Of a DNA stretch of 64,000 nt, positions 1-64,000 are shown piece by piece. The notes beneath the pieces were generated by a model. That model searched no databases. It had not been told where the DNA came from and was given only the letters and a program-made list of their open reading frames with translations. Positions within the stretch are counted from its first letter, which is position 1. The number at the start of each line of letters is the position of its first letter. Source of the DNA: Citrus sinensis (lineage: Eukaryota > Streptophyta > Magnoliopsida > Sapindales > Rutaceae); assembly GCF_022201045.2 (NCBI RefSeq), contig NC_068557.1, positions 22,731,501 through 22,795,500 on the forward strand, written 5' to 3'. The translations under genes and the position numbers were made by a program.

Positions 1-203
1 ATGATAAACATAAAAATGTTACCTTAATGATTTGGGAAATCACTCCAAGAACAAGATGACGCTGAAACAAAACAATAAAGGATATCAGCTTTAATGATCA
101 ATAGAATTGCAACATTGAATTATTAAGCATAGTGACAACACACAATTCAAGTCAATGAAATCATGGCAAAAGGGAAAATTAATTAAAAGGCATATACACG
201 TAC

Positions 204-1538
204 CCTTCCCTCGATAAAATCTTGGGTCCCTATGTTAACTACAGTACATCCAATAGCCTTAGCAGAGTTCAGACAGAGGGTATGGTTTTCATTTCTTTCC
301 CACGGGTTAAGCAACCTCTTTGTATTAATAGCTCTTTCATCAATTGTACCAGGAACTGCCACATTGATAAGCTTGCTGCAGGACAAGAATCAAAAGAACA
401 ATTAATAAAATCATCAAAACCTTAACATGTCCAATCAACAAAAAACTTCTAGTTACCAGAGAAGAACTCCATCCTTTACAATCTCGAAAAGATCATTAGA
501 TGAAGGATCAATTGGGAGGTATTTATTTAGAAATTCATCCCCTGCAAGGTAATTATTGATATGTGCAACATAAGATGCTTTTTCGGATTCGCTAATGGTG
601 TGAAGCAATGTGGTGGTTGCAGCCTTGAGGAATGCAGACGAGTTCTTGGCATTGCTTCCTGTTCTTGCATTTGCATGCGCTTGTAGCTTCAAATAAACCT
701 GTACCATGATTTCCAACACAGGTTTCCATCTTTAACGTTGCAGATAGTAAAAGAATTTCTACTTAATAAACAATCAAACAGATAATTTTTTTTTTAATTT
801 CACCTTAAACACAAAGAAATAATTTTATAAATAATGTTTCCAAAATCCAATGACAGCGTTTTTTAAAAAATAATAATAATAACTCTAGAACTCGCGAAAA
901 TTTTTTATATACACTATCTGATTTGTTGTCTGCGTCAATTGCAGAGGATTAGATGAAGTGCAAAAAGATGACTTGCCTTCATCGACTCTGAAGAGCAACC
1001 GACAAGATGATACTTTCATTCACAAAAGCAGGAAACGAAATCCAAAATTTTGATTATAGGAATAGCAGATAAGCGGAAAGAACATAAATCAACCTCCAAA
1101 AGTATGGTGAAACGACACATCGTCCAAATAGAAGGTCGGTGAACGAATGATCGAGTAGACAGAAAAATCAGAGGATGGCATATGAATATCAATCATACCT
1201 TCAAGAAGAGCTCGAAATCAACCTCATCTTGTAGGTCACAATGATAATCTTGAATCAACGAAGCTCTCTCTTCTTCGCTGAGATTTTCTCCGACAACTTT
1301 CAATCTCGACATCTTCGATGCTAAATCGCCTACCGTTAGCTTTCCACTGTCTCTCCTCATGCTCATGAACTGCAAAATTTCATATTTTCTTATTCTTAAA
1401 CATCTCAAAAAAAAGATAAAAACAATGGAAAAATAAAATGGATGAACTTACGTGAGTCTTTAAGCTCCGAAGCTCAACCTGCGTGAACTGGTTTTGAAGC
1501 GATGGATCTGATACAACAATCCCTACGTAACCTGACAT
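204..1538 (-). CDS. Fimbrin (plastin) actin-bundling protein, 5' exons only
   Basis: Fimbrins cross-link actin filaments in the cytosol through calponin-homology (CH) domains. Four coding exons fit on the minus strand with GT..AG borders and continuous phase: 1452-1538, 1199-1369, 457-698 and 204-375. Exon 1 starts at ATG 1538 with [18 protein letters not shown]. Exon 2 carries the degenerate N-terminal EF-hand-like region ([17 protein letters not shown]). Exons 3 and 4 enter the first CH domain, with [32 protein letters not shown] (the Cys codon is split by an intron) and [12 protein letters not shown]. About 224 of an expected 650-700 residues are present; the rest lies beyond the left edge, and bases 1-203 are intron. 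No break is seen. From memory the closest Arabidopsis gene by position would be At5g48460 (FIM2). Family identity is very secure; the orthologue is inferred from gene order. Confidence 0.95.
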
Positions 1539-2292
1539 TTTGCTAATTTCTTTTTTACAGTTTTTTTTTTTTTTTGTTATTGTAACTTAAAAAAAAAAAA
1601 AAAAGGATTCAAGTTCTGCAGCGGATTTGATTTAATGTGAAAATGCGATCTCTCTTTCTTTCTATCTTTCAATTCTAATAGCTCCAGAGTACTGCAGGTG
1701 GAGCAAAGGCTTGCGAGTTTTTTGAATTAGAATTCAAATTATGACCCTTATGTCCCCTCAACCTCAAAGTGATTTATCTCTCTGTCTGAGTAGGAACCTG
1801 GGCCCCACTCCACACTTGGGCTGGGCCACATTTCATAATTCAAATTATGACTAATTTGTCCTCGAACCCGCTTTCTTTTTTTAAAATTTGAAGAGTATAT
1901 AGTTTTTTGTTCTAAATTTTCATGTTTTGGCAAACATACGTTAAAAAAAAAAATTGTATGTAGACTATACGTAAATTAATAAAATTTTCAAGTGCGAAAG
2001 ACAATACAACTATAAGGAATATAACATTATTTTGGATTGCTTGAGTTAGAATTTTCATAATGCGAGGGAAAATAGAAGTTGAATGTATAAATTTGAGTTT
2101 TTATAGGATAAGTATCTTCTTAAATATTAGTGAAAATACATTCTCAAGTTGATTTTAATAACTGTATTATAAGTGTATGTATCTAGATTAAAATACAATA
2201 AATTTTAGATTAAAATACAATAAATTATTATTTTTTTGGATAATATAGTAGTAGATTGTGACCAACTTTTAAAAGGGGGAAAAAAAGGCATT
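1539..2292. other. 5' flank of the fimbrin gene
   Basis: No coding exon is visible. Read on the minus strand, the 150 bases upstream of the fimbrin ATG contain long A/T runs and an AGAAAG-type purine/pyrimidine leader (about 1640-1670). I found no convincing TATA box. The remainder is AT-rich intergenic DNA. Confidence 0.5.
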
Positions 2293-2313
2293 TAATAAGG
2301 AGAAGAAGAGAAC

Positions 2314-2621
2314 CACTTGGGCTAACGAGTAAGTTCACAAATGTGAGGAAATGGGTTCGAGCCTCTGCAGACGCATTACAGGTGTTTAATTTAAATGTTT
2401 TTCCTTGGAACCCCAGAACTTGAGTGAAGGCAGTCTTTCTCCCAGGAGGGGAGTTGACGTCTTTTGAATATTTGAGAGGGTTAAAAAATCTGAGCGGTGC
2501 CATATCAACTTTGATGTCAACAGGTCTCAGTACATATATTTGTATGATTGTACATATCAATTATACTCTCATATAATATGAGTTGTAATTTGAGTAATAA
2601 TCTCATGTCATAAAAAAAAAA
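2314..2621 (+). mobile_element. tRNA-derived SINE with 21-bp target-site duplication
   Basis: A 300-bp element starts just after 2313 and ends in a poly(A) run at about 2612-2621. Its head has a pol III A-box-like stretch (TGGGCTAACGAGT, about 2318) and a B-box-like GGGTTCGAGCC at 2353-2363, as in plant tRNA-derived SINEs. A perfect 21-base direct repeat flanks it at 2293-2313 and 2622-2642 (it begins TAATAAGGAGAAG). That is the mark of LINE-type, target-primed insertion. The perfect duplication suggests a fairly young insertion. A truncated relative of its tail lies near 17530. Confidence 0.85.
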
Positions 2622-2642
2622 TAATAAGGAGAAGAAGAGAAC

Positions 2643-3742
2643 TATTTAAAGCCTAAAGACTAGTATTATTTTGAATTTCCTTAACTAAAAATTACAGAGT
2701 AAGTAAGTTACTGCATTGAATCGCTTACAGGGTAGATTCATGAATAGCATTAATGGAGGTTGGTCATCATGCATTAAATATTTTTGGTAAAAAAATTAGG
2801 CAAAGGACAAGGCAGTCATTCAATACAAGATGATGATTTGGCCATTTTAGGAATTCTGAGCCCCACGTGAAAGAAAAGCTTGCTTGCTTTCCAAAAAGTT
2901 TGAGTTGATTGCAGGGACAGATTACAGTAACGGTCCTTTTTTGTGATTTATTTCCTTTCACTTGAAAATCCAATTCAATAGTAAAAAAACAAGGTTTGGT
3001 AAGCTCTGTTTGATAAATCTTTTCTTCAAGTTACTACAAACACACTAACATAATAATTAAAGAAAGAATTACCCATTTCAATGGAAAAGCACAGAGACAG
3101 CAAATGCTTTTTAGCTTAACGCATGGAGAAAGCAAGATTTACGGCCAAGAAAAAAGAGGCAAAAGTAGCATCAGCAGGCATAATTCACATGGATGTTATG
3201 ACCTAAATTTAACTTCAATTCCCTTGTTATCAACTAAAAAGAGGCATGTGAGTGGGGGGACCAGAGGCAAAGGAGATAGAGATATCGTATCAGAAATGGA
3301 GGTGTTTATGGTTTTAATAGATAGGATGTGATTCAGTTTTACTCATTATATTATTGAGATAAAAGCTGCTACCATAACACAGATTAATCGAGTTTTGACC
3401 AACTTTTTTCGCTTTCAAAGTTACAGTAGACCCAAACTTTTTTCTTAATTGAAGAGATTTGACTTTATAATTAGAATGAGAAGTTTCTCAACATTTCAGC
3501 AGCAGATTACAGCCCATATATCTATACGAGTGAATGATGAGTAATACTACGGTGCTTCGGCTCCTTTATGCACCGAATTTTTCATTACGCTCATTAATTT
3601 TTTCATACAAGTAATCATCATATTTTTTTATAATTGCGACTTGAGAGACGAAGGTTCTAAAGTCGGCTCACGTCACGTGGACAACATCGACTTGTTTATT
3701 ACTTGATCAAAGAAGCTCATGGAGAAAACCAATAGAAAATAA
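2643..3742. other. Intergenic DNA, nothing recognised
   Basis: AT-rich sequence with only short open frames that lack homology, codon bias or splice context. I see no gene, RNA or clear repeat in it. Confidence 0.5.
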
Positions 3743-4611
3743 TGTTGTGTTTACTTGCTGGAGTGGGAGTGAGGAGTGTAGATTCCTCCCACTCCAGCGT
3801 TTACTTCCTCTAAATAGGAAGTGAGTGGGAATCCCACTCCGTGAACCCCACCTATTTTTGGAGTGGGGAGTGGGAGTGGGACTCCCATTGGGAGAGGTCC
3901 CACTCCCACCTCTTCCTTTTTTACCCTTTTATTTTTTTTATTTAATTTAATTTAATATTTTATAATTAATAAAATAAAATAAATATTATTATATTTATTT
4001 GAATAATAATATTATATTTAACTAAATAATAATTTGCATTGATTCTAAGTTAAAATTATTTTAAAATAATATTATTATATTAATAGAGAATTAATAAATG
4101 TAATATTATTATATTTATTTTTAAAATAATAGTATTATATTTATTTAATATTAATAATAATAAATAGTTTATTCTAAGAAAATATTAATTTTGTACTAAA
4201 TAATATTATATTATTATTTTATATAATAATAAATTTAATATAATTATATTAAATAAAATAAAATAAGGTTTCATTTTGTATTAAAATTAATAATTTATTG
4301 TTCATAATTAAGAATATTAATAATTATAATAAATTTACAAATATAATAAAATAAATATTATTCATTAAATATATTTTTTATTAGTTTTGTAATTAAAAAC
4401 TATAATTCTTTAAATAAGGATAAAATTGTAATTTGAAACTATTTACTCCCAATCCAAGATAAAGTAAACACATAAATTGGATTCTGATCTCTAATCCATA
4501 CTTCCATTCCAGTGTAAGTAAACAACCTACTCCCACTCCCACTCCACACTCCCAATCCTAGGATTCCCACTCCTCAGGATTCCCAATCCAATCCAAAAAG
4601 TAAACGCTACC
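3743..4611. mobile_element. Harbinger/Tourist-like MITE (non-autonomous)
   Basis: An 869-bp element with short imperfect terminal inverted repeats sharing GTTTACTT (left TGTTGTGTTTACTT; right, reversed, GGTAGCGTTTACTT). A 3-bp TAA repeat flanks it at 3740-3742 and 4612-4614. Both ends carry many copies of a GAGTGGGAGTG-type subterminal motif in opposite orientation, which could be transposase binding sites. The core (about 3930-4440) is almost pure A/T. There is no coding capacity. TAA duplications and subterminal repeats point to PIF/Harbinger; a hAT-like origin is less likely. Confidence 0.7.
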
Positions 4612-4614
4612 TAA

Positions 4615-5281
4615 ATAGAGAGCATGAGGGGAGCAGCTTAGGCAAAGGCGAATAGTGAGGCCCAGTCAGTGATGATACGTAATAACAAGGAGGTGTGGTG
4701 ACAAATCCAGGTCGGTGGGAGATATATATATATATGTATGCATGTATCTATATACACATTTTGCTTTACCAGAAAGGCAACACTCCTTAAGGCAAGCAAC
4801 ACAAGAGGGCTTGTGGGGAAAAGCTCTTCTAAATTATTGGGGGAATATGCAGCATCCTTGCTGTGTTTGCTTCTACACCTCACTACATTCAAATCATTAC
4901 AAAGGTCTACACCGATCCCGAAATATATCACCATTGTTATCGAGTAGGTCCCTAACCCACATGCCATTCCACTATTGTTAACCGGACACTGAAATCTTCA
5001 TCATTGTTAGCTGATTTAGGATGTAACTGCAGCATCATTTTGAGAGTTCATATGGGCTTCACTCTTTGCCATCATTGAGGACCTGATTAGGGATTTAAAA
5101 GATATTACAATGCACATTTCATTATAAACCAAGATGTCGGTGAACAAACATTAAATTAACATATCTACATATGTTTAACAGTTACTTGGCCTCGTTGATG
5201 TTAGCCAAATACTTCACGTCTTTCCAATAGCATAAGACGATTAAAATGGGGTTAATAATGTAGTGAAAAATTTACCACCTG
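4615..5281. other. 3' flank of the PRDA1-like gene
   Basis: This segment lies downstream of the stop codon of the minus-strand gene and probably includes its 3' UTR. A short (TA)n run sits at about 4724-4735. The open frames here have no recognisable similarity. Confidence 0.4.
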
Positions 5282-8200
5282 TTAGAATGCTATTTCTTGA
5301 AGAACTTGAAGTGTCTTCTGATGGACCTGGATGCAAGATACAGAGAAGAATGGGTCACACAAGGAATGACGAATACGACTAGTAAGTGAACAGATTTTAC
5401 TGAGAAGCTATTCAACCTTAGAACTTGTGCAGACAAAATGACACTACGTTTTGGTTAAGGGAGTTGATGAAGAGGCAATATTAAAACACAGGTGTCCAAG
5501 TTTGTGAGTTCATCAATTAATAAAAAACATTCTCTTAAACCCGCCAATTATATTGCAAAAATATTTTCACAGAAAAACAGCAGGTCCCGAAATAAGTCTC
5601 TATGTACAACAAAACTTTTAAAAATATATATATAACAAAAAGTAATTAAGCAATCGGGGAAGACTACTTAATCAAAAGGAGAGACAAGGTTATAGAACAG
5701 TGTCAGGGGAAACAGTAGTTACCCATTCAAGATGTTGTGCTGTAATGCCAGGGACATTTCCGGAGTATATACCACCTAAGACCTGCAAGTCCAATAATAA
5801 AAGTTGGTCAGTTTTAATCTATCCTTATCTACTAGTTGTGAAGACCATCGTAAAAAAAAATTACTGAGATGATCAGAGGCCCAAACAAATTAAAGCAAGA
5901 GACAGTGACACTTTATCTGCTAGTTGCCAAGATCACCATCAAAAAAGAAAAAAAAAACAAGAGATGCAATATAGCCAACGGCAGTAATAAAGTGATTACC
6001 TTCGTTACAGTCTCAAGAAACATTCCAGGGCGCACAGGAAGAGGTTTCTTTCCAGTAACACTTCCCTGGGGATCATAACAACATGATCATAAAACAGACC
6101 ATCATAACACCAAGAATTGGGAAAACATATTGACCTAATATAAAGATAACACATTTCAACTAATGGCGAAAAAGTACACATAAGTCATATCAGGGATGAA
6201 TCCCACCCTTCCTGCAATTCCACTGGAATTCCTATCAGCAGAGGTCTGATCACCGACATCATTATCTGCACCTTCACCTTTCCCTAGCATTACATTTTTT
6301 ATCATTTCCCCAACAGTTTTCCCAGGCTTCAGAGCCACCAGTTTGGTTAAGAAGTTCACCTGAATTATTGAATTGAAGTGAAGCCAATGATCAATAATAA
6401 GAAGAATATAACAACACTCACGCATAGATTTAATCAAGATGAACAATAGTTATCAATAGTATACTTAAAAAGTAAGAAGAGTGAATTAAGGAAAATGAGA
6501 AACAGCCACATATAATTGATATAAGTCCTATAAAGGCAGGGATAAAGACCTCAGATTCGGGAAGTGTATTAAAACCACGATCATTCCGTTCATCCAGTAT
6601 TCCACCTCCCATCATGTTTCGAGCTTCCTCTCTGATCAAAACAAGCCGTGCAAGTAGCTTTCTATCCGGAACAACTGGTCGAGTTTCCATTGTCTGCATA
6701 AGTTTCAAATCACAAGAGAAAAATTGGGGAAAAACATAATGAAGACATTTACTGAACCCATAATTCGAACAGCCAATTGAAAAAAATGTGTTCGCTGAAC
6801 TTAGAGTCAATGGTAGAATGCTTGATACAGAACAAACTTTACATGACTTCCAACTAAAGACTCTCAAACTGTAAATTTTGAGCTACATCACTAGCTCTTC
6901 CATGATGAATCTTTATTGCAACAATAATGATTAAAACTCATTTTTAGCAAGCTAACTTACATTTGGTGTTAAATGTGATGCATTTTTCATATTTATCATT
7001 GTACAAATCTTCACATTTAAATGCCCGATGAATAGGCTAACCACTTTCTCATTTATTTTGTTATTTGAGCATGCAACAAACAAGGAGGTATTTAAATTGT
7101 TACTCTTGTCTAATTCTTTTGAACTCTCTGCCTAAATTCTACTGCTTCAAGAACCCAGACATCTAAGTCAGAGCGGTAGTCCTACAAAGGAAGATTCAGG
7201 AATGCCAGTAAATATCAGCAAACAACTGTAATTAATGTGATGAACTCAACTGCCTATCAGGAAAAAGGGATTTCAATTTATATTCCTGAGATGCAAGGGG
7301 TAGAGATTGCTAACGATCATGAAAGAGAGTTGTAACAGCAAAAAGAAGAAGTTTTAAAACACACAATGCACAATTTGAAATATGCAACAATGGTATAACT
7401 TATGAGAAAAGAACAGAGTAGTTTCTGAATTAATTACCTCTAGCAAGTCATCAGCCTGGTTAGCTATATCATTGAGATTTGCACAGGGAAGATGAACTTT
7501 GAGCCCATTCTCACCTTTAAAGATGCCCCCACCAGCAGCCACTCGGCGCATCAATTCATGTCTGCTATCTTTTTGGGGAGTTCTGCAGAGAAGGCCAATC
7601 ACTTGAACCTATACAGAGAAATCAAATTATTGAATGCATGGGTTATAATTTGAATTAGCTTTCAAATCGATAATTAGAATATGTAACCGGTATACAGAAA
7701 CTTCCTAACATGTGGTGGACACTTTTTGGTAAGATGTGATAATACAGTCTCCTTGACCACCTCCAACAGAGCCTTGCGCTTCAGAGGCAACAAATAAACA
7801 GTCAAAAACCATTTCTAAGTTCCAAGTAATCATAAAACTAAACAAAGTATATGATATGTGTCAGCAACAAAACACAGAGAATCATTGCAATGACTAAAAA
7901 CCATGCAAGCAGGAAAGGTGACATGGAAAATACGACTTAAATCATGCATAGAACAGGATGTTGTTTGTCAACCATATTCTAATATCAGTAAAATGGCTAT
8001 GGACCAGTTCCTTGAAAACATAGCCCTAATTGTATATGTCCATCAATAAGGAAGTCCACCCGTAAAGTTAATAACAACTCATACTCATACAACTTCCATG
8101 GTATGAAACTTTCGTTCTCAAAAACTTTCAAAAAAGTACCAAATTGGAAACATCTTCCAATCATTTTTAAGCAGCTACAGAAGGCAAATAAGGACACATA

Positions 8201-8994
8201 ATAAAATACCAATCAGCCATAAAGTAGGAATAGCAAATATTGTTAGAAGAAGACGTATAATTTGCATTCCAGTTTACCCTGAATACGAAAAAAGTACTCA
8301 AACCATATGATTTGGGTCGTTAGCCTTCCATTAAAATTACATTAAGAATGTTGAAAATCGCAGTTTCAAGCACTATACATGAGCAAAAATTATACCTTAT
8401 CATCTTGGTCATTTTCAGCTTGCTGGATCATGTAATCCAGAGCCATCATAAAGCCAGGCTCCATCTCATCAACTCTTTTACCTATAACTCCTTGCGCCGT
8501 CAATTCCACAGCCACCTCCGCAGACGCTTCATCCATGTTCATATTTTCCAGCTGTAGCCACATATTATAAAGACAGAATAATTCGTTTAATTGTTCATTT
8601 TTGGAAAAAAGAGAATTGATTGATGAGCTGAGAGTAATAAATGAAAACTCACCAGCGTAATCATCTCTTGAAGCACAGAGGTGACTTGCTCACCTCCTTT
8701 GAGTATAGCTTCGTACTGGGCATTATTCATTTCTTGGTCTCCATTTATGTGTTGCTTCCGTCGGGTCCTGTCAGTTCTGTCTTGCAAGTCCAGCTCTTCA
8801 TCTGGGAAACCTCCACCCACTACATAGCTGCTGCAAAAGGTCACTAACTGATTCTTCTCCGTCGGTTGTTTGAGTTGCCGTTGACACAGCTGCTGATTGT
8901 GTTGAGATGTGAATGAAATCCAAGAAGAAGCGAAATCATTTGGAGCTGTAGAAGCTAAAGATAATGGAATCAACCGGACGGACGCCTGCAACAT
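5282..8994 (-). CDS. PRDA1: PRDA1-like plastid protein (PEP-related development arrested 1 family), 410 aa
   Basis: Nine exons join in frame on the minus strand: 8653-8994, 8396-8551, 7710-7778, 7438-7608, 6550-6693, 6180-6359, 6000-6065, 5723-5782 and 5282-5326 (1233 bp with stop). All borders are GT..AG. The start is ATG 8994; upstream in-frame codons give no better ATG. The first ~60 residues are rich in Ser, Ala and Arg/Gln and poor in acids, as in a chloroplast transit peptide. The body includes YEAILKGGEQVTSVLQEM, PGFMMALDYMIQQAEND, VIGLLCRTPQKDSRHELM and a GKTVGEMIKNVML segment. It matches, from memory, a plant-specific family that includes Arabidopsis PRDA1, a nucleoid protein needed for plastid-encoded RNA polymerase activity. 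PRDA1 is chosen over its 'seed maturation-like' paralogues because of the neighbouring fimbrin and VOC genes. No known catalytic motif is seen. Confidence 0.75.
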
Positions 8995-9766
8995 TTCGTA
9001 ACTTGCTACTGCTCCCGGGGTTCTGGGTTTTTGGGTAGACAACAATATAACATTAATTAGTTAAGACAGTGAAATTATCGTTTAATTTTCTTTTGAAAAA
9101 ATAAATAAATAAACGACGTCGCTGAAGACCAAACAACGAGCTCGTGATCAACCCGTAAGTCGATTAAGGAATTTACAACAAAGTCCCTAACCAACCAAAC
9201 ACGGAGTAAAAACTAATAAGGTTTGAAGGCCGTTAGGAAAACAGAAAACTGCCCCTTTGATTCTCCAAGGCTTAGTTGGGAAAACGATTTCACGTTTTTG
9301 GGTGAATATTCCGTTTCCATATGCTTAGCGGTAGGAATTAGGAAGTAGAAAGAAACGGTCACCTCCTCCACTTTAATCCAGGGTTAACAATGCCAGAGAC
9401 GAGCGGCTTTGAAAGAGTTGAGGAATAATGTTGATACCAAATCGGGGGAGACGAATCGTAGGGCTTGTGAGTGGGGGCTTCTTCGCTGGGTACAAAATGT
9501 CTTCTTTTATGCGCATTAGTTGATTTAGTTCAAAAATCGATAATTGCAGCCGCCGACTGTCGGAGTATAATCCACTACCACATGGTTAAAAGTCATAGGC
9601 AGTGATGGTAAATTGTGGGCCAGACCTTTTTAAGTTTATGCCCAAATTCAAGTTATTGGTAACAAGGCCAAGGGGCCTAGTTCGAGTATGGATAAGCTTA
9701 GGCTTCAATTAATTTTTTAATGAAGTTAAAAAAACATTAGATTAAAGATAGTTATCCAGTATATAA
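8995..9766. other. Promoter side and intergenic DNA of the PRDA1-like gene
   Basis: Upstream of the minus-strand ATG at 8994. Only short non-conserved frames occur and no clear TATA box was found. The region to 9766 is otherwise featureless. Confidence 0.4.
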
Positions 9767-9901
9767 GGTATGTTTAAGAATGAGGTACTGTAATTTTTAA
9801 ACTACAGCAGTTATGAAGTAAAAAATACGTATGGGAGTAGAAATTGAGAAAAAAAAATTTGTTAAGCTGTCAAAACCTAACTATAAGTGTTACCAAACAC
9901 C
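9767..9901. mobile_element. Short MITE-like inverted-repeat element
   Basis: A 135-bp stretch whose ends are imperfect inverted repeats (left GGTATGTTTAAGAATG; right, reversed, GGTGTTTGGTAACACT). It is flanked by TAA on the left and TTA on the right, which agree in only two of three bases. The size and ends resemble Tourist-type MITEs, but the weak duplication keeps confidence low. Confidence 0.35.
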
Positions 9902-10177
9902 TTAGTAGATAGGCTTTGACCGCCTAACTACCTGACCACATTCTCAAACAAGCTAATAGTAGTGCAATAGTTAAATACATAAGATCTTACCAACCAACAT
10001 AATAAACCACAAATACTAATATCGAAAATAAACTATTTTAATATTTGCGAACCATCTTCTTCTTCATCTTTCAATTCCTCACTAGTAAGTTTTTCTCAAG
10101 AACTCCAATGAGTGTTAAAATAAATAGTAAAGCAAAAAACAATTAGTAATTGATTTTGTAAAGAATATATTTATACC

Positions 10178-12075
10178 TTGACTAGCTCATATCCAATGCT
10201 GAGAGCACATGATTGCTTCCAACATGTTTAGGTGCAATCTTTACAATGTGGACTAAAGATTCTAACCCCTGTACTAAAAGTAGACTCCAATGCAAGAGTT
10301 GTCATAGGCATGGCTAAAAAATCCCTGGCCATCTCAACCAAAATTTACTTTTTTTCATCTTCTACATTGTAGAACACCAAAGTTCGAAGTAATAGATTGA
10401 CAATTTTAACTTTTGTTCATCCTCCAAATACTTATCAAAATCGGACTTCGAACTAATAGGTTGACAATTTTAGGCTGCATATACATCAAAATCACCCATA
10501 TCATCTACATCAACAAAATCAATATGAGATTCGTTCGAAGAAACAATATTTAAGGTAGAAGACTCATCGAGAACACTGTTTCTCGCAATTGAGGATTTGG
10601 CCTCATAATTATTAACCATTTCATCACAAAGCTCATGCACTCTCTTAAGTTAATTTTAAAGACCAACTATATAAATCTTTGGATAATAGTAATTAACCAA
10701 CACCATCTTGTATCTCAAATCAAGAATAACAACTATGACCAATACCCCACTAATACTTAAAAAAATCTTCCCAATACTTCAAAAATTTTTCAATCATGTT
10801 ATATTGCAAGAACTTATGATGTTTGCCGCCCCTTCAATAAAATCCTCATTTTACAAACCACTGAAAAAAAAAATAGATTAGCTGTGGGGGTATGTTATAC
10901 CCAAAAAGATTTCAATCTAGCTAGAAAATCATCTCAAATAATCCAACATTTGCTTAGAGAACTCCTATTTCTCACTACTAAACAAACACTCATATTGTGG
11001 CTCAAGTGCTTGCAGTTGAGAAAAAATATATTTGTACTTCACTCCAAGTTCAACCATAATGAAAGTAGAACTCCATTTAGTTGGACGATCAAACCCAACT
11101 TTTTCACATTTGTTATCTGTACTTAACGTGCAACCAACTCAAACTTTTCTAGTTGTTTTGGCGACGAATGCCAAGAAGATACATTGTCTCTAACATGTGC
11201 AATATCACTCTCAATCATTGACAATCTATCCTTCACAATTAGAGTCAAATATGAGCCACACACCATACATCAAAAAATTTACCACACAATATCATTGTCT
11301 TAATTGACAACAATCCCTTCAATCTATCAACCATTGCTTCATTAATGGAACAATTATCCAAATTAACCTTGGATATCCTTCAATCCAAATTCCAATCCAA
11401 CAAATATTTTACTAAAATTTGGGGAAAGACAGTCAGTTATCTGTGGGGCTTGCACATAAATAAACATATTCATTAAAAAATAATAAAAATTATGCAAAGT
11501 TATAAAAGAATTATTAAATAAAAATTTTAATATTTAGTAAAGTAACTATCTCAGGATGTTTTGAATCCAACTCACGTATACTAGTTTGCATGTCTGTAAT
11601 AAGCCACCCTACTATTATTAATCTCTAATAAATTCATTGCTTTCGCCTTTTCTGCATTATATAAACTAAATATCTCATTCTTTAAGGCGTTTCTAAAGAT
11701 AGGTTTCACCAATGGGTTATAATAATCAACAATATCTCTCAATTGCTCATACTTGACAAACCTAAAAGGAAGCTCATTTTTTACAACCACTGGCAGCCAA
11801 TGGATCAAATAAATTTCAAGCACGCCATTTTCAGTCCTCGCCAAGTGTTGCTTATTCAGAAAAACCTCTTTCAATGTTGGCTAATTAAAACAGTGAAGAA
11901 TTTGTCTAGCAAGGTTATTCAAGTTACTGGTTCCTAATCCACAACTAAGGACTGGTCCACAATAATTGTATTTTTTCTTCTCTACCCCACTGACGTTTAT
12001 CTTTGCGAAATAATCCCCAAAATTTAAGACAGCCCTCTGTTTTTTTTTTTCAACTACGTATTCATTCTTGAACAT
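10178..12075 (-). pseudogene. Decayed hAT-family transposase (BED zinc finger / DAYSLEEPER-like)
   Basis: Reading the minus strand from 12075, conserved hAT blocks appear in order but in broken frames. First is a BED-finger remnant (KYNYCG...GTSNLNNL, 11881-12075). Next is an N-terminal block (ELPFRFVKYEQLRDIVDYYNP, 11581-11874). A central block follows (KDRLSMIESDIAHVRDNVSS, about 11170-11250). Last is the C-terminal dimerisation region (KSDFDKYLEDEQ near 10430 and ARDFLAMPMTTLALESTFST near 10290). Several stops and frameshifts interrupt it, so it is inactive. A roughly 60-bp internal duplication (TTCGAA..TTGACAATTTTA at about 10383 and 10447) adds to the decay. Terminal repeats were not located. 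Family assignment is from conserved hAT blocks. Confidence 0.8.
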
Positions 12076-13790
12076 TTTCTATCTTAGCAATCAGAGATAA
12101 ATCAGAAGCATTTTCCATTATAATCCTACGTAAAATTAAAGCATGTAAAATATTAAGCTAATATAATTACACCACCAAACCTATAGACTACCATCAGCTT
12201 GCTGTAAATTCCAATATCATAAAAAAAAAATAATTAACCGAAATGCTAAGAGGGTAAGAAATCCATCGTGCTTGAAAATGTTACATGTTTTGATAATACT
12301 TTGACATATATTCAGAATTAACCATACAAAACGACCAAAATTGCAGAATTTCCACAAGTTGAAGAAAAAAAAAAATCAAAGCTTACTTAAGGTCGAGTGG
12401 GTGGTGTTAGGTTTGCTGCTACCGCGTCGTATGGGTGCAAGCTGCCAGTGCTTGGTTTGTTGCTACGTCGTGTGGCTGCTACATTTACGTGCTGGGTTCG
12501 CTGGTTGGTGGTGCTAGCTAGCTGCTAGGTTCAATCGATGATGGATGGATCGATCATTGATGGCTGCAAATGTTGGGTGGGTGTTGGTTGTTTCTTTTTT
12601 GCTTTTGCTTGTGCTGTTTAATTTACGGATTGTTGGGGCTTGTGATTTCATGATTTGTGAAATTTGGTTGTTTTTTTTTTTTTTAATTTGATTTGATTTT
12701 TTAATTTATAAATCATACAGCCCAGACTTTTTCTATAAGCTGTTAACCAAGCTCATTAACAGTAGGTTTTATAATTTTCGGCCCGTATCCATTCCCTTAT
12801 GTGGTACGAGCTGGGCCTACAGCCTATGCCCTGGACCGAGCCAGCTTGGGCTTTTTAACTTACAAAGGCAAACAAGTAGTAACTGGTCCGTTTGCTACGT
12901 GGCTCATTCTCAGATGAGAATACAAATAGTTTCGTCCCTCAAACTGTCAAGCGCGGCAAAGCGGCCGAGTAAAGAAATTAGTTGAACAAACAAACTCCAA
13001 GAAAATTGAAATGATAATTAGCTGGGGCAGTGAAAGAGAAAATAGAATATGACAGTGTATGACCAGAGGCCTAACCATATATGCTGCCAAAAAGTTTTGA
13101 AACACCCCTCGAAAATCCTAGCCAATTTTTTTGATTCCCGTGTCAGACCAGCCAATCAGTCATTAATCTTCAATATTTTTATTATATTCAAAAAACCTTT
13201 TCTTTTTTCCCAAAATCACCCTCTCTCTTATAGTAATGCCATCCATGATCAAATGGATTAAAACCCCGAATAGAAAAACAAACCAAGGAACATTCCCACC
13301 AATTAAAAATTCAAAAAACCCAAATAAAGTTTTATTATTTTATTTTCCTAGCGAAACTGGCATTCTGTCAGTCAATTAACTTCAATACAGCAGTTGCAGT
13401 GAGTGAACTGCTGCGCCTTTGCATCTATTTTATTTTTGTTGCTTTTTTTAATGTAATAAGTTTCTGGGTAAATGGCCGGTGTTAATTTCGAGTTATTTAT
13501 TTAGTCAGGGCTATTAATACCAAATTTAACATATGATAGAAGATGGGCGGGTGTACTGTCACGCTTCATACATGCGAGAGAACGTACAATATGTGTTAAA
13601 CAGTGTTGCACTGATGCGATGGTTGGAGTGTGCGACACGCCAAGGGCATTTTTGGTAGAGGGGCAAAAAGCCGAGGGATACGAGTGACAGTGCAGTGGCA
13701 TCATCAGTAAATCATTCGAGAAAAAGGGGTATTCTGAAACCGAAAAAAATTTGCCACAATTTCCGTTTTACCCTTGCTCGTCCCAATCGG
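12076..13790. other. Intergenic DNA between the hAT relic and the VOC gene
   Basis: Contains a G/T-rich stretch (about 12390-12600) upstream of the hAT relic, and AT-rich sequence after it. No supported gene. The last few hundred bases form the upstream region of the VOC gene. Confidence 0.4.
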
Positions 13791-13807
13791 TTCCGCTTCC
13801 CCGCTTC

Positions 13808-13958
13808 TATAAAATCCCCCTTAACACACCCCACGGAATCCTCATTTCGTTTTATCTTTTCTTCTCTCTCTTTCGTTTTCTCTCTCTTTCTCTCTCTTTC
13901 TCTCTCCTAGGGTCAGGTTTCTTTCCTTTGTCTCTAGACTCCAAAACTCTCTCGCTCA
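13808..13958 (+). promoter_or_regulatory. TATA box and pyrimidine-rich leader of the VOC gene
   Basis: TATAAAA at 13808-13814 lies 145 bp upstream of the ATG at 13959. Between them is a long CT-rich leader (TCTCTCTTT repeats, about 13860-13910), typical of well-expressed plant genes. A start site about 30 bp after the TATA box would give a 5' UTR near 115 nt. Confidence 0.65.
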
Positions 13959-14856
13959 ATGGCTGATGTCCAGGAGGTTCAGAATGGAGCTGCGCCGGAG
14001 AAGGCTCCTGCTACCGTGGCCAGCTTCACGGGGATGAAGCCGCAGTTGCTTGTGGAAGCACCGAAGGCTACTGACGCTGTTCAGTTCTACAAGACCGCGT
14101 TTGGTGCCGTGGAGATCGGCCGTAGCGTGGAAACCAAACGCAAGGCTGAACAGGAGCTCCCACTCATCTCCTGCGCTCAACTCGAGATTGCCGGCTCCAC
14201 TTTCCTTGTCTCTGACGTTTCCGGTGACTCTGCTGCGTACGTTTCTTGAACACTGAGTTTGTTTATGTTTTTTTTATCAGATCTAGCTTTATGCTTAGAG
14301 TTTAATTGCTTTCCGTTGTTGCATCTTGATGTTCTTTGAACATTCACGTACTTGAATCTGTACGTTGTTGCTCGACTGTTCTTTTGTCTTTTGTTTTTAA
14401 TTTTAAGATCTGTTTAAGTGCTTGTTTTGTACTATTTTACTTGTTGGCTTGGCAATATTTTGTATAAAATACATTTAACATTTATTTATATATTTTCGCT
14501 ATTCTTTCCCTGTGATTTTTGTTCTTGAATCTCCCTTGTAATCAGATTTTTGACCTTTAGTTGACTTTGTCTATTTTCTGGATTTTTGTCTTGGATGTTT
14601 GGCTCATTATTTTTATTTATTTACGGTTTTGACCAGTGCACAGACCGTGGGGACCGGATGCGTGCTTTGCTTGGAGACCGAGGACGTGGAGGCTGCCGTC
14701 GCCAAGGCTGTGAGTGCTGGAGCTGTTGCTGAGGGTGAGCTCGCTGAAGGCAACGGCGCGTGTTGTGGAGAGCGCGTGGGAAAGGTCAAAGATCCTTATG
14801 GCTTCACTTGGCTCATTTGCTCCCCGGTCAAGAAGTGCGCTGGCGTGGAAGCTTAA
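13959..14856 (+). CDS. VOC/glyoxalase-fold protein, At5g48480-like, 165 aa
   Basis: Two exons, 13959-14236 and 14637-14856, separated by a 400-bp T-rich intron with GT..AG ends; an Ala codon is split at the junction. The protein has one vicinal-oxygen-chelate (VOC) domain: residues ~25-90 carry KPQLLVEAPKATDAVQFYKTA and ELPLISCAQLEIAGSTFLV, and the second half carries CLETEDVEAAVAKAVSAGAV and KVKDPYGFTWLICS. This matches the plant family of uncharacterised protein At5g48480, annotated loosely as glyoxalase I. The substrate is unknown, and the true glyoxalase I metal ligands are not evident, so lactoylglutathione lyase activity should not be assumed. Cytosolic by absence of a leader. The ATG follows an untranslated CT-rich leader in good context (CAATGGC). 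No damage is seen. Confidence 0.92.
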
Positions 14857-16125
14857 GAGCCGCCGGATCTGATCTTTAGATATTGATCTACTATCACATA
14901 ACTCTCTTTTGTCGTTCGTCTTTACTGCTGTGGGTTTATAGCTCTAGGCTCTTTTAGTATTTCGGATATCTTGATGATATTGCTGAACGTTGATCGTGAT
15001 GATGGATGTTTTTGATTAATTTTGAAGGAACTGACAGCTGGCAGTTATAGACTTCTTGCTACTCTTATTATCAATTTATCATCTTCTATTTTGCTAGTAA
15101 TATCATCATTAATTCTAGTGATAACTATCCCTTCTGTGTGGAGGGTAAGATAGACTTTTAAACGTCGTGGTTGTGGATAGGGTGGTGGTTTATTGTTGTG
15201 CCCCGTGGTACAACAATAACATACATCTTTTGCGTCTGCGATTTGTTTAGTCTTTGTTTATTTTATTTTATTGTTTCAAGTAATGTTAAAATTTCTTCAA
15301 TAGTCGAGGAATTAGGGAAGAAAACATTGGGCAGTGTAACTGTCAGATTTGGGACGAGTCGGTATGCAACACGTGTCCCCGATGCTGCTATCACTGTAGC
15401 GCAGCATGGGCATGTGTCAATTGAATAGACAGCGAGTTGTCTTTCTGCGGGCCCGAGATTTTAACAGTTAGGGGTGGGGCACTCGTGAGCGTTTCCAAAT
15501 TATTTGTTGGATGATAAAGATTTGTTCCCCTTTAATTCAAGGCAATTCCTAAGTTGTGTTTGAGATACGGCCGGTTGTTTTTACGCGATGAATTGAAATT
15601 TAAACGTTGAGAAATAATTTATACGAAATGAATAGTGTGTGGACTTGAATTAGTTTAGTTTTATGGGTTTTAAGTTATATTAAATTTAAATTGAATTAGT
15701 CACAAGTTCAATGAGTTTAGTTCTGTGGGCTACAAGTTACATTAAATTTAACTTAAGTGAGGTCATCCATAAAAAAAAAAATTAACTTAAGGGAGACCTT
15801 TGATTGAGTGCCCATATTCAACGGTGATAAGGGCGGTCAATTCGGTGTCAATAATTTTGTAGGGAGGAATTCAAAGAGGATATTTTAACGTAACATTTTA
15901 ACTAGATCACCTGTTCATATTACAAGATAGCACAAAGGATAGAAATATAGGAAATAAGGAATATGTGATTCACAAACAACATCAAGTGAAATGCTTATAT
16001 TGTGTTAAGTGTTTATTTCGTATAGCTTATTTAACGAGTATAAATATTTATTTAATTTTATAAATTCTAAATATTTATTTAATTTTATAAACTCTTTAAA
16101 AAAATTTATTAATTGTTTAGTTATA
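14857..16125. other. 3' flank of the VOC gene and intergenic DNA
   Basis: The start is probably 3' UTR. An imperfect two-copy tandem repeat of about 64 bp (unit begins AGTTTAGTT) occurs at about 15651-15760. No gene is supported. Confidence 0.45.
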
Positions 16126-16134
16126 TTTTTTATT

Positions 16135-16826
16135 GGAAAAATATCCATCGTCCACCTATTTTTTACACCTTTTTAAAAAATACACAATTCCTTTATTTTT
16201 TGTTTGGAATTCACCTAAAGTTACATTTTGTTTCACTTTTCCACTTCCGTTTGGAATCCGTTAAGAAAACTAACGGAAACTTTAAAAAAATATCCATTTT
16301 ACCCCTCAAAACGAAAATTACAATTTCACCTTAAAAATTACAAAAAATAATCAGATTAAATCTAATTATTTTCCCCATCGGTCAATAAAGAAATTAATTC
16401 CACAACCATTAAATGCAGGTTTTTTTTTAAATATGTTTGTAATTAGAATGCTAAATTATAACAGTAGTATTAAAAATAGCTCAATCTCGCAAACCATCAA
16501 TTGAATTTAAGATAAGTAGAGTTTTATTATTCATTGAATTATAATCTGTAGTAGTTAAGATTTTTTTGTACTTCATTAACGTACTAATAATGATATTCAT
16601 CATTAAATCTAATTATTTTTTGCATTTTTTAGGGTGAAATTGTAATTTTCGTTTTGGGGGTAAAATGGTCATTTTCTTAAGTTTCCGTTAGTTTTCTTAA
16701 CGGATTCCAAACGGAAGTGGAAAAGTGAAACAAAATGTAACTTTAGGTGGATTCCAGCTAAAAAATGAAAGAATTGTGTATTCTTAAAAAATATGTAAAA
16801 AACAGGTAGACGATAGATATTTTCCT
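16135..16826. mobile_element. Mutator-type MITE with ~235-bp terminal inverted repeats
   Basis: The two ends of this ~690-bp stretch are long inverted copies. The left arm (16135 to about 16375) begins GGAAAAATATCCATCGTCCACC-like; the right arm (about 16600-16826), reversed, begins GGAAAATATCTATCGTCTACC-like. Both continue through CACTTCCGTTTGG and ACGGAAACTT blocks. A T-rich 9-bp repeat, TTTTTTATT, flanks it at 16126-16134 and 16827-16835. Exact edges slide by one base because of a T run. Long arms and a 9-bp duplication are Mutator traits. No coding sequence. Confidence 0.75.
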
Positions 16827-16835
16827 TTTTTTATT

Positions 16836-17520
16836 TAACAATCTTATTTTACTTCTTCTATAACATAATCAAAAAAATTACCTATTAAAGTAATTTTGCA
16901 ATGTGTAATAAAAAGATCTCATTAAAACCAAACAACTAATTTTTTTAAATAAAAGTTTTACTAATAAAAATTATACTTGAATAAATTTTATTTCAAAAAT
17001 TATACCAAGCACAGCTTACTTGGAACATCCTTCAACAATTAGGCGGCTTTACTACAAGCTCCAGTTGATTTACTAGAAGAGAAGGGTAAGCAAGATTAAA
17101 AGAGATTGCTAAATCAAGTGATCCGGTTGGAACTGAGCAAGGCACGTGGAAAGATCATGATCAATCCGATGCGCGTCCAAAGGTGCTAGTCCTTCTCCAA
17201 CAGGATGAGTTAGTAAACAATTGAAAAAGACAACGGCAGCACTCAAGTGACGGGACAAATTGGCTGAAGTTACGAGACCGTAAACTACAACTAGAACTAA
17301 AACTTGGCAGCATAAATGTTATTAACTAGGTACGTTACATGATTGGTTTATTATTACTAAGATTGGTCTTCTATTGATTATGAGGTGAACAAGGAGGGCA
17401 CGTGCAAAATTTAACAGGATCCCTTTGTGATTTGATTTGAGGTTGTCGGAAAAGGAATTATGAACGCCGGGCCGGGGGGGAGCGGGGAGGGGTTGGGGGG
17501 TTCTCGGAGGCCTTTTAAAA
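16836..17520. other. Intergenic DNA, includes a G-rich patch
   Basis: AT-rich sequence with a short G-rich patch at about 17466-17505 (runs of 4-7 G). No gene or RNA identified. Confidence 0.4.
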
Positions 17521-17529
17521 GAAATATGT

Positions 17530-17682
17530 GAGGGAAGGCAATCTTTCTCTCAATAGTGAAGTTGACGTCTCAAGTATTTGAGAAAATTAAAATTTGAACG
17601 GTGTTATACTAGAGTTGATATAAACTAATCTTAATAATTGTATGATTGTAAATATCATGAGCAATACTCTTTAAAAAAAAAT
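17530..17682 (+). mobile_element. Truncated SINE tail, same family as the 2.3-kb SINE
   Basis: The string from GTGAGGGAAGGCAATCTTTC through GTTGACGTCT, GAACGGTG and TTGTATGATTGTA to a poly(A) run matches, with substitutions, the 3' half of the SINE at 2314-2621. The tRNA-derived head is missing or unrecognisable, so this is a 5'-truncated or decayed copy. Confidence 0.6.
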
Positions 17683-17849
17683 CTTTGAACTTGTGTTAGA
17701 TTTCTTTATTGCCACTCAACTTGCAGGCTCTCTCAAATATTTCAATCACTAAGGAATCCATTTGCAATATAATGATATATCCACGCAGAATAATGTTATA
17801 GGTACTGGAATTAACATAAAATTTTGCATAATTTTTTTTTAAAAAAAAA

Positions 17850-18129
17850 AGTCTTATAGCCAATGGGCTATGAGCCCATTGGCAACTCATATGCCCAATA
17901 ACCTTAGGCACATGAGTTCGAGTTCCAATCATACGGAGACTCGACTCCCTTCTTATAGGAGTTTATTTAGCTCCCCACTTTGGGGGTAGAATCGATTTCT
18001 CTCTAATATTAAGTGAGAGTCATTAATGAACTGTGTCACATTATAATTATGAATGAGAGTCTCAATTGTTATTTGGCTGTAAATATTAGTAGAGTTCTAA
18101 TTGTAATATATCAATATTTAAAAAAAAAT
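17850..18129 (+). mobile_element. Second SINE-like element with tRNA-derived head
   Basis: Begins near TCTTATAGCCAATGGGC and contains a B-box-like GAGTTCGAGTTCC at about 17912. It then has a body with ACTCGACTCC and GTGAGAGTC blocks, and ends in an A-rich tail at about 18120-18128. Head, B box and A tail fit a SINE of a different family from the one at 2.3 kb. Flanking duplications were not convincing. Confidence 0.5.
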
Positions 18130-18183
18130 GTTATAGTGATATTTTTTAATTAATTCCCTTAATTTCTAGTGATGGTGATGGTG

Positions 18184-18272
18184 TGATATTTTTTATGCAT
18201 ATTTCACTGTTGATCTACGCAACTTAATAATATTTTTTATGCACATTTCACTGTTGATCTACGCAACTTAAT
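18184..18272. repeat. Two-copy tandem repeat, ~45-bp unit
   Basis: The unit ATATTTTTTATGCAYATTTC followed by ACTGTTGATCTACGCAACTT occurs twice head to tail with one or two differences. No coding potential. Confidence 0.8.
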
Positions 18273-18944
18273 TAAACGGTTTTCAATTTAAATAGAGAAT
18301 TCAAAGAAGATATTATAAGATCCAAGTCAAGGAATCACTTGCGCAACTCATTCTTTTTGTAAATCACATAAAATTACAGCAAAGGTATATGACAAAGTTA
18401 GGAAACAATACGACATGTATAAAAGGCTTCCTGTCAACATTAATCTACATTAACAAATTTATCAAATGTCAGATAACATATAGTCTTTGTTAACACTTGT
18501 TTTTAATATTAATATTAATTACCTAAGAGCTTAATATTTCGAGTCAAGTGAATTCTTAATCGTAGTTTTAGAGCCAAGCGTGCTTTTTAATTCCTCTCAT
18601 GTGCAAATCATAGCCAATCGAATGGAACATGGAGCGCCTTGGCGAGTGAATCTTCGAATTCATAAATCACAATGATCGAGCGAACCTAGTGATAGGCAGT
18701 CATCAAATTTCACATGTATGCTTGTACTTTAACTATTCAGTCGCTGTCCAATTTTTCTAGCAATAATGTTGATGTTACTTTTCCTTTTTTATCTTTTATT
18801 ACCTTTTGCTTAAAGTTTTCATGATTATTGTTATCTAGCTATCTCAGAAAAGGAAGCAAAGAATGGAAATCCTTTTCATGATCATTTTTGAGCTGGCGAA
18901 GGATTTGCTATTGAACTCGAGGCTATCTTGGACAAGGGAATTTA

Positions 18945-19961
18945 GGGATGGTAATCCGCACCGCCTGCAGTGAGTATACTATTATTAAACCCACACTTGC
19001 ACTCACTGCGTGAGCGGGTTCACGAGTACCATTGTCATCCGAGTCCGTTAATTTCTGCGCTGCGAGAGATGAGAGATGACGAAGTGAGGAATCAGACTGG
19101 AGATCTAGGCTCTAAATATCATATTGAATAAAATCATTTGATAATGGACATCGTCCGCAACGAGTTTGTTATTATTAAATCCACACCCGCACCCATTGTG
19201 GGTTTTAATTTTTTAAGAAAAATCACCTGCTGCGGGTTTTGACAATTACCAAACCCGCAATGGTACTCGACGGATTTTTTACAGGTTCTTACATTTAAAA
19301 TCACAAATGTTTAATATGTAAATTTATATTAATAACCTAAATTTTCACATAACATACTGAATTCTAATTTTAATCAATGTAAATAGAAAATTAAAATTTC
19401 AACATCAATCCAACACAAATTCTTAAATTTAAATATAAAATATATAAATTCATAAAAAAAAACCACAAATGCCATGAAAAATTCATGGGTGTGCAGCTAT
19501 TGTTCACGGGTGAAAGGGAAACAATTTGAAAGGTTAGGTTTTGCGGCTGTTACTCACAAATAAAAAGGAAATAGTTTGGGTTTCCTTTAGGTTAGGTTAT
19601 GAGTTACAACTTGCACACACCACACATGACATGTTTACACTTTACATTTATTTTATTTATATATTTTTAGATTTAATTATTTTTCAATTAAAATTACATT
19701 AAAAATTTTTGGACAAAAAAAAGTGGGTTTGGCGAATATTCATGCAGGTATCTATCGGATATTTAGTGCGGGTTTTAATTTCTAATATCAAACCCACCCG
19801 CAACCCACAAAATTACCCGCAGTGGGCGGGTTTGAGGGTACCATTGCCATCTCTAACAAGAGCCCGTTAATTTTTGCTAGAGATGAGAGATGATGAAATT
19901 GAGGAATCAGACCGAAGATCTAGGCTCTAAATATCATATTGAATAAAATCATTTGATTTAA
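18945..19961. repeat. Direct duplication containing a hAT-MITE-like GGATGGTAAT element
   Basis: A ~100-bp segment ending AGATCTAGGCTCTAAATATC and ATTGAATAAAATCATTTGA occurs at about 19042-19141 and again at about 19860-19961. Each copy follows sequence with ACCATTGYCATC, the reverse of the GGGATGGTAAT at 18950. The simplest reading is an element with GGATGG ends plus its flank, duplicated in tandem. The left copy is collapsed to ~95 bp and the right copy keeps more interior. Edges are approximate. Confidence 0.5.
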
Positions 19962-22733
19962 AAATTTTAAGTGAATAGTGATAGTGATAAATAAGGACTC
20001 AATAATACTAATAAAGATGAATCAGCCGAGACATGATAATGATATAGATCAGTGACAGAATTTTAGTACTAGTAGTGACCGCAAGGGGCTGAAGTCTCCA
20101 GTGAACAAAATTTCCCTCCCAAATTTTACTTATTTATTATCAGCAATTAATATGATATCATTTAACCCTCCTCTAATTAAATATCTTTCAAATATTATAA
20201 AAGTTAAAAAGTACTTCTTACATACTTCAAATAATTAAAGGGTTTGGGCTTTCGGCCGCTTGGCCCACGTACATTCAAATTAATTAATTTTTTTTCGCTC
20301 CAAAACCCATATTTTAATCTACAATTCTTGAAGCGTGCAAAAATCCGATGGAGTTTGCAAATCTCCAAGACTACACCTCCAACTTAACAGTAAAAGTGAG
20401 CATTTCTTAATTCTCCTCAGCTTGTCGCTGTCACTAAAACCCGTAAAAAGGCATGAACAGAGTCGCTTGATGCTTTGGGTTGGGTTTTAGGTCAACCCAA
20501 ACCAAACCAGAAAAAGTTTGGGTTGTAATCCAAACCAACCCAAACTTGTTTAACCCAACTCAATTCAACCCATATTAATAATGATTTGGGTTTGGGTTTG
20601 GATTTGAGTTTTATGATTAAAATATCTTTTGTTTAGGTAATTTGATTGTATCAAAATCATAAAAATTGATCATTTATCACACAAATTAAAATTGATTTTA
20701 TCATTTAGTAAATAAATATTATTATCTTTCAACTTTTTATTTATATTTATTCTAAATTATTAACATTAAATACCAATTGATAGATGTAATGTGTAGGATG
20801 TAATCAGATTGGGGGTGGGTAGATTTGGGTTTGGATCAACCTGATCGGATCGAGAAAACAGTAATCTAAATTCAATCCGAACTTGTCGGATAAAAAATTT
20901 GTGTTAATTATACGCTGGTCCAGTCAAGTTCGGTCCAAAATTAAATCCAAGTCCATTACGATGGATTTAGATATTATTCGGATTAGGGGTAATCTTGAGT
21001 TTTTTTTTTTTTGTTTACTTTGAGTGTTTTTTGTCTTCAAATTATCTTAATTATTAGAAGATAGGTTTAATGTAATTATCTCATTTTAGTCCTTTTTTTT
21101 AATACCAATTTTCAACAAAAAATGAAAATTTACCAAATTTCAACACAAAATGAAAATTACTACTCTGAGATTAATTAAATAAAAAAAAACTACTAATATA
21201 GGATCAGGTCAGTTTCTTTTCCCATCCCTAGATCTAATTAGTCCCTATGTGTGACGAAATTCTTAGTTCTAACGGGTGAAACATGTTATTTGTAGGGATA
21301 CACATAAAATTTTAACACGCACATATTTCTATTATATAAGCAAACCACGGTGGTACGGGAGAAATTTTATAAAAAAAAATAATCTAATATATTCATGATA
21401 TTGGTAATAATAATAATAATAATGAGAGAAAAAAATTAAAATGCGTGATATCAAGATGCTTTCATTCATGGAAGAAGTGTGTTGCACTTGGGAAGGAAGA
21501 GCCGAGGCAGAATGATTTTTTATATATGTTGTTATTGTTACTATTTTTTTTGGCTTTATCTATTGAGCAATTTTAATTTTCTTATAAGTGACTTGTAAAT
21601 CTTATGAGTTGTTATTTCTTTTTCTTTTTTTTTTTATAGTCCTTTTTGAGCTTGTATGAATACATGATTTAATTAGAAATCAACCTAACTGAACAAATAA
21701 TATGCCTGCTACTTATACAAGATCTATTGGTGCCAATTGGTTTATCGCCTTTTCAATTGTGAATGTGTGTGAATTTTGATTTATTTTAACGTCCACTTAT
21801 CTTAACAATTTGAAAATTGATATGTGGAAAATAAATAGATGTTCTAATATTTAAATTTGAGCTAGGGATAACAATCTATTTGTAAGTCAACACTGTAAAA
21901 TGGCTAGACAATATTGTCTAGCAACAATTTGACGATGTACAATTATATAAACGTTACTATTTAATCTCAAATTTACATCTTCAAAGGTGCGATCATACTA
22001 TAACTTGTAAGAATCCACAAAATGTGATATAATTTTATTTGTTGAACCTTTCTTATCATGAAATTCATTATTCTTGTGGCATAATCAAAATTTTAGTTCA
22101 ACGAGGCGATGTTGTAGAAATTACCATAAACTTGAGTAGGTTAGATTATAAAGTCAGAAAAAAAAGAGAGCTAACAATGAGGATCGTGATGATCAAATTA
22201 AGCATAAACTTGAGTAAATTATAACATAAAACCTATCAATGAGGGTCAAACAAGAAACATGTACACAAATTGGCATAATTTCAATTTTTATACGACATGA
22301 GAGCAGAGAGCAGAGCTGGGCCTCTACAGTCTACATATACGTCTAGTTCCTGCCTGCCAGCCCATGATTTCTCTTTAATTAATTTATCATCCATATAATT
22401 GGATTTGAAATTAAGAATAAATTAGCCATTTCTTCAATATCACATTCATCACATCACTCGCCGTCAATTTGAAAGCAATTATCAACAGAGTAATCAAAGA
22501 GGAAATTTGTACTATATTATTAGGTCATAACATTATTTTTAACCAGATCACACTTATTAATAGGAAATAATAAATACAGCCGTATTAATTGGACGTGAAC
22601 CAGCAGGCAGTAACGTTCCTTAAACCTGTAGGCCTCTTCGTCCTGCTCGCTAATTCAGTAAGCTGCATGCATACGTATATAAAAGATCAGGCGACTAATC
22701 AATTAATAACACAGAAAGTATATATAGTTAAAA
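19962..22733. other. Intergenic DNA with low-complexity patches
   Basis: Includes an AACCCAAACC-rich patch (about 20470-20600) and several poly(A)/(T) runs. A possible isolated first-exon-like frame at 20348 is not supported by downstream exons. No gene, RNA or clear transposon boundary was found. Confidence 0.4.
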
Positions 22734-23081
22734 TTAAACGTACGTGTAATCTGCGCAGCGGGGCCTGACGTATCTGAGATTGCACCTGGAAGGAAGAGCC
22801 ATGGCAAGATCATAATCAATCTGAAGGGAACGCACGACGTCCGAGAATTGCGAGGAGCACCAGCAGTCGGTGTTGCAAACACCAAGAAGAGACATGCAGC
22901 ACTCCGGGTTCGGTTTGGTCAGATCTTCCTGCAGACATCTCCATCGAATAGGCTCGATCCTTCTCGTACAGTAATAACCTGCTGCTTGGTCCCACGTGCT
23001 TTCAACCATCACCGCCGCCGCCACCGTCACCGCCGCCGCCGCCATCATCAATACAACCGCTAACTTGTTTCCCATTCCCAT
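22734..23081 (-). CDS. Eight-cysteine lipid-transfer-like protein (nsLTP/DIR1 neighbour), 115 aa
   Basis: A single exon starting at ATG 23081. Residues 1-25 form a hydrophobic signal peptide very rich in Ala, Val and Met, so the product should be secreted. The mature part has the plant lipid-transfer cysteine pattern: C38, C49, C61-C62, C73-x-C75, C100 and C109, plus one extra Cys at 69. The LAMALPSRCN segment matches the conserved helix-4 region of DIR1-type proteins (LALxLPxKCN). Members bind fatty acids or phospholipids in the apoplast. A TATA-like TCTATATAA lies about 80 bp upstream on the minus strand (23157-23166). The next gene on the same strand, 1.6 kb away, is a clearer DIR1 homologue, so this is probably a diverged tandem duplicate. 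The C-terminal YTYV tail and high Arg/Trp content are unusual. Confidence 0.85.
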   Translation of the reverse strand: MGMGNKLAVVLMMAAAAVTVAAAVMVESTWDQAAGYYCTRRIEPIRWRCLQEDLTKPNPECCMSLLGVCNTDCWCSSQFSDVVRSLQIDYDLAMALPSRCNLRYVRPRCADYTYV

Positions 23082-24155
23082 TTCTAATATTATATTTCTC
23101 TCAGTTACCTTACCTGCAGTTTACTTGCATTGCACTCCCTTCCCTAGCTGATCTGAAATTATATAGAAGAACGTTCCATACGTGAACTAGATTTTAATTA
23201 ATTGCCACCGTTTATATCCATGACATGTTGTTTAAACTTATCACATGGCGGGTTTGTATTGCTATTAAGGGAGAATGCCGATTTGGCCACTTTTTTTTTA
23301 ATGTTATTTCACCATTTAGGTCCCTAACAGGTTTTAATTTTGTCATTTCAATATCTCGTCCCTCTTGTTAGTTAAGAAATTGAGTTGAGTTATTCCACAT
23401 TGATTAGAAAATAAAAATATATGTATGTATACCGTTAAAGCAAGTTTAAGCTTTCAATTTAAGTGATAACTTAGCTTTTAGGTTAGTATTTTAAGTTAAA
23501 ACACTTTGATGTCTTAGGTGTAGTTAGGTTTGCCTTCCATTTAGTGTTGATGAGGAAAAATTTCCTCTTCTTTCTCACAGGTCTTTTTTTTGCAGACAAA
23601 ACTGCGTCGTTTTCAAGGACAAGTGTCCGCGCTAAAGATTTTGTTATAAATATCACCATCCCATTCAATCAAGAGATTAGATTTGCTAAATTGACTTTAA
23701 GGTCCCTTGTCAAATAAAAAAAAAAAAAAAGGGTCTTAATTAGTGTTAGATTATCTTATAATTGTTGCTTGTGAGTATGTGACGGTACCCTCTAAATTTT
23801 TTTCGTGACGACACTAAAAATGGTTGCCCCGATTAGCGTTGATTTGTGAGAATAATAAATCTTGTCTTCACAACCGTTATAGTACAGACTTTAATATAAT
23901 TATATATGTTATACAGTTTAATCTATTTTCCAATGTGATCATTAAGATTTCTTCTAAGTTGGGTAACTTCATCGCTCATGGTCTAGGGCAGGTTTACCTG
24001 CTACCATTTTCTTATCCAACAAGAACTGGTGGTTTTGGTTAGATAGCTTCCTTCTCCCGTTTACTATACGTGTCTCGGATGACTCAAATTAATCAAGTTA
24101 TAATCTGTTTCTACGTGCCACTAAAAAATTAAAAAGAAAAAGATTGCAAATTAAG

Positions 24156-24194
<39 letters not shown>

Positions 24195-24681
24195 GTATTT
24201 TTCTTGAGAAAAAAAAAAAAGGAAAGATTTTGAGTACTAATTGTGTGCTTTGCTAGTTGCTCTTGATCTAAAATGCTTTCTCAAATATTTCAATTACAAA
24301 AAGAAACCCAAAATAATGTGAATCGATCATTTTTATCAGATTAAGCTATTATGGCTGACTGCAGGCTACCAGTTCTGAATCAGCAAGGAAGGATATGATA
24401 ATAAAAACACAGTATCATTTAATCAAACTTAATTATGTCACTCGTATTTATATAAATTGCATAAAGCACAGCAATGGTAAATTACAAACAACAATAGATA
24501 GAAAGAAAGATGTTGACAACATGAACTAACATGCAGCACGGACACGACCACAAACATCCTTCAACGATTATTCCACATGCTATTTCTCATTTAGGAACCT
24601 GTAAAGAAAAACCCCAGCAAGATTAGCAACAAATTAAGTTTGTAGCTGGTATTAGTTCAATTAATCAGTGAAGTTAATTGA
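23082..24681. other. Spacer between the two LTP genes
   Basis: Holds the promoter of the 22.7-kb gene at its left end and the 3' flank of the 24.7-kb gene at its right end. A (TA)n microsatellite lies at 24159-24190. Nothing else recognised. Confidence 0.5.
24159..24190. repeat. (TA)n microsatellite
   Basis: About 16 uninterrupted TA units. Confidence 0.95.
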
Positions 24682-24993
24682 CTAATTACATGGAACAGCA
24701 ATAGGAGGGTTGCACTTGGCAGGAAGAGCCAAGGCAAGATCAGGATCAATCCCAAAAGCTTTCAACATTGGGGACCCTTTGTAACCACACAAGCATTGCA
24801 AGTCAGCCCCGGCAAGAGCCTTGCAGCACTGAGCCGATGGGGCTGCCGTGTTTGGTGCATCCTGTGTCACGTATGGCTTACAAGCTTCTAGCCCAGCGTC
24901 AGACATTTTGCACAAACTTAGTGCCCTTGAGCTTTCAATGCCCATCATCATCACCACCGCCAACAAAACCACCAACTTCTTTCCCGTCTCCAT
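24682..24993 (-). CDS. DIR1-like lipid-transfer protein, 103 aa
   Basis: Single exon. The ATG at 24993 is chosen because it is followed at once by a signal peptide ([17 protein letters not shown], cut near residue 24); the longer open frame upstream adds a charged, non-conserved stretch. The mature protein has exactly eight cysteines in the LTP order: C28, C38, C56-C57, C67-x-C69, C94 and C102. The tail [17 protein letters not shown] fits DIR1. In Arabidopsis DIR1 and DIR1-like carry the long-distance signal of systemic acquired resistance and bind lipids in the apoplast and phloem; a like role here is inference. A TATA-like TCTATATAAA (about 25104-25114, minus strand) lies ~115 bp upstream. 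From memory DIR1 sits next to At5g48480, as it does here. Confidence 0.92.
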
Positions 24994-25105
24994 TGACAAT
25001 TCTCCTCTTACTCGTTTAATTAGCTGCTGCAGTTGATTTAATAACTCAGCTCTCAAGACCACTCAGGGTTGTGCACATGGTGGCATTGATTGGGCTGTGT
25101 TGTTT

Positions 25106-25114
25106 ATATAGAAG
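25106..25114 (-). promoter_or_regulatory. TATA box of the DIR1-like gene
   Basis: TCTATATAA on the minus strand, about 115 bp upstream of the ATG at 24993. The same TTCTATATAA string precedes the neighbouring LTP gene, supporting a shared promoter ancestry. Confidence 0.6.
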
Positions 25115-25990
25115 AGTTTATGCGCCCGTGAACTAAATTTGGCAGCATGCCAGAGTCACGGGTGCATAAATTTTGTTACACTTTTATCTCATTGCATTGG
25201 CTGGCCCTTGGTTTTGTTATTAATTTATCATTGGTTGTTTTGATTTTGTGGTCTCAAATGACGCCACATAATTGAAGGGAATATTTAACCCCCTCGAGCA
25301 CTGAAACTGAATAATGGGAATAAGAATGAATGATTTTCGAGATGATTTTTCATGGGTGTTAGTTATCGTTATTTCTTTTGACTTTATCTGTACTTGAGAG
25401 CAAATTTTGTGATAAGTACTGCCTGCAACATTCTATTTAGGGGATTTTCGTTTGTATTTTTTTTTAATTTTTTTTAACAACCAATCATTTTTTTTTAAAA
25501 ATATTTTCTGATTTTACTTTTCCTTTTTAGATTTTATGAGTGCATGATTCAACTGGAAATTAACCTAAGATTAAGTGCCTTCTACATTTAAATTAAAAAT
25601 AAGAATTTCAACTTAATCCATCAAAATCAATTGGCATCTTGAGAGAGCTTCAAACTAAAAGAACCCGAAAAGTATTTCCACTGAAGTACCATTGCCTGCC
25701 TCCCCTTGGCATATTATCAGCTGACATGGACCCACTAAATTCCTAAATATTTTGCAAGTTTATCACATCCCACCTCCGTAGATTGTTGACACGTTTACTA
25801 GAATAGGTTCTTGAAGTGATTAAAAGCAATCATCAAGGAATTAGCATATATTGCCCCCTCACTTTTAACCTCTCTTCCTCTTTATTCACGTCGATATGCC
25901 TTAACTTCACTCAATTCCTATGTTTAAATTCATTTCAAAAGATGTGGATATTTACATCATCAAAGTGTATCAAAAAACAGCAGAAAAAAA
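25115..25990. other. Intergenic DNA upstream of the DIR1-like gene
   Basis: AT-rich with poly(T) runs. No gene or repeat boundary recognised. Confidence 0.4.
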
Positions 25991-25994
25991 TATT

Positions 25995-26877
25995 AATTAG
26001 ATTGCTTTTGTCAGTTTGCATTATACTATATTGTACTGCTTTAAAATACTGTTCTTATAGTAATCCATATTTGGCGCAATTTGTGGTTGCATTAAACTAT
26101 ATTAAAAAAGTGGCTAATATAATATTTTAGGTTCAGACTGTATTATATTAAAATATTATTTATATTTTAAATATAATTATTTAATTTTTATTATTTAATA
26201 AATTTACATTTATTAAATATTAATTTCTATTTATATTTAACTAAAAATTAATTTAAATAATAATATAAGATAGTAATAAACCTAAATATTTAATAAATAA
26301 ATGATAATATATTATCTTACTTTCTTCACAGAAAATTATTTTAACTATTTTATTTTATGTAGGTAAAATTTATTTTATTTTTATTTTAATAAATAAAAAT
26401 AAAAATATACATCTTATTTAATAATTTAAAATTTACTAAAATACTAAATTTAAAAATAAATTTAAATTAAATAATCATTTTCAATATTAATAAATAAAAA
26501 TAAATTTATCATTTAAATTATGTTATATTTTTACAATATAATATTACCAATAATATAACATAATATTGCAATATTTTATTATTTTATAATAGTAAATTAT
26601 TAAAACAATTTTATATTAGAAAAATTAATGTTTAAAAAAATTATATAATACTTAATTAAAAATTATAACAAAACCCTCAAATATTAATAAATTTAAATAA
26701 TATTAATTTAATTTTGACTATAATATAAAAAATAGTATATTATTTTATATAATATAATACAGTTTGTACTCCACTAAACATAGTGTTGTATTACAACTCA
26801 ATGCAATGAATCACATTATAATGCAATATAACTAATAATACAATATAATATAATATAATGCGTCAAATACACCCTGA
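25995..26877. mobile_element. AT-rich MITE-like element
   Basis: A ~880-bp, very AT-rich block whose two ends resemble each other in inverted orientation. The left (TTGCATTATACTATATTGTACT, then CAGACTGTATTATATT) matches the reversed right end (GCATTATATTATATTATATT, then AAACTGTATTATATT). The right edge, reversed, reads GGGTGTATTTGACGC, a common type of MITE terminus. Target duplication is not clear, so limits are approximate. Confidence 0.5.
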
Positions 26878-27229
26878 ATGTAAAGTAAATTAAAGACACC
26901 ACATTATCATAGCTATCTTGCTTTTATATATACCTTCCAACTTGCACATAATACGAAGGAGATTGACGAATCAGCTAGTTTTGGAAGATAAACTCCAAGT
27001 TGATTAGAATTTAGAACATTTTTTTTTTTTGGATGGGAATTTAGAAGGTGTAAAGATTAAAGTTAAACCATGCAATAATTACATAATTAAAGCATGTGAC
27101 ATTGTGATAAATAATTTATATATAGACCCTGACACCCCTCTCATTGTAAATCCATTTCCCATCTCACAACTGCTTGTTCTTCTTCATAACTTTCTCTTAT
27201 TACTCAGCATCATCTGTATATTTCTTTCA

Positions 27230-27250
27230 ATGGCCTCCAGTTACACTCAG

Positions 27251-27284
<34 letters not shown>

Positions 27285-27944
27285 TTATATTTTAGTTTTC
27301 TTTCATAAAAAGAATTTATACAAAGAAATTTTATATTTTCGGTCATTCTAAATAATTAGCTCCAACATACATACACATATATATGTTGTACCAAATGATA
27401 GTTTCTTTATCCATTAACATATTATAATATTTTAAGTCATTAAAATACATGTAGTCATTCTCCAGTGCAGACGTTTCGCCAGCACTTTATATATAATTTT
27501 TCAAGTTGTTCACATGCGTACAAAAATACTGGTATAGGTGCTAAACAATGGTTATGAACATCGATCAATCCGGATTTTATAATGAGTGGATGTCGACAAC
27601 TGATGATTTTTAGTTGCTGGAAATTTAAGTCCGTTAGCATTTTGAATATGCTAGAAGATGTTAGAATGACAAGGTAAACTCTGCTGTTTCAGGTTGAAGC
27701 TGAAGTGAATAAGCAAGCAGAAGATACAACTAAGGAGCTCCCTGTCACTGGAGAAAAAGTAGCAACACCAACAGACGATGAAGAGGAAGCAGAAGTGATG
27801 GTGCACGAGGAAGAGAAACTTTGTGAAGATGAAGTGGAGAGTGAAATAAAAGAGGAAAAGGGTGAATCGGCTATTACTATTGATGATGAAGAGGCTGAAC
27901 CTGATCATGCTCCTACCCTTGATGAGGAAGTTGAAATTGAATAA
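27230..27944 (+). CDS. Small acidic, probably disordered protein of unknown function, 90 aa
   Basis: Two exons are proposed. A 21-bp first exon (27230-27250, MASSYTQ) is followed by an intron whose donor opens into a (TC)n run. Exon 2 is 27693-27944 after a TTTCAG acceptor. The product is dominated by Glu and Asp (TDDEEEAEVMVHEEEKLCEDE, continuing to EEVEIE), with one cysteine and no signal peptide, membrane segment or known domain. I recognise no family. Support comes from a clean in-frame splice, an ATG after a CT-rich leader (TTCTTTCAATGG) and a 3' AT-rich tail; transcript data would be needed to confirm it. It lies between the DIR1-like and NOI-like genes. Confidence 0.5.
27251..27290. 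repeat. (TC)n microsatellite at the intron 5' end
   Basis: About 19 TC units directly after the proposed donor of the acidic-protein gene. Confidence 0.9.
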
Positions 27945-28925
27945 TTTAACCAACTTGAAGATTAGAAAGAATAAATTAATTAAGCAGCTTTAAAAGGAAT
28001 ATTTATCTATATTTGTACTATATGCTTGTTTTTGTCATTCCTTGAACATGACTCTGCTTGAATTGTGTAATTCAGAATTTCAGTTGTGGACTGATTGGTT
28101 TGCTTTTTATTTATGTGGGCTAAAAATGAACAATTTTACTATATCTTGGGCTCAGTCCAATCACGAAAAGAGTGACGCTAGTGGCCCCCTTCTATTTCTC
28201 TTAAAACAGCCTTCTTATTTTGTTTTTACAATTTTATCCTTTATATCGAAAGCCAAAATTTATCTAATTAAATCCACCTACAGTTTCTTACTTGGTCATT
28301 TTCTCTATTACAAACTCTTTAAACTTACAAACATAAAAAAGAAGTCATAATAGTAAAAAAGTAGGAATTTGATACAAAGACTAAAGAAAACTTTATTCCA
28401 ATTTATGTTTGCAAGAAAGAAAATTTTGTGAAGTTTTCATAGATTATTAGCTTAATGAGCATGTTAGGAAAGAATCAAATATTGTGTTTTTTTTTTAATT
28501 TTTGAAATGGAATACCCAAATAAATTAAAATACATATAATTGAGTTCTCCTTTTTTTTATTTATTTTGAACAAGACAAGCATACTTATGTTGTAAGAACC
28601 CCAAATATACATTCGAAGGGTTTGGATGTGAAATTGGAAAAATAGTGCTACTAATTGAGGAGCTAGCGGAGGAGGTTATTTTAGAAATTAAAAAGAAATA
28701 TAAATAGAAAGGGGTTTGATACGGAAAACGGATGGGTGCCAATAGCACCACTCGAAAGAAAGAAGTTATTTCTCTTTGCTTTGTTGAGACAGTTAGGCCC
28801 ATGAAGGGCCTCAATAACAACCCCATTCAAGGCCCATCTAAAAGAAATTATACCAATTAGCATCATAAGGCTACTAAAACAAATATTCACTTCTAGCTTA
28901 AATTTGAAAAATTCTCAATGCTGCA
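27945..28925. other. Intergenic DNA, nothing firm
   Basis: Several open frames up to 102 codons have no homology or splice context. No repeat family identified. Confidence 0.4.
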
Positions 28926-28929
28926 TCTT

Positions 28930-29116
28930 AAATTATCAGCTGGTATGTGGATGTTCTATCTTAACCAAGGTCCTCAGTTTGAGTCTTAGGAATATAACTG
29001 CGTTAAATACTAGTTAGAAGAGTTTTGTCATCCTAGTGGTCCTAACCAGCTCGAATTTAAGTTAGTCGGGGTCCAATATAGTCTTCAGATATCAGATGAT
29101 TTAATACACAAAAAAA
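28930..29116 (+). mobile_element. SINE-like element with poly(A) tail
   Basis: Contains a tRNA-like B box (CAGTTTGAGTCTTAGG, about 28976), a body with GTCATCCTAGTGGTCCTAACC and TTAGTCGGGGTCCAAT, and a terminal A run at 29109-29118. This is the general plan of a plant tRNA-derived SINE. Left edge and target duplication are uncertain. Confidence 0.5.
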
Positions 29117-29118
29117 AA

Positions 29119-30054
29119 ATACCAATGTTGAAGCTTGATGTATTATCGTTATGTATCTAGCCAATGTTCACACCCACTATATTACAAAACAGAAGTCTTA
29201 TAACCTCGCCTGTAAAAGAAAAAGTCGTATCATACATATACATATATATAGACAAAATATGAAGAATAAAGAAGAAATTCATGTAATGCATATAGACAAA
29301 ATGTGAAGAATAAAGAAGAAATTCAGGTATAAATAGGCACCAAAGGGGCCCCATTTAGCCTTTTTTTTTTGCTTCTTTTCTTTCTCCTTTCATTTTTCTT
29401 TTGTCATAAGTTTTGAGGTTAAGGTAAGGGAACAGTTACAGATACCTGGAATCACTGTGACAATTGACGAGTGATAGAAACCCATTGCCTTGTGGCTTGG
29501 ACCCTGCTTCACACCTCTCAAAAATCTTTAAAAAGAAAAAAAAAAAAAGACCACTCACGTCACAACCTTATAATTTTCTTTTGATTTAATCCACAAATGT
29601 TGTTTCCTTATAATAAACTAAAGGAATTCAATTTGTTTCTCACAGAGACTGAGAGCGCCTTGTGCTTGAACAAAGCAATGCAAAGTTTGAACTTCTTTAA
29701 GACTCTGCCAAAAAACAGGATAAGCTGTTAGCTGTAGTAGGCCTGTAGCATCACTGCTGCATGTTAAGTGTTTGACCTAGGAGCTTGAAACTGGTGCCTA
29801 CAATTAAGTAAGCCGATTAAAATAAAATACTTTTCTTACTTTTTGAATAAAGCATCGGGAGTGGTGGTGGTGGTTAAGTTAAAATTGCACGAAGCACAAA
29901 GTTATAACTCTGGTACGCGTGTGGGGTTAATAAAGGTTTGATTACTCTGCGTTTGCTTGGAGATCTGGTTAACTCCGGACCCCCCTTGCACTTTTTTTAT
30001 TCATTTGCATTGGAATATACATATTTGATCAGAGATACAAAGAGAGTGAAAGAA

Positions 30055-30095
<41 letters not shown>

Positions 30096-30374
30096 TAAAA
30101 CAACTCAAAACAAAAGCAACCTCACCCATCCCTTTCTTTCTTACCACACCTTGCCTCTTTGTCTATCTTGTCTATTAGTTGGGGTAGCTTTGTTTTTACC
30201 TCTGGGGACAAATTTAATTTGCCTTGGATCCCCACACATGCGCTTACTGTAACTCCACTTCTCTTTAAATTGCACGACCTATCTCCCACGCTTGGTAGGC
30301 AGCTGAGAGCATAAAGTCTAGGAGAAACTAGAAACAGAGTTTGATCAATCAACACAACACAACACAGCACAACA
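29119..30374. other. Intergenic DNA and promoter region of the NOI-like gene
   Basis: Contains a ~35-bp direct repeat (ATAGACAAAATRTGAAGAATAA, at about 29248 and 29290) and, at 30062-30090, a (GA)n run some 300 bp upstream of the NOI-like ATG. No TATA box was clear. Confidence 0.5.
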
Positions 30375-31418
30375 ATGGAAGTAAGTCTCTTTTGTATCTT
30401 CTTCTTCTAATTTTGATATGGCTTGTTTGAGTTGAGTTGTTAATGATCTGTTGGGCATGCAGGATTATTATTATTACAAGAGGAGTGGTGGTGGTACTCA
30501 AGTGCCAGCATTTGGGAGCTGGGATTGGAACAGTGACCTGCCATTCACTCAGTGCTTTGAATCAGCAAGGCAAGCTGGGTTGCTTCGTTATAGCTACTCT
30601 GAGGATCGTGATCTGTACGTTGCTGGTGACTTGTATGAGAACGACGTGGTCACTCCTGCCATGATTGTTGTTCCTCGCAGAAGGGTAAGCCATAATTAAC
30701 CATAGACTGTTCTGTACTCATTTTTGTTTTTAGCTTTAAGACACTCTTAGGAAGAGAGGAGCAAATAAAGATTTACGAAAAGAAGGTCCCTTTCCATTTA
30801 ATTAAGCAACAGCTTTTCTTTTATTTTATTTTCTTTTTTTTTCTCCCGCTTCCCCTTTTTGAGAGAAGCAACGCTTTGATGAGTATTGGATAAACCATGC
30901 ATGCTACAGCTAATGCACCTTAACTTTTGTTTAAAATTGCTTGGTTTCTTTCTCTCCACCAAAATTTAAGTAAAAGGATTAAAGATGTAGCAATATGAAC
31001 AGTGATTTCTTTTTAAGCATGGATTAAGCCTGGTGGCTACTAACTAGCTGTAAAAATGTATAATACGGTGCTGATGATGTTGAATGGTTTGTAAAATTTC
31101 TAGACAAAAGCTCGGGAGCAGCGGCAGAATGCTAAAGAAAAGCAAAGTTGGAAGGTGAATGATGAGGTGATGGAACCAGCGAGCCCTATCCCCATATCTA
31201 GGCCAACACCTAAGCCTGTTGATGAAGACTTGTACAAAATTTCGCCACATCTCCTTTACACTAAATCCAAGAAGGTATCAATTATCGTCCACATTTTGAT
31301 GTGAATCTTTAATTAATTAATGAAAGTATTAATATTTTTTTCTTTGATTTCTTTTGGGGTGCAGAAGGGAGTTCTTGGTTTCTTCTCAAGCTGCTTGCTG
31401 CCAACTTGTTTATTGTGA
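30375..31418 (+). CDS. NOI/RIN4-like small protein with AvrRpt2-type cleavage motif, 150 aa
   Basis: Four exons: 30375-30380 (only Met-Glu), 30463-30684, 31104-31274 and 31365-31418, all GT..AG and in phase. The protein has a Tyr-rich start (MEDYYYYKRSGGG). It then has VPAFGSWDWNSDLPFTQCFE at residues ~14-33, which fits the NOI-domain consensus VPxFGxW..........FxxAR. In RIN4 that motif is the site cut by the bacterial protease AvrRpt2. A charged middle (AREQRQNAKEKQSW) is followed by a Pro-rich stretch and a C-terminal LGFFSSCLLPTCLL, where the cysteines could be acylated for membrane anchoring, as in other NOI proteins. A role in immune signalling at the plasma membrane is inferred from the family. 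From memory the Arabidopsis positional counterpart is At5g48500. The 6-bp coding first exon is unusual but has a perfect GTAAGT donor. Confidence 0.85.
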
Positions 31419-32934
31419 AGCAGCTGCCTAAAGCTTTTTCAGCATAGGGCTCTTGAGTACATATATGGGATCGGGAATCATGCATGAGTAGAACTAATAC
31501 CTATACTTATTATGCATCCCATGGAAAGCTTAAATATTTTGTATTTCGTCGTAGTGGAATTTTATGTTCCATTTCCATTACAATGAGAAGGGATTAAGAA
31601 CATAATTATGATTGTAATATTATATAATTATGTGATTAAGAAGTAAAGGGTTGCTTTTACTTTCCTTTCGCTGGCCGTGTCGGGCTAATTTTATTTTGAA
31701 TCTTTAATTGATGTTGACAAGAGGGGGGAGTCAGGGCTGTTGAGAGTGGAGTTTGGATGGGTTACAAACGCCTGTAGAAAAAGAGAAAAGATTGCACATG
31801 TGGGTCATATAATTTCACTTTCCTCTTAATTAAAAAGAAAAATGGTCCATTGATATTTTTCAACATAGTACCTTTTTCTTTCTTTTTTTGCATTTAAAAA
31901 GCAGATTTATTACCCATTAATATTTTTTGAGAGATCAGATAAGTGAAGTGACTTTGATTGATTGATTGAGACACAATGGACAGATGATGTGGCTGTGTTG
32001 TGGCTGGATCACGTGATCTACTTCAATTTTGATCCTGTAAATAGAAAAAAAAAATAATTTGAAGGCTTTTGAAAGAAGCTTGGATTTGGGTATATACCAT
32101 GTGAAAAAGAAAAAGGGATCAGTGGTTTTTGAGGATGCATTTTGCAAAATTAAATTGGACAATTTTTCTTTCTGGTTTCCCATTCTCACGTGCCGGGCGC
32201 GAAACATTGTGATCATTTTGCGTTTGCCTTTTCCTTTTCCTTTCCAATAAATTTTCTTTTTCCATCAACCCCCAAAGTAAGATAAAGATGGAAGCTTTGA
32301 ATGCATGGTAGGAGCCTAAAGGGTTCAATTTTTCTCAAGAACACACACCCACATGGGCTGATGAGTGAGTGACTCTAGAAAAATGAAAATGAAAAAGGAA
32401 AAATTTTCGAAAAATGGGTCAAAATGAAGGTCGTTAAAGATAGATAAATAGTCAACAGCACAGCATGCATATGATTGTGTTTCGTGTAAGAGGAGATAAC
32501 ATTATATTTTTATATATATAAGGAACCTCGGATTCTATTTGAATTATCTTTCTGAATCCTAAAGTTTAATTTACAAACTAAAATGCTTGCTTGAGGTGTC
32601 GTCAACTTGATGATCGTTTTATCCTTTTTCACGTAAAAAATACAATCTACATGGGATTTATTCAAATTGGTCCAATCACAAGAGGATGCGTGGTAATTAG
32701 AACATCAAGAGACATCTATTGAAGAATAAAAGTCGTGACTCGTGACACGATTCTTCTCGTTGTTGGATTAATATGAATTTACTGCTGCCAAGGATGTTAC
32801 CAATCTTAGAATTACATGAAATCATAAACATAGGATCGGATAATATGATTTTTTGATATATTATACGATCTCCTATCATTTTGTTACACGTGTTCCTTTC
32901 ATGCATGCGCGTATTGACGCGTCGATGTAGCACT

Positions 32935-32987
<53 letters not shown>

Positions 32988-33640
32988 TGAGTGTGATGAT
33001 GAGTCCTTGTTCTTATCAAACAGTATTTACATTATCCAAAATCAAGTTTGTCATTTACCCAATTCTCTTCTTTTATCTTTATAATGGATCGTGAATGTTC
33101 CCCCGTTCACAATTCGCTCTTTCTCGTAGTGCTTTTATTTGACGAATTTCTTGGCAGAATCTTTTTTTTTTTTTTTTTTATTTAAAATTTTCGTTTTTAT
33201 TCTACAATGCCTGCTGGATTATCAAACTTGGAGAATTCGGACCCAAAAGCAATCATCTTCTGGTATGTGAATTTTGCAATTTCAATTTTTTTCTTCCTCC
33301 GGAAGAATTTTTAAATCATTAGGCAGAGTATAATTTAATCGATTTGTTGTTGGAATCATATTATTTTATTTGTATTTCTTTATGGCCTTACACAAACGAA
33401 TTGCTTAATTCAGTATTGAGTGCGATAGTTACCCGTGAAATTCAGTTGCCTGCTTAATTACAGAATTAGTTACAGTTGCCTGCTTAATTATTTTGCTTCC
33501 TCCGTGAAATACCCGTCGTATCGTATTGCAGCATGTTGCTTTTCCCTTAAATTATGACAACGTTCAGAGATGTTCAATAATATGAGAGGGGGAAGGGAAA
33601 TAAGAGAAGCTACTCTACTTATTCTGCTATTTGGTTTAAC
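31419..33640. other. Intergenic DNA
   Basis: Starts with the probable 3' UTR of the NOI-like gene. Holds a (TC)n microsatellite at 32936-32985. Short frames here lack support. Confidence 0.5.
32936..32985. repeat. (TC)n microsatellite
   Basis: About 24 TC units without interruption. Confidence 0.95.
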
Positions 33641-33930
33641 CCAGTTGCATGATGTTAAGATATTTGAATTGATTAATTAAATTTAGCTTTCTGTTTAGTT
33701 AGTTAAGTGAATCTGTTATTAGTGCTGATGTGGCAGTCCAGTCAGCTAAATCTGTTATGGTTGTTAGCTCAAATAAACACATTACTCACATGCAGAGTAT
33801 ATAAGATTCTATTCAGCATTATGTATATATGCTTGTAATTCAGCTCGTTTGAGCAAAAGATAAATACAAATTCTCTCTCTGTTTTCTCGTTTGTTTTCTC
33901 TGCAACCAAACAACTTTTTCATCTTTAAAT

Positions 33931-34297
33931 ATGATGATGAGTCAGGCCAAGGAGTCAAGGAGAGGAAGTATCCAAAGCCAAGCCCGATAAGATAGCAAAC
34001 AAGTGTACTGCGGAAAGCAAAGGCAATGCAGCAGCCAAAAAGACGTGCATTTGTGCACCAACTAGCCATGCCGGCTCGTTTAGGTGCCATCTTCACCGAA
34101 CCAATAATGCACCACCGAAGTTGTCATCGTCGTCGTCTCGGTGTTTAGTAGACGATAATGGTCGGAAAAGTCAGCCTCAGCTCTCCCGGTTTTACACCTG
34201 TGATTCGGTACAAATACAGCCCGCCCAAAATGACAAGCCTGTAATAAATGCTGGAGAAGTTGTAGGTGTTAATGTCAAGTTGTCGCTGGACAATTAG
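33931..34297 (+). pseudogene. Frameshifted relic of a small CxCxPTxHxGSFRC-motif plant protein
   Basis: The open frame 33941-34297 encodes TCICAPTSHAGSFRCHLHR, the signature of a family of small plant proteins of unknown function (usually CxCSPTTHPGSFRCxLHR). It then has a Ser/Arg stretch and ends ...NVKLSLDN-stop. No ATG occurs in this frame. The only nearby start codons (33931, 33934, 33937) are in another frame that soon stops, so the gene appears frameshifted or has lost its first exon. The upstream 250 bp have TATA-like and CT-rich leader character (TATATAAG near 33798). Whether a short upstream exon rescues it is open. Confidence 0.5.
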
Positions 34298-34559
34298 CGC
34301 CTTTTTTTTTTTTTTTTTAATTTGAAGTTAACAGCATACTGGAAGAATTGTAGTTATTGTAGTTGGCGTGTCTGTTGAGTGGAGTGTAGTAAATATAGTT
34401 AAATATAAATACTATAAATATATATTACATCTTCCATAATAATCAATTTATCTTCAATCAAAATTTGAGTTTTTTCATTTTAAATTTAATTGTGAATTTG
34501 TTATACCTTCTTCTCTTCGTGAGAACGCAAATTACAGCGGAATCTAACAAAACGCTGCA

Positions 34560-39201
<4,642 letters not shown>

Positions 39202-40868
39202 CCTCTTTCTCTCGATTTCAGACCAGGATTCAGATCTTCTTCATTTAAAACTTGTGTTGTACGTTCGCGTTTTGGCGCCGGCCTTGAGTTTTTACTACGC
39301 TTTCAAGAGTCAAGAGTCACCATTTACTGTGCTGAAGGTATCGAAGCTTCTAAAATTTCTTTGTCGTTTTGTGACTCGGTTGTGTGCTCGGTCTTATTGT
39401 ACATTTGTCAACAAATTTTTGCCCTTCGATTTAATATAGATATAAAGTTAGTGCATCGAAATAAAGGGTCCAAGGCTTTATTCTTGTTCCATAAAGCTCA
39501 GTGTTATATGAAAAAATTAAGGTTAGTTGAAATTTGATACAGCAGAGTACAAAGAAAAAGTAAAAGTAATATCACATCAAAACTACTGTTACTTGTTTGT
39601 TCAATCAAATAAGTGGGGTAGGCGATGAATTCACGAGCATTCATCACATGATGAATCATGAGTACATAAAAATTTTATTGTTTATTCATATACAGATGTC
39701 ACAGTTATTTATTTATTTATTCTTTTGAGTTTAAATCTTATTAGCATGTACTTTCATGAGATTTTTAAGCTACTTGGTGTATAGCCACATTAATGTTCAT
39801 TTGATCTTTGAAGGTCGCTTGAATATTTTTCATAGGAAGATTCATTGAAATTTATTCAAGATTCTCAACTTCTACCGAATCTAATTTTTCTTTTTAGTTT
39901 CAATCAAATTACTGACCGATTTTATTAAGTTGCCAATCTTTTATTTAGAATACAAATAAGATATTTCAAGCAATTGATGAAATCAATGCATCCTTATGAA
40001 AAAAAATGATGAAATATGAGGATGAAAATAACATTTAGGCATTTAAGAAAGAGCTTTCTTGCAGCAGAAGTAAAGAAAATATATAGCCAGTTTGAATTGT
40101 TCCTTCGTTAATAGATTCTTGTATTCCATTCAAGATGCTTAATGAAAAAAAAAACGATTAAAGGAATTGTGGATCCACAATGAATTGATTTTTCACTTTT
40201 CCATCCGAATTCTCTTATTTATTTGTACTGTAGCTTAAAAATAAGAGTCTCAAAAAGGTTTTAGCTTAGAGTTTTCTTTTATTTTAGATAAAAATATCTA
40301 ATTAATGAAATTTTGATGAAGTTAGGTATTTGAGGGATATGTCGTTTGATTATGTTTACTAATTACGACATAATGTATTCTAATTAAAGTAAACGACATG
40401 TCATACATATGCACCAACACATACTCTAAAGGACTTGTCGTCCATTTTTCATCTGTTGGTTTTCTATTTTCACGTCACTCCATATGTTAATTTACTGCAT
40501 AAACAACGTGTAGTTTTACCACTACAAAATATGTAGAATCAAAGAGTTTTTAGTCATTCTTGTCGAACAAGTAAAATCGACCTGAATTAATTAGTTAGTG
40601 CATGTTTAGATTACTTTTAGAAGGCTCAATAATGATTTTGAAAAGTTAAAAGTTAATTTTGGTATTTGGTAAATTTTTTTAGAAATTGCTTTTGGTAAAA
40701 TTACTCCATCCTACTAAAGATTTTGAAAGTCATAGACACACTAATTTTTCAAAATTTGATTTCAAGACTCACTTTTATATTTAATGCAACTTCATATATA
40801 TCCTCATATATATTATCGAAACCCAAAATTATCCTTATTAAATAGGAAATAAAATTATTAAATTTAAA

Positions 40869-40889
40869 ATGATGATGATGATGATGATG

Positions 40890-40919
<30 letters not shown>
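40869..40919. repeat. (GAT)n(TAT)n compound microsatellite
   Basis: GATGATGAT units run directly into about ten ATT/TAT units. Confidence 0.95.
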
Positions 40920-40920
<1 letters not shown>

Positions 40921-41046
40921 GTATTAGTACTACTACGACTACTACTACCTATTATATTGAGATAACAAAATAAAAATAAAATTAATAATATAAAATATTT
41001 ATTTTAGTTTTCAATTATTATACATACACAATAAAAAATATTATAT

Positions 41047-41048
<2 letters not shown>

Positions 41049-41100
<52 letters not shown>

Positions 41101-41101
41101 G
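41049..41101. repeat. (AC)n(AT)n compound microsatellite
   Basis: About 17 AC units followed by about 9 AT units. Confidence 0.95.
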
Positions 41102-42433
41102 TATGGATATGTTTATAAATGTTTAAATAAATTTTATTCAATGTAGTCATTTATATTCTTACAATAATTTAATTGTAATATTTACTAAATATATATGACC
41201 GCTTTTAAAATTCACAGCACTTCTAAAAATAAATTTTATGAAACGTTTAACTAAAACTGTTAACAACTAATTATTTTTACAATACAGCTAATAATAATTA
41301 TTTTAAAAGTTACAGCATTACCGAACTGACCCTTATTTTAATTTTATTCAATTTAAACTTATTTACTTATATAGATGCTCGAATCCAGATTGGAATAGAA
41401 TTGTTAATTTATTATCCTGTTAATATTTTTATATTTAGTTTTCAATAAAAAAACCCTCTTTTTATTTTGTTACTAGATTATTCATCTCTGTGTAATCAAG
41501 TCTTCATACAAATATCATTTTAAGAATTTAACCATCCAAAACAAAACTCTAAGGATAAGTTATCGAGTTTCCTTGTTGAGTAATGCTATATTTACTGTCC
41601 CAATTGTTGTGTCACCATTAAAATTTCTCCAATTGGATATTATATATAAATCTCCATGTGGAAAAAACTGCTTGGCCTTCGCAACTTTAAATTATGATTA
41701 TTCTTGTCAAACAAGGAATTAATTACTTTAGTTTATAAGTTTACGATTGTACAAAAAAAAAGAATAATATATAGAGTCTTTGAGCTTCCTTTATTTTGAG
41801 TTATTTATTTTAGTTTTACCGCAATTTTAACTTATTCGCTTATATCTAGATCCAAATAGGTTTATTTTCTCAAAAAGATTTTCATATTTTCAATAAAATT
41901 CTTTTTTTTTAAAAATTTTATTTCTCTATAAGAATTCAGACAATCAAGTCATGCTCTTAATCAAGTGATCAACCTATCCAATGAGACAATTTATACGAAC
42001 AAATTTTATTGTTATAATCTAATATTAGAACTCCTTATTCTATACTTGTCGCTTTTTAAAAAGTTAGAGCGTCAAAACAAAAAGATTAGGGCTTGCCTTT
42101 ACATGAAACCCAATGTTACATGAAAAATTAGGGCTAGTTAAAATTTGATGCAGCGGAGTAAAAAGAAAAAATGAAACTAATATTACGTCAAATGTGCCAT
42201 TACTTGTTTGTTTAACCAAATAAGTGTTGTAGGCTGCAAATGATGAATTCACGAATGTTCATCAGTTAAGGAATTCTGCGTAAAAGAAATTTTTACATTT
42301 TATTTATATAAAGATGTAAAATTTATTTATTTATTTATTCTCTTGAATTTAGATCTTAATTAACATATATTTTTTCATGAATTAAATACTTTTGTATAAA
42401 GTAAAGAAAACTCCAAGTTACAACCATATTAAA

Positions 42434-42785
42434 CCTTAAACAACCACTCAAAGCTATCAGGGTCGAGAGGGGAGAGGCTTATACTTATAAAGGGCTAATG
42501 GATAAGATGAAGGCTTGGGGTTGTGAAGGGGACGGGGGATGGTCAGAAGATGTAGGGCAAGGTTGGCACTGTGCTCGTGTCATCAGGCAATATAGGTGAG
42601 GAAGCAGGTTGCTGAAATAGGATTGACAGGTTGCTCTTCGGCTGGGAGATATGTGGCGTGGGCTCATATGGGCAGGAGACAAGGATTGTTCTTGTGAAAT
42701 GGTTAGAGGCCCTGAAGGAGTCTAATGTGTTAATGCCTTGGTAACCTAATTTACTTAATAATGTATAGAGCCGAGCTCCGGACAT
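42434..42785 (-). pseudogene. Second copy of AUG3 exon 1, interrupted
   Basis: From ATG 42785 the minus strand reads MSGARLYTLLSKLGYQGINT, the AUG3 N-terminus, with the 5' flank also matching 39202-39310. After LD the homology is broken by about 240 bp of unrelated, GC-richer sequence (about 42475-42715). It resumes at 42434-42475 with the SFEW part of the exon. No later AUG3 exon follows. It is therefore a fragmentary tandem duplicate. It lacks the first nonsense codon of the 39-kb copy (Leu here), so that stop arose after duplication. Confidence 0.8.
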
Positions 42786-43440
42786 CCTCTCTCTTTCAAT
42801 TTTAGCAAATACTATTGATTAGGATTCATATATTTTTTATTTCAAACTTGTGCTTACATTTAGCGTTTTGCTACCGGTCTCGAGTTTACTACATGGGTCG
42901 TGCTATGTTATATCATATGTAATATACAACATTCCTTGTGTTGATGCCAAAAAACGACCTCAACAGCTGAAGTTATTTTTTTTGGGGAATAACAACACGA
43001 ATTCAAGCTCCAATATCAATCCGACCGTAGCTTTTTACACCTACCAACCACAAAACACAGTTAGGAGGTTCTGGTGTAGATCGTCTGATGCTTAAGTCAA
43101 ATGTTTTGTGTATAAGGAAAGAAAAATGAAAAAGAGGAATTCAAAAAAAGTTCAAATCCAGGAATTCTCTAATGGAGGTATTGCAAATCTTGTAGAAATC
43201 AGAAAGGCTTTAAGATTAGTAACATGTAGAATTTTTGGTTAATTTTGCCAACCCTTCAAACCAATTCTCTCTTCAGTTTAAATAAGCCCTCTGGTTGTGG
43301 ACGGTTACAACAATTTCAGCACACTTACTAGTAGTTATTGGTGGTTATCTATCAATTGTGAGCAGTTGAGAAGGTAGTGGCATACTACTCCCCTGAAAAA
43401 TAGGCCATGTTTATCAAATAGATTCTCAGGTCGAACTACT

Positions 43441-43558
43441 ACAGTTTGTATCTATAAATTAAGTCGTCCATATATGCTTCAAGTTGTAGCTATAAACCAG
43501 GTCGTCAATATAGGCTTCAAGTTGCACTTATAAACTAGGTAGTCAATATAGTTTTCAG
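43441..43558. repeat. Three-copy minisatellite, ~40-bp unit
   Basis: Diverged units of the form AAGTTGTAGCTATAAACCAG followed by GTCGTCAATATAGGCTTC occur in tandem inside the Mutator-type element. Confidence 0.7.
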
Positions 43559-44512
43559 GTTTCAGGTCGTACATATTGAACAAGTTACTCATATAGGTTT
43601 TGGGTCGTGCATCAATAAAATCCAACTTAAACACTAGTCCTCCGATTTTCAATATCGAGAAGTTATTACTGATGTTGAAAACTAATTGTTGAAAAATAGA
43701 AATTTTTTACAAAACTAACACTAACACTAGTTCTCTAGTTTTTAATACTAAGAAGATATGAACGGTATTCGAAATTGAAACAACAAAGAAAAGACAATAT
43801 GGCCTCGAGTTGAACAAAGACAATGTGGAGTTGAACGGAGATAATTTCGAGCTGAATAGGCTTAAAAGTTAGTAAAAATTTGACAAAAATAATAGAGATA
43901 AGAAAAATAAAAATAAAAACAAAGAATAAATAAAGAAATAAGACCATAAAGAAAAGCAGAGGGCACGTGACTTAAAGGCATAAAAAAAGTAAAAACACAC
44001 ATTTTTATTACTTTCCCCTTGCATTTGGCTTGTGTGTCATCTCTATGCTCACACTCACTTTTTCACAATAAAACCTAGCGAAATTTTAAGTTGCCGCCGT
44101 CCTGCAATATTCTGTGCTCATTAAAAGCTGTTGGCTCAGCCACAACGGAGCCTTTTAGTGAGTGTCCTGTGCGCCATCTTCTTCTTTATTCCTTTTTCTT
44201 CTCTTTTTATTTTTTGAAAGCTAGTACATACATACATACATATATTTATATAACTCTCTTCTTTTTCTTCTTTTCTAACCGAAATATTTTTCTTTTTTTT
44301 GGTTGAAACTGAACTCCTCTCCTTTTTTTTTTTAAACTGACATTTCTTCGTCTTCTTTTTTTTTTCCTCAAATCAAAACCTGGTTTTTTTTAACTGAACG
44401 TTTTCTTCTCTTTTTTGTTTTTTTTTCAAACGAACTTTTTTTTTTTTGGTGAATGCCACGCTCATTGTCATTTTTATTTTTGATGTAGAGCCAATACTGT
44501 GCTGCTTGTTTT

Positions 44513-45024
44513 TGTTAGGAAATTAGTGGGTGAAGCAGACACACAGCTAAAATGAAATTGGAAGAAAAATAAAGAACAAGCACAATAGAGAACACCAGAA
44601 ATTACGTGGTTTGGCTTTTAGCCTACGTCCACGGGCGAAAACAGAAGGAAAATATTATACTAATGAAAAAGAGTTACAAGTACTGTAATATTTTAGCTTA
44701 CTACCCAAAATCTCAATACACCCAAACTCTCAAATCACTAAACACAAGAGTTTTTTTTTTAAGCTCTACAAAACTCTCTGGTTTTTTTCTCTCTCACAAA
44801 TTGAATGCAGAAACCAATGGAGGGCTTCCTTTATATAGTCAAAATTGACTATTATTTTAATACTTTTTTTTCTTGTTTTCTTTGGGCGGCACCTATTTTT
44901 CTTCCTCTTTCTTCTTTGTCAAAGTTTCCCTTTTTTTTTCTTTGCTTGGGCGGCATCTACTTAGACTTTAATTTAGGTGGATTTTTCATGGTTTGGCACC
45001 GCCCAAGACTTTGACATTCTAACA
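44513..45024 (-). repeat. 3' LTR of the nested copia (left copy)
   Basis: Begins TGTTAGG and ends TTGACATTCTAACA. The exact inner end could be a few bases earlier at TTGACA, because the outer end of the other LTR is TTGACA. Confidence 0.8.
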
Positions 45025-45092
45025 CTTGGAGATTAAATTGAGAATCAATCAATCTCCACACCATATTTTCTGCTTCGCCATAATCATATTGT

Positions 45093-48000
45093 CTATGTTT
45101 CTTCTAGGCCACAAGAGGATCTACTCCAGATAAACTTGTTAGTATTTATCGGCTTGGTCAAAACATCTGCTAGGTTCTCCTTCGTATGGATTTTCTTCAA
45201 ATCTACACTTCCATCTTCCACTACTTCTCGAACGAAGGGATACTGGACTCTTATGTGCTTTGTCCTAGAATGAAAGGCTGGATTTCTTGCAATATGCAAA
45301 GCACTCTGACTGTCACAAAACACATGAATTTTCTGTTGTTTGTGCCCGAGCTCCTCCAATAACCTTTGTATCCAAATAGCTTCCTTGCAAGCTTGTGTAG
45401 TTGCCATGTACTCTGCTTCTATTGTAGATAAGGCCACAACGGCCTGCAGTTTCGAAACCCAGCTTACAGCTGCTCCCACAAGTGTAAACACATAGCCAGT
45501 AGTGGATTTCATTTTATCAAGATCTCCTGCAAAATCTGAATCCACATAACCCCTGACAGTAAACTCTAATCATTTATAACATAATGCAACATCTGAGGTT
45601 CCTCTGATGTATCTCAGAATTCTCTTCACAGCTATCCAATTCTCTCTACTAGGATTCGTCATGTATCGACTAACTGCTCCCACTACTTGTGCAATGTCTG
45701 GTCTAGTACATATCATAGCAAACATCAAACTTTCCACTGTTGATGCATACAGTACTCAAGACATCTTCTTCCTTTCTGTTTCATTGCTAGGACACATACT
45801 TGAGAATAATTTGAAATTAACAGGAAGTGGGATAGAGATTGACTTACAATCTTGCATGTTGAAGCGCCGTAAGATTTTCTTCAAGTAATTCTTTTGTAAA
45901 AGCCAAATCTTCATATTATTTCTGTCTCGGTGAATTTGCATTCCTAGAATCTTGTTTGCTGGCCCCAAGTCTTTCATTTCAAACTCCCTAGCCAACCGTG
46001 CCTTCAATTCTTGGATTCGATCTTTGTTGGGGACTGCTACTAATATGTCATCCACATACAACAGCAAAATAATGAAATCATTATCTTCAAACCTTTTGTA
46101 ATATGCACAATGGTTTGAACTAAGTCTGTTGTATCCAAGGCTCATGATGAAGGAATCAAATCTCTTATACCAACACCTCGACGCCTGTTTGAGACCGTAT
46201 AAAGATTTGTTCAACCTACAAACCAAGTTTTCCTTTCATGTTTCTGCAAAACCTTCTGGTTGGAGCATATATATTTCTTCTTCAAGTTCTCCATGAAGAA
46301 ATGCAGTTTTCACATCTAACTGCTCAAGATATAAGTCAAAGATAGCACACATTGCCAAGACTACTCTGACTGTTGTGATTCGAACAACCGGAGAAAATAT
46401 CTCGTTAAAGTCAATACCTTCTTTCTGAGCATATCCTTTCACCACTAGTCTTGCATGATACCGCTCAACTTGGTCATTGCCATCACGTTTGATCTTATAA
46501 ACCCATTTGTTACCAATGGCTTTTCTTCCGTGTGGTAGTGGTACAAGTTCCCATATCTTGTTCTTGTGTAGAGCTTCAATTTCTTCCTGCATTACTGTCA
46601 TCCACAAAGCAACATCTGAGCTGTTTAAAGCTTCATGGAAAATTGAAGGCTCTTCATCCTCTGTTAGAAGACAGTATGCAACGTTGATCTCTGTGACATA
46701 CTCCAAGTGCCACGTTGGCGGTCGTCTCTCACGAGTTGACTGACGAACTTCTGGAGCTTTGGACTCGACTAGTTCTTGTTCTTCGTGTTCTGGTGCTGCT
46801 TCAAAAGAATTTGAATCTTCTGGATTATTTTCCATATATACCGGCACAATCTTTGACTTTTCTTTTGCAGTGTTATTATCTTAATCTTTCCTTTGTAGTT
46901 GATCTTCTACAAAAATAACATCTTTGCTGATGACGATCTTGTGGGCAGTGGGGTCCCACAAACGATACCCCTTTACTCCATCAGCATATCCCAAAAGATA
47001 CATCTTCTAGATTTTGCATCCAGCTTTGTTCTTTCTTAGGCATTGTATATCATGTACACATGACATCCAAATGCATGTAGGTAGGAATAATCAGCTGGCT
47101 TTTCAGTTCACATTTCCATCGCTATCTTTAGCCCAATAGCAGTAGATGACGATCAATTTACTATATAATAAGCAGTTTTGGCTGCTTCTGCCCAGAATGA
47201 CCCATAATGAATTGAGTAGACTAGCAGTCCTCAACATAGCTCTTATCCATTCTGTAAGAGTTCTATTCATCCGCTCTGCTAGTCCATTTTGTTGAGGAGT
47301 GTATGCCACCGTGAGCTGCTTCTGAATACCTTCTTGCTTACAGAAAGCAAGAAACTCATTGTCTGTATACTCTCCACCATTATCTATCCTCAAGCACTTG
47401 ATCTTTATACCAGATTCAAGTTCCATCCGCGCTTTGTATTCTTTAAACACTAGAAATACATATAATTTTTTCTTAATTGGATACACCCAACATCTTCTAG
47501 AATAATCATCAATGAAAGTCACTATGTACTTTGCACCTCTCATGGATATATCCGGTGATTCCCAAATATCAGAATGAATCAAGTCTAGAATGCATTTACT
47601 TCTAGCAATAGATCTACTGAATTTTAATCTATACTGCTTACTTGTAACACAATGCTCGCAAAATGGTAAACTTACCGATTTGAGCCCTAGAAGCAATTTT
47701 CGCTCAGAGAGAATCTTCAAACCTTGTTCCGATATGTGGCCAAGTTTGAGATGCCACATCATCGTTGACTCTTCTCCATTTGATACAACACACGCATCAG
47801 CCTCCTGTAGTGTTTCTCCTTTAAGCATGAATAGATTAGCACCGATCTCTTCTGCCTTCATCCATACAAGCACTCCTTTAACAATCTTTATAATTTCATT
47901 CTCCACATGAGTTTTGCACCCATGATTGTCTATTTGTCTCAAAGACAATAGATTTTTCTTCAGGTCATTGACATGTCGTACCTTCCTAATTGTGCGAATT

Positions 48001-49022
48001 GTACCATCAAACATTTTTATTTTGATAGTACCAATACCAGCGATCTCCAAGGTATAATCATTACCCATATATACAGATCCTCCTGAGAGATGTTCATATG
48101 TGTGGAACCATTCTCTCCGAGAGGTCATGTGCCGGTTAGCTCCTAAGTCTATAAGCCAGATATCAGATAATTGTTTTCTGCCTTCTGAAACAGTTATTTC
48201 CTTGCTGTAGAGAATTTCGCCATCATCCGAGGTACTTGCTACGCACCCTTGAGCATTTGATGACTCAGGTTCTTTGCCCTCTTTTCTCTTTTGGTTACTC
48301 CAACACTCTTTGTTGACGTGCTCTTTCTTGCCACAGTTGTAACATTTAACATTTTTCTTACTTCTGGATTTTGATCTACCATGATTTTGACTCCCACTGG
48401 GGCCACGTTCCGTTGATCTCCCTCTCGTTACCGATAGCGCCTTCGCTTGCTGCGAACTTGCTTGTCTGTTTTCTTTATTTTTCTGCCTGCTCTCCTCATT
48501 TAATACGGAGGCTGCAATATCGTCGAAAACTAAAATGTCCACTGGATTGTTGTTCGTCAGGTTGATGATGAGATGATCACATGAATCTGGTAGACTTTGA
48601 AATAGAAGCTCTGCACGTTCATTCTCCTCTATAGTATGACCCAACTTTGTGAGTTGTGAAAATAGAGTCTTTAAGGTGTTGATGTGGTCAGTCACCATTG
48701 TAGATTCCGCCATTCGAAGAGTATAGAGTTTCTTTTTCAAGAAGATTTTGTTGTGTAGTGACTTGACCTCGTACAATTTTGTAAGAGTATCCCATATTTC
48801 CTTCGCTGTATTTTTCTCTGCCACACTGGATAATACTCCGTCTGCAAGTGCCAAATATAGATCAGAAATGGCGTTCATCTGTCATCAGTTATCAGTTATC
48901 TCCATGTGCCTTTCTCCAATTGCTGCCAAGCAATTATTTTTCCTTAATATAGCTTTCATCTTCATTTTCCATAATGAAAAATTATTTCCGTTAAATTTCT
49001 CAATTTCATACTTTGCCGCCAT
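45093..49022 (-). pseudogene. Broken copia gag-pol polyprotein
   Basis: Domains follow the Ty1/copia order on the minus strand. Gag starts near 49022 (MAAKYEIEKFNGNNFSLWK). Then come a CCHC knuckle (CYNCGKKEHVNKEC, ~48.3 kb), a protease site now reading DLGANRHM in place of the usual DSG, and integrase with HSDIW and PQQNGLAERMNRT (to about 47.2 kb). Reverse transcriptase lies in two pieces (46236-46847 with KTAFLHGELEEEIYM; 45756-46226 with LLYVDDILVA). RNase H is 45093-45545 (STIEAEYMA). Stops and frameshifts separate the pieces, and the protease serine is lost, so it cannot encode a working product. Confidence 0.9.
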
Positions 49023-49365
49023 TTTGTTGATAAATACCGCACACAAGATAGTGTACCACCGTGAATAGTTATGAGTATGTGTAAGAATACACACCAGGAA
49101 AGTTCCCAGGAAAGACTGGAGGGGTCACAATGGTCCCACTTAAAACCCAAACTCCTTAAGCTCTTATCGCCTTTGTGACAGAACTTTCCTAGACATGTAC
49201 AAAACCACATAGTTGCTTTACTCACACCACTATTCCCTGCTTTGCACCGCAAAATTCTTAGATCGCTCCTACCGTTTCTCGTGAACAGTACCGTATACGT
49301 GAATAGTACTGTATACGTAAACAATACCCGACTCTAAAAAATACAACCAATAGCTCTGATATCAC

Positions 49366-49910
49366 TGTTAGGAAATTAGTGGGTGAAACAGACACGCAGC
49401 TAAAATGAAATTGGAAGAAAAATAAAGAACAAGCACAATAGAGAACACCAGAAATTACGTGGTTCGACTTTTAGCCTACGTCCACAGGCGAAGACAGAAG
49501 GAAAATATTATACTAGTGAAAATGAGTTACAAGTACTGTAGTATTTTAGCTCACTACACAAAACCTCAATACACCCAAACTCTCAAATCACTCAACACAA
49601 GAGTTTTTTTTTTTTTTAAGCTCTACAAAACTCTTTGGTTTTTTTCTCTCTCACAAATTGAATGCAGAAACCAAAATAGAGGGCTTCCTTTATATAACCA
49701 AAATTGGCTATTATTTTAATATTTTTTTTCTTGTTTTCTTTGGGCGGCACCTATTTTTCTTCCTCTTTCTTCTTTGTCAAAGTTTCATTTTTTTTTCTAT
49801 CCTTGGGCGGCATCTACTTGGACTTTAATTTGGGTGGATTTTTCATGATTTGGCACCGCCCAAGACTTTGACATTCTCCCCATGGTTTGACACCACCCAA
49901 GACTTTGACA
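49366..49910 (-). repeat. 5' LTR of the nested copia (right copy)
   Basis: Homologous to 44513-45024, with about 34 extra bases duplicated at the outer end. The GTTTT target duplication follows at once. Confidence 0.85.
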
Positions 49911-51372
49911 GTTTTTGCCACTTCCTCACATTCCAAACATTTTTATTTGAGCTTGCAAACAATACTGGTGAGTTGTCTCATCTCAAGCACCATATGCTTG
50001 TTGAATTCCTATACTTTTGAATGTAAATTTTGCTTGGCATTGGGATTGTTGCGCTTTGTATTGTGTTGTATGCTGCCACTAATGACTAAAGCAATATGGT
50101 GTCGATAATGAAAGTTTGCTATCATTTTTCTATACTGACAAAGAAGATCTTGATGCATCGTGTATTGGCATTGAATGGGAAGTTAGGTTTTTAAGTGTGT
50201 TTATTAGATAACAATTAAGTTTAGGGGCGATAATGATTTTCCTTATAGTATCCAATCGAGCATGAGTGGTAATGGGGAAAATAGAGAAGATAATGAAGTA
50301 AAGTTAAGTTATAGTGCAATAGAGAATGATTATGAGAGAACAAGAAGTGAAATACATGGGTAGACTAATGGCGAATCCGATACACAACTTAGAAATGACG
50401 GAGATAAACATGAAGAATATGGAATGAACAGACTGAACTTTGACACAACAGAAAAAAGAGATTGAAGAATTGAAAAAGGAATATTAGATTCCCAATGATA
50501 TTACGCCTAGGTTACTGAGGGAAGATAACATGGCCAGCAAATTGGGTGATTAAGAAATTGTGGTTAACATGAAGATGTTTAGACATGGATTCAGGGGGCA
50601 ATTCAACCTTATTTTGCTCGGATGTTAGTGAGATTAGGTTTGAGTCTTGGTCAACTTGACACAAATGGTTGGAGGATTTTAGGCCGTATGTATATTGGAA
50701 ATAGTTTGACTTGAGAATCTATTTGATAAAATGTGGCCTATTTTTTAAGGTAGTAGTGTGCTACTGCTTTCTCAACTGCTTACAGTTGATGGATAACCAC
50801 CAGTAACTACTAGTGAGTGGGTTGAAATTGTGGTAACCACCCACAACTAGGGGGCTTATTTAAACTGAAGAGTGCATTGGTTGGAGGGGTTGGTAAAATT
50901 AACCAAAAATTCTACGTGTTATTAATCTTAAAGCCTTTTTTACTTTCTACCAGATTTGCAACACCTCCATTAGAGAATTCCTAGATTTGAACTTATTTTG
51001 AATTCTCTTTTTCATTTTTCTTTCCGTATATACAAAACATTTGACTTACACATTGAAGGATATACGTTGGAACCTCCACCGAGTGTCCTAGCTGTGTTTT
51101 GTTGTTGGCAGGTACAAAATGTTGTGATCGGATTGACGTTGGAGCTTGAATTCGTGCTATTATTTTCTAAAAAAAATAATTTCAACTGTTAAGGTCGTTT
51201 TTCGGCATCAACACCTTAAGTTGTCACTAAAAACAAAAAAAATTGTACCATATAAAACAATTGAATTATTTTGAATGACAATATATTTGTTGTAACATAA
51301 TCCAGCCCTTACATTATAAATTATTTTGAGTGACAATAGATATAATGTAACATAATCCAGCCCTTACTACAC

Positions 51373-52019
51373 TTTCGAAGTAATTGGTTACTGCCGAAGG
51401 TATCAAAACTTCTATAATTTCTGTCATTTTGTGATTCAGCTGTGTGCTCGGCCTCATTGTATAAATTTGCCCTTCGATTTAACATAATTAACAGTATAAT
51501 AAGCGAAGCTGATCATTCGTGTTTAGATTATTAAACATACTTGTCTTACAAATTACTAATATTTATCAAATATAAGGCATAATCTCAAATCTTATAACTA
51601 CCGCATTCAGTTATTGTTTTTATTCTATTGAATACCTTTTACAAATGATTTATTTGTAAATTATTTCCTGAAAGGATCCTTTACAATATCATTTGCTCCA
51701 CGTCCCATGACACCCCCCCCCCCCCCAAAAAAAATAAAATAAAATAAAGAGCTCATCACTGCATGTCTGCATTCCTTCAAAATCGGTTCACAGGTGAAAG
51801 CCTCGGCAAATCTGAGGCCATCAAAGCTGAAAATTCTACAAGCATTTAGCTACAGAACTGATATCTCAGCTAAATGTTTACAATATATCTATCTGAAACT
51901 AATGACATTCTATCAAGATCCTCGTCTCCGCTTTCCAGCTTTGCTCACAGACAATAGCCCTTCATTCTTAAGAAGAGCATTGCTAAGATTGTTAACATCA
52001 ATCCTCTGCAGCCCTTTCG
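51373..52019. other. Continuation of the duplicated AUG3 5' flank, then 3' flank of the next gene
   Basis: 51373-51500 matches 39310-39440 (GAAGGTATC.AA.CTTCTA, TGTGTGCTCGG). A run of about 13 C sits at 51713-51725. The rest is AT-rich and probably includes the 3' UTR of the minus-strand gene ending at 52020. Confidence 0.6.
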
Positions 52020-53812
52020 TCAATTCCTTTCATTGTTGGGAAAGTGTCTCTGAGAGTCAAATGGCTGGTTTCGGAAGTTTGAATCATGTGAACCTGAATA
52101 AGTTCCTCCATTCATAGGTGCAAATGCTGCAATCAGAACATGCAAAATAAATGAGAATTGCACCAAGAAGAACCTCAATATCTGATTAATGAAGCTTTGA
52201 AATAGTGCAGGTACACTTAGTTAGCAATAAGAACAGTTTAGTGTGCTCTATAAACAATATGAAGTAGGCATCACATTGTCCAAACGCATAAGCTGACCGT
52301 ATCTCTGATACACAACTTCGCGAGGAAGGAAATCACAGCATTCAAATGAATAATGGTTTGAACAGTTTCCTTTGAATTTCAATTCTCCTAAAAACAAGTC
52401 TATCTTTGAACCATGAAGACATATAGCATTAAAACTCATACCAAAAAGCATGAAACAAAACCAAAATTGAGCACATCTAGCATTTGAATATGTATCAGAC
52501 AAAGCTACTCTCTGCACATTGGTTATATATCATCTGAGGCCAAAATGGAGGTCTATAGTTAAAATCACCCGTCTAAAATCACCTCAAGTAGTGGAAAAGG
52601 AACATATGTTCACAAACCCCCTGATCTAGACTAGGGGTCTTGGAAAGAGACTCTGTAGCTCAGCTTGTCTAGCAAGTCAGCTTATAAAACTCACTCGTCT
52701 GCTTGGACCTCCTAACTGGTCCAACAACCAATACTTAAAATATGCTTAAAATTTTCACTGGATATTGAAAGTATTATGCTTTTAAAAATGACAACATGAA
52801 ATAAAAAACAAAATGATAATTCACAAAGTAGAGAAATCTTTCAGCCAGACTGAAGATACCTTTGTCCTTCATTCTTCTCTCTCTGTCATATTCAAACTTA
52901 TCCTTAATTTGATGGACTTTCTCCCAAGAATCACCTTGATTATAGCTCGGGAAACCCTGGTCCTGCAATCAAAATCCACTCATGTCAGATAAAAGTACAC
53001 TTCAAAACAAAGGTAATAAAATGCTCCATTAAAACTGAACTTCAGATTGCCATGCCAATGCCTAAAACTATTTTCAGTCATTCAAGTTCATACCCTCGTT
53101 TGATCACCACCATGAGGTTTCCTGCCACTCCTGAAACGCAAGCAATAGGCATTCTAATTGAGGTTCTCCAATCCAAAATCATGCAAAAATTAATTTGCAG
53201 ATTACACCAAAAAAAAAAAAAATTGAGATACCTGTATGGGTTAAAATCTTGATCATCCTCTTCTGCAGAGTCATAATTAGCATGATCCTTAGCTAGTTTC
53301 TTCGAGTAACCTTCGTCCCAATAAAGCCTCTCCCAATTCTCCCTCAACTCCTGATACAACTCCATGTACCTTTTGCAAAACACCTCATGCTCCTTTCCAT
53401 TCGCAAATAAAAAAAAAAATTTGACCACGGATTTATGTTTTTGTTTTTTTTTTTAATTTCAGTAGCAGCAAGCAATGGGTTTTAAAAGAGTAAGGGAGAG
53501 ACTGACCGAATCCTTGAGGACGAGGCGAGTGCGGCGCATGAACTGCTCGCGTAGCTGTTTGCGGCGCTTGTTGGGGATGTTGTCTCTGGGGATGACAAAC
53601 CGCTCGCGTGGCGGCACGTGATCTCCGATTTCGTGCATTTCTCCGTCGACAATCCACCACTCTGATTTCTCCTTGTTGGGTTTCGTCATGGAGAAGCTAG
53701 GGGACTTGGACCGCCGCCTTGGAGGACCGGATTCCGTTCTTGCGAACCGGAGTTGGGCTAAACGTAGCCATGGGTTTAAGGTGTCGAGTCGCTTCGTTAG
53801 CGAAGATGCCAT
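52020..53812 (-). CDS. Conserved plant protein of unknown function, probably organelle-targeted, 237 aa
   Basis: Five exons on the minus strand: 53507-53812, 53232-53392, 53094-53130, 52860-52962 and 52020-52126 (714 bp), with GT..AG borders and continuous phase. The start is ATG 53812. Residues 1-40 are rich in Arg, Leu and Ser with few acids, like a mitochondrial presequence. The body is very basic and charged: EWWIVDGEMHEIGDHVPPRE, NKRRKQLREQFMRR, ELRENWERLYWDEGYSKKL, then an acidic SAEEDDQDFNPYR and a polar tail rich in Asn, Gly and Ser. No catalytic motif or membrane segment is seen. The highly charged helical sequence could suit an RNA- or ribosome-associated protein, but that is a guess. 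I recognise the look of a conserved single-copy plant gene without being able to name it. Confidence 0.85.
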
Positions 53813-54135
53813 AGAGGGTTTTACTTTTAATTTTTCACTTTTTTTTAATCGAGTTTTTATTCATATTTCATAGGCGCTAGCCAGCTCCCACGATAATATA
53901 AGACGCCTTTATTATTTTATTATTATTATTATTATTTCAAGAGAGACGCACGATAAGTCGACATCACGCTCGAAAGTCTAATTAACGACATATTACAATT
54001 AAATTTAATTATTTGTTTTCGCACAAATTATTAATTCATGTTTTATTTAAGTAATTTTATTATAGACAGACTCAAAATTCAGTCAAGCCAACGCAAATTA
54101 GAGTAATGTATAATATATTTGAATATATTTATATA
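53813..54135. other. Promoter side of the unknown-protein gene
   Basis: AT-rich, includes a (TTA)n-like run at about 53910-53935. No clear TATA box. Confidence 0.4.
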
Positions 54136-54144
54136 TTATGATAA

Positions 54145-55528
54145 GAGTTATGTTATTTGCCCTGGGTCAAACTCGAAAACAACAAAGGAACGACGCCGTT
54201 TCAATTTCTTTTTTTTCCCTCATTCAAGTTAAACGACGTCGTTTTGAGAAATTGTTACAGTCGAAATTGGTTTCTCTGTCTTCGTCTCAACTCTCACAGC
54301 CCCTTCCCCTTCGTTTCAGCTTGGTTTTTTTTTTTTTTAATTCATGAAAAAATTTTATTTGACATTTTTAATACACCTTTATGCCAAAGATTTTCATCCG
54401 ACGCTGAAACTGAAATACATAGAACATATATGAAGCAACAATTATCTACGAGATTTTTTTGCTACAAAGAAGTGGGGCAAGGAGGAATCGAAATGTCAGT
54501 GATCCCTTCTAACATCATCACCACACTCTTCATAGAAGGACGAAGAGCAGGTCAATCTTGGACACACCAAAGCCTCACCTTGATCATGTTCTCCAGAGTC
54601 TTCTTATTTACTTCTTCGCCATGGACAAGCTTATCGAACTCTCTATCAATGAAGCACTTATAAGTCAAGTTGATAAAAACAATTTCCTCTGGTTTTGAAG
54701 GATCAATCTCCATGTTTCTTCTGCAGCAAACAATTTCCAAGAGCACTACTCCATAATTGAAAACATTTGCTTTCATTGATATTGGAGTATTCTTAGACCA
54801 TTCTGGCGCCATATAACCTCTTGTCCCTCTGATCAATGTGAAAGTCCTTGTTTGGTCTGGCATCAACAACTTTGCCAGCCCGAAGTCTGAGATTTTTGCA
54901 GTCCAAAATTCATCCATCAGAATGTTGTGAGGCTTTATATCACAATGAATGATTGGCGCTTCACATTCATTGTGGAGATAGACGTTACAGCTTGGTTGAG
55001 GCAAAATCAACAACAGTCCCAAATTGCTCTCTTTCTCTTTGTTTTCTCTTCGTCTCACAACAGCCCCAAATTGTTTTCTCTTTCCCTTCACCTCACAGCC
55101 CCTTTCTCCTTCTATTTCTCTGTTTCCCTTCCCCTTCATTTCACAGCCACCATCACGCACCCACCACACCGATAGCCATCAGCCTCGCAGCCACCATCAC
55201 ACATGGTTCCATCACAAATACCCAGCCATCAGCACCACCAAAAGACAACAAGAAAAGTTTGAACAAGGATGAGTGTCGGCATTGTCGTTGAAGGATGAGT
55301 TTCGGCATTTACGGTTGCTGCGAAAATTTCGTCAGTAAGAAACAGAGAAACAGAAGGAGAAAGGGGTTGTGAGACGAAGGCAAAGAGAAACCAATTTCAG
55401 CTGTAATAATTTTGTCAAAACGACGTCGTTTTAGGACTTGGATAAGGAGAAAAAAGAGAATGAAACGATGTTGTTTATTACTTTCAGGGTTTGACCTGAG
55501 ACTTAACTCGGGGTAAATAGCATTTTCC
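54145..55528. mobile_element. Pack-MULE carrying a receptor-kinase gene fragment
   Basis: A 1384-bp element with ~200-bp terminal inverted repeats. The left arm (54145-54340) and the reversed right arm (about 55335-55528) share TTATTTGCCC/CTATTTACCC, AAACGACGTCGTTTTGA, GAAATTGGTTTCTCT and CTTCGTCTCA. Flanking 9-bp repeats TTATGATAA (54136-54144) and TTATGATGA (55529-55537) differ by one base. The 9-bp duplication and long arms are Mutator traits. The interior carries a host kinase fragment (54462-54983) and arm-like CT-rich sequence (54990-55190). It has no transposase, so it is a non-autonomous gene-capturing element. Confidence 0.85.
54462..54983 (-). pseudogene. Captured C-terminal kinase fragment of a G-type lectin receptor-like kinase
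   Basis: Starts abruptly at YLHNECEAPIIHCDIKPHN (catalytic loop) and runs through DFGLAKLL, the GTRGYMAPEW activation-loop end and VVLLEIVCCRRN. It ends with RPSMKSVVMMLEGITD and a natural stop after IPPCPTSL (54462-54464). The ATP-binding N-lobe, transmembrane and lectin parts are missing. An in-frame stop sits at 54552-54554, where the family has Glu before PALRPSM, and the helix-F aspartate in the usual ADVFSYG is Asn. It cannot be an active kinase. The closest family, from memory, is the LECRK/RLK1 group of S-domain kinases. Confidence 0.9.
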
Positions 55529-55537
55529 TTATGATGA

Positions 55538-55895
55538 ACAATGGTCAAATCATTAACATTTGAAGATAGATCAGGCAGTAAAAGAAAGTCCATTAAAAAT
55601 ACTTTTAGCCTTTTACAAAAATAGTTTCAGTAATTTTTTTAAAAATGCGCACATGACCTTTTTTTTAAAATAAGGTGCACATGATAAATTAAAGTTCCAT
55701 TGTAGTAATTTTTGGAATATGGAAATTTTTTTTTTAATTTTAATGGGTGGGGCTGACCGCTTGGTTCTGTCTTTTGTACTCCTCACTTCTTTACAGTTTT
55801 TTATATATATATTGAATTGAGTTTTTATTGTATTATGATAATTATATTGAATTCTTTTAACGTTTAAGCTACTAAACGTATGTATAGTATAGTAC
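55538..55895. other. Spacer between Pack-MULE and copia
   Basis: AT-rich, nothing recognised. Confidence 0.5.
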
Positions 55896-55900
55896 CTATA

Positions 55901-56317
55901 TGTGAAGCCAAGAGTTAGTTACATTCTGTTACTGGTGAGGTGGCAGTGAGTCAGCTTATGTGGGCCAGCAGGTGGTTAATTAGTTATGACCAAGAGCTGT
56001 ATAAATAGCAGAGCCAGGGCTGATCATTGGTGATCTTTTTCCGACTAAGTTGAGTGACTAATACTGAGAGTGAGGATTCTTGGTTTAGTGAGATTTGTTC
56101 TCTGACATTTGTGGTCACATTGTAATCAGTCTTAAGCAATAAAGTTTCACACCCGTTTGGGTTCTTCAGCCGTGGATGTAAGTACCTTGGTACTGAACCA
56201 CGTTAAAATCTTCTTCATTGTTTTGGTCTTTCAGTTCTTGGTTCTTTTCTGTTCTTGCGTTTGTTTTGACCAATCTTGGTGATTGATCAAGTGTTATTAT
56301 TCATCTTTTACTCAACA
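55901..56317 (+). repeat. 5' LTR of the young copia
   Basis: TGTGAAGCC...CTCAACA. Contains a likely promoter TATAAATA at 56000-56007 and a polyadenylation-type AATAAA at 56138-56143. Confidence 0.95.
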
Positions 56318-56368
56318 AACTGGTATCAGAGCCGTTAAGCTCTCTGTTCTTATTTCTTTCTTTCAAGA

Positions 56369-59300
56369 ATGGCAGCCACAAGGTTTGATCTTGAAAAATA
56401 TAATGGTGATAACGATTTCTACTTATGGAGTCTGAAAATGAGAGCCATCTTGATTCAACAGGGCTTAGATAGTGCCCTCGATGATGAGGAAGAATTAAGG
56501 TCCAAGAAAGAGAAAGGGGAAGGTTCGTTAGGGTCAGGTGGAGACATGAGGACCATTAACAACAAAGCTCACAGCATGATTATACTCCATTTATCTGATG
56601 AAGTGCTGAGAGAAGTAGCCAAGGAGAAGACCGCCTCTGGCTTATGGGCAAAGTTGGAAGAACTCTTCTTAAGGAAATCTCTTACTAAAAGATTATACAT
56701 GAAAAGAAAGCTCTACACATTCTCTATGAAGGAGGGAACAGTTATGAAGGATCATCTTGATGAGTTCAACAAACTTATACTCGATCTTGAAAATGTCAGC
56801 ATCATACTCGAGGATGAAGATATGGCTCTCATCCTGTTGAGCTCACTGCCAGACTCCTATGAACATTTCGTAGACACTTTGCTTTATGGGAGACAGACCC
56901 TTACCTTGAAAGATGTCAAGAATGCTCTTGAATCAAAAGATTTGAAAAAGAGAGCAGATGGAAAGGAACAGATTGCAGGGGATGGATTAGTGGCTAAAGC
57001 AAAGATAGAAAAAATGATGTACAAAGATAAGAATAACAAAAACCAGAAAGAAAAGCAAGACAAGAAGAAGAAGAAGAGGAAATGTTACTTCTGTCAGAAG
57101 GAAGGACATTATATAAAAGACTGTTTTGAGAAAAAGAAGCTAGAAAAGTTACAGAAAGAATCAAGTGGGAAGGCTGATGTTGTATCTGTAGATGAAGGAG
57201 AATCAGAAGATGCAGATGTCCTTATTGCAGCAGATAAGAAATCTTCTGGTGAGTGGATACTTGACTCAGGTTGTTCCTTTCATATGTGTCCACATAAAGA
57301 TTTTTTTGTGACTTTTGAAAGTATTGATGGAGGTAAAGTCTTACTTGGAAATAATTTAGCCTGTAAGGTTGCTGGAATAGGGTCTGTTAGGATTAAAATG
57401 TATGATGGATCAGTAAGGAGTTTGGAACAAGTAAGATATGTTCCAGAGCTTAAAAGAAATCTCATATCCTTGGGGATGGTAGACAAATTGGGCTGCTGTA
57501 TAAAAGCAGAAAATGGTGAACTTCAAATCCTTAAAAATGGTACAACCATAATGAAAGATCGTAGAAGAAATGGATTGTATGTGCTTAGAGGATCAGTTGT
57601 GTTACCTGGTATTATTACAAATGTAACTAGTGATAAAACCAGGCTTTGGCACATGAGATTGGCACATATGAGTGAGAAAGGATTAAAGGAGTTAAGTAAA
57701 CAAGGACTACTAGGAACTAACCAAATTTCAGCACTTGAATTCTGTGAAAAGTGTGTATTTGGTAAAGCAACCAGGCAGAAGTTTATTCCAGGAAAGCAAG
57801 AAACAAAAAATACACTAGACTATATTCATTCAGACCTATGGGGGCCCTCTCAAGTTCCTTCTCATGGAGGAGCTAGATACTTCATCACTTTCATTGATGA
57901 CTTTTCAAGAAAAGTCTGGGTATATGTACTGAAGCACAAGAGTGAAGCCTTTGAAAAATTTAAAGTTTGGCTGACTTTAATAGAGAACCAAACAGAGAGG
58001 AGGGTCAAGAGGCTAAGAACTGATAATGGGCTTGAGTATTGCTGCAGTGATTTTGATCAACTATGCATCAAAAAGGGAATAGCAAGGCATAAAACTGTAA
58101 GGCACACACCTCAACAGAATGGTCTAGCCGAGAGGATGAATAGGACCTTAGTTGAAAAGGTAAGGTGTATGTTGTTTAATGCAAATCTTTCTAAGCACTT
58201 CTGGGCAGAAGCTGTTACCACTGCAGCCTACCTAGTAAACAGGAGCCCTTCAACAGCTTTGCATTTCAAGACACCACAAGAAGTTTGGTCAGGAAAGCCT
58301 CCAGATCTTAGCAACCTCAGAGTGTTTGGCTGTCTGGCTTATGCTCACCTAAACCAAGGAAAATTAGAGCCCAAAGCTGTCAAGGGTTATTTCATAGGCT
58401 ATCCAGAGGGTGTTAAAGGTTATAAGATCTGGTGCATAGATGGAAAACCTTCAAGAACTTTGATCAGCCGAGATGTTGTGTTTGATGAAGAGCCTATGCT
58501 GCATCAGAAGGTAGAAACAGAGCTTACTACACCTGATACAAATGGGGTTAAAGAACACAAGTTTAAGGTGGAGTCAAGTGAAGAAAAGCAAACTTCAGAA
58601 AGGGATCCCAAGCCTTGTCAGAAAGCACACATCACCTCTCAGATTCAAGACTATCAGCTAACAAGAGACAGGGAAAAAAGAGTCATTAAACCACCCAAAA
58701 GATATGGCATAGTAGATATGATCTCTTATGCCCTGGCAGTAGCTGAAGAAGTCATTGGAGAAGAGCCTGTTAGCTACAAACAAGCTATGGGCAGTAAAAA
58801 TAGAGAGAAATGGTTGGCAGCCATGGATGAAGAAATCATCTCTCTAAAGAAAAATAGAACATGGATTTTGGTCAAGAAACCTCAAGACATAAGGCTGGTA
58901 GGTTGCAAATGGATCTATAAAATTAAAGAAGGGACAGTAGATGGTGAACCTCCTAGGTACAAGGCAAGGCTTGTAGCAAAGGGATTCACACAAAAGCATG
59001 GAGTGGATTTCAATGAGGTATTCTCTCCTGTTGTCAAATATAGTTCCATAAGGATTCTACTGGCTATAGCAGCATTCAATGACCTGGAATTGGATCAAAT
59101 TGATGTGAAGACAGCTTTCTTACATGGGAATCTTGAAGAAGAAATCCTTATGGATCAGCCTGAGGGGTTCATTGAAGAAGGGTCTGAAGATATGGTATGT
59201 TTGCTGAAGAGGAGTTATATGGGCTGAAACAGTCTCTAAGACAGTGGTATCTGAGGTTTGATGAATTCATGATCAGCCATGGATATTGTAGAAGTCAATA

Positions 59301-60333
59301 TGATAGCTGTGTGTATTTTAAAACTTTGTCTTCTGAAGATAGAATTTACCTTCTTCTTTATATTGATGACATGCTTATCGCATGCAAAAGAAGAGAGGAA
59401 ATTGAAAGGCTTAAAATGGAGTTGAACACTGTTTTTGAAATGAAAGACCTGGGGACTGCTACAAGAATTCTGGGAATGCAAATAGTGAGGAATAGAGTTG
59501 AAGGAACCTTGTTTCTTACTCAAGCTGGGTATGCTAAAAGGGTCCTTAGTAGATTTGGTATGAGTGGTGCAAAACCTGTGTCAGTACCTTTGTCAGCACA
59601 CTTCAAATTGTCAAAACTTCAGAAACCAGAAGAGGATCATGATCTTGAGCATATGAAGTCAGTGCCTTACTCAAGTGCAGTTGGCAGCATAAGGTACTCT
59701 ATGGTTTGTACTAGACCTGATGTAGCTCATAGTGTAGGAGTTGTCAGCAGGTTTATGGGGAACCCAGGGAGGGAACATTGGAGTGCTGTCAAATGGTTGT
59801 TGAGGTATATGAGTGGTACTGCAAAGCATGGAATTTTGTATGGAGGTTCTGATAAAAACTCATGTCAAGTATCAGGTTTTGTAGACTCAGACTTTGCTGC
59901 TGATCTGGACAAAAGAAGGTCCATTACAAGATATGTTTTCATTCTAAATGGAGGAGCAGTGAGCTGGAAAGCATCTTTTCAGTCAGTGGTTGCTTTATCC
60001 ACAACTGAGGCTGAGTACATTGCATTGACAGAAGCAGTCAAAGAAGCAAAGTGGCTAAGAGGTTTAGTTTATGAGTTTGGATTAAAGCAGGATTCAGTTT
60101 GCATTGGCTGTGACAGCTCTAGTGCAATTCAACTCAGTAAAAATCCTAAGTATCATGAAAGAACTAAACACATTGATGTTAGGTTACATTTTGTAAGGGA
60201 TGAAATTGCAAATGATGTTGTAAATGTTGTTAAAGTTCCTACTCAAACTAATCCTGCAGATATTCTAACCAAAGCAGTACCTGCAATCAAGTTTAGAAAC
60301 TCTCTGAACTTGATTGGTGTTGGTAGCTTGTAA
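56369..60333 (+). pseudogene. Copia gag-pol polyprotein with one frameshift
   Basis: ATG 56369 opens a 952-codon frame: gag (RFDLEKYNGDNDFYLWSLKM), a CCHC knuckle (CYFCQKEGHYIKDC), protease with the active-site WILDSGCSFHM, GAG-pre-integrase (LWHMRLAHMSEKGLKEL), and integrase with HSDLWGP, DNGLEY and PQQNGLAERMNRT. The start of reverse transcriptase follows (KTAFLHGNLEEEI). The frame ends at 59227. The remainder continues in another frame, with its open frame spanning 59197-60333: RT catalytic LLLYIDDMLIA, then RNase H with DSDFAADLD and STTEAEYIAL. The two frames differ by one base in the short overlap, so the product would stop within reverse transcriptase. All catalytic motifs otherwise look intact. 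Confidence 0.93.
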
Positions 60334-60397
60334 GACCATGCTAGTGGTTGCTGAAGAGGAAGGTGGAGCTGTTTCAGAATGAACTAAGGTGGAGATT

Positions 60398-60814
60398 TGT
60401 GAAGCCAAGAGTTAGTTACATTCTGTTACTGGTGAGGTGGCAGTGAGTCAGCTTATGTGGGCCAGCAGGTGGTTAATTAGTTATGACCAAGAGCTGTATA
60501 AATAGCAGAGCCAGGGCTGATCATTGGTGATCTTTTTCCGACTAAGTTGAGTGACTAATACTGAGAGTGAGGATTCTTGGTTTAGTGAGATTTGTTCTCT
60601 GACATTTGTGGTCACATTGTAATCAGTCTTAAGCAATAAAGTTTCACACCCGTTTGGGTTCTTCAGCCGTGGATGTAAGTACCTTGGTACTGAACCACGT
60701 TAAAATCTTCTTCATTGTTTTGGTCTTTCAGTTCTTGGTTCTTTTCTGTTCTTGCGTTTGTTTTGACCAATCTTGGTGATTGATCAAGTGTTATTATTCA
60801 TCTTTTACTCAACA
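60398..60814 (+). repeat. 3' LTR of the young copia
   Basis: Same length and, on reading, the same sequence as 55901-56317. Followed by the CTATA target duplication. Confidence 0.95.
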
Positions 60815-60819
60815 CTATA

Positions 60820-61480
60820 ATAAGAGAAAATAAATAAATAGGAGACGACGAATTGTTTCCTTGTACGGTTCTCCATTTGCAATTTTGCACCCATTAATTT
60901 TACTGGAAAATTATAAGCAGATTAAAGAATGAGAGTTAAAATAGAAAATGGGAGGGAGAATAAGCATTAGCGAAGCAGGCAATATTTTTTGAGATGGACT
61001 GGATTTTTTTTTTAGTTACGTGTTCTTTTATTGTACGAGAGAATTATTAATAAAAAAATTAAAAATGCACTTAGTATGAGATATAATGAGTTTTATTTTT
61101 CAAAATGACTTGTTTTACATAAACGAAATTATTAATATGAGATACATGAAAAAACTAATAATAATAATAGATAGGTCGTGGCTAGACGTACCGAGACTTG
61201 GGTTAGTCCACTCATAACTTCGCTGCGAAGAATAAGAATGTTAGGAAAGGGAGACAAATACATGAAATTATTTTTTTGAATATTAGAGAAATTTTGTTTA
61301 TCATAAAAATGTGAAAAGATTAATGGACTATTATGCTTCTAGAAATAAAGTGATCATCAATTTCATCATCACAAGTTATTAGTGTCAATCGTCTTATCGA
61401 CTATAAGATTACTCACCAATAATTTTCATCATCACAAATTCGCCCGCTTCCTCCACAAGCATGCGTGGCAGCGGCGATTT
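60820..61480. other. Intergenic DNA upstream of the B-box gene
   Basis: AT-rich sequence, no gene or repeat recognised. Confidence 0.4.
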
Positions 61481-61490
61481 ACACAAGCAC

Positions 61491-61507
61491 CACGTGTCCT
61501 TATAATA
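61491..61507 (+). promoter_or_regulatory. G-box next to a TATA-like sequence
   Basis: CACGTG at 61491-61496 lies in the context CACCACGTGTCC, and TATAATA starts at 61501, about 175 bp before the B-box ATG. G-boxes are bound by bZIP and bHLH factors such as HY5 and PIFs, which control BBX genes in Arabidopsis. Light control is therefore plausible here, but inferred. Confidence 0.5.
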
Positions 61508-61680
61508 TCTGCCGAGTTGTCGGTTAATACGTTTCCAAGACTTTGACCCTGCACTCTATGAAGGAATCTCTTAAACCCTTCAACATGACATGACACGTAA
61601 CTGCGTTATCTTTCCATTTGTGATAACTCCTTAAACCCTTCCCTCCGTGAAGTCAAACTACTTTGTCGTTGAAGAAGAAG

Positions 61681-63585
61681 ATGAGGATTCAGTGTAATGG
61701 GTGCGAGGCAGCCGAGGCCAAGGTGCTGTGCTGTGCCGACGAGGCGGCGCTTTGCTGGGACTGTGACCGGAAAGTGCATTCAGCTAACATGCTGGCTAAG
61801 AAGCACCAGCGACTTCCCCTTTCTCATTCATCTTCTCAGATGCCCAAGTGTGATATTTGCCAGGTGTCTGTCCTCGCGGTTTTATTGCTACTTCTGCTTG
61901 AAAGTTGGCTATAGGATGTTGTTGTTAATTTTAATTATTATGAATTTTTTGAATTATATTTTAGATTCGATGTACTAAGTGGCTGGTGAATTATAGCTAA
62001 TAATCAATACTTGGTTAGATTAATTGTGGTTGAACTTTCGTTGAGTTAAAAGATATTAAAGAATTTGCCTTAAGTGATCAGTTAAGATGACCGGTGGTGG
62101 TTGGAACTCGGAATTTTCTTGTTCGTTGGAGTCATTTACTGTATGTTACTTTAATTCCAATTTCTGATTAATAGTATGCTAGTTGGTGGTCTTTGTTACG
62201 GTCTTAATAGTTTATAAAGTTCTTGATGCTCCACTCTGGACTCAGCTCTTGAAGCTATGTATCAAAGGACAGTCATGGAGAGACATGCACGTTTCAATTC
62301 ATGTTCCTTCACCAAGTTGTTGGTGGATTTTGCACTTGTTAACCCAGAAAGATGCAGAACAAAACTCGAGATGATGCCACAAGTTTAGAACCTTGAACTT
62401 TCTATCACTGTGACATTGAATGTCTTCTTGTTTTCACTCTTTTTAGATTTGTCCTTGATTTTCTAATAAAGGCTTGTGCTTTGAGCCTTTGACTTGATTC
62501 TTCCATTGCTTCTGTATCATCATAATTGGTTTTTATAGATTTCCTATTCTTGGGATTATATGCATCTTATTTGAAAGAGTAGTACGCATTTATATTAGCT
62601 TATTTAACTTAGGATAAGGGCATGCTTTGTGCTCTTTTGCTTATCTTTTGCTTGCTACTAAGCCACCTTCCAACAAATGGATCCTCATTATCCCTTTGGC
62701 TTTCCACGTTAAAGACTGGATTATTGAAACTAAGCGTGCAGCAAATGCTTCCTTGCACATTTATGTAATATGTTGAGTTGTCCAGTAATTCGATCCACTG
62801 GATCCTATGCCTATGCAATTGCATCGTCACTGGTTAATATACGTTGTGTGTTGTTCCTGGGAAAGCATTTTGTTCTGCTATAAAAATATGGATTTTTTTT
62901 TCCCTTCTCTCTTTCTCTTAGTATTTACATATCCTAGTGATTGTATTCTTACATGTGTATTAAAGCTGAGGTTGTAATGCTTTCTTATTTTATATACTGT
63001 AGGAAACTACTGGTTATTTCTTCTGTCTAGAGGATCGAGCTTTATTTTGTCGAAAATGTGATGTTGCCATCCACACCGCAAACACCTATGTCTCCGGTCA
63101 TCAGCGGTTTCTGCTGACTGGTGTCAAAGTAGTACTTGGAGCGACAGAACCTTGTGTATCCACAACCACGAACAAGTCAGATTCAATTGAAAATGCTTCT
63201 GAAACAGAATCATCCCAGCCAATTTCCAAGAGGAATGCTAGCATTCCTACTGCTTGTGAAGCCAACGGAATGTTGCATGGACAAATTGGCAGAGTAGAGA
63301 CTGTCTCAGCACCAGCAACAAGTAAGATGCCATCTGTGACTGGAGACACAACTACCGTGAATAATATCCCAGATTGGCACTTGGACGACTATCTAACTCC
63401 TACAGATTTTAGTCCAAACTACGTGCTTATGGATAATGTGTCCTTCTCTAAGGTACATATCTTGTTTTTCTGAGATGATGATGAGATCACTCATGCTTGC
63501 TTGAATAAAAATTCTCCTTACTAATGATTGTGAATTTGGGCTTGTAGTGGTTTTCCAGGAGGTAACAAGATTTGCAATTCCATAA
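61681..63585 (+). CDS. Double B-box zinc-finger transcription regulator, BBX22/LZF1-like
   Basis: Exon 1 (61681-61863) starts at ATG 61681 with MRIQCNGCEAAEAKVLCC and holds B-box 1 (C5, C8, C17, D20, C25, C28, H33, H42 pattern) plus the start of B-box 2. After a 1139-bp intron, exon 2 (63003-63452) completes B-box 2 (CDICQ|ETTGYFFCLEDRALFC) and adds HQRFLLTGVKV, a Ser/Thr-rich linker and IPDWHLDDYLTPTDF, a motif shared by BBX20-25 proteins. Members of this group work with HY5 in light responses in the nucleus. The last exon is uncertain: an acceptor at 63547 gives WFSRR and a stop at 63565, one at 63558 gives EVTRFAIP and a stop at 63585. Either way the protein is only ~216-220 residues and lacks the longer C-terminus with a basic end seen in Arabidopsis BBX22. 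It may be shortened. Confidence 0.85.
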
Positions 63586-63884
63586 GCCAAAAGGAAACGG
63601 CTTCTCAATAAAGACAGCAGGCTGCAGCCTGAGCTACTACTAATACTAGATCTGTTTCGATTGCAAGAGCCAACAGTTACGGTATAATATGCCTTTGGTG
63701 CTATGCTCTTTGGGGCATGGGCTGCGCTTATATGTAAGAGACAACTTGAATCTTGTTTTTCGAAGCAATTATCTTGGTATTGGAAGTAACAATCAATAGG
63801 AGTCCAAAGCTGTCGCACGAGGGAGAACAAACAAGCTAAATGAAGCTGACGTTGTCTTGTTTAATTAATGATTGTGTAGAGCCA
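63586..63884. other. 3' flank of the B-box gene
   Basis: Probably 3' UTR and downstream DNA. No separate feature recognised. Confidence 0.4.
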
Positions 63885-63885
63885 C

Positions 63886-64000
63886 TCGGCCTTTGGCGGA
63901 GTGGTCAGGGCTCTAGGAGGGCAGCAGTTCGAACCCCCACAAGTGCAATGTGAGGGTATTTCCTTCTTCAATTATAATTGAGTAAATGTAATCTTCTCCC
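63886..64000 (+). mobile_element. tRNA-derived SINE head, cut by the window end
   Basis: The sequence TTTGGCGGAGTGGTCAGGGC (A-box-like) followed by CAGTTCGAACCCCCAC (B-box) is the classic split pol III promoter of a tRNA. The acceptor stem does not close around it and the sequence continues past tRNA length. That fits a tRNA-derived SINE rather than a tRNA gene. The 3' part lies outside the window. Confidence 0.6.

Follow-up and report, generated by a model that had tools for sequence, protein, structure and literature searches.

A four-layer nest of insertions lies within a 64,000-nucleotide stretch of the Citrus sinensis genome (NC_068557.1, positions 22,731,501–22,795,500 of the forward strand; the window). 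Its structure is well supported: a MULE-like MITE sits in the flank of an AUG3-derived pseudogene, a gypsy-type derivative with inverted LTRs splits the MITE, and a copia retrotransposon lies inside that derivative. A sequence-only reading had proposed three layers (AUG3 flank, MULE and copia), and it was right about the nested arrangement, about the surviving empty site and about the relative order of events; its single middle layer does not stand, because it consists of two, the MITE and the inverted-LTR element, giving four layers in all. For the inverted-LTR element we infer an origin by turned-back reverse transcription. The layers, their boundaries, target-site duplications (TSDs) and empty sites are as follows, numbered from the first letter of the window.

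38408–39212, minus strand: AUG3 (HAUS-augmin3) pseudogene copy A (PF14932, E = 6.6 × 10−10; exon 1 with two stops)
39292–39300: empty site TTACTACGC in the copy A flank (sequence reading, alignment)
42721–42885, minus strand: copy C on the left-hand side of the nest, comprising the start of AUG3 exon 1 and 5′ flank (alignment)
42886–42894: 9-bp TSD of the MITE, left, TTACTACAT (sequence reading)
42895–42938, plus strand: left MITE part, beginning GGGTCGTGCTATGTTA (the joined query aligns with further MITE copies through the point of insertion)
42934–42938: 5-bp TSD of the inverted-LTR element, left, CCTTG (register test, sequence reading)
42939–43633, minus strand: gypsy-type LTR, U5 end outermost (family comparison; inner boundary by eye)
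43634–44512, minus strand: gypsy interior part 1, adjoining the LTR (matches the interior of L009, L020, L022 and L028)
44513–49910, minus strand: copia LTR retrotransposon, frames broken (RVT_2, Retrotran_gag_2, rve), with TSD GTTTT at 44508–44512 and 49911–49915
49916–50697, minus strand: gypsy interior part 2, which breaks off sharply at the inversion junction (matches to L009, L020, L022, L024 and L028 end at 50697)
50698–51213, plus strand: inverted gypsy LTR fragment, the last ~512 bp, U5 end outermost (self-alignment, family comparison)
51214–51218: 5-bp TSD of the inverted-LTR element, right, CCTTA (register test, sequence reading)
51219–51363, plus strand: right MITE part (sequence comparison)
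51364–51372: 9-bp TSD of the MITE, right, TTACTACAC (sequence reading)
51373–51486, minus strand: 5′ flank of copy C on the right-hand side of the nest (alignment)

The outermost layer was located by a Pfam scan together with a DNA search; scanning the plus strand from 30 to 39 kb against Pfam gave no match. Homology to AUG3 holds as first read, but the copies in the window are pseudogene copies; an open exon 1 is present on contig C9 (L045), and copy A matches that C9 copy over 39012–39212, 38974–39021, 38703–38839 and 38408–38613. The flank of copy A runs uninterrupted through its empty site, as had been claimed, and the claimed flank homology was borne out when the joined copy C flanks were aligned with 39120–39460, giving 244 identical columns out of 304, 56 further gap columns and an ungapped block at the junction. 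Taken singly, the left flank (39151–39298 against 42735–42892) matches at 72% and the right (39330–39438 against 51392–51486) at 76%. An additional exon-1 piece of copy C was recognized by eye at 42434–42465. Step (a) of the order of events is the presence of this AUG3-derived flank as two local copies. A circular permutation of the flank, with 39441–39759 matching 42057–42380 ahead of copy C, was considered and dropped: parts of 39504–39800 matched at ten other places in the genome, and the stretch is therefore a dispersed repeat.

The 8.5-kb insert in copy C is bracketed by TTACTACAT and TTACTACAC, in agreement with the earlier reading, and this 9-bp duplication belongs to a small MITE, which the next insertion has divided, not to the whole unit. 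The MITE has its own empty site, with 10 of the 15 genome matches of the joined query clearly crossing the join. In a register test on six MITE copies, deleting exactly one copy of the 5-bp TSD scored best in four, the exceptions being L042, with a preference for one base fewer, and L030, for four. The element is short, with TIRs and a 9-bp TSD (8/9 in the window), and TSDs were also read by eye in L041 (TAATTATAA, 9/9) and L038 (8/9), the remaining copies being not clearly read; the superfamily name MULE-like is tentative. The final 55 bp of the right part (51309–51363) resemble a tandem duplication of the MITE end, and a pattern search for that end found no excess over the reversed control (206/153 versus 172/184). 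As step (b), the MITE entered one copy of the AUG3 flank at TTACTACAY, making the 9-bp TSD.

Inside the MITE, 42938–43438 and 51214–50702 are inverted copies of one another (83.7% over 514 columns), so the inverted ends noted earlier are real. Elsewhere in the genome, the same repeat is the LTR of a gypsy-type family. Ordinary copies have LTRs of about 700–780 bp with TG..CA ends, a PPT and a 5-bp TSD; family copies begin at TGTTGATG or a close variant and have the PPT and inner LTR boundary in common. They include solo LTRs (TSDs TGTGT and ATTAA), a 14-kb direct LTR pair (TSD CCAAT) and one apparently solo LTR, L016, that lacks a TSD. The 14-kb copy contains gag and pol, with Retrotrans_gag (4.4 × 10−9) and RT_RNaseH (2.2 × 10−13) above the cut-off and RVT_1 below it; an integrase domain gave no match above the cut-off in family copies. 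A PBS-like leader is common to the four fetched copies, exactly TGGCGCC in L027 only and degenerate in L012, L015 and L023. The PBS-like TGGCGCC of L027, the Retrotrans_gag and RT_RNaseH domains of the full-length copy and, in L024 and L033, a PF04195 ORF located in the 3′ region point to gypsy elements of the Tat/Athila type as the putative lineage.

Whereas ordinary Tat/Athila members carry direct LTRs, those in the window are inverted, facing each other with their U5 ends outward, with a PPT-like AAAATCGGAGGACTAG immediately inside the left one. The flanking TSD is imperfect (CCTTG/CCTTA, 4/5) and the arms are asymmetric, at 2,356 and 516 bp. At the inversion junction, one L024 arm match to interior part 2 ends at 50683 instead of 50697.

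That the nest is four-layered and holds a two-U5 product of turned-back reverse transcription, placed by integrase, is the account we favour and judge reasonably probable. Minus-strand synthesis would start at the U5/PBS boundary and, after about 2.36 kb (copia excluded), would switch from RNA onto a minus strand, copying it back to its U5 5′ end; the resulting molecule with two U5 ends would be inserted by integrase as if it were a normal cDNA. In step (c), this gypsy-type cDNA would have entered the MITE at CCTTG, making the 5-bp TSD, as two LTR copies facing each other, U5 outward, with only 3′-end interior between them. A self-primed hairpin needs an extra step before it yields a two-ended duplex, which counts against the model. 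The right arm was also considered as minus-strand strong-stop DNA and rejected: with a TATA-like TATTTAAAC placed by eye some 345 bp in from the U5 end, the 512-bp arm would extend into U3.

Other inverted pairs of this family occur in the genome. Among 72 sampled LTR matches, with pairs counted within 30 kb, we found 12 direct, 5 U5-out and 0 U3-out pairs. The one-sided value for the U5-out bias (5/5) is 0.031, rising to 0.0625 without the C6 pair and to 0.125 (3/3) without C6 and L036; on its own, the count is weak evidence. Both arms are sisters in the LTR tree in each of the five inverted pairs (support 99/98 for the window), and a TSD is seen in only two, the window and L024. L024 is a second clean case of inverted-LTR insertion: a 5.0-kb palindrome (96%) with a 37-nt loop and CCA microhomology, its inverted homology ends within about 12 bp of the LTR end, and its TSD (5/5) is the simple sequence ATATA. 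Because its arms differ by about 4%, an assembly error is unlikely to account for this palindrome. L032, symmetric to within a 190-bp loop and missing 134 bp of one U5 end, is a probable third. L036, at first sight a further clean case, is doubtful; it has no TSD (CTCTA/CCCTC), an internal 132-bp stretch recurs outside its right end, and its middle encloses a 485-aa ORF matching UDPGT (glycosyltransferase, 2 × 10−22), all of which would fit a host segment that has been rearranged. The C6 pair is a chromosomal inverted duplication, both of its arms extending over 1.49 kb of host flank. Three more loci were checked: of the inverted candidates, C2:5128223 (L033) is rearranged and C6:14954251 (L034) is best read as an ordinary element that has lost part of its sequence by deletion, and C9:20690798 (L031), although palindromic (76%), was omitted from the count because it has no detectable LTR. 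In L022 coordinates, the putative turn-back points fall at 2829 in the window, 2819–2858 in L024, 2613–2644 in L032 and 2821–3078 in the LTR-less L031. These few other inverted copies suggest that the element's copying error may recur.

Host end joining could instead have fused two incomplete gypsy cDNAs, each with one U5 end, in head-to-head orientation, the joined molecule then being integrated through both U5 ends. The asymmetric window arms suit two molecules truncated differently, and short junction microhomology is visible by eye (TG in the window, CCA in L024); the symmetry of L024 and L032 to within their short loops, however, is unexpected from independent truncations, and we regard such a fusion as unlikely. 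Chromosomal rearrangement of an ordinary element after its insertion, whether through inverted duplication or through gene conversion, has a precedent in the C6 pair of the same family and possibly another in L036, but in both the window and L024 the inverted homology ends at the LTR end with a TSD on both sides, and rearrangement would have had to stop there twice, which seems distinctly improbable. Plant genomes often contain nested and adjacent insertions. Independent insertion of two oppositely oriented gypsy elements, with loss of the intervening DNA, would nevertheless hardly explain why both outer ends adjoin the same 5-bp target in a MITE that is continuous there in other copies, or why both arms are sisters in the tree; we give this very little credence. 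Finally, the original reading as a MULE with 500-bp terminal inverted repeats, drawn from the inverted ends and the 9-bp duplication around the whole, is already refuted for the inverted repeat and survives for the outer MITE alone: rather than adjoining the duplication directly, the repeat is set back from it by 44 bp on the left and 150 bp on the right, an offset that the earlier reading missed, its other copies are LTRs with a PPT and, where testable, a 5-bp TSD (L016 excepted), and six-frame translations of 43413–44507 and 49916–50728 gave no Pfam match of any kind (E up to 0.1), a MURA-type transposase or its remains included.

If inverted-LTR insertions are products of turned-back reverse transcription placed by integrase, they preserve in the genome a trace of integration through two identical U5 ends. 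They would, in addition, be hairpin loci from the outset, with the potential to silence the family they come from. A broader proposition, which we advance only tentatively, is that this family recurrently integrates as two-U5 inverted molecules because its reverse transcription turns back near a preferred place about 2.1–2.6 kb from the U5 end. Loci formed in this way would fold into hairpins and could yield double-stranded RNA directed against the family, and they would show that a plant gypsy integrase accepts two U5 ends in nature.

As in the window, such insertions mimic DNA transposons with long TIRs. DIRS-1-like elements are also retroelements with inverted terminal repeats; DIRS elements use a tyrosine recombinase and are not known to make a TSD, whereas the element described here is flanked by a 5-bp TSD and its LTRs belong to a gypsy-type family. 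Complex LTR retrotransposon insertions that carry TSDs and are ascribed to template switching (Sabot and Schulman 2007, PMC1950507) are also comparable: as in the model favoured here, aberrant template use during reverse transcription gives an odd daughter element, a single integration and a 5-bp TSD; theirs, however, have three LTRs and two cores, whereas the window has two facing LTRs with only 3′-end sequence between, and words beginning invert, palindrom, opposite or hairpin are absent from that main text. LTR-pair searches can discard such insertions: in a cucumber study (PMC4600303), two opposite-facing LTR pairs were removed during curation, taken off the list rather than studied. No report of such plant elements appeared in the literature search listings covered.

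The innermost layer is a Ty1/copia element by its gag–int–RT order, direct LTRs and 5-bp TSD, and its place inside the insert with its own GTTTT duplication is as first described. Its last ORF (45093–45566) has no Pfam match. As step (d), it inserted later into the interior of the inverted-LTR element. With assumed substitution rates of 7 × 10−9 and 1.3 × 10−8, ages from K2P are rough. K2P itself gives an order, from 0.049 for the copia LTRs (over 506 columns) through 0.151 for the gypsy arms to 0.227 for the AUG3 flanks, and the two empty-site controls in the window, in the AUG3 flank and the MITE, fix both the order of events and the exact target bases.

The inverted ends of the 8.5-kb insert that splits the second AUG3 flank are genuine (83.7% over 514 columns), as the sequence-only reading had them, but they are not the termini of a MULE: comparison with loci elsewhere in the genome identifies them as LTRs of a gypsy-type family. 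The sequence letters named in that reading are present as stated, and GTTTT lies on both sides of the copia, as claimed. Its preserved empty site also stands, the joined flanks of the nest and the uninterrupted copy at 39.1–39.5 kb being identical in 244 of 304 columns (56 gap columns), with an ungapped junction block in the scripted join.

Several lines of evidence bear on the LTR assignment. First, the left inverted end was searched against the genome (299.7 Mb, 11 contigs; the window is G000:C2:22731501-22795500), and the best 40 of 104 candidates were scored. Thirty-seven of these 40 begin at query position 50–54; of the other three, one is the window and two begin at 68 and 84. Of the 20 loci fetched (L009–L028), 19 have a repeat beginning at TGTTGATGCC or a near variant, and in the exception, L026, it begins slightly inside; none of these loci shares more than a few bases with the outermost 44 bp of the window element on its left or 150 bp on its right. 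Second, about 780 bp in, the loci have an inner boundary in common, CCAACCCGAACA or a variant, which in copies with an interior is followed by TCAGTCCCCTAGTTTTC or a variant and in sense orientation is a polypurine tract (PPT), AACTAGGGGACTGA, then TGTTCGG. Beyond the opposite LTR end, four loci (L012, L015, L023 and L027) have a common leader, which in L027 reads in sense TCTTGGCGCCGTCTGTGGGGAACGG, resembling a primer-binding site (PBS), and is degenerate in the other three. Third, solo LTRs with 5-bp target-site duplications (TSDs) occur at L021 (TGTGT) and L025 (ATTAA), and a 14-kb copy bounded by L020 and L015 has the 5-bp TSD CCAAT; no TSD was seen at L016, apparently a solo LTR. The 14-kb copy has ORFs with matches to Retrotrans_gag (4.4e-9) and RT_RNaseH (2.2e-13), its RVT_1 match falling under the cut-off, and PF04195, which is putatively a gypsy-type family, is matched by a 3′-region ORF of both L024 and L033. 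A six-frame search of both interior stretches of the element in the window gave no Pfam match. A related gypsy copy, L009 (501–6384), has an interior with inverted blocks between direct flanks, and these blocks match parts of window 44020–50560.

The element in the window comprises the following parts.

42939–43633, sense minus: left gypsy LTR
43634–44512 and 49916–50697, adjoining the left LTR: gypsy 3′ interior
From the junction to 51213, opposite orientation: inverted LTR piece, the last ~512 bp of the LTR

Homology to L020, L022, L028, L009 and one arm of L024 ends at 50697, and that of the second L024 arm at 50683. Measured to the junction, the arms are 2356 bp (left, copia excluded) and 516 bp (right), and nothing of note on the right side corresponds to the left-hand U3 part. 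Against window 42–52 kb, L022 2830–3329 gave short matches only, the best being 23 bases in the copia LTR (E 1.7e-5).

This element lies within a further layer, which genome matches identify as a MITE. A query built by joining its outer pieces, less one copy of the 5-bp TSD, gave 15 matches at E up to 1. Ten of these, all elsewhere in the genome, clearly span the join; the other five comprise one that spans it by 2–3 bases, three from the window itself and one second fragment. In a register test of six copies, removal of exactly one TSD scored best in four (L038, L040, L041 and L043), L042 scoring best with one base fewer and L030 with four fewer. By eye, the 9-bp TSD is perfect in L041, TAATTATAA, and agrees at 8/9 in L038, the same score as the window. 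Together, these observations identify TTACTACAY as the MITE TSD and CCTTG/CCTTA as that of the element entering the MITE. Undisturbed copies read CCTTGAG (L040) and ACTTGAG (L041) at the insertion point, so the right-hand A of CCTTA in the window is probably a later change. Separately, at 51309–51363 (55 bp) the MITE end seems to have been duplicated in tandem, together with the initial bases of its TSD.

K2P distances (copia LTRs 0.049, inverted arms 0.151, AUG3 flanks 0.227) rank in a manner consistent with the nesting order. At assumed substitution rates, the copia would be about 2–3.5 Myr old and the inverted element about 6–11 Myr, provided that its arms were identical at insertion.

Other pairs with facing LTRs and outward U5 ends (U5-out) occur in the genome. 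L024 (C8:23624407-23629386) is a palindrome over its 5.0 kb (96.2%), with U5 ends on both sides, the TSD ATATA (5/5) and a 37-nt loop, where its ordinary interior turns back at CCA. L032, on contig C5, is palindromic at 92–96% with a 190-bp loop, one of its U5 ends lacking 134 bp. L036, on C9, has inverted arms (80–86%) enclosing 4.9 kb without matching arms; no TSD is visible, and one stretch is found again beyond its right end. Midway between its gypsy LTR arms lies a 485-aa open frame (2441–3895; UDPGT match 2e-22), and the locus may be a captured gene or, equally likely, a rearranged host segment. The C6 pair (C6:16634558-16649663; L004, L006, L010 and L011) is a chromosomal duplication: its inverted arms of 2.15 kb (95.5%), separated by about 15 kb in which copia-like sequence lies, both carry LTR sequence together with 1.49 kb of flanking host DNA.

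In an LTR tree of 28 rows, the arms are sisters in all five inverted pairs, the window included (support 99/98, 99/96, 100/98, 100/98 and 100/100), which implies separate origins or homogenisation. Seventy-two LTR matches, pooled from several searches (the best 40 candidates scored in each, hence a sample), were placed by U5-side coordinate, a few falling short of the U5 end. Within 30 kb, neighbours formed 12 direct, 5 U5-out and 0 U3-out pairs; random placement of 72 ends gave a mean of 0.13 U5-out pairs, the extent of one contig being guessed. The absence of U3-out pairs from this sample (probability 0.031; 0.0625 without C6; 0.125 if L036 is also left out) is suggestive only.

Such products could arise by turn-back during reverse transcription. 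With U5 as the starting point of minus-strand DNA, synthesis would turn onto a minus strand and copy to that strand's 5′ end; the product would have U5 at both ends and hence two valid ends for integrase. Turn-back would account for the U5-out orientation, the nearly symmetric arms and small loops of L024 and L032, short microhomology and a clean TSD. By itself it leaves unexplained both the conversion of a hairpin to a two-ended duplex and the shortness of the window's right arm, and the main rival is that two shortened cDNAs were joined head-to-head. In L022 coordinates, the turn-back points are 2829 (window), 2819–2858 (L024) and 2613–2644 (L032), a spread of about 250 bp; L024 and L032 stand next to each other in the LTR tree, yet their points lie about 200 bp apart. 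These positions hint at a preferred turn-back place in a sample that is biased because L031 and partly L032 were found through a query centred there. No plant LTR retrotransposon integrated by a U5 at either end turned up in the literature searched, which lay mostly outside subscription journals. Complex insertions by template switching are described in PMC1950507, and the authors of PMC4600303 took two opposite-facing LTR pairs off their list; a passage of PMC6189423 has no bearing on the question.

At the host layer, PF14932 is matched on the minus strand near 38.3–39.1 kb, and exon 1 of this AUG3 copy has two stops; exon 1 is open in the copy on C9 (L045). Homology to the C9 copy stops at 39212, and the duplicated 5′ flank is therefore common only to the two window copies among the fetched loci. 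Between these copies, direct repeats at 39441–39759 and 42057–42380 (75%, 2.6 kb apart) are part of a dispersed genome repeat and may represent the two ends of an old insertion. About 255 bp (42466–42720) split exon 1 of the second pseudogene copy, by eye, and 71 bp inside the AUG3 pseudogene (38898–38968), at 99% to contig C10, are perhaps organelle-derived. Elsewhere in the window lie an inverted repeat (16138–16361 and 16602–16823; 90% over 224 bp, 240-bp spacer), a protein kinase fragment (54555–55178; PF00069, E 5.6e-22) and 420-bp direct repeats of 99.8% identity, 4.5 kb apart (55898–56317 and 60395–60814), which are probably the LTR pair of a very young retrotransposon.
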